Notes under the pieces: generated by a model
What the model saw: the letters and a program-made list of their open reading frames with translations, nothing else
Told to the model about the DNA's origin: nothing
The model's database searches: none
Virus record (IMG/VR): IMGVR_UViG_3300032296_001527
Span: 1-23,455 of that record
Source: a virus
Strand: one strand, 5' to 3'
DNA length: 23,455 bases
In this document: one piece after another, positions 1 through 23,455 of the stretch
Position numbering within the stretch: the first letter of the stretch is position 1
Layout of the letters: every line of letters starts with the position of its first letter
Program-made: the position numbers and the translations under genes

Positions 1-450
1 ACCATCCTTGATGGCCTTGCTAATTTCAGACTTCCAGACTTCCTTCTTGACTATGAAAAATGCCGGAGGAATAGACTTCTCATCAAGCACTTCCACTGCC
101 TGACTCTTACGAGTGCTGATCTTGGCAAGTGGTGTCTCAAAGCGTCTGATGCCTTTAGCATCTTCCTGAGTAAATATCATCAGGGCATTGAGTAAAGTCT
201 CTCTGAGCCTATCTGCGGTGTTCTCCTTAGCCTTCTTCAATGCCTGTATGCGTTTAATCTCAGCAGCAGCTTGATCAGCCTCAGATTCCAGTTTCAGGAT
301 AAACTTGGCATAGGCCTCAGCCTTGGCTTGAAAGTTCTCCTTCCTGATGGCAAGCTCCTCCATGATTTCATCATTGACCTCGCCACCGTTCTCCTCCATC
401 AATGCGATGAAGGAGAGTTCTTCTTGTGTTAGTTGCCAGAGTGTTGCCAT
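1..450 (-). CDS. Gp157-like phage protein, C-terminus cut by window edge
   Basis: The leftward frame is open from an ATG at 450 to the window edge, giving 150 visible residues without a stop. It begins MATLWQLTQEELSF, continues with an acidic stretch and a long charged helix (about residues 35-90, rich in A, E, K and R), then a strand region with ISTRKSQAVEV and the proline motif SIPPAFF. This order (short N-terminal helix, coiled coil, then a T-x-x-I-S-x-R-K-S strand followed by V-x-D-E-x-x-I-P) is that of the Siphovirus Gp157 family, named after a streptococcal phage protein linked to phage resistance; its molecular role is not firmly known. Family members are roughly 160-180 residues, so little is missing. 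Its start lies 3 bases after the stop of the SSB-like gene, so the two are co-transcribed. The family call is from motif memory, not a search. Confidence 0.75.
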   Translation of the reverse strand, partial: MATLWQLTQEELSFIALMEENGGEVNDEIMEELAIRKENFQAKAEAYAKFILKLESEADQAAAEIKRIQALKKAKENTADRLRETLLNALMIFTQEDAKGIRRFETPLAKISTRKSQAVEVLDEKSIPPAFFIVKKEVWKSEISKAIKDG

Positions 451-453
451 GAC

Positions 454-1158
454 TTAAAAAGGAACATCATCAAACGCATCTTGAACCTGGGCAGCCACTT
501 GCTGCTGATGTTGTGCATAGAGCATCTCCTGCTGCTGAGCCGGAGTAAGAGTTTGTGCCACTTGTGTCGGTTGTGCCATAGGCTTACTCATCATTGCCTT
601 GTACTCGGTGCTTCCGGTGATCATCTCCTGGAGGAAAGCTGGCAAAGTCTCAAACTTAGTGCGGTCAAATTCAAGCACACTGAACTCCATGCTAGGGTTA
701 TGCTGCGGAGGGCATGTCATGCCCTTCATCATAGGCATAACAGCAGCAATTCGCTCATAGACCTTCTCAGGGTTAGTCTTGCTAGGCTGATGAATGAGAT
801 TAATCATGCATGGCTGACCTATAAGCCTGGCAAGGTCAAATGATTCTGCCTCCTTCTCCGTGAGTGCCTTGCCTCTCCAGCTGTTAAGAAGCTGTCGCAG
901 GTTTGACTTCTCATTCAGGCTCAGTGTCATCTCCTTGCTAATTGCGCAAGGCTGCATGCCCTTGTCCTGGTTAAAGCACCGGAGTTCGGTGGGTAGTTCC
1001 CAAGTAAACCTGACCAGGTCTACTACTTTCTCCTCGCCCATGTACTTCTGCGTAACATGGCCTAGGTGAACAACTGAATAACATCTGGCTACATAAGTGC
1101 CAGCAGGGATAAGCTCTCTCTGAGTGCTTTCTCCGGTTGATTTAGCGATGATTGCCAT
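454..1158 (-). CDS. SSB-like phage DNA-metabolism protein with acidic C-terminal tip
   Basis: This 234-residue protein starts MAIIAKSTGES and has a beta-rich first half (IPAGTYVARCYSVVHLG, then VRFTWELP), a middle with SKEMTLSLNEKSNLRQLLNSWRGK, a Gln/Ala-rich linker (about residues 200-225) and the ending DAFDDVPF. A globular beta-rich domain, a flexible Q-rich linker and a short acidic tip ending in hydrophobic residues is the architecture of single-stranded DNA-binding proteins, whose tip recruits replication and repair partners. I recognise this as a common phage family usually labelled hypothetical or SSB-like. The SSB role is inferred from architecture and from its place next to the Gp157-like gene. 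A recombination mediator or another OB-fold protein is an alternative. It has no visible ribosome-binding site, as expected for Bacteroidetes. Confidence 0.65.
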   Translation of the reverse strand: MAIIAKSTGESTQRELIPAGTYVARCYSVVHLGHVTQKYMGEEKVVDLVRFTWELPTELRCFNQDKGMQPCAISKEMTLSLNEKSNLRQLLNSWRGKALTEKEAESFDLARLIGQPCMINLIHQPSKTNPEKVYERIAAVMPMMKGMTCPPQHNPSMEFSVLEFDRTKFETLPAFLQEMITGSTEYKAMMSKPMAQPTQVAQTLTPAQQQEMLYAQHQQQVAAQVQDAFDDVPF

Positions 1159-1188
1159 AATCTGTTTGGTTTATAAATTGAATAAAAA

Positions 1189-1287
1189 TTAAAGTGCGTA
1201 AATGATAGCGCAGATTGCCCATACTGCGAAGAGTTTTGCGAAAAGGATAACCTGATCCTTTAGGGGCATTTGCGGAAAGTCTTTCAT
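1189..1287 (-). CDS. 32-residue single-pass membrane peptide
   Basis: A short leftward reading frame begins with ATG at 1287, one base after the stop of the upstream 74-residue gene, and ends with TAA at 1189-1191. It encodes MKDFPQMPLKDQ followed by a hydrophobic stretch of about 20 residues (VILFAKLFAVWAICAIIYAL) that would make one membrane helix with the N-terminus outside the helix. The tight spacing suggests translational coupling within the leftward operon. Function is unknown; small phage membrane peptides of this type can be lysis or exclusion factors, but nothing here identifies one. It is short enough that chance cannot be excluded. Confidence 0.45.
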   Translation of the reverse strand: MKDFPQMPLKDQVILFAKLFAVWAICAIIYAL

Positions 1288-1288
1288 A

Positions 1289-1513
1289 TTATTTGGCATT
1301 GATAATGTGACCACCTAAATCCAGACGAATGATAGTTGTGCCTGACTTGCGAAAGGTCTTATAGTCAGATGCTGAGTAATCACATGGGAAACCTAATGCT
1401 TTCTCGGCTTCCTCACGATTTGGGTAGTGCTGCTTGTCATTGCCGATAAAGTGAACAATGAGTGTGTCTGTTGCTTGATTGTAAGCTGCTGACATTGGAG
1501 TGAAGTAATTCAT
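1289..1513 (-). CDS. hypothetical small phage protein (74 aa)
   Basis: The protein starts MNYFTPMSAAYNQATDTLIVHFIGN and ends LGGHIINAK. It has alternating strands and one helix (NREEAEKALGF), giving a small alpha/beta fold with no cysteine pair, membrane segment or catalytic motif that I recognise. It lies inside the leftward early operon, 25 bases downstream of the 93-residue gene and one base upstream of the membrane peptide. Being in the same operon as the SSB-like and Gp157-like genes suggests an early, host-takeover or DNA-metabolism role, but that is inference only. Confidence 0.6.
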   Translation of the reverse strand: MNYFTPMSAAYNQATDTLIVHFIGNDKQHYPNREEAEKALGFPCDYSASDYKTFRKSGTTIIRLDLGGHIINAK

Positions 1514-1538
1514 GTTAGTAAATATTTATTGGTTAGAA

Positions 1539-1820
1539 TTAGAAATTAAGACCGTGAACATTAGTCCAATCATAGTTAGGCTTGAACTTGAGCGAGCGAT
1601 CTGCCCAGTGCTTGTTGGCAAACCATGATGCTACTAAGTAGTTGCCATCCTTCTCCTGGATAACTGACTTTGGAAACCACTGCTCACTTACTATTGCTGA
1701 GTGACCATTAGCTGACCATAAAGTGATAGTAAGTTGAATTGCTTTCTCTGACTCTTTAGCTACTACTGGAGTTTTGCCGTTGATGGCTACGAATTCGAAT
1801 CCTTTTGCTGTTGCTTTCAT
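1539..1820 (-). CDS. hypothetical small phage protein (93 aa), first gene of the leftward operon
   Basis: The protein starts MKATAKGFEFVAINGKTPVVAKESEKA and contains several tryptophans in its second half (LWSANG, EQWFPK, ASWFANKHW). It looks like a compact beta-rich domain. I do not recognise the family. Its ATG is the first one after the leftward promoter at 1851-1881, with a leader of about 25 bases, so it should be the most promoter-proximal gene of the operon that runs through the SSB-like and Gp157-like genes. The ATG at 1820 is the only sensible start. Confidence 0.6.
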   Translation of the reverse strand: MKATAKGFEFVAINGKTPVVAKESEKAIQLTITLWSANGHSAIVSEQWFPKSVIQEKDGNYLVASWFANKHWADRSLKFKPNYDWTNVHGLNF

Positions 1821-1850
1821 AATTGTTATTGGTAATCGTTAAACTTGAGG

Positions 1851-1881
1851 CAAACATAATAGCTGAAATTATATCTGCAAA
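1851..1881 (-). promoter_or_regulatory. Bacteroidetes-type promoter for the leftward operon
   Basis: On the minus strand TATGTTTG (complement of 1851-1858) matches the Bacteroidetes -7 consensus TAnnTTTG. A TTTG element (complement of 1878-1881) lies 19 bases upstream, the expected -33 spacing. Transcription would start near 1845, about 25 bases before the ATG at 1820. The rest of the gap 1821-1899 is AT-rich with no other feature. Confidence 0.6.
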
Positions 1882-1899
1882 ATTATTTGCAAAAATATT

Positions 1900-2262
1900 T
1901 CAACTTTTTTTTCGAATCAGCCTTCCGTACTTCAGGAGGGCATAATTAACCTTACTATCCACCACCATTATCTCACCATTAAGCTCCTCCAAAGTCATCC
2001 GGTGGCACACCTTTTTAAAGTGTTGATCAGTTAGTCCATGCTTAGCGCAGAAGTCATCCAGCGTAAGTCTGAGCTTCTTTCTGCGAGTGCCTGTGTGTTT
2101 GAGTATGTCCTCAACCATTGCCAAGTTCCACTCATCCACCTTGACCCAAGGATATTTGTAGCCTTCAACTGTCTTAGTGTGAAATAGCCTTTTATACCTG
2201 GTAAAGCGGTGCGGAGGCAACTTATACTTCCGGCAGAAATCTGAAATTTTTAAGCAGTCCAT
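1900..2262 (-). CDS. hypothetical protein with two similar HTH-like halves (120 aa)
   Basis: This small basic protein appears to be built from two related segments. Residues around 5-45 (ISDFCRKYKLPPHRFTRYKR, later VKVDEWN) resemble residues around 66-105 (LDDFCAKHGLTDQHFKKVC, later VVDSKVN). Each half has the pattern hydrophobic-x-D-F-C-x-K-x-x-L-x-x-x-x-F, which could be a short helix-turn-helix such as those that read out DNA in excisionase- or repressor-like proteins. It is the gene transcribed leftward away from the nuclease gene, the usual place for a regulator of a divergent promoter. DNA binding is inferred from charge, pattern and position; no named family was recognised. It ends in KYGRLIRKKS. 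Confidence 0.6.
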   Translation of the reverse strand: MDCLKISDFCRKYKLPPHRFTRYKRLFHTKTVEGYKYPWVKVDEWNLAMVEDILKHTGTRRKKLRLTLDDFCAKHGLTDQHFKKVCHRMTLEELNGEIMVVDSKVNYALLKYGRLIRKKS

Positions 2263-2276
2263 AGTTCCATTTGGTT

Positions 2277-2304
2277 TAGGTTTGCAAAAGTAAGTGCAAA
2301 ACTA
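2277..2304. promoter_or_regulatory. divergent promoter region with opposed -7 boxes
   Basis: A rightward TAGGTTTG (2277-2284) is abutted by leftward TACTTTTG (complement of 2285-2292), and a second leftward box TAGTTTTG lies at 2297-2304. All three fit TAnnTTTG. No clear -33 TTTG was found at the right spacing for any of them, so each call alone is weak. Position between divergent genes is the main support. Confidence 0.35.
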
Positions 2305-2307
2305 TTT
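2291..2307 (+). repeat. 17-base exact repeat, copy 1
   Basis: TAAGTGCAAAACTATTT occurs here, between the divergent genes, and again at 23420-23436 after the head morphogenesis gene. Its complement carries a TAGTTTTG box. It could be an operator, a promoter fragment or chance. Confidence 0.45.
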
Positions 2308-2328
2308 ATGCCCGGCTTTTTTTTTGAC

Positions 2329-2715
2329 ATGGCATTGCCCCAGGTGATCAAACCAAATCCAGACTTCAAAAAATATGTAGGAACTGAAGACAACTTGCAG
2401 AAAGCAGTTGCCAAGTATCTGGACACCATCGGAGCATTCTGGTTTCACTGCCCCAATGGAGGCAGCAGGAATGCAATAGAGGCAAGCAAGCTAAAGACTA
2501 TGGGAGTAAAGGCTGGCATCCCGGACTGCCTAATCCTAGACCAGCGTAAAGGCTATTCCGGTTTGGCAATCGAACTGAAGGTAGGTTACAATAAGCCATC
2601 AGAGCAGCAGCTGGACATTATAGATAAACTGGTGCAGTCTAATTGGCTGGTAGTGGTCTCCTGGTCGCTAGATGAAGTAATTAGTATAATTGATTATTAC
2701 TATGAAGATAAATGA
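2329..2715 (+). CDS. VRR-NUC domain nuclease
   Basis: The 128-residue protein shows the compact stand-alone VRR-NUC fold of the PD-(D/E)xK nuclease superfamily. In order: E20 and Q24 in the first helix, the FWFHCPNGGSRN segment (37-48), GVKAGIPD (59-66) with the metal-binding aspartate, IELK (81-84) with the acidic and lysine catalytic residues, and Q94 in the following helix. Phage versions are thought to resolve branched DNA such as Holliday junctions before packaging or during replication. An upstream ATG at 2308 would add MPGFFFD, but that segment is encoded by a T9 run and carries no family residues, so I prefer 2329. It overlaps the start of the methyltransferase gene by 14 bases. Confidence 0.8.
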   Translation: MALPQVIKPNPDFKKYVGTEDNLQKAVAKYLDTIGAFWFHCPNGGSRNAIEASKLKTMGVKAGIPDCLILDQRKGYSGLAIELKVGYNKPSEQQLDIIDKLVQSNWLVVVSWSLDEVISIIDYYYEDK

Positions 2716-3265
2716 AAACGGATTCTGGGAGAATCCAACAAGAGAAGGCCATGCACATGATAGCAAACTAGCAGGAGCTATTTTAAAACTACTCAGGCGC
2801 AGGAAGTGCGACACTCTGGTAGACTTTGGTTGTGGCACTGGCGAGTATGCCAGATTCTTTAAGAGGCATAAAATTGTAGTGGAGGCTTATGATGGCAATC
2901 CATACACTGAGCAGCTAACAGGTGGCATCGGGCAAGTGAAAGACCTCAGCCAGCCATTTGACTTGAAGAAGTACTTTAAGTGTGTACTTAGCCTGGAGGT
3001 GGGAGAACACATACCTGCCGATTGCGAGGATGTATTCATTGACAACCTACTCCGGCATGGCAGAGAATCGGATGATCCTATTTACATCATTAGTTGGGGC
3101 ATACCTGGGCAGGATGGTGATGGTCATGTCAATTGCAGGAGCAATGACTACATCATTGATAAACTAGAGTCTAAAGGCCTGCTATACTTGCCACACTTCA
3201 CTGATGAACTTCGAAAGTCTGCCAGCCTCTGGTGGTTCAAGCAGTCACTCATGGTTTTTATTTAA
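2702..3265 (+). CDS. class I SAM-dependent methyltransferase
   Basis: The protein (187 residues from the ATG at 2702) has the Rossmann-type methyltransferase core. Motif I is VDFGCGTGEYA (40-50), the SAM-binding glycine loop. An acidic residue ends the next strand (VVEAYDGNP, 59-67). Motif IV-like LSLEVGEHIP lies at 97-105, followed by IISWGIPGQDGDGHVN (129-144). The target is not evident: no DNA-methylase DPPY-type motif is present, so a small molecule, nucleotide, protein or sugar is possible. It overlaps the nuclease gene by 14 bases, which argues for co-translation. A TTG at 2690 would add four residues; the ATG is preferred. The ending MVFI may be slightly short of larger family members. 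Confidence 0.75.
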   Translation: MKINENGFWENPTREGHAHDSKLAGAILKLLRRRKCDTLVDFGCGTGEYARFFKRHKIVVEAYDGNPYTEQLTGGIGQVKDLSQPFDLKKYFKCVLSLEVGEHIPADCEDVFIDNLLRHGRESDDPIYIISWGIPGQDGDGHVNCRSNDYIIDKLESKGLLYLPHFTDELRKSASLWWFKQSLMVFI

Positions 3266-3321
3266 AAAATTTGGTAGTCTCGATTGTTCTGTAATTTATT
3301 TGCAAAAAAATAAATCAAAAC

Positions 3322-3606
3322 ATGGAAGAAATCGAAGCACTCAATGCCAAACTAGCTGAATGCAAGAGGCATGCAGACAATCACCGGAGAAGCAGAGACT
3401 ACCATAAGGAGGCATCTGCAGACCTAAGAGTAGAGGTACAAGAACTCAAGAATGTAGTTGAGTTCTGGCAGGATCAGCACCGTAGGATGGATGATGCTTT
3501 TTGTCTATCAAGAAGGCATCATGAGACCTGGATGACCATTGCCATAGTCCTTGGCATTTTCTCAATTGCTATGTCGGTGCTTTTCTTTTGGGCAGTACGG
3601 TCATGA
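3322..3606 (+). CDS. coiled-coil protein with a C-terminal membrane anchor
   Basis: Residues 1-60 of this 94-residue protein form a strongly charged, probably coiled-coil helix (MEEIEALNAKLAECKRHAD, later LRVEVQELKNVVEFW). Residues about 70-91 are hydrophobic (TIAIVLGIFSIAMSVLFFWAV) and should span the membrane once, leaving the short tail RS. The topology, soluble coil first and anchor last, is that of a tail-anchored protein, the reverse of an inner-membrane spanin. Function is unknown. The ATG at 3322 follows an AT-rich 56-base gap with no clear terminator. Its TGA overlaps the next ATG as ATGA at 3603. Confidence 0.65.
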   Translation: MEEIEALNAKLAECKRHADNHRRSRDYHKEASADLRVEVQELKNVVEFWQDQHRRMDDAFCLSRRHHETWMTIAIVLGIFSIAMSVLFFWAVRS

Positions 3607-3896
3607 GAGACTTCACTAAGTTCACCTGCTTCATCAGGGGAGTTCTTGAGACTGGATATGTCATTAAGCACTCAGACAAGCAGCTCCGGCATGATGTCAA
3701 GATGCACTTCAATAGGTTGCTTCATGAGGCTACTCAGTTTGAGAAGTTCTTGAAGGTTCAGCTAGGTGATGAAATGGCTGAGGCTGAAGATGCCATTAAC
3801 TCAGCTGTGGTAGACCTGGTCTGGCAGATTTTTGATATGAATGAGGAGCAGGTGCAGAAATTTTTTGATCACATTAATGCTTTTCAAGAAAAGTAG
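3603..3896 (+). CDS. hypothetical helical phage protein (97 aa)
   Basis: Starting at the ATG that overlaps the previous stop (ATGA, 3603-3606), the protein reads MRDFTKFTCFIRGVLETGYV and then appears almost entirely helical, with an acidic middle (DEMAEAEDA) and a final amphipathic helix (NEEQVQKFFDHINAFQEK). A TTG at 3588 could extend it by five residues but the coupled ATG is more likely. I do not recognise the family. It is the last gene before the non-coding stretch at 3897-4017 and so closes the first rightward cluster. Confidence 0.6.
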   Translation: MRDFTKFTCFIRGVLETGYVIKHSDKQLRHDVKMHFNRLLHEATQFEKFLKVQLGDEMAEAEDAINSAVVDLVWQIFDMNEEQVQKFFDHINAFQEK

Positions 3897-3897
3897 T

Positions 3898-3905
3898 TAA
3901 GTTTG
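3898..3905 (+). promoter_or_regulatory. -7 promoter box upstream of the structured RNA
   Basis: TAAGTTTG matches TAnnTTTG exactly and begins two bases after the preceding stop codon. The predicted start of transcription, 5-7 bases downstream, coincides with the first hairpin at 3910. No good -33 element is seen at the expected distance. Confidence 0.4.
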
Positions 3906-3907
3906 TA

Positions 3908-4017
3908 ATGCCGAAAGGCCGCTGGGTAGGAGCAGCGTGTTTCAAATTCTTTAATGTCCTTTGTCCGCTTAGTAGGGTCTCCTACCCCGAACGGCGAACA
4001 AAGGATTTTTTATTTTT
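3908..4017 (+). ncRNA. candidate structured RNA with possible loop-loop pseudoknot and terminator
   Basis: This gap between coding regions folds into successive helices. Hairpin A is GCC-GAAA-GGC (3910-3919). Hairpin B has stem CGCTG/CAGCG (3920-3924 with 3933-3937) and an 8-base loop GGTAGGAG. That loop is perfectly complementary to CTCCTACC at 3979-3986. A long outer stem pairs TCCTTTGT (3957-3964) with ACAAAGGA (3998-4005) and is followed by T6-A-T5. Inside it, GTAGG (3972-3976) can instead pair with CCTAC (3981-3985), so the loop of hairpin B and this strand compete for the same partner. It may be a free small RNA of about 100 bases or a leader controlling the genes from 4018. I matched it to no known RNA family; a pistol-type ribozyme shares a hairpin-loop pseudoknot but the remaining core does not fit. 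Confidence 0.5.
3957..4017 (+). terminator. intrinsic terminator, possibly conditional
   Basis: An 8-bp stem (3957-3964 with 3998-4005), extended past a C/A mismatch by about four more pairs, is followed by TTTTTTATTTTT (4006-4017). It sits directly against the ATG at 4018, so full termination would silence the replication genes unless it is bypassed or they have another promoter. Confidence 0.55.
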
Positions 4018-4191
4018 ATGCATTTAGTTTTTAATGAATTAAAAATTGACATCAGTTACAGTCCACAACTTAATAATGTCAAAGTTATGGTGTGGTTAGA
4101 TGAAGTTCTTGTTGCAGAAGGTATTTATGATAATTTCTTAGATATACCTTCAGTTGAACAAATTTTACTTGATAGTGGAATATATCTATGA
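4018..4191 (+). CDS. hypothetical small protein (57 aa), first gene of the replication block
   Basis: The ATG at 4018 directly follows the T-tract of the terminator, and the frame runs to TGA at 4189-4191, which overlaps the ATG of the initiator-like gene (ATGA). The product begins MHLVFNELKIDISYSPQL, contains VKVMVWLDEVLVAEGIYDNF and ends with a helix plus DSGIYL. It looks like a small alpha/beta protein with two or three strands. The stop-start overlap and the AT-rich codon use shared with the following gene support it as a real gene. Function is unknown; early translation through the structured leader could couple expression of the replication protein to it. Confidence 0.55.
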   Translation: MHLVFNELKIDISYSPQLNNVKVMVWLDEVLVAEGIYDNFLDIPSVEQILLDSGIYL

Positions 4192-4859
4192 ATGGCTATC
4201 AATTAACAGATGCTTGGTTTGAATTTAGATTTCAGCATCCGGATAAAGTTTCACATTCTCATACTGAGCTTTATTTCTACTTGGTTTACCATTGGAACAA
4301 GTTGAGCCAAAAAGAAAAATTTGGGTTACCATCTGCCATAACGATGGAGGCAACCGGAATAAAAAATTACAAAACTTATTCAAAGTGCCTTAAAGATTTG
4401 GTTGAATTTGGGTTCATAAGGATAGTTCAGGAAGCAATAAATCAGCATCAAGCTGTTGTAGTTGCTTGGGGCAAAAATACCAAAGCAGATACTGAAGCAC
4501 TGACAGAAGCACTGACTAAAGCACAGCATGAAGCACTGCCCCACATAGTAGAACTAAATAACTTAGTAACTAATGAACTTAAGAAAGAGAGCAAAAAATT
4601 TATTCCTCCAACTTATGAGGAGGTAGAAGCCTTCTTTCTTGAAAACAATGAGAGTCTAAATAATCTACCAAGGTGCTATCATCACTATGCTGATCATAAT
4701 TGGACAAATAGTCATGGTAAAAAAGTAAAGGACTGGAAGCGCACAATTAAAACTAATTGGTTCGGTAAAAACCAAAATATGACAAACCAATTCGTTCCGC
4801 CCGATCCACCGCCAGGAGTAAGCCGAAAATTTCACGAATCTTACAAACCTAATCAGTAA
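4188..4859 (+). CDS. replication initiator-like protein (winged helix, helicase-loader type)
   Basis: The 223-residue protein has an N-terminal region (about 1-95) with the pattern of a winged-helix DNA-binding domain: TELYFYLVYHWNKLSQKE, then SAITMEATGIKNYKTYSKCL and LVEFGFIRIV. A low-complexity linker of TEAL-type repeats follows (about 102-117). The C-terminal part (FIPPTYEEVEAFFLEN, then HHYADHNWTNSHGKKVKDWK and a W-containing helix) resembles the DnaD-like or replisome-organiser tail found in phage initiators, including the K-x-x-W-K-x-x-x-x-x-W ending. Such proteins bind the origin and help load the replicative helicase, encoded 5 bases downstream. The codon use is more AT-rich than in the helicase gene. 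The family call is moderate; the role is inferred mainly from context and layout. Confidence 0.65.
   Translation: MNGYQLTDAWFEFRFQHPDKVSHSHTELYFYLVYHWNKLSQKEKFGLPSAITMEATGIKNYKTYSKCLKDLVEFGFIRIVQEAINQHQAVVVAWGKNTKADTEALTEALTKAQHEALPHIVELNNLVTNELKKESKKFIPPTYEEVEAFFLENNESLNNLPRCYHHYADHNWTNSHGKKVKDWKRTIKTNWFGKNQNMTNQFVPPDPPPGVSRKFHESYKPNQ
4491..4538 (+). repeat. four 12-base tandem repeats (iteron-like) inside the initiator gene
   Basis: Units at 4491, 4503, 4515 and 4527 read ACTGAAGCACTG, ACAGAAGCACTG, ACTAAAGCACAG and CATGAAGCACTG. A decayed fifth unit (7 of 12 bases) lies at 4479-4490. They encode TEAL, TEAL, TKAQ and HEAL. An AT-rich stretch follows to about 4610. This is the arrangement of an origin inside an initiator gene, as in phage lambda O. 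Confidence 0.6.
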
Positions 4860-4864
4860 ACACT

Positions 4865-6196
4865 ATGACATTCGAAAATGAACAACTGGAAGCACAAGTG
4901 CTTTCCGCAATGATGCTGCATGATGATGAGAGGCTAACTGCTTTTACCATCCTGCCAAACATTGAGGTATTTCAAATTGCTAAACACAAGGTAATAGCAC
5001 AGGCCATCCAAGCCCTGCAAGATGCCGGAGAGCCTGTCAGCCTAGAGACAACAGTGGCAACCATTAAAAAGTCCAGCATGATCAAGGAGGCTGGAGGAGT
5101 AGCTTACATTGCCAAGGTTTTTGCCTCACTTAAAAACCCTGGTCATATAGAGTCACACTGCCGATTGCTCATTGAGCATTACCTAAAGGCAAAGGCCTAT
5201 TTTGTGGCATCAGACCTGTTTGCTGCTGCCAATTCAGAATCCGGTGACATATTTGACTACATAGTCAAACTCCAGCATCAACTTGATAACTTACTCAGCC
5301 AGCAAGTGAGCAAATCAGATGACTCCTTTGCCAACCAGCTTGACAAGTCAGCTAAGATATTCCTGAACAAAGCAAACGGTGAAATATCAGGCTACTCTAC
5401 TGGCATAAAAAGCCTTGACCATCTGTGCGGTGGGTTTGTGGATGGTGAGCTTACAATTGTCGGTGCTAGACCAGGGCAGGGTAAGACGGCTTTAGTAGTT
5501 AGCTTCATGCGAAACCTAGCCAAGCAAGGCATAGGCTGTGGCCTATTCAGCCTTGAGATGACCAAGCACGAACTTGTCCAGCGCATAGCCAGTCAGGAGT
5601 CTCAGGTTTATGCCTTCAAGATCAAGCAGGGTGATTTATCGCCACTTGACAAGACAGCACTACTTGATGGCATTAACCGGATGAAGCAATGGAACATCAG
5701 GATTCACGATGAAGGAAACCTAAACATCAGCAGCATCAAGGCAAAGGCTACCATCTGGAAAAACAAGTATGGCATAAAGGTCATATTCATAGACTACATT
5801 GGATTAATCAACTCCGTAAATCCAAAGGAGACTAACCGGGTTAATGTAGTGTCGGAAATAAGTAGAGGATTAAAATTACTAGCAAAAGACCTGCAAATGC
5901 CAATCATAGCACTAAGCCAGCTTAGCCGTAGGGTTGAGGAGCGCAGCGACAAGATGCCAATTATGTCAGACCTCCGTGAGTCTGGCTCTGTTGAGCAGGA
6001 TGCCGATGTTATCTGGATGATGATGAGGCCTGAGTACTACTTTGACAAACACAGCACTTTTAAACTTGGAAACCAGGAGTTGCCAAATGATGGCCTATGC
6101 CTGATTGATCAGGTAAAAATGCGCTCCGGTAGCACCGGAATAATACCTTTGCGATTCGATGCCCCACTAATGCGGATCAGAGACTACCATGATTGA
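4865..6196 (+). CDS. dnaB: DnaB-type replicative DNA helicase
   Basis: This 443-residue protein is a complete DnaB-family helicase, the hexameric motor that unwinds DNA at the fork. The N-terminal helical domain (about 1-110) begins ENEQLEAQVLSAMML and has the usual VSLETTVATIKK segment. The RecA-like domain starts near 178 with STGIKSLDHLCGGF, then Walker A GARPGQGKT (200-208), LFSLEM (227-232), Walker B VIFIDY (306-311), ALSQLSR (349-355), DLRESGSVEQDAD (369-381) and the RSGSTG segment (420-425). All key nucleotide-binding residues are present. At 443 residues it is near normal length. It follows the initiator-like gene and its end overlaps the next gene by 8 bases, forming one replication operon. 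Phage DnaB proteins usually act with a loader, probably the upstream gene. Confidence 0.93.
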   Translation: MTFENEQLEAQVLSAMMLHDDERLTAFTILPNIEVFQIAKHKVIAQAIQALQDAGEPVSLETTVATIKKSSMIKEAGGVAYIAKVFASLKNPGHIESHCRLLIEHYLKAKAYFVASDLFAAANSESGDIFDYIVKLQHQLDNLLSQQVSKSDDSFANQLDKSAKIFLNKANGEISGYSTGIKSLDHLCGGFVDGELTIVGARPGQGKTALVVSFMRNLAKQGIGCGLFSLEMTKHELVQRIASQESQVYAFKIKQGDLSPLDKTALLDGINRMKQWNIRIHDEGNLNISSIKAKATIWKNKYGIKVIFIDYIGLINSVNPKETNRVNVVSEISRGLKLLAKDLQMPIIALSQLSRRVEERSDKMPIMSDLRESGSVEQDADVIWMMMRPEYYFDKHSTFKLGNQELPNDGLCLIDQVKMRSGSTGIIPLRFDAPLMRIRDYHD

Positions 6197-6452
6197 AATT
6201 AATGCCATTCACCTGAGCCAACTGCCCGATACCTGGGAAGCAATTGGCACTTACTCAAGCACTATGCATTATCAACATATTCCTAATAATTTCAATTATC
6301 AAGACTGCATGGAATGGCTCATGCGGAAAATCAAGCAGCTGGATGCCAAGATTGAGCAAGGTGGTTACACCAGGCACATGACTCGCTGGCAAAATCAGAG
6401 AGACATGTATCAGGCAATTTTTAAATATTTATCTTTGCGAAAACAAGTTTGA
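6189..6452 (+). CDS. hypothetical small protein downstream of the helicase (87 aa)
   Basis: The ATG overlaps the end of the helicase gene by 8 bases. The product begins MIEINAIHLSQLPDTWEAIG, has aromatic-rich loops (TMHYQHIPNNFNYQ) and then two helices (CMEWLMRKIKQLDAKIEQ, and MTRWQNQRDMYQAIFKYL). I do not recognise it. Overlap with the helicase suggests co-translation and a replication-related function. Its last codons lie over the TATCTTTG box of the next promoter. Confidence 0.6.
   Translation: MIEINAIHLSQLPDTWEAIGTYSSTMHYQHIPNNFNYQDCMEWLMRKIKQLDAKIEQGGYTRHMTRWQNQRDMYQAIFKYLSLRKQV
6430..6437 (+). promoter_or_regulatory. -7 promoter box for the packaging genes
   Basis: TATCTTTG matches TAnnTTTG and lies at the end of the previous coding region. 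The ATG of the DUF6496-like gene is 16 bases further on. No TTTG was seen at the -33 position. Confidence 0.4.
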
Positions 6453-6453
6453 C

Positions 6454-6597
6454 ATGCCACTCAAGAAAGGTTACTCAGCTAAGACAGTTAGCTCCAACAT
6501 CAAGACAGAGATGAAAGCAGGCAAGCCTCAGAAGCAGGCAGTAGCCATTGCTTTGTCTGTGGCTAAGAAGGCTAAGAAGGCAGCAAAGAAAAAATAA
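6454..6597 (+). CDS. DUF6496-like small basic protein (47 aa)
   Basis: The frame from ATG 6454 to TAA 6595-6597 encodes MPLKKGYSAKTVSSNIKTEM, then KAGKPQKQAVAIALSVA and a lysine/alanine tail (AKKAKKAAKKK). The start MPLKKG-x-S-x-K-T-x-S-x-N-I and the K-P-Q-K-Q-A-V-A-I-A-L motif are those of the DUF6496 family, small positively charged proteins common near packaging and structural genes in phages. Their function is not known; the lysine-rich tail suggests binding to nucleic acid. It lies immediately upstream of the terminase small subunit, separated by a 38-base gap that contains a weak 4-bp hairpin (GGGC-ATTA-GCCC, 6614-6625) without a T-tract. Confidence 0.75.
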   Translation: MPLKKGYSAKTVSSNIKTEMKAGKPQKQAVAIALSVAKKAKKAAKKK

Positions 6598-6635
6598 TCA
6601 ACCACAAAACAAGGGGCATTAGCCCGGTACAATTT

Positions 6636-7112
6636 ATGGCAGCACCGAAAGGAAATCAATGTTGGATGCTCAGGCTTAAGCATGGGCTAGATGGCAGATT
6701 CAAAACTCCTGAAGAAATCTGGGAGAATTTTGTCCAGTATGTTCAGTGGGCAGAAGAAACTCCGTTGATTGAGGTGGACTTTAGAGGCAAGGATGCCACA
6801 GAGGTCAATCTGCCAAAGAAAAGATTGCTCACCAAGGAGGGCTTTGCACTGGCTTGTGGCTTCTCCTGCTGGACTAAGCTATCAGAGTATAAGACTAAAT
6901 CAAAAGACTTCGGTAGTGTCTTTACACGCATAGAGCAGGCCATCTACACCAGCAAGCTGGAAGGGGCTGCAAGTGGCCTATTTAATCACAACATCATTGC
7001 CAGAGATTTAGGCCTAATGAACCAGGAGCAGGTCAATATGCAAGTGGTGGAGGTCATTAAGCCAAGGCCTAACAAGAAGGGAGCAGAGAAAGAGGCTGAT
7101 GCCGAAGGTTGA
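6636..7112 (+). CDS. terminase small subunit
   Basis: The 158-residue protein begins MAAPKGNQCWMLRLKHG, has PEEIWENFVQYVQWAEE, then TKEGFALACGFSCWTKLSEY and ends in a basic/acidic tail. This matches the Bacteroidetes-phage type of DNA-packaging small subunit: an N-terminal basic segment, a helical bundle, a helix-turn-helix-like LTKEGFALACGFS segment, then an oligomerisation helix and a flexible tail. The small subunit recognises the packaging site on viral DNA and stimulates the large subunit's ATPase. Its end overlaps the large terminase start by 14 bases, the usual arrangement, which supports the call strongly. Confidence 0.8.
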   Translation: MAAPKGNQCWMLRLKHGLDGRFKTPEEIWENFVQYVQWAEETPLIEVDFRGKDATEVNLPKKRLLTKEGFALACGFSCWTKLSEYKTKSKDFGSVFTRIEQAIYTSKLEGAASGLFNHNIIARDLGLMNQEQVNMQVVEVIKPRPNKKGAEKEADAEG

Positions 7113-8433
7113 TCTCTCAAGTCCTGACCTTTGGCAGGAGAAGTACTTAGAAGCAGTTACAGACCCAAAGACCTACAACATACTCTGGGGCGGTGCTGGA
7201 AGTGGCAAGAGCCAGACCATGATTCAGCTGTTCCTGGCTGAAATATGCGACAACAAGGCTAACCAATTTCAGACCTTCTTTGTGATCCGCAAAGTAGCTG
7301 CTACCATCCGGAACTCAGTTTTTGCTGACTTCCGCAATAAGATTAGCCAATGGGGGCTAGATAAGCTCATCAAGGCCAAGACTGGCTACATGGAGCTGCA
7401 ATCAGGCACAAATAAGATTGTGTTTCTAGGTTGTGATGATCCTGAGAAGCTCAAGTCATTGAGCCAGGCAAAGTACATTTGGATTGAGGAAGCCACTGAG
7501 CTGACCTTGGAAGACTTCACCCAGATAACTCTCCGACTGAGGGGTAAGTCAGAGCATCCAAAGCGATTCTTTCTCACATTCAATCCGGTCTCAGATAGCC
7601 ACTGGATTAAGAAGCGGTTCTTTGATGATGTGCCAGCCAAGGAGCAAAACCAAGTTCTCCGGCTGCATGGCACTTACAAGGATGCCATTGACTTTCTGGA
7701 TGATGAGTATGTGACCAGGATGGAGGCACTCAAGTCAGTCAGCCAGACTTATTACGAGGTCTATGCCCTTGGGCAGTGGGGCATTTGGGATAGGGAGTCA
7801 CTTTTTGCCACCAGCTTTGAGTACAGCAAGCATGTTTATGATGGCTACATCAAGGCCTCTCCGGTGCATAACCTTTACTTAGCCTTTGACTTCAATGTAA
7901 CCAACACCTGCGTGGTGAGTCAGTACATAAAGAACTCTGAGGAGGGCATCTATTATGCCACTATCAATGTCATCAAGGTCTACCGAGTAGGTGATCTTGC
8001 TGCCCTCTGCCAAACCATCCGGCAAGAGTTCCCAGGCATGACATACATCATCAATGGTGATGCCTCCGGTGCTTCTCGCAATGCCTTTACTCAGGACAAC
8101 ATCAGTGCCTATGCCCTGATTAAGAACTACCTTCAGGTGAATGACATGCAGCTTCAGGTGGCTAAATCAAACCCTAGCCACATAGCCAGCAGGCTGGTGA
8201 CTATCCTTGTGCTTCAGAAGGCCAAGGTGCAGATAAGTGGCAAGCGGTGTGAGGAGCTGGTTACAGACCTCAAGGAGGCCAAGGTAGATAGGCAGGGCAG
8301 CCTAGATGCCTGGAAGAACAAGAACCCGGACAAGTCTCATGCTCTAGATGCCTTCAGGTATTTTATTTTCTCTAACTTTGCAGAGATAACTTCAAATTTC
8401 AATCTGGAAAAGTATGGCTCAATGCTGCAATAA
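7099..8433 (+). CDS. terL: terminase large subunit (ATPase and nuclease)
   Basis: This 444-residue protein is the DNA-packaging motor. The N-terminal ATPase has Walker A GGAGSGKS (31-38), R64 in FVIRKV, Walker B YIWIEEA (126-132) with catalytic glutamates, and the coupling segment FLTFNPVS (158-165). The C-terminal RNase H-like nuclease has metal-binding aspartates in AFDFN (D264), NGDASG (D321) and HALDAFRYF (D417). The sequence order fits the Terminase_3/Terminase_3C group. It pumps DNA into the procapsid through the portal and cuts the concatemer. All catalytic residues are present, and length is normal. The 3' end overlaps the next gene by 20 bases. Confidence 0.93.
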   Translation: MPKVDLSSPDLWQEKYLEAVTDPKTYNILWGGAGSGKSQTMIQLFLAEICDNKANQFQTFFVIRKVAATIRNSVFADFRNKISQWGLDKLIKAKTGYMELQSGTNKIVFLGCDDPEKLKSLSQAKYIWIEEATELTLEDFTQITLRLRGKSEHPKRFFLTFNPVSDSHWIKKRFFDDVPAKEQNQVLRLHGTYKDAIDFLDDEYVTRMEALKSVSQTYYEVYALGQWGIWDRESLFATSFEYSKHVYDGYIKASPVHNLYLAFDFNVTNTCVVSQYIKNSEEGIYYATINVIKVYRVGDLAALCQTIRQEFPGMTYIINGDASGASRNAFTQDNISAYALIKNYLQVNDMQLQVAKSNPSHIASRLVTILVLQKAKVQISGKRCEELVTDLKEAKVDRQGSLDAWKNKNPDKSHALDAFRYFIFSNFAEITSNFNLEKYGSMLQ

Positions 8434-8815
8434 CTGCTTCACCATTTGCCAGCCATTGGCAAGCTGCCCAGCAGCGGTCTATGTCTATGCTCCATTTGGC
8501 AGTTATGAGTCAGGCATCTTAGTCAATGTCACCAAGCCAGGAGTGAATGTCCAAGGACAGCAGCTTCTGAATGTAGCTGGCGATGGCTTTGTTGAGATTG
8601 ACCTAGAAGCATTGCCAGTTGGCTTCTTCAATCCTTATGGTGGGCAGTACAGCCTAAACTTTGTCAATCCTGATAATAACAAAGTAATTACATTTACTGC
8701 CATTGATGGCAAGGAGTACGACAGCATCTGCCTGACCTTTACGCAGGTAGTGAGCAATCAGGAGACCGTGATAGCAATTATTAATCCTATAAATAATGAC
8801 CAACCAGAACTATGA
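8414..8815 (+). CDS. small beta-rich structural-type protein (133 aa)
   Basis: The product begins MAQCCNNCFTICQPLASCP, five cysteines within the first 18 residues, and continues as a beta-rich domain (VNVTKPGVNVQGQQLLNVAG, then NPYGGQYSLNFVN and SICLTFTQVV). This looks like a single Ig-like or beta-sandwich virion domain with a cysteine cluster that could bind metal or form disulfides. I do not recognise the family. It overlaps the large terminase by 20 bases and the following membrane-protein gene by ATGA, so it belongs to the start of the virion operon. Neck, connector or tail-completion roles are possible from its position; none is shown. Confidence 0.6.
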   Translation: MAQCCNNCFTICQPLASCPAAVYVYAPFGSYESGILVNVTKPGVNVQGQQLLNVAGDGFVEIDLEALPVGFFNPYGGQYSLNFVNPDNNKVITFTAIDGKEYDSICLTFTQVVSNQETVIAIINPINNDQPEL

Positions 8816-9207
8816 TATTGATGCAAGCTGTGGAGGCAAGCGCAGAGGCTGCTGCCTTATTGAACTCCCACACGATTCAGAACCTGCTGTTGTTGCTCTT
8901 AGTAGCAGCGAGCAGTGCGACCTTCTCTTTGTTTATGGACTACTTGCTGGAGGATCACCCACTTGGGCAGTGGTATCTCTCGCAGATTCAGAAACTCCCA
9001 ACTTACCTGGCTAAGCCTCTGGGTGAGTGTCCAATCTGCTCAGGAGCTTGGCAGTTCCTGCTCATCTCTTACTTTATCTTTAGCTATCCAATTCACTTAT
9101 GTTTAATCTTTTTAGGCGCAAATCACCTGTGCCTGCTTCTGTTCAACAGGTGGCAGAAGAAACTGCTCTACAAGAACAAGCAGGCAGAGTACTTTACCGG
9201 GGTGTAG
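8812..9207 (+). CDS. membrane protein with a CPICSGAW motif
   Basis: This 131-residue protein has a hydrophobic helix at about 22-46 (IQNLLLLLLVAASSATFSLF), a cytosolic or periplasmic loop, the motif GECPICSGAW (71-80), two further hydrophobic segments (about 82-92 and 94-112) and a lysine-rich end. A CxxCxGxW motif next to membrane helices is seen in small phage membrane proteins of the DUF1360 type, where the function is unknown. The ATG overlaps the preceding stop. The 3' part overlaps the next gene by 109 bases in another frame, an unusually long overlap. Its position between terminase and tape measure is odd for a membrane protein; it could act at entry, lysis or exclusion. Confidence 0.6.
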   Translation: MILMQAVEASAEAAALLNSHTIQNLLLLLLVAASSATFSLFMDYLLEDHPLGQWYLSQIQKLPTYLAKPLGECPICSGAWQFLLISYFIFSYPIHLCLIFLGANHLCLLLFNRWQKKLLYKNKQAEYFTGV

Positions 9208-9851
9208 CACCAAAAGACCGTTGGGATCAGATTGAGTTTGCCTTCACTTCTGGAGGCATCAATTACTTCAAGTTCACAGCAGAGGTCAATGTACCATTCC
9301 AGAGGGCAGTAGCAGCCAGAGACATCTTTACCGAAGAGTTATGGCAAATCAACCCTGACTATCTGAGAGGCTGGAACAATGGCCTAATCAACCTACTCAT
9401 GGATAAGAAGAAGAAGGATGAGAAAAAGCTATATGAGATTGGTGTGCTGGCATCTAGGCTAAAGGAGCAGATGGACTTATCGGTTAGTCTGGTCAGGCAG
9501 ATGAAGCTGGCAACTGTGGTGTACTTTGACGAGCAGGAGAACCCACTTGATTACCAGTACCCATACAACAAGTCCAAGCTGGAGCATTGGATGAAGCATA
9601 ATGATGTCCAAGGTTTTTTTTTGAATCTGCCGGAGTACGCTTATCTGCCCTCTTTGACAGAGTACAGCACGAATTTCCCGAACTATTTGCAGGCCGAAAC
9701 TCTGCAAAACCTAAACAGCCTGAAGCACATTATTGGACTGCAATCACCAGACAGCATAGGCAGCGATTTGATGAGCAGTATAGAGTTGCAAATGGAGATC
9801 CTGAGCGAATTAAATTCCTGGTCGAAAGGCCAATTTACGAGTACTACTTAA
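9099..9851 (+). CDS. tail assembly chaperone-like protein, zero-frame product
   Basis: The 250-residue product begins MFNLFRRKSPVPASVQQV and continues with an acidic helical region and RVLYRGVAPKDRWDQIEFAF, then FKFTAEVNVPFQRAVAARDI and a charged helix (LLMDKKKKDEKKLYEIG). It is the gene directly upstream of the tape measure, where phages encode the G and GT tail assembly chaperones, and it has a slippery T9 run (9614-9622, codons 172-175) that would allow a -1 extension to 9895. Zero frame continues for 76 codons past the run and ends at TAA 9849-9851. I do not recognise the sequence family itself; the chaperone role is inferred from position and the frameshift. Overlap with the membrane-protein gene is 109 bases. 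No alternative start fits. Confidence 0.6.
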   Translation: MFNLFRRKSPVPASVQQVAEETALQEQAGRVLYRGVAPKDRWDQIEFAFTSGGINYFKFTAEVNVPFQRAVAARDIFTEELWQINPDYLRGWNNGLINLLMDKKKKDEKKLYEIGVLASRLKEQMDLSVSLVRQMKLATVVYFDEQENPLDYQYPYNKSKLEHWMKHNDVQGFFLNLPEYAYLPSLTEYSTNFPNYLQAETLQNLNSLKHIIGLQSPDSIGSDLMSSIELQMEILSELNSWSKGQFTSTT

Positions 9852-9895
9852 TTGTAAGTAGTTATCTTGCGGATCAGAAGCGAAAGAAAAGATAG
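9605..9895 (+). other. -1 frameshift extension of the chaperone-like gene (GT-type product)
   Basis: The frame -1 to gene 9099 opens right after a TGA at 9602-9604, so only 9 bases before T9, and stays open for 90 codons after the run, to TAG at 9893-9895. It has no ATG of its own. The translation is protein-like throughout: FESAGVRLSALFDRVQ, later AHYWTAITRQHRQRFDEQ and IYEYYLIVSSYLADQKRKKR. The slip site reads T TTT TTG in zero frame, a heptamer like the HIV U-UUU-UUA site. A ribosome slipping back one base would make a fusion of about 265 residues. Alternatives are transcript slippage on the T9 run or a homopolymer error in the assembly (a T10 would fuse the frames directly). Confidence 0.6.
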
Positions 9896-9916
9896 GCCAT
9901 AATTGGTGAAACATGT

Positions 9917-9946
9917 AAAGAGCCACTGGATTCCGGTGGCTTTTTT
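9917..9946 (+). terminator. intrinsic terminator before the tape measure
   Basis: AGCCACTG (9921-9928) pairs with CGGTGGCT (9934-9941) through a five-base loop, one G-T pair included, and the descending arm runs into TTTTTT. AAAG in front can pair with the T-run. It sits 11 bases upstream of a promoter box. Confidence 0.8.
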
Positions 9947-9952
9947 AATTGC

Positions 9953-9960
9953 TATCTTTG
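9953..9960 (+). promoter_or_regulatory. -7 promoter box for the tape-measure gene, possibly leaderless
   Basis: TATCTTTG fits TAnnTTTG and ends four bases before the ATG at 9965, so the predicted transcript would start at or very near the start codon. No clear TTTG is seen at the -33 position. Confidence 0.5.
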
Positions 9961-9964
9961 GGGC

Positions 9965-12655
9965 ATGGCAACTATTTCAACAAATGACATCAAGATCAGG
10001 TATGACATTGACCTGAGCCAATTACAAGCTGCTACAACTCAGTTTGATAAATTGACAGCCGAAGAGAGAGCATTACTTGCTGAACTGGGAAAACTAAAGG
10101 ACAGATTTAAAGAAACAGGAAAAGAAGGCAAGGAATCAACGGAAAAAATGATTCCTCCAACCAAAGCAGCAGCAGGTAGTATTGCTGATTTAGAGGCTAA
10201 GGTTAGAAGATTAAATGCTGAAGTAAAAAATACAAATTCTACCAATGCTGATTACTCAACTAAAGTTAAGCAACTTAAATCTGCTCAAGATGAATTAAAA
10301 AAAGCCACCGACAACCTAAATAGTAGCCTCAAAAATGTCAAAGAAACTACTCAGCAGGCTGGAGGTGGCATGTCACAATTTCAAGCTATTGCTGGCAAAG
10401 CTGGAGCTACATTAGCTGGAATTTTTGCTGCTTCAAAAATAGTTGAATTTGGTCAAGCAGTAATTGAAACCACGATCAAGTTTGAATCAATGAAAAAAGC
10501 AATTGACTTTGCATCTGGGTCAGTTGAAAGTGGAAATAAGAATTTTGAGTTTATTAGAGAGACTGCAAGTAAATTAGGTCTTGACTTAAAAGGAGCAGTT
10601 GAAGGGTACAAGACCTTTGCCTCTGCTGCTAATTTAGCCGGGCAAAGTAGTGACGAAACCAATAGACAATTTGCAGCAGTAGCCAAAGCAGCACAAGTCA
10701 TGGGATTGTCTGCAGAGGACACTAAAGGCGCATTTCTGGCTCTTGGACAAATGATGTCCAAAGGCAATGTGCAGGCCGAAGAACTTAGAGGTCAGCTTGG
10801 TGAGCGACTTGTTGGAGCATTTGGCATAGCTGCTAAGGCTATGGGAGTAACCACAGGAGAGCTAAATAAGATGCTTCAGAAAGGTCAGGTGCTTGCTGCT
10901 GACTTCTTACCTAAGTTCGCCACTGAGCTTGAAAACACATTTGGAAAAGGTAATGATCAAGTTACTACACTTGCAGCCAGCCAGAACAGGTTTAATTCAT
11001 CCATTGACCAACTAATTCTGGCAATAGGTAACAAGCTAAACCCATTCTTAAAAGGTGCTTATGACTTAGCTGCCGGAATAGCCACATCGCTTCAAAAGGC
11101 AGCAGGAGGAACAGGTGCTAAACAAGCAACTGATGAGCAGATTGCAGCCAGAAGGACAGAATCTGAACTAGCTCAGAAAATTCTTGACATAAGCATTAAG
11201 CAAGGAGTATTTATCAGCAGGCAATCAGCTGCTAGAGCATTGCTTGGAGAAATTGACCAAAGAATCACTAATGCTCAATTGAAGCAAATTGATGCAAGAT
11301 TAACTAAGGATAAGATTAGACTAGAATCAGCTACCAAGGAGATTAGCATATTACAAGAGCAGGAAAAGATATACGAAAAGATTGCTGGAGTAATAGTTAA
11401 TACTCCACCTCCACCCAAACCAGTTGATGAGAAGGATTTAAAAGCTGAGTTTGACTACAGAATGAAATTGCTTGAGCTTGAAAAGCAACAATTGGTTTTA
11501 ATGGCTCAAATTAGAGGTGATAAAAATGGCGAACTCGGTGCTGAAAAGATATTCCAGGAAAAGGTTTATCAGTTAAGGAAGCAGTACAGCAATAGATTTA
11601 TTGAGCTTATTAATAATGAAAAGGATGCCAGCGAAAAATCAAAAAATGAAAGAATTAATATAATCAAAAGTGAATTAAACGCTAGCAATTTACAGCGGAA
11701 AAAAGCAGCCAAGGATTTTCAAGATGCATCAAATGCTGAACTATTGACTACTAAAACCGGTCTTGAATCTCTGCGAAATTTAACTGATGCAAACTATAAG
11801 CAGATGCAGCAGGACAAGGACAGAGCGATGAAGAAATCAATGGATCAAACCAAGGCGCAGTATGAGTGGGAACTAAGAGAGTGGCAGAGGAAAGAGGAGA
11901 TGAAAAATGCCATGACGCAAAAAGGCATAGAAATAGGTCAGACCTTAATTGCTGGAGCATTTGATTACTATCAGAACACACTTAACAATGAGTTATCGGT
12001 GCTTCAGAAGCGTTATGACGAGGAGGTCAGGCTAGCAGATGGCAATCAGCAGAAGATTGATGAGGCTACTATTAAGTTCAGGGAAAAAGAAAAAGAAATT
12101 AAGACTCAACAATTCAGAGCGCAGCAGTTGCAGTCGATTGCTCAAATAGCCTTTGCAGCAGCACCGGAGATCATCAAGTATGCAGTGTCAGCTCCACCAT
12201 TAGCTGCTTTAGTTGCTGCTCTTGCAGCTGCTCAGACTGCTGCTGTGTTAGCTCAGCCAGTTCCTGAGTTTGCAGAAGGTACTAAAGGCAAGCCATTCAA
12301 AGGGGGGAAAGCGATTGTTGGTGAGCGAGGAGTTGAGAAGGTTGTTACAGAGTCTGGCAAGGTGTACTTTACTCCACCTACTGCTACCTTGGTAGACCTT
12401 CCAAAGGGCGCACAAGTAATTCCTAACCATGCGCTGAGTAAGCGAGAGGTATTCCTGGCTAATCATTATGCCAACAGAAGCAGCAGCATGACTGCCTCTC
12501 CGGTGGTAGGTGAGCTTCGTGAGTTAGGCACTATCCTGAAAGGCCTACCAATCACCCAGCTTAACATGGATGAGCGAGGCTTTGAGAAGTTCATCAGGAC
12601 TCCACGAAGAACAACTAAGATATTAAATAACAGATTTCGCAGTGATGCGTCATAG
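9965..12655 (+). CDS. tail tape measure protein
   Basis: At 896 residues this is the tape measure, which sets tail length and helps eject DNA. Residues 1-135 are coiled coil (VRRLNAEVKNTNSTN and KQLKSAQDELKKATDNL). A hydrophobic segment lies near 147-165. The conserved tape-measure N-terminal domain follows, with KGNVQAEELRGQLGERLVGA and MGVTTGELNKML then FLPKFATEL (about 262-322). Long helical stretches fill about 420-720, and a hydrophobic region at about 720-768 (IAFAAAPEII, then LAALVAALAAAQTAAVL) probably inserts into the cell membrane. The last part (EFAEGTKGKPFKGGKAIVGE) is the cleavage-prone C-terminal module common in this family. With about 1.5 A per residue, the tail would be roughly 130 nm, so a long-tailed phage. 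It starts at 9965, four bases after a -7 box. Confidence 0.9.
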   Translation: MATISTNDIKIRYDIDLSQLQAATTQFDKLTAEERALLAELGKLKDRFKETGKEGKESTEKMIPPTKAAAGSIADLEAKVRRLNAEVKNTNSTNADYSTKVKQLKSAQDELKKATDNLNSSLKNVKETTQQAGGGMSQFQAIAGKAGATLAGIFAASKIVEFGQAVIETTIKFESMKKAIDFASGSVESGNKNFEFIRETASKLGLDLKGAVEGYKTFASAANLAGQSSDETNRQFAAVAKAAQVMGLSAEDTKGAFLALGQMMSKGNVQAEELRGQLGERLVGAFGIAAKAMGVTTGELNKMLQKGQVLAADFLPKFATELENTFGKGNDQVTTLAASQNRFNSSIDQLILAIGNKLNPFLKGAYDLAAGIATSLQKAAGGTGAKQATDEQIAARRTESELAQKILDISIKQGVFISRQSAARALLGEIDQRITNAQLKQIDARLTKDKIRLESATKEISILQEQEKIYEKIAGVIVNTPPPPKPVDEKDLKAEFDYRMKLLELEKQQLVLMAQIRGDKNGELGAEKIFQEKVYQLRKQYSNRFIELINNEKDASEKSKNERINIIKSELNASNLQRKKAAKDFQDASNAELLTTKTGLESLRNLTDANYKQMQQDKDRAMKKSMDQTKAQYEWELREWQRKEEMKNAMTQKGIEIGQTLIAGAFDYYQNTLNNELSVLQKRYDEEVRLADGNQQKIDEATIKFREKEKEIKTQQFRAQQLQSIAQIAFAAAPEIIKYAVSAPPLAALVAALAAAQTAAVLAQPVPEFAEGTKGKPFKGGKAIVGERGVEKVVTESGKVYFTPPTATLVDLPKGAQVIPNHALSKREVFLANHYANRSSSMTASPVVGELRELGTILKGLPITQLNMDERGFEKFIRTPRRTTKILNNRFRSDAS

Positions 12656-12680
12656 TGTTTTGGTTTAGATTTATCAGATG

Positions 12681-12715
12681 AAAGAGCCTCTGCCTTGCAG
12701 GGGTTTTTTCTTTTT
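12681..12715 (+). terminator. intrinsic terminator after the tape measure
   Basis: CCTCTGC (12687-12693) pairs with GCAGGGG (12697-12703) around a three-base loop, followed by TTTTTTCTTTTT. AAAGAG in front extends the stem with the T-tract. The TTG of the hairpin overlaps a possible -33 element. Confidence 0.8.
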
Positions 12716-12722
12716 ACCTTTG
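12695..12722 (+). promoter_or_regulatory. promoter for the downstream tail genes, overlapping the terminator
   Basis: TACCTTTG (12715-12722) matches TAnnTTTG and is separated from TTG (12695-12697), inside the terminator hairpin, by 17 bases. The ATG at 12727 is four bases further on, the same spacing as at the tape measure. Confidence 0.5.
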
Positions 12723-12726
12723 TCAC

Positions 12727-15108
12727 ATGGCAAACTGGAAATTTTACTTAGACAGCATTGAGGTTGAAGAGCCTATTGGCTGGGATGCGATTGAGTTCAC
12801 GGCAATTCGCATGGAGAGTCATGGCATAGATCAGCCATTCAGCACCGAAGTTAAGTTCTATGACAAAGGGGCTAGATATATCAAGGGCATCTATGACCAG
12901 TACTTCATCAATCAGCCCATTGCCATAACCATCACCTCAGATGTAGGCTACAACAATGCTCCTTATCAATTTGATGGATTTCTGAACATGGCAATCTATG
13001 AGGAGCATAATGTATGCGACACTGACAGCTGGGAGATAACTGTTGGCATCATTGATGACGAGTTCAGGGAGAAGTTCAAGGCCAGGCAGGAGATTGACAT
13101 TGACCTAACTACTACCACTGACCTTGATGGCAATACAATCAGTGCATGCACTTGGGATAACACCAGACTACATAAGCAGGAGCTATACCTTGTTGGTAGC
13201 GGTCAGAACTTGGCTGACATTACTAATACATTGCAATTAAATCTAAATGCATGGAGTCAAGTGCCAAGATATTTACCATTATACTGGCAGAACAGCGACT
13301 TTAAAAATCAATATGGCAGCACATTTGACTCAATGGGTGGTGATGCCAATGCTCAGACAAGTATCCAGATTTTCAAGAATAACTCAGACTACATTCGGTC
13401 AATGGATTTTAATTCGTCAATTAAGGGTGAGTTTGAGTTTGTTATTAACTCAGGAGTTGGCAACACAGCAAATATTAAATTCGAAATTGGATATTTAATG
13501 GATAATCCTGGTTATCCACTTGACCCGAGGTTTTATCTATTAGTGCCAATTGCTGAGGTGCAATCGCCAATTTCTACAATAGGTGGAGGTATGGTTGCTT
13601 TTGATTTGTCATTGTCTGGAACTTTACCAATAGGCATAACTCTTGCTGTAAACGACAGAATATCAATTAGGATAAACTGGGGAGATAATGGAGCTTTCAA
13701 GCCTACTGATCCTGCAATTAATGCTACAATTGCTTATAATATAACCGATATGTGTCTAAAGTTTTCAGAGAAGAACAACTTTGACTATGCCACCTTTGCC
13801 ACTACTCTAACTATTGAAAAGTTTATTAGGAGACTCATTTACATCTATACCGGGTCAAATAATAAGCTACTTTCTGACACCTTTAGCGAGGAAGGTGATG
13901 GCTGCTACTGGAACAATGCGCTCACAAATGGCCTTCGCATCAGGAATGCTCCTACTGCGGAGGAAATTGTAAATGGCTGCACATTTGAAAATGAGACTCT
14001 GAGTGACACTAACTATGAGGTATCATTTAAGTCAATATTTGAGTCTCTTGACAGCATCTTCTGCCTTGGCTGGGCATTTGAGTGGACAGGTTCAGAATGG
14101 AAGATTAGACTAGAAACAAGAGACTACTTTTATCAGAACACAGTCAGCCAGACCTTTCCAAATGTAGAAGAAGTAACTCAGGCAGCCAAGGTTGATAAAT
14201 TAGCCAACCAGGTAATCATAGGCTATGATGACAAATGGAAGAACATTAATACAGCTGGTATCTGGGCAATTCACACGAATAGAAACTACTTCATAGGCAA
14301 CAGAGCAATGGCTGAGAACTCATCAGCTAAGATTGACCTTCGCTCTAAGATTATTGCCGAAGGCTATGCCATTGAGGTGAGCAGGAAGCTGCAGTTCTTC
14401 GAAGACAACTCTGGATCATCCGACAGACCTAATGACTACAACACCTTTATCATCTGGCTCAATCGCAATACATTGACCTTTGAGGAGGTTGAGAACACTG
14501 AGTATGGTCTTTATGAAGAGACCGGAGCATTAACAATTCTACCAGGTAAGGCATCCATGAGCAGCAATCAGATTACTGCAAGCAATAGTCCGGTTGGTGC
14601 TTTATACAACATTTATCACACTCCGGCAAGGGTTGCATGTAGGTGGTGGAAGGTGCTAGGCATGCACACTTATGGACTTACTAATCCAGTAATGCGCTAT
14701 CAATCCGGGCAATATCAGGTGACCTACTCAAGCACAATTAATGGAAATGATGAGAAGGAGGCCTGCATTGAAATTACTAGTGGAGCAATAGCTGAAAACT
14801 CAAACATCTCAGCAGCCATCTTAAAGTCAGATTATAAGAAATATTTGTTCAGACCAATTGAGGTGACATTTACTTACCCACAAAGTCTCTGCGATTTCTT
14901 AACTTTGAGCCAAGATGAGCAATACCAGAAAGTCAGGCTCACTTCGGGCAGTTTAATGATTGAGGGCTTTATCACAGAGGCTACCAATCAGCCGGAAGAT
15001 GCTTCTGGAGGTACGACCAAATTCACATTGCTTACCTCTAACCTGCTAGCAGCACCGGGTGGAGCATTTGATGCTGGATTTGATGATGGATATGATAACG
15101 GTGGATAA
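12727..15108 (+). CDS. large tail protein, distal tail or baseplate type (793 aa)
   Basis: The product begins MANWKFYLDSIEVEEPIGWD and has a beta-rich first domain (about 1-160, with VKFYDKGARYIKGIYDQYF and WEITVGIIDDEF), then a middle insert-like beta-sandwich (about 175-340), and a C-terminal half with the tail motifs LANQVIIGYDDKWKN and KIIAEGYAIEVSRKLQFFED. I recognise this as a widespread uncharacterised tail protein in Bacteroidetes phages, located directly after the tape measure where distal-tail and tail-tip proteins lie. Function as distal tail or tail tip is inferred from this position. The middle segment (13250-13760) is more AT-rich than its flanks. The stop overlaps the next start (TAATG). 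Confidence 0.65.
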   Translation: MANWKFYLDSIEVEEPIGWDAIEFTAIRMESHGIDQPFSTEVKFYDKGARYIKGIYDQYFINQPIAITITSDVGYNNAPYQFDGFLNMAIYEEHNVCDTDSWEITVGIIDDEFREKFKARQEIDIDLTTTTDLDGNTISACTWDNTRLHKQELYLVGSGQNLADITNTLQLNLNAWSQVPRYLPLYWQNSDFKNQYGSTFDSMGGDANAQTSIQIFKNNSDYIRSMDFNSSIKGEFEFVINSGVGNTANIKFEIGYLMDNPGYPLDPRFYLLVPIAEVQSPISTIGGGMVAFDLSLSGTLPIGITLAVNDRISIRINWGDNGAFKPTDPAINATIAYNITDMCLKFSEKNNFDYATFATTLTIEKFIRRLIYIYTGSNNKLLSDTFSEEGDGCYWNNALTNGLRIRNAPTAEEIVNGCTFENETLSDTNYEVSFKSIFESLDSIFCLGWAFEWTGSEWKIRLETRDYFYQNTVSQTFPNVEEVTQAAKVDKLANQVIIGYDDKWKNINTAGIWAIHTNRNYFIGNRAMAENSSAKIDLRSKIIAEGYAIEVSRKLQFFEDNSGSSDRPNDYNTFIIWLNRNTLTFEEVENTEYGLYEETGALTILPGKASMSSNQITASNSPVGALYNIYHTPARVACRWWKVLGMHTYGLTNPVMRYQSGQYQVTYSSTINGNDEKEACIEITSGAIAENSNISAAILKSDYKKYLFRPIEVTFTYPQSLCDFLTLSQDEQYQKVRLTSGSLMIEGFITEATNQPEDASGGTTKFTLLTSNLLAAPGGAFDAGFDDGYDNGG

Positions 15109-17087
15109 TGCCAACTAATTCAACCAGAAGTCAGCTAAATGCTCTGACCTCAACCAATTTCCCGGACAACACTTCGCAGCTCATTTCTCCTGCTGATCTT
15201 AGGCAGTGGTTAGATGATGGCACAGCCTCATTCCTTACTCAGAAGGATAAATCTACTCTGGAGAATGCTATCTATGAGTGTGAGGGGAGCGGATTAGCAG
15301 CATCTGCCAGCGTTAATCTGGCAAGTGCCACCGGAAACTTCCTGCACATTACAGGAACTTACAATGGCATTGCATCATTTGGCAACTGTCCGGCAGGCGC
15401 AAGGTTTGTGCTGGTCTTTGATGGCATAAACACTCTTACCTATAATGCGACTTCACTAATATTACCAGGAGGAGCTGACATAACCACTGCTGCCAACGAC
15501 TCTTGCATGATTATCAGTGAAGGCTCAGGTAATTGGAGAGTAGTAGGTTACTTTCCTGCTGCCGGAGGAGGAGGAGGAGGCTCAGGTACTGTAACATCAG
15601 TAGACCTTACAATGCCATCTGCCTTTGCTGTTTCTGGAAACCCAATTATCACATCAGGAACATTAGCCGTAACTGGAGCAGGATTAGCAAGTCAATATGT
15701 GAGAGGTGATGGCACTCTTGCTAACTTTCCTGAAGTAACCGGAGGAGGGAGTTCAATAAGTTATTACCTTAATGGGTCAGTCACTCAACTGACAATAAGT
15801 GGAACTTTATATTATCAGATGAGCAAGACTCCGATTTTAGGAGGAGGAACTAACTTTATTCGAACAAGTGCATCAGGTGATGGTTATGTTGCATCATTCA
15901 TTACCGATGCAGGAGACCCTAATATTTTAGCCATACCTGGAGGAAACTTTAACATTGAGTTTTACTTTTCTGCATCATCAGGAGGCGGAAGTCCTCAATT
16001 TTATGCAGAATTATATAACTATGATGGTGCAAGTCTAACATTGATAGCCTCTGGAAGTACCAATCCAGAAGGCATTACAAATGGCACAACGGTAGACCAG
16101 TACTTCACTTCTATAAGTGTTCCGGCCACTTCTTTGGCATTGACAGATAGGCTTGCAGTTAGAGTTTATGTGATTACATCTGGCAGGAATATAACCCTAC
16201 ATACGGAAGACAATAACCTTTGCCAAGTGATTACCACAATAAGCACAGGTTTAACTGCTCTTAATGGACTTACTGCCCAGGTTCAGACCTTTGCCACCGG
16301 AACAAGTGGTACTGACTTCACAATCAGTAGTGCAACCAATACACACACCTTTAACATACCAGATGCCTCTGCATCTGCAAGAGGCTTAATAACCACAGGA
16401 GTGCAGACCCTGGGAGGGATTAAGACATTTGGAAACGGTGCAAGTGCCGGAGAGATAAGACTACTTGAGCCATCTGGAGCAGGAACAGAGTATGTCGCTA
16501 TAAAAGCACCTGCGACATTAGCCAGTAATTTAGACCTGGTACTTCCAAATGCCTCTGGCAGTAATACTAATGTACTATCAACAGATGGATCGGGAAATCT
16601 ATATTGGGCAAGCAATGGGGGCTATGTTGTTCCTCAGTTTTTGCGTAATTATACATTAGGCTCAGTTACTGGTACAACTGCTAATACTGTTGCTCAATCT
16701 GTTTTAATTCCGGCTAATACATTCATTGCAAATACCGGATTTAGGGCAGAAGTAAAGTTTAGCAGAACTGTTACTAACTCCTTAGGAGCAAGTCTATATT
16801 GTTACATCAATACTTCTGCGGCAATAGGAGGAGTTCAGGTTGTACTTGTCAGTATAAGTAGTGGTAATTTGAGCGGCATTGCAACAAGGTCTTTCTCAAT
16901 AGCATCATCAACAAGCACCTTATATATTGCATCAACGGTTGGTGGCTCTGACTTTACTCAGGCAGGTGCTGCCTTTGGCAATAGTAATATTAACTGGGCG
17001 GTCAATCAGTATTTTGTGGTAAGTTTCCTAAACCAAGCTAATACACAAGTCTCAAATTGTTTAGCAATTGATATTTATCCAATATGA
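15108..17087 (+). CDS. modular tail fibre / receptor-binding protein
   Basis: This 659-residue protein has at least four modules. The N-terminal part (1-150, MPTNSTRSQLNALTSTNF) is a virion-attachment type region. A glycine-rich hinge with SGTVTSVDL follows, then NPIITSGTLAVTGAGLASQY, a fibre motif shared by many Bacteroidetes phage fibres. Next is a beta-sandwich (about 220-370: ISYYLNGSV, YYQMSKTP, FITDAGDPN, IPGGNFNIEFYFSASS). It ends with LEPSGAGTEYVAI and LPNASGSNTNVLSTDGSGNL (about 450-500), then a last beta domain closing in CLAIDIYPI. Such modules bind cell-surface glycans or form trimeric stalks. The receptor-binding role is inferred from domain type and position. It starts with TAATG and ends in ATGA with the next gene, so expression is coupled. 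Confidence 0.8.
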   Translation: MPTNSTRSQLNALTSTNFPDNTSQLISPADLRQWLDDGTASFLTQKDKSTLENAIYECEGSGLAASASVNLASATGNFLHITGTYNGIASFGNCPAGARFVLVFDGINTLTYNATSLILPGGADITTAANDSCMIISEGSGNWRVVGYFPAAGGGGGGSGTVTSVDLTMPSAFAVSGNPIITSGTLAVTGAGLASQYVRGDGTLANFPEVTGGGSSISYYLNGSVTQLTISGTLYYQMSKTPILGGGTNFIRTSASGDGYVASFITDAGDPNILAIPGGNFNIEFYFSASSGGGSPQFYAELYNYDGASLTLIASGSTNPEGITNGTTVDQYFTSISVPATSLALTDRLAVRVYVITSGRNITLHTEDNNLCQVITTISTGLTALNGLTAQVQTFATGTSGTDFTISSATNTHTFNIPDASASARGLITTGVQTLGGIKTFGNGASAGEIRLLEPSGAGTEYVAIKAPATLASNLDLVLPNASGSNTNVLSTDGSGNLYWASNGGYVVPQFLRNYTLGSVTGTTANTVAQSVLIPANTFIANTGFRAEVKFSRTVTNSLGASLYCYINTSAAIGGVQVVLVSISSGNLSGIATRSFSIASSTSTLYIASTVGGSDFTQAGAAFGNSNINWAVNQYFVVSFLNQANTQVSNCLAIDIYPI

Positions 17088-17302
17088 TTGAGTTTATTTT
17101 AGAAAATGACATTATTATATTAAGTGAAGTAGCATACTCATTTGATAGTGTTGAGTTGATTGATGAGAATCAGGTAAACATTCACCTTTTCAATGATCAG
17201 TATAACTCCATTTATGCCTTAGTTTCCAATGATGTTACTATCAATGGGGTACTTCAGACATCCGGGCAAATGATAATTGATACTTTAAATGGGAAATCCT
17301 AA
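17084..17302 (+). CDS. hypothetical small protein after the fibre (72 aa)
   Basis: The ATG overlaps the fibre stop (ATGA) and the stop overlaps the next gene by 14 bases. The product begins MIEFILENDIIILSEVAYSF and is acidic and beta-rich, with strand pairs VNIHLFNDQYNS and ALVSNDVTINGVLQTS. I do not recognise it. The tight overlaps on both sides imply that it is translated with the fibre gene and may be a fibre-associated or assembly protein, but nothing in the sequence proves it. Confidence 0.6.
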   Translation: MIEFILENDIIILSEVAYSFDSVELIDENQVNIHLFNDQYNSIYALVSNDVTINGVLQTSGQMIIDTLNGKS

Positions 17303-19847
17303 TTCATTTTACCGATTTGATCAGGGATGGAATGCCGGGTTTTACCCCGACAATCAGATTGTTTCTGACCTTCTCAATGAGGTTTACTCAGCAGTAAATG
17401 CTGCCTTACCTAGTATTGCAATTATTGGCACAACCACTTATGGACAGCTAAAGACTCAGGTAACTAACATTGTAAATCAGTATAATGAATCGCCTTACTA
17501 TGGCAATTTTAAAGTTGAGGGCAATTTGATTTTTACCAGTCCTGATTTTATCTGGGATATTTCGGTAAAAGATGATTCACTTTATAAATTAGATGTTAGC
17601 CAGATTTTTTACATCAGCGGAACAGCAGCCAATGGAACACAAATATTACTGACTAGCTCAATAGGTAGCTTTACTCCTGGAGCTTATTCAGGATCATTTG
17701 ACACTACACTAATACCTGAAGAATTAAAGGTTCAAGAGGCTCTAGAGTGTGTTAATCTTAATGGGTCAGCTATCTTTCCGATAACATATCAGTATAATTC
17801 TACGATTCAAATAGCAACTTCTGGATTAGCCAGAGGAGCAAATTGGAAGCTAGATGATGGAGTGGTAAATCGGTTTCCTGCTGATACCTTGCCAAGGCAG
17901 AATAGAAGACAATTTGAATTGCCAGCACTTACTGGTGATGATCAATACATTATAAGCATAATGGATAGGATAGTTCAGGCTTCATTAAATGATCCTGATT
18001 ACATTACTTCTATTTATGCCACATACGACAACTATATAATTCTGCCTGATGGATGGGGTTCAAGTGTGGAGTATCCAAGTTACATCACCTATGAACGAGT
18101 GCAGTTTAATTACTCAAACTCTATTGACCGAGTATTTGCGTTGGTTGGCAGGAGAGATGGTTCAAGCTGGTTATGGCAGCGGTTTGTAACTAATATAATA
18201 ACTCCTAGCATCTATAACTTCATTAATAACTATTCAGAAGTAACTCCACTGCCGTATGAGCCAAACCAGGCAGGTAGGTGGCTTTATGGGGATAGTTTTT
18301 ATGACTTTGAGTTTGTGGAGTTCAGCTCTGGATGCTATGTCTCTAATGAGTTCTATCCTATGCCTGCCAAGCCTGGTGACCAATGGCAGTTTAACATAGC
18401 TGACGCTAATCTTACGGGGCTTGATCAAGTCAATGTTGGATTATTCACCGAGGATGGCACATTTGTGCAAAAGATAGGAACGGCAACCAAACCAGCAGAC
18501 ATTAGTTGCACCGACTTAAACTATTTATGTTCACATACATTCACTTACACACTTGCTGCCGAGGATGTAGAAGCCTATCTGATGTCAATTTCTGATACAG
18601 CATTTTTAGCAGTTGATTTTTATATTACATATCTTAAATATTACATTGTTAATAGTAGTAATGAGGAGATATCATCTGGATTGACTCAACTTTCATGGGC
18701 TTCTGATTCTGCATTAACAGTTGAGCAGGTAATATCACAATCATTATTATCGGGAGTTATTTTTACTGAAAATGAAGGCTCATATACAATTGAGTGGACA
18801 GTTGATAACCTGCCATGTAATGACACTTATACATTTAAAAGTAATGCAGGCTATCCACTTACAGAAACTCTGATTTTTACCGGAGATGAGTATGAATGTG
18901 TTTGCCCAGTTTCAACTGTTGTTCCTACACAGCATCAGGCATCAGTAACAATTCCGAGCAAGAATGGTTGCTTTAGGCTAGGAGCTTATAATGATCCACC
19001 AGTTACTTGTGCATTTACATTTGAGTTTACATTAGAAGGAATTGACCTTAGTGGGTACATTGCTGCTGTACAAGCTATCAGTGGAGGACTTGCTCCTTGG
19101 TTGATGTTTCAGATTTTAGCAACAGATAACTACTCTTATCAGCCTACCAATACAGAAACACCAGAAAGCATTGCTGCATGGTGCAACGCTAATATACCAG
19201 GAATGACTGTTGTGACCACAGAGTCATCCATGACATTCACATGGGTACGCACTGGTCTTAATTGTGGTGAAACTTATATAATGAGTAATTGTAGCAGTAC
19301 AAGTGGAGCAGCGGGTAGTTGTTCTGGATATTTCTGGTCTAGCGATCCATTAAGTTGTGATTGTGAAACAAGTTATTACTTATACTCCCTGAGCAACATT
19401 ATTAACATTGATGCCTCAGACTGCTTCTCTACCATCTTAGAGTTCTGGGCAGATACCAGCTCCATTTCCGAAGGCTTTGAGTACTTTGACAACTGGAAAC
19501 AGCGCATTAGGATTGGACTTAATGGTGGAGGAGAAAAGCCAATCATTGAGGAGAACTTATACAGGCAATCCAATGGAGTACATCGCAGGCCTCAGAACAA
19601 GCAGGATTTATCCTTAGATTTGCATACAGATTTCTTCGACTTGGACACACAGCTAGCGATGACCGATGCCACCCGGCATCCTTACTTAGTCTGGGAAGGG
19701 AAGTCAATATTTGTGAAGGGAGATATTGAAGTTGCCACCATTCAAGATTTCACAACACAATCATCTTTTGAGACTTTATCACAAATGAAGTTTCAGGCAC
19801 TCAAACAAGGCTTTCAGCCAAGGAACTCAAGTTGCTTAACTTGTTAA
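17289..19847 (+). CDS. large cysteine-containing structural protein with repeated module (852 aa)
   Basis: The protein begins MGNPNSFYRFDQGWNAGFYP and is beta-rich, with many aromatic residues and N/S/T-rich stretches, typical of tail or baseplate virion proteins. Two related segments near residues 465-545 and 605-695 share the pattern S-x-T-x-x-W-x-x-x-x-L-x-C-x-x-T-Y-x-x-x-S-N and finish with CVC or CDC, which points to an internal duplication of a small beta domain. The C-terminal region (from about 697, YLYSLSNIINIDASDCFS) has different base composition and ends SSCLTC. No catalytic motif was found. A tail-tip, fibre or decoration role is likely from position; the exact one is not known. 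Confidence 0.65.
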   Translation: MGNPNSFYRFDQGWNAGFYPDNQIVSDLLNEVYSAVNAALPSIAIIGTTTYGQLKTQVTNIVNQYNESPYYGNFKVEGNLIFTSPDFIWDISVKDDSLYKLDVSQIFYISGTAANGTQILLTSSIGSFTPGAYSGSFDTTLIPEELKVQEALECVNLNGSAIFPITYQYNSTIQIATSGLARGANWKLDDGVVNRFPADTLPRQNRRQFELPALTGDDQYIISIMDRIVQASLNDPDYITSIYATYDNYIILPDGWGSSVEYPSYITYERVQFNYSNSIDRVFALVGRRDGSSWLWQRFVTNIITPSIYNFINNYSEVTPLPYEPNQAGRWLYGDSFYDFEFVEFSSGCYVSNEFYPMPAKPGDQWQFNIADANLTGLDQVNVGLFTEDGTFVQKIGTATKPADISCTDLNYLCSHTFTYTLAAEDVEAYLMSISDTAFLAVDFYITYLKYYIVNSSNEEISSGLTQLSWASDSALTVEQVISQSLLSGVIFTENEGSYTIEWTVDNLPCNDTYTFKSNAGYPLTETLIFTGDEYECVCPVSTVVPTQHQASVTIPSKNGCFRLGAYNDPPVTCAFTFEFTLEGIDLSGYIAAVQAISGGLAPWLMFQILATDNYSYQPTNTETPESIAAWCNANIPGMTVVTTESSMTFTWVRTGLNCGETYIMSNCSSTSGAAGSCSGYFWSSDPLSCDCETSYYLYSLSNIINIDASDCFSTILEFWADTSSISEGFEYFDNWKQRIRIGLNGGGEKPIIEENLYRQSNGVHRRPQNKQDLSLDLHTDFFDLDTQLAMTDATRHPYLVWEGKSIFVKGDIEVATIQDFTTQSSFETLSQMKFQALKQGFQPRNSSCLTC

Positions 19848-19853
19848 TTAACT

Positions 19854-20741
19854 ATGTCTATTTTCTCATTAACATGCCCCGATGTAGGGTGCTATCAGAA
19901 CTTCCTGTGTGATCCGGAGTTCCAGAATAAAATTGTGGCGGTGGCTTATGTTCGTAAGTCTGCTGCCCTGACTGCCCAAGAGAAGTCCACTGCTGACAGT
20001 TGGATTGCTGCTCTTTATGACCGTTATCTCAGTGGCGAGGCTTACCTGGTATTTAATACTTCAGGTGAAAAGCCAAAGCCTGAGACAGCTACTACTGCTG
20101 GTAGAGGTATGCAGAACACGAAGGCTTTAGCTAAGACTCATACTCTGACCTATCAGGATATGCAAGTTGTGCAGAACAATATCCAGTTCTACAATGACAT
20201 TCTTGGAACAGCCCAGAACTTTGATTTCTACTATTTCACTCCTAATCGCATCTGGGATGCCTCTGGCTACTATGTGACAGTTATCGGTGATCCTATTATC
20301 ACTGCTGACCTCAACACTTACCAGATGGCTGAAGTGACCGTGAACTGGGTAAGCAAGGTTAATCCTCTGCCTTATGAGTTTGATACTGACACCTTCCTTG
20401 AGGGTCTTTATTACATTGTAACTCCAACATCTAGCTCAGGAATTGACATCAGTAATGCTACTTCATGGACAGCTTGTGCTGATGCAGCTAGTGAAAGCGT
20501 TACCTTCGGTGCAGTTCTAAATGTAGGAGCTATATCAGGCGCACCTGATCTGGTTTGGTCAGTTGAACAAACTCAGGACTCCGATGACATCAGCGACCTT
20601 GGAATGTCAATTGATTCCTCTGGAATCTTGTCATGGACAAATAGTGCAGAAGGAAGCTATGAGTTTATTGTTACTGCCACAAATCAGTATGGTTGTGTAT
20701 TCGGGCAGATTACAATTAGTCTTACTATCACTACTTGCTAA
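19854..20741 (+). CDS. candidate major tail-type protein with C-terminal Ig/cadherin-like domain
   Basis: The 295-residue protein begins MSIFSLTCPDVGCYQNFLC and has a compact N-terminal domain with a long helix (TAQEKSTADSWIAALYDRY), a segment with NFDFYYFTPNRIWDASGYYV and ITADLNTYQMAEVTVNWVSK, then a C-terminal beta domain (about 200-295) with WSVEQTQDSDDISDLGMS and SGILSWTNSAEGSYEFIVTA. The last part, S-x-G-x-L-x-W-x-x-x-x-x-G-x-Y-x-F-x-V-x-A-x-N, matches the cadherin-like or He_PIG type Ig domain often fused to tail tube proteins. I infer a major tail or tail tube role, but capsid decoration is an alternative. Codon use is more GC-rich than the preceding gene, as expected for an abundant virion protein. 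Confidence 0.5.
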   Translation: MSIFSLTCPDVGCYQNFLCDPEFQNKIVAVAYVRKSAALTAQEKSTADSWIAALYDRYLSGEAYLVFNTSGEKPKPETATTAGRGMQNTKALAKTHTLTYQDMQVVQNNIQFYNDILGTAQNFDFYYFTPNRIWDASGYYVTVIGDPIITADLNTYQMAEVTVNWVSKVNPLPYEFDTDTFLEGLYYIVTPTSSSGIDISNATSWTACADAASESVTFGAVLNVGAISGAPDLVWSVEQTQDSDDISDLGMSIDSSGILSWTNSAEGSYEFIVTATNQYGCVFGQITISLTITTC

Positions 20742-20748
20742 TTGAACT

Positions 20749-22554
20749 ATGGAAGAGTTAATCGGGGTACTCCTATCTAAGTTGCTTGACCGGAAAATCC
20801 GGGAAGGCAGGCACGACTACATTGAGGAAGCTCGTGAAAAAGCTGAGGAATTGGAGTATCACTTTGAGAACGAGTATCCCGAAAAGCTCTTACACACTCA
20901 GCATCCTAGCGAAGAGCCTTGGATGAAGGAGTATAGAAAACGCAGATGGCAAGCTCCTACAACCACTGCCACCGGAAGAGTGTTCACCTTCCTGCAAAAG
21001 ATTCAGCAGGCTGATGACTTTAAAATCAGCTTTGAGTCTGACTTTAAAAAGACAGGCATAGCAGAGCGCATAGGTCTTCAGGATAACACGCTGAAGTATT
21101 ATGTGGAGAATGAACTGCCAAAGACTGGAAGTCTTGAAACATGGCTTTTTAATGTCTTCTTGAAGACTTATCTAATGGATGCCAATGCTGTGGTAGTAAC
21201 TGTTCCCAATTATGATGACTTCATTGAAAACCCAGCAGGCACAACTACACTAGACTGGTCTAAGCCATATCCTCACATTATTGAGAGCGAGGATTTGATT
21301 TGGGAGGGCGAGGACTATGTAATCACTAAGACTGAGGATTATGTGGACATGAATCGCAAGAAGTGGGATCAGTTCTTGTGCTTCACCACCGAAGGCCTGA
21401 TGCTATTCAGGCAGGTCAATCAGTACACCTATGACCAGCCTTTCCAGGTATTCATTCTGCCTTACCAGTTCAGCTATCTGCCAGCATGCAAGGTTGGCAA
21501 CATAATTTACGAAGAAGAAGATGGTCAGTTAGTCTATGACTCGGTGCTTGCTCCTTGCCTTCCGGCATGGAATGAAGTGCTATTCAGGACTGATGACCTT
21601 AATATACTATGGGCAACACATGCCTTGCCCCAGAAGTGGGCATTAAAGATGTCACCATGCAAGACCTGCAATGGTACTGGCATCAGGACTAACCGCAAGG
21701 AAGAGAAGATAAGTTGTAATGACTGCTCAGGCTCAGGAAGGGCATCAAGTTCACCTTTTGGCCTGATGGAAATTAACATTGACCGGGTTAGTGCTGTAAA
21801 TCCAACACCGCTTGTGCCTCCTGTGCCTCCGGCTGGCTACATTGAGAGGCCAACTGAGACCGTTAAGCTATTCCAGGAGGACATCTTGCAAAAGGAGTTT
21901 CAAGGGTTCAAGGCCATAGGTCTAGAGTTACTCAGCCAGATTCCTGCTGCTCAGTCAGGCATAGCCAAGGAGTATGACCGTAAGGAGCTTAATACCTTCT
22001 GCTTCTCTGTGACAGTGCATCTGGCTCAGGTTTACCGCAAGGTCTGCTACTACATCATGTATCAGCGTTACAATTCACTCTTTGCATCCTCTCTGATGGA
22101 CAGTGATAAAGTGATGGCTGCGCTGCCTCAGATTACTGTGCCTACTGACTTTGATGTAACAACTGCCGACATGGTAGCAGAGCAGCTGACCAAGGCTATG
22201 AATGGGAAGTTTAACCCACTTATAACCGCAGGCATTGAGCAGGACTATGTTGAGAAGCTATATGGCGAGAACAGCATACAAAAGACTTATCTAAAAATTC
22301 TTAGCCAGCTTGATCCACTTCCATTTAAGACCACAGATGAGAAGACTGTGTTGCTCTCATCCAATGGATGCACTCAATTAGACTACATCCTAAGTGCTAA
22401 CCTAGCAGCATTTGTGATGCAGAAAGTGGATGAAGATGCTTCCTGGTATGATAAGCCAGTGCAGCAGCAGAGAGCTGATGTCTATGCCTTGGCAGGTATT
22501 AAGATGGCTCAGATTCAGGCAGGAATTGTGCCTATAATGCCAGAAGGAGTTTAG
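20749..22554 (+). CDS. phage portal protein with DnaJ-like zinc motif
   Basis: The 601-residue product has a helical N-terminus (about 1-65), a GRVFTFLQKIQQADDFKISF segment, then PKTGSLETWLFNVFLKTYLM and several strand-helix units, and a long helical C-terminal half (VKLFQEDILQKEFQGFKAIG, later VYRKVCYYIMYQRYNSLF). The size, the pattern and the position just before a Mu F-like head protein suggest the portal, the dodecameric ring through which DNA enters the capsid. A clear extra is the pair CKTCNGTG (304-311) and CNDCSGSG (323-330), each CxxCxGxG as in DnaJ zinc-finger domains. This insertion is unusual in portals. The portal call is moderate because no full search was possible; a different large structural protein is the alternative. 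It starts at ATG 20749, seven bases after the previous stop. Confidence 0.6.
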   Translation: MEELIGVLLSKLLDRKIREGRHDYIEEAREKAEELEYHFENEYPEKLLHTQHPSEEPWMKEYRKRRWQAPTTTATGRVFTFLQKIQQADDFKISFESDFKKTGIAERIGLQDNTLKYYVENELPKTGSLETWLFNVFLKTYLMDANAVVVTVPNYDDFIENPAGTTTLDWSKPYPHIIESEDLIWEGEDYVITKTEDYVDMNRKKWDQFLCFTTEGLMLFRQVNQYTYDQPFQVFILPYQFSYLPACKVGNIIYEEEDGQLVYDSVLAPCLPAWNEVLFRTDDLNILWATHALPQKWALKMSPCKTCNGTGIRTNRKEEKISCNDCSGSGRASSSPFGLMEINIDRVSAVNPTPLVPPVPPAGYIERPTETVKLFQEDILQKEFQGFKAIGLELLSQIPAAQSGIAKEYDRKELNTFCFSVTVHLAQVYRKVCYYIMYQRYNSLFASSLMDSDKVMAALPQITVPTDFDVTTADMVAEQLTKAMNGKFNPLITAGIEQDYVEKLYGENSIQKTYLKILSQLDPLPFKTTDEKTVLLSSNGCTQLDYILSANLAAFVMQKVDEDASWYDKPVQQQRADVYALAGIKMAQIQAGIVPIMPEGV

Positions 22555-22555
22555 T

Positions 22556-23422
22556 ATGGATGAGAGGCAACTGGAACTAATCAAGAAGATTCAGGAGCTT
22601 CAGATGGCTATTGAGAAGCGCATGGATGATGCGCTTCCTAAAGTATTTAAAAAACTATCAGACCAAGTCATTGACTTGGCAGGCAACTTAAGTCTAGATG
22701 CCAAAGACAGAGCCAAGACATTGAAGGAGCTAATCAAACTCAAGAAAGACATTGCTGACACTATTGTTAATAATAGCCTTTATCAAGCTCAGGTTGCGGA
22801 GGTCATCTCAGGATTTGAGATGCTAAGTAAGTTATCCAATGACTATATCAGCACGGTGCTGGATGATTTTAAGCCTAAGACTGATTTATATAAGGCAATC
22901 CTAGAAACTAACATCGCCACAACTAAGGAGGCTCTCCTAGGAGCAGGAATCAGGAATAACTTTGGAACAGCAATTCAGGAGGTACTAAAGGATAACATCA
23001 GTGGCATAGGCACAAGGTCGGAGCTTAATAAGACACTGAGAAAGTTCATTGAAGGCACAGAGGCAGAAACACCGTTTCTGAACAGATATATCAAGCAGAC
23101 TACTAATGATGCTGTGATGACATTCAATGCTGAGTACATCCAGACAATCAGCGATGATTTAGGAGTTGAATACTATCTCTATGCTGGCACTTTGATAGCC
23201 GATTCAAGACCATTCTGCACTGCCAGAGCAGGCAGATATTTCACAACAGAGGAAGTTCAAAACTGGGCTAATCTCAAAGGATGGCAGGGACGCATGGCTG
23301 GCACAAATAGCAGCACTATCTTTATTTATCGTGGAGGCTACAACTGCCGACACCAACTCTGGCCTGTTGCCAAAGAGCAGTATGAGCAGGCACAAGAGAG
23401 AGGCAGAGCAGGTCTGCGATAA
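22556..23422 (+). CDS. Mu F-like head morphogenesis (minor capsid) protein
   Basis: The 288-residue protein has a helical N-terminal part (about 1-115, rich in K and D) and a C-terminal phage Mu F/SPP1 gp7-type domain. Motifs in order: a helix with NDAVMTFNAEY (184-194), then the adjoining signature ADSRPFC (215-221), GRYFTTEEVQNW (226-237) and GGYNCRHQLWPV (260-271), whose D, R, H and C residues are conserved in this family. Members of this family are injected or capsid-internal proteins needed for head assembly. It begins one base after the portal stop (TAG-T-ATG), the normal place. The remaining head genes, such as scaffold, protease and capsid, would lie beyond the window. Confidence 0.85.
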   Translation: MDERQLELIKKIQELQMAIEKRMDDALPKVFKKLSDQVIDLAGNLSLDAKDRAKTLKELIKLKKDIADTIVNNSLYQAQVAEVISGFEMLSKLSNDYISTVLDDFKPKTDLYKAILETNIATTKEALLGAGIRNNFGTAIQEVLKDNISGIGTRSELNKTLRKFIEGTEAETPFLNRYIKQTTNDAVMTFNAEYIQTISDDLGVEYYLYAGTLIADSRPFCTARAGRYFTTEEVQNWANLKGWQGRMAGTNSSTIFIYRGGYNCRHQLWPVAKEQYEQAQERGRAGLR

Positions 23423-23436
23423 GTGCAAAACTATTT
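23420..23436 (+). repeat. 17-base exact repeat, copy 2
   Basis: TAAGTGCAAAACTATTT as at 2291-2307. Here it overlaps the stop codon of the head morphogenesis gene and runs into the last 19 bases of the window, where no hairpin or gene start is visible. Confidence 0.45.
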
Positions 23437-23455
23437 CACCCTACTTTTTCTCCCT

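Follow-up and report, generated by a model that had tools for sequence, protein, structure and literature searches.

A conserved structured RNA with complementary loops and a predicted terminator upstream of phage replication genes

Results

The intergenic region and its neighbouring genes

The sequence analysed is a viral stretch of 23,455 nt (IMG/VR record IMGVR_UViG_3300032296_001527), referred to here as the window; all features described are on its + strand. The gap at 3898-4017 is intergenic, between an ORF of 102 aa that ends at 3896 and an ORF of 57 aa (4018..4191) immediately 3′ of the RNA described below. The 57-aa ORF has no assigned function and no PHROGs or Pfam matches, and in relatives a variable small gene occupies its place. 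Downstream are genes for an O-like replication initiator (4188..4859; PHROGs phrog_18020, E 4.6e-5, and phrog_8102, E 5.3e-4) and a DnaB-like replicative helicase (4865..6196; phrog_19, E 1e-84). Within the initiator gene are four iteron-like 12-bp repeats of about GAAGCACTGAC (4479..4538), which, by comparison with lambda O, likely mark the origin.

Elements of the RNA in the window

The gap begins with TAAGTTTG (3898..3905), which by sequence is a -7 promoter element of the Bacteroidota type, with the consensus TAnnTTTG (PMC6847099). Relatives found by pattern display the box likewise 4 bases 5′ of the first stem, and it conforms to the sigma-ABfr -7 consensus TAnnTTTG, with the exception of loci L028-L030, which deviate (TATTATTG). 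Of 54 distinct upstream sequences, 17 have a -33 TTTG at the usual spacing, 25 bases 5′ of the box; the window has no clear one.

Hairpin P1, GCC-GAAA-GGC (3910..3919), is at the predicted 5′ end of the RNA. It is found in classes A-C (defined below), where its stem covaries as GCC/GGC, GTC/GAC and GGC/GCC and its loop is GAAA or TTAG; it is missing from the members in cultured phages. P1 is followed by hairpin P2, CGCTG[GGTAGGAG]CAGCG (3920..3937), with the loop GGTAGGAG at 3925-3932, and by a variable A/U-rich linker (3938..3956) that is weakly conserved in class A. The terminator stem P3 (3957..4005), assigned from the RNAalifold consensus and pair counts, consists of an outer pairing of TCCTTTGT (3957-3964) with ACAAAGGA (3998-4005) and an inner pairing of CGCT (3966-3969) with GGCG (3993-3996). 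Inside P3 is a conserved AGUA/GAA internal loop (3971-3974 / 3989-3991), which looks like the loop-E (sarcin-ricin) motif. The stem is capped by the apical hairpin P4, GGG[TCTCCTAC]CCC (3975..3988). The loops of P4 (TCTCCTAC) and P2 are complementary: GTAGGAG of P2 (kissing strand 1, 3926..3932) pairs with CTCCTAC of P4 (kissing strand 2, 3979-3985), and the complement of the full 8-base P2 loop is CTCCTACC (3979-3986). P3 is followed by a T-run (4006..4017) directly 5′ of the ATG at 4018. A stable stem and then a T-run has the form of an intrinsic terminator; P3 is paired in 98.8% of cells in the alignment, and the T-run is seen in every member shown.

The initial annotation of this gap had proposed a -7 box, two hairpins and a terminator whose T-tract adjoins the ATG, i.e., an RNA with its own promoter and terminator ahead of the replication genes. 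These features are found in the sequence at the coordinates given here, and covariation in relatives supports the structured RNA. It should be noted that the window sequence on its own is suggestive and no proof: CTCCTACC arose in 16 of 20,000 dinucleotide shuffles of the 77 bases downstream, and the single-sequence fold is only moderately better than that of shuffled sequences (z = -1.96). The proof is supplied by the relatives.

Relatives, classes and loop diversity

Relatives were gathered by a pattern scan for both complementary loops and by a helicase-based scan, and further ones by scanning viral contigs for TTTGCnnnGCCGAAAGGC, a criterion that does not involve the loops. About 45 distinct sequences have, in the terminator region, 6-9 bases that pair perfectly with the P2 loop. 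The loop variants include GTAGGAG, GTAGAGG, GTAGCGG, GTAGCAG, GTCGCAG and GTCACAG, as well as TACGACC, TTGCGAAC, TGCAACC, TGGAACC, TAGCACC and others. Altogether the architecture is kept in more than 50 distinct viral-contig relatives plus cultured phages, with more than 20 different loop pairs. The 74 pooled matches (subfamilies and cultured phages) contain 33 loop strings, some of which are one loop cut at differing lengths, and the frequency of the loop GGTAGGAG is biased because the locus set was partly selected by it. A first structural descriptor was too loose, with 161 matches against 65 in a reversed control; a second gave 104 against 26. The top score in the control was 23, and therefore descriptor matches scoring 22-23 were accepted only with supporting context. 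At least one of the 74 pooled matches (L139:6381) is probably due to chance.

The relatives fall into subfamilies with the same plan. The AGUA/GAA internal loop is found in classes A and C, class B has a UGAU/UGAU internal loop, and none is evident in E; class C has an additional hairpin, P5, beside the kissing strand. Most contigs have one copy. Four contigs carry both a class A and a class C copy, separated by one small ORF, and the loops of the two copies in the same phage are unrelated.

A divergent type is found at L226 (complement, near 189) and L236:4539, with GCCGAAAGGC and then CGGG[ACTGGAAAA]CCCG; its 3′ part is much longer, and its loop partner is just ~5 bases (TCCAG). Matches to the GCCGAAAGGC pattern in genome contigs were rejected as chance-like, those examined being without a complementary loop and terminator. 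A viral contig of 69,098 bases (G020) has class C RNA matches at either end, which is consistent with a terminal overlap or with a repeat that breaks the assembly. A search of 396 Flavobacteriales genomes with the class A model alone, under stricter filters and with no positive control included, gave no host-borne element.

Covariation of the stems and of the kissing helix

In the alignment of class A (20 sequences), 99.3% of cells are paired, and 13 of 30 pairs show changes on both sides. The covariation score of 0.31 compares with 0.11 for shuffled alignments and no more than 0.06 when the partners are slid. The shuffle control ignores relatedness and the slid control retains it, and both lie far below the observed scores. 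Double compensatory changes are found in 4 of the 5 pairs of the P2 stem. The P4 stem, complete in all 20 sequences, covaries as GGG/CCC, GAG/CTC, AGG/CCT and CGG/CCG. The kissing helix (3926-3932 with 3979-3985 in the window) is 100% paired in 20/20 sequences, with 4 of its 7 pairs doubly changed. Class C (15 sequences) gives a similar result: 99.8% of cells are paired, the covariation score is 0.357 compared with 0.111 shuffled, and the kissing helix is 100% paired with 3 of 6 pairs doubly changed. Covariation in the two classes, which were aligned independently, extends to P2, P3 and P4 as well as the kissing helix. RNAalifold, when run without a supplied structure, returns P1-P4 as assigned. 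Thus the RNA in the window is a member of a conserved RNA family. The pairing of the P2 loop with the terminator loop had been pointed out from the window alone, with the statement that homologs lacking compensatory changes would speak against it; such changes are present, and favour the structure.

The same annotation had also noted that GTAGG (3972-3976) can pair locally with CCTAC (3981-3985), and had read the two pairings as a mutually exclusive on/off switch. The local pairing is possible in the window, but it is complete in just 3 of the 20 class A sequences, compared with 20/20 for the kissing helix and for P4, and AGTA (3971-3974) belongs to the conserved internal loop. The kissing pairing and the terminator stem are compatible and form together, so there is no either/or switch. 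No conserved pairing that excludes the terminator was found, GTAGG/CCTAC being the sole candidate examined. Thus the RNA, its loop-loop contact, promoter and terminator are supported, and the switch is not.

Placement before replication genes

At 69 of 75 sites the gene 3′ of the RNA, either the next one or the one beyond a single small ORF, belongs to the initiator cluster. Several of the sites are overlapping loci from the same contig, and of the remaining six most are at contig or locus ends. After the initiator, DnaB or a primase-helicase of 620-650 aa comes next, and the genes upstream of the RNA fall in many clusters. The RNA is present in every helicase relative for which ~1 kb of upstream DNA is available. 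Subfamilies among the GGTAGGAG loci also precede initiators (of two protein clusters), directly or one gene off. An ORF starts at a median of 12 bases past the stem (range 7-79) in 74/74 descriptor matches, and at 7-21 bases in 65 of them. In L093, L112, tooticki and morran, a further A/T-rich leader is found between the T-run and the start codon, and the T-run is retained.

Exceptions to the initiator placement are copies 5′ of a NUMOD4-HNH endonuclease gene (L077, tooticki, hemulen) and of a ParB-like gene (L052), so that these too precede ORFs. Those at NUMOD4-HNH genes in tooticki, hemulen and L077 are second copies of the RNA. NUMOD4-HNH genes of different phages (L077:7499, L368:932, L379:1597) bear their own unit of kissing hairpin and terminator, as if the unit travels with this mobile gene.

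The RNA class changes 9 times on the initiator tree (shuffled mean 12.4) and 14 times on the helicase tree (shuffled mean 18.5). Thus the RNA class is often exchanged relative to the initiator, and recognition of the RNA by the cognate initiator is therefore unlikely. Class A and class C RNAs are also interchanged at one locus, downstream of a shared gene (L017, L022 and L245 compared with L031 and the window), a sign of module exchange.

Members in cultured phages

A nucleotide search of cultured phages gave no relatives, and the cultured members were reached through the initiator protein. The element is found in the Flavobacterium phages tooticki6-1, hemulen9-1, morran9-1, elemoA_7-3A and 11b, in Polaribacter phage Danklef_1 and in Olleya phage Harreka_1. 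In Cellulophaga phage phi19:3 it was recognised by eye, with a weak P2 stem. The loop sequences of the cultured phages are unrelated and the layout is kept; between tooticki and morran there is a compensatory change in both loops (GTGAGACG/CGTCTCAC and GTGAGAAG/CTTCTCAC, respectively), and AGUA/GAA is retained in 11b and Harreka. The element is absent 5′ of the initiator in Riemerella phage RAP44 and in one faecal contig, and was not found in the crAss-like phage phi38:1.

In morran9-1, the annotated ORF morran91_gp042 (L369:1885-2028; MN812219 14157-14300) overlaps the RNA and its terminator and is probably spurious. The same phage displays an Rfam DUF805b RNA (RF02914, 52 bits) at L369:566-600, just 5′ of its ParB-like gene.

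Discussion

Possible role of the RNA

The structure and its conservation are observations, and it is from these that we infer a function. The initial annotation had left two options, a small RNA or an attenuator, and these are still the right two. We lean, though only slightly, towards the second: the RNA may be a promoter-proximal, cis-acting transcription gate of the replication operon, composed of a promoter and a terminator that is stabilised by the kissing pairing. Host RNA polymerase would initiate a few bases 3′ of the TAnnTTTG box, and P1 and P2 would fold in the nascent RNA. The apical loop of the emerging terminator would then pair with 6-8 bases of the P2 loop, and transcription would be ended at ~100 bases by the stem of the terminator and its U-run. 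The same fold would block read-through from co-directional upstream genes. The initiator and helicase genes would be reached by read-through transcripts only, and expression of the replication genes would therefore be low or conditional. The kissing pairing may aid termination in vivo, or the folding of the terminator, and the gate may be modulated by a phage or host factor.

The observations that speak for a gate are the promoter box, the fold, the covariation of the kissing helix, the T-run, the nearby start codon and the placement before initiators. Since the T-run abuts the first ORF, with little or no room for another promoter, the replication mRNA must cross the terminator, whether it comes from the RNA's own promoter or from upstream genes. 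As a counterpoint, a perfect terminator by itself would shut the operon off, and neither a conserved antiterminator pairing nor a regulator was found.

The short 5′ end and the 5′ hairpin fit a stable small RNA too. Such an RNA of ~100 nt would stand alone, with its own promoter and terminator, and act in trans on a host or phage protein or RNA, the neighbourhood of replication genes reflecting module linkage. The -7 box 4 bases before the 5′ hairpin, the strong terminator and the mostly single copy per contig suit this reading, and the AGUA/GAA loop, which recurs in class A, class C, 11b and Harreka, points to a shape that is recognised. However, the unpaired bases differ between classes, which argues against seed pairing with a foreign target; moreover, the T-run is directly followed by a start codon, and the RNA stays beside initiators in phages whose neighbouring genes are otherwise unrelated. 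A trans-acting small RNA is thus considered unlikely, though it should be kept in mind.

The gate reading can be extended to a new type of element, an intrinsic terminator that requires kissing between its apical loop and a hairpin upstream. Across Bacteroidota phages it would serve as an exchangeable gate in front of replication initiators and certain mobile genes, with the loop sequence as a specificity code between co-infecting phages. In this full form the proposal is speculative, and we regard it as quite unlikely.

The diversity of the loops could also reflect self-control or immunity similar to that of the CI RNA of P4. The terminated RNA would pair, through the same loops, with the nascent leader of a sister genome and enforce termination there, the loop sequences defining specificity groups. 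In agreement with this, both loops are perfectly complementary in every aligned member of classes A and C across more than 20 loop sequences, and the two copies in one phage carry unrelated loops. Yet intramolecular pairing appears sterically possible and should win, and neutral compensatory drift explains the diversity equally well, so that this role, as judged from sequence, is very doubtful.

Still more improbable is a reading in which the 5′ structure serves chiefly to stabilise the mRNA of the replication genes or to adjust how the first ORF is translated, with the U-run as an unstructured ribosome entry region and no terminator: translation in Flavobacterium depends on low structure around the start (PMC6847099), and the start codon is mostly 7-21 bases past the stem, but stem and T-run have the textbook form of an intrinsic terminator and the T-run is retained where an A/T-rich leader intervenes.

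Other candidates were rejected. An antisense-controlled attenuator of the pT181/pIP501 type is not indicated, as an antisense TAnnTTTG is found in 1 of 74 elements. A riboswitch would have a conserved unpaired ligand pocket, which is not seen, and the internal loop varies among subfamilies. In nearly all class C members ATGAARA is present close to the end of the linker (e.g., L017, about 2643), and a leader peptide starting at this ATGAAR was considered; this short ORF is not conserved, because the start codon is missing in L162 and L173 and the frame is shifted in L007.

A covarying RNA before the initiator in unrelated, partly cultured phages is a concrete regulatory element, and to our knowledge replication control in Bacteroidota phages has hardly been studied. 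The RNA also accounts for a stretch that annotators left empty or gave a probably spurious ORF, as in morran9-1. If the loop-loop contact drives termination, this would be an unusual attenuator design, and the loop diversity would open the question of phages recognising each other's RNA.

Comparison with known systems

The RNA had been called undescribed, and this agrees with searches of Rfam 15, where no family matches the RNA in the window or members of the other classes at the gathering cut-off; the best sub-threshold match is 23.2 bits (cut-off 60) and on the opposite strand. No description of the RNA was found in the literature covered, which takes in few of the subscription papers. As far as checked, a terminator that kisses an upstream hairpin within one RNA, with covariation showing its conservation among phages, is a new form of attenuator-like element.

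In its layout the element resembles leader attenuators and RNA immunity leaders that are already known. The rep leaders of pT181, pIP501 and pAMbeta1 consist of a promoter, a structured leader and an intrinsic terminator, followed by the replication initiator gene, with control exerted by an antisense RNA of the other strand. The phage element is similar to pT181 and pIP501 in the predicted terminator within the initiator mRNA leader; it differs from all three in that no conserved antisense -7 box and no swap between terminator and antiterminator are seen. The P4 CI RNA and the P1 c4 RNA are small RNAs from the leader of replication (P4) or antirepressor (P1) genes, with a loop complementary to a leader segment, and bring about premature termination. 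The RNA described here is likewise leader-derived, and one of its loops is complementary to part of its own leader; however, the complement is in the terminator loop of the same RNA, and separate target copies are not seen.

Loop-loop pairing of ~7 bases is used in replication control by ColE1 RNA I/RNA II, where kissing joins two RNAs, whereas the kissing of the phage element is within one RNA. HK022 put RNA and lambda nutR-tR1 are promoter-proximal RNA structures that, together with a terminator, precede the replication genes of a phage; put consists of two hairpins and lacks a loop-loop terminator such as that described here. The packaging RNA of phi29 (RF00044) is also a compact phage RNA with complementary loops, but the RNA described here does not match it in Rfam, is linked to replication and not to packaging, and has its terminator inside the element.

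Follow-up and report, generated by a model that had tools for sequence, protein, structure and literature searches.

The locus considered here raises a plain question: are the short tandem repeats in the middle of a phage initiator gene kept for the peptide that they encode, or for the DNA itself, as the site where replication starts? The window, i.e., the whole stretch of 23,455 nucleotides that was analysed, comes from the viral record IMGVR_UViG_3300032296_001527, and the initial annotation had placed a candidate origin at these repeats. The proposal is supported by codon choice, by repeats that persist in related phages independently of the reading frame, and by an adjacent labile tract. 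Judged from its sequence, the segment 4479-4584 is very probably a theta-type replication origin, consisting of iterons and an unwinding element, within the coding sequence of the initiator; this degree of probability is given to it because related phages keep the DNA repeats even where the encoded protein changes. The features concerned are the following.

4188-4859 (+): initiator gene, 223 aa; PHROG matches to 'replication initiation O-like' (E 4.6e-5) and 'replication initiation protein' (E 5.3e-4).
4188-4475 (+): N-terminal winged-helix domain, codons 1-96, presumed to bind the iterons and forming the left part of the cassette described below; AlphaFold2 model and winged-helix matches.
4479-4538 (+): five 12-bp direct repeats (iterons), consensus ACTRAAGCACTG, core RAAGCA.
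4545-4584 (+): presumed DNA-unwinding element, ATAG (4545-4548) and then the octamers AACTAAAT at 4552, AACTTAGT at 4560, AACTAATG at 4568, and AACTTAAG at 4576.
4611-4784 (+): C-terminal helical domain, about residues 142-199, exchangeable, presumed helicase recruiter; pLDDT 92-97 over residues 141-190.
4865-6196 (+): DnaB-type replicative helicase, 443 aa; PF03796 (E 1.3e-77) and PF00772 (E 5e-12).

The window protein matches no family in Pfam (E<=0.01), PDB sequences, or NCBIfam. In the AlphaFold2 model of the whole protein (mean pLDDT 80, pTM 0.48), the N-terminal domain follows the order helix-helix-strand-helix-helix-strand-strand (pLDDT 86-97 over residues 1-90), and the linker at about residues 100-135, which is encoded by the putative origin DNA, is modelled with low confidence. 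This N-terminal domain is common to 195 of the 215 loci compared. The structures that VIA-align places beside it are winged helices throughout, among them the plasmid initiators 4pql, 4pt7, and 5kbj (Z 8.3-8.9 over 104-108 residues) and DnaD 2vn2 (Z 7.0); 5kbj and its neighbouring structures we take to be staphylococcal RepA. 4PT7 is named as such in the available part of one report (PMC7145576). Fur-type regulators reach Z 8.6-9.7, and since they score as well as the plasmid initiators, the fold match alone decides nothing. Foldseek returned nothing at E<=0.001, and the predicted viral structures matching the initiator include phage replication proteins. As the initial annotation had stated, a DnaB helicase gene comes next (4865-6196), assigned by its PF03796 match.

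A conserved noncoding RNA-like element is located upstream of the replication operon (3905-4014, +). It comprises two hairpins with the complementary loops GGTAG[G/C]AG and CT[C/G]CTACC, which possibly form a kissing loop, and the second hairpin is followed by a terminator-like T-run. The pattern occurs at 22 loci; in the alignment of 15 distinct sequences, from which exact duplicates and L007 (which does not have the element) were left out, all cells of the 31 named pairs are standard pairs, with two-sided changes in 6 pairs, one of them in the loop-loop helix. The element stands before several different initiator types and has no match worth the name in Rfam at E<=1. It is followed by a 57-aa ORF without family assignment (4018-4191, +), whose last 4 bases overlap the initiator start; in several other phages, a comparable small ORF stands behind the RNA-like element.

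The array itself (4479-4538, +) is made of five direct 12-base units, ACCAAAGCAGAT, ACTGAAGCACTG, ACAGAAGCACTG, ACTAAAGCACAG, and CATGAAGCACTG, each with the core AAGCA. Four of them had been described at 4491-4538 and are present exactly there; the fifth, which had been called decayed, does lie upstream at 4479-4490, with its core AAAGCA still intact. The claim that TEAL-type repeats run in frame through the middle of an initiator-like gene also holds: all five units are in frame with the ORF 4188-4859 and encode a TEAL/TKAQ peptide repeat. On both strands of the window, RAAGCA pairs 11 or 12 bases apart occur solely in this array. No inner inverted repeat was detected: with arms of 10 bases or more, 3850-4900 contains 22 inverted pairs, none of which has both arms inside 4479-4538, and RNA structure across the array shows no excess over shuffled sequences (z -0.47).

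The most immediate alternative to an origin is that the DNA repeats follow from a repeated peptide, a TEAL-type helical or flexible linker. The units of the window are in frame, the TEAL/TKAQ repeat is kept in close relatives, and a helix is modelled, with low confidence, at residues 103-115. Codon choice, however, goes beyond what such a peptide requires. When the same peptide was recoded with codons resampled at the window's own usage, the presence of AAGCA in 5/5 units had P 2e-5, and the unit-to-unit identity of 85/120 had P 1.3e-4 (null 67.9 +/- 3.5). In the window clade (15 distinct N-domain sequences, counting that of the window itself), synonymous diversity falls from 0.34 in codons 1-97 to 0.18 in the repeat and 0.04 in codons 118-130; just 3′ of the repeat, residues vary and synonymous sites are nearly constant, which is the pattern of a DNA element. 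The initial annotation had regarded relatives keeping the TEAL peptide with other codons as evidence against an origin. The 15 distinct close sequences do not do so, the Ala codons retained in the repeat being all GCA, a codon that makes up 37% of Ala codons window-wide.

More distant relatives lead to the same conclusion by another route. A search of IMG/VR with the window protein gave 21 loci, 16 of them close in the N-domain, one more distant (L021), and four (L017-L020) sharing the C-domain only; searches with the diverged relatives L021 and Danklef_1 gave a much larger family, which, loci found by the DNA pattern included, has 155 distinct members. Cultured relatives in Polaribacter, Flavobacterium, and Riemerella point to Bacteroidota as the host group. 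The Polaribacter phage Danklef_1 carries the motif nine times, at steps of 12, 12, 12, 11, 12, 11, 12, and 12, in all three frames. Among the 45 distant members found by protein (a set that leaves out L043 and L044, distant members grouped with the close ones), steps of 12, 11, or 23 bases account for 212 of 219 spacings, and the motif is in all three frames in 28. In these phages, it is the DNA motif that persists and the peptide that changes through three reading frames. Across the 155 distinct members, the mean number of chained units is 4.8 as compared to 0.26 under synonymous resampling, with P<0.05 in 148, figures to be read with the bias of this set in its frame counts and null, as pattern-found loci were required to have 12-11-12 steps; the 45 protein-found members are the unbiased set.

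A scan of DNA blind to the protein, for AAAGCA at 12-11-12 steps, returned at least 120 loci. The initiator N-domain is present in 118 of the 120 matches listed, and the remaining matches, in L099 and L205, are no more than 80 bases from a contig end. The triple motif was found in 27 of 29 larger records, with 0 matches for the reversed control; it forms a single cluster in 26 of the 27, and G025 has an extra distant match. Weak arrays also occur despite an intact N-domain: in 16 of the 155 members, exact AAAGCA units number just one or two, and the scanned form of the unit occurs once each in L083 and L066. The match in Flavobacterium phage tooticki has no direct repeats, and a profile search of bacterial genome contigs with strict peptide patterns gave no relative.

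The iterons are followed, as had been claimed, by about 70 AT-rich bases: 4539-4610 is 69% AT, and 4546-4583 reaches 76%, as compared to 57% for the window. This tract contains a second tandem array, absent from the initial annotation, of four octamers AACTNNNN in 8-base steps at 4552-4583. The octamers are out of frame, and their 8-base steps allow no in-frame repetition. The most labile 40-mer of the gene begins at 4545, belongs to the top 0.5% of the window, and coincides with the octamers, where the melting minimum of the gene is placed. The array pattern has an exact match in the window, and with up to 2 mismatches it gives 2 overlapping matches, as compared to 0.04 expected. The period was first tested on loci that were partly those that had prompted it. 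In a later comparison, lag-8 values were 0.447 vs 0.347 under the synonymous null in the window clade (n=14) and 0.450 vs 0.363 in distant members (n=37); the held-out members, which had not contributed to the hypothesis (n=72), gave 0.459 vs 0.365, lag 7 ranking second. Octamers are alike within one phage and unlike between phages, e.g., AACCAATN in L077 and AACAATAT in L065. The octamer array opens with ATARATAAACMA or a closely similar block in 26 of 37 distant and 50 of 72 held-out members and in 0 of 14 members of the window clade. A linker explained by coding only is thus opposed by codon choice, by frame-independent repeats in relatives, and by the window's own out-of-frame octamers, and it can be considered extremely improbable.

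A different proposal is that the repeats are an operator, to which the initiator binds in order to repress its own operon, with no origin involved. Plasmid iterons are able to serve both ends, according to the passage on pSK639 in a partly available review (PMC5703833), and the N-domain resembles transcription regulators. Conversely, the array is situated some 290 bases into the gene, and a promoter scan of 3800-5000 found sites no commoner than in shuffled sequences and none just 5′ of the array on the + strand. An operator alone would also leave the adjacent labile octamer array unexplained. A purely regulatory site is very improbable; a double role of the array, as origin and operator, is conceivable.

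The winged-helix domain, the iterons, and the octamers behave as one cassette of about 390 bp, behind which the C-terminal domain is swapped. Its boundaries come from an ungapped comparison of the window with 10 relatives. In 8 of them, identity to the window is 70-93% through the octamers and about chance from +420, the C-domain being replaced by unrelated sequence; upstream of the start codon, identity is also at chance in 7. The block 4458-4487, which includes the first iteron core, is identical in 9 of the 10. The C-terminal parts form 22 clusters among 141 members (single linkage). The mutual information between C-domain type and downstream gene was reached by 7 of 2000 shuffles (n=105), a value obtained from related sequences and crude single-linkage clusters, for which reason co-adaptation of the two is not claimed. 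What the sequence itself shows is the constraint at the DNA level, both arrays, the labile tract, the layout of the domains, and the limits of the cassette.

A second initiator type was observed at L257:5570-6250 (+), with like genes in L267, L271, L275, and L276 and a similar operon. Its N-domain is 47% identical to that of the window (45/96), and its C-terminal part resembles that of L008 and L009. Its 12-base units are of the TGAGCAAGCACC type and its octamers of the AACCAATA type, at positions matching those in the window, so that iterons and octamers differ along with the winged helix and keep their positions. The Riemerella phage CRP6 has another 12-base unit, then a AAACTAAAT-type sequence, and then the helicase gene.

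In two further genes, L017:532-1146 (+) and L019:4629-5279 (+), the C-domain of the window is fused to an unrelated N-terminal part (MKSRDSMVLYRSFYDA...). Their linker is rich in AAGCA/AAGCG-like words and 12-base repeats, which may represent another intragenic origin.

Other DNA sites can be envisaged for the array, such as a packaging site (pac), a partition site, or a recombination hot spot serving the domain swapping. In the window, terminase genes lie about 2 kb downstream (6636-8433), one of the weak fold matches is to a plasmid centromere-binding protein (4rs8, E 0.05), and the swap boundaries fall at the right edge of the array. In Danklef_1, however, the array stays with the initiator at 29.3 kb and the terminase genes are at 45.4-47.2 kb. 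No partition gene is found among the neighbouring genes scanned, the array varies in sequence together with the winged helix, and a hot spot alone would not maintain a frame-independent spacing. A site of this kind is very improbable, and the replication origin remains the preferred reading.

From this origin reading, we infer the following course of initiator binding, melting, helicase recruitment, and origin firing. Copies of the initiator would bind the 12-bp iterons by the N-terminal winged helix and would wrap or coat the iteron DNA; units that all point the same way and recur every 11-12 bp would suit a wrap or filament better than dimers acting independently. The strain would melt the adjoining AT-rich octamer tract (4545-4584), which would be held open, perhaps through recognition of the octamers by the initiator. 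DnaB, encoded next door, would then be recruited by the exchangeable C-terminal domain, and the disordered linker between the domains would be what the origin DNA happens to encode.

GC skew, a check suggested in the initial annotation, was tried as an origin mark and rejected. The detrended minimum lies within 5% of genome length from the iterons in 3 of 14 records, and its median distance is 0.195 of the genome as compared to 0.25 expected. The 544 nt of Danklef_1 are striking, but the 14 records together are uninformative; the skew neither supports nor refutes the origin and is not counted as support.

A broader proposal can be put forward tentatively, with somewhat less than an even chance of being correct as a whole. 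The initiator and its origin would be a portable cassette of about 390 bp, consisting of a winged helix, cognate iterons at 11-12 bp through all frames, and a phage-specific array of 7-8 bases acting as a specific strand-opening element, with a role comparable to that of the oriC 13-mers. The cassette would have spread in Bacteroidota phages via exchanged C-terminal helicase-recruiting domains, with a linker dictated by the origin DNA. For a wide range of phages (155 distinct members, with the Polaribacter phage Danklef_1 as cultured relative), the analysis yields a base-level prediction of the replication origin, and it offers a simple rule for locating origins in uncultured phage genomes. 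One motif through three frames is an unusually clear natural case of DNA needs overriding protein coding, and the array of 7-8 bases beside the iterons bears on what an unwinding element needs beyond AT richness.

Among known systems, the most fitting name for the locus is that of an intragenic iteron origin with an octamer unwinding element beside it, a variant of a known layout. The literature search, in which few subscription journals were covered, found no paper on the origin in this phage family; in the accessible part of the Danklef paper (PMC8776804), the word "iteron" is absent and no origin is named for Danklef. Layout and modularity match lambda O, SPP1 gp38/oriL, and the pSK41/pPR9 RepA_N plasmids, the last of these most closely.

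The likeness to lambda drawn in the initial annotation is right as to layout and not as to its parts. The lambda O gene likewise has iterons at its centre and an AT-rich tract behind them (PMC7466680, PMC5043065, both in the parts available), and the window protein has its weak PHROG match to 'replication initiation O-like' (E 4.6e-5). Conversely, in lambda the iterons are inverted repeats, to which O binds as a dimer (same parts of PMC7466680, PMC5043065), whereas the window has direct 12-bp units; the window protein has no Pfam family at E<=0.01 that would link it to lambda O by sequence; and the place next door, taken by the loader P in lambda, is occupied in the window by the helicase DnaB itself. 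For the iterons of Stx phages, synonymous changes abolish the origin, as reported in the accessible text of PMC7466680.

In SPP1 gp38/oriL, direct repeats and an AT-rich unwinding element lie inside the initiator gene, and the phage has its own DnaB-type helicase, as far as the available text tells (PMC6316719). SPP1 is likened to the window by layout; it differs in having another origin besides oriL and gp39 as a loader of its own (PMC6316719, same portion). The window and Danklef_1 have one array each, counted in a window and records that may be incomplete. A Firmicutes case is provided by Lactobacillus phage PLE3 (L217), whose N-domain is about 27% identical to that of L021. At L217:2773-2945, nine repeat copies, mostly at 12-base steps, lie in the middle of a DnaD-like gene; the repeat sequence is different, and the arrangement suggests the same origin layout.

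The closest comparison is with the pSK41-type RepA_N plasmids. Several differences have to be noted: the window has 12-bp direct units without an inner inverted repeat, together with an 8-base array; the phages concerned are, by their relatives, those of Bacteroidota and not Firmicutes plasmids; DnaB is encoded next door; and the 53 members searched match 12 Pfam families between them (E<=0.01), of which PF06970 is not one. According to the available portion of PMC5703833, the N-terminal winged helix of these plasmid initiators binds boxes central in the rep gene, the central part of the protein is a dispensable linker encoded by the origin, the C-terminal domain is exchangeable, and in pPR9 the N-domain and the origin were exchanged as a unit of about 500 bp. 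A linker encoded by the putative origin and an exchangeable C-terminal domain are also seen in the family to which the window belongs.
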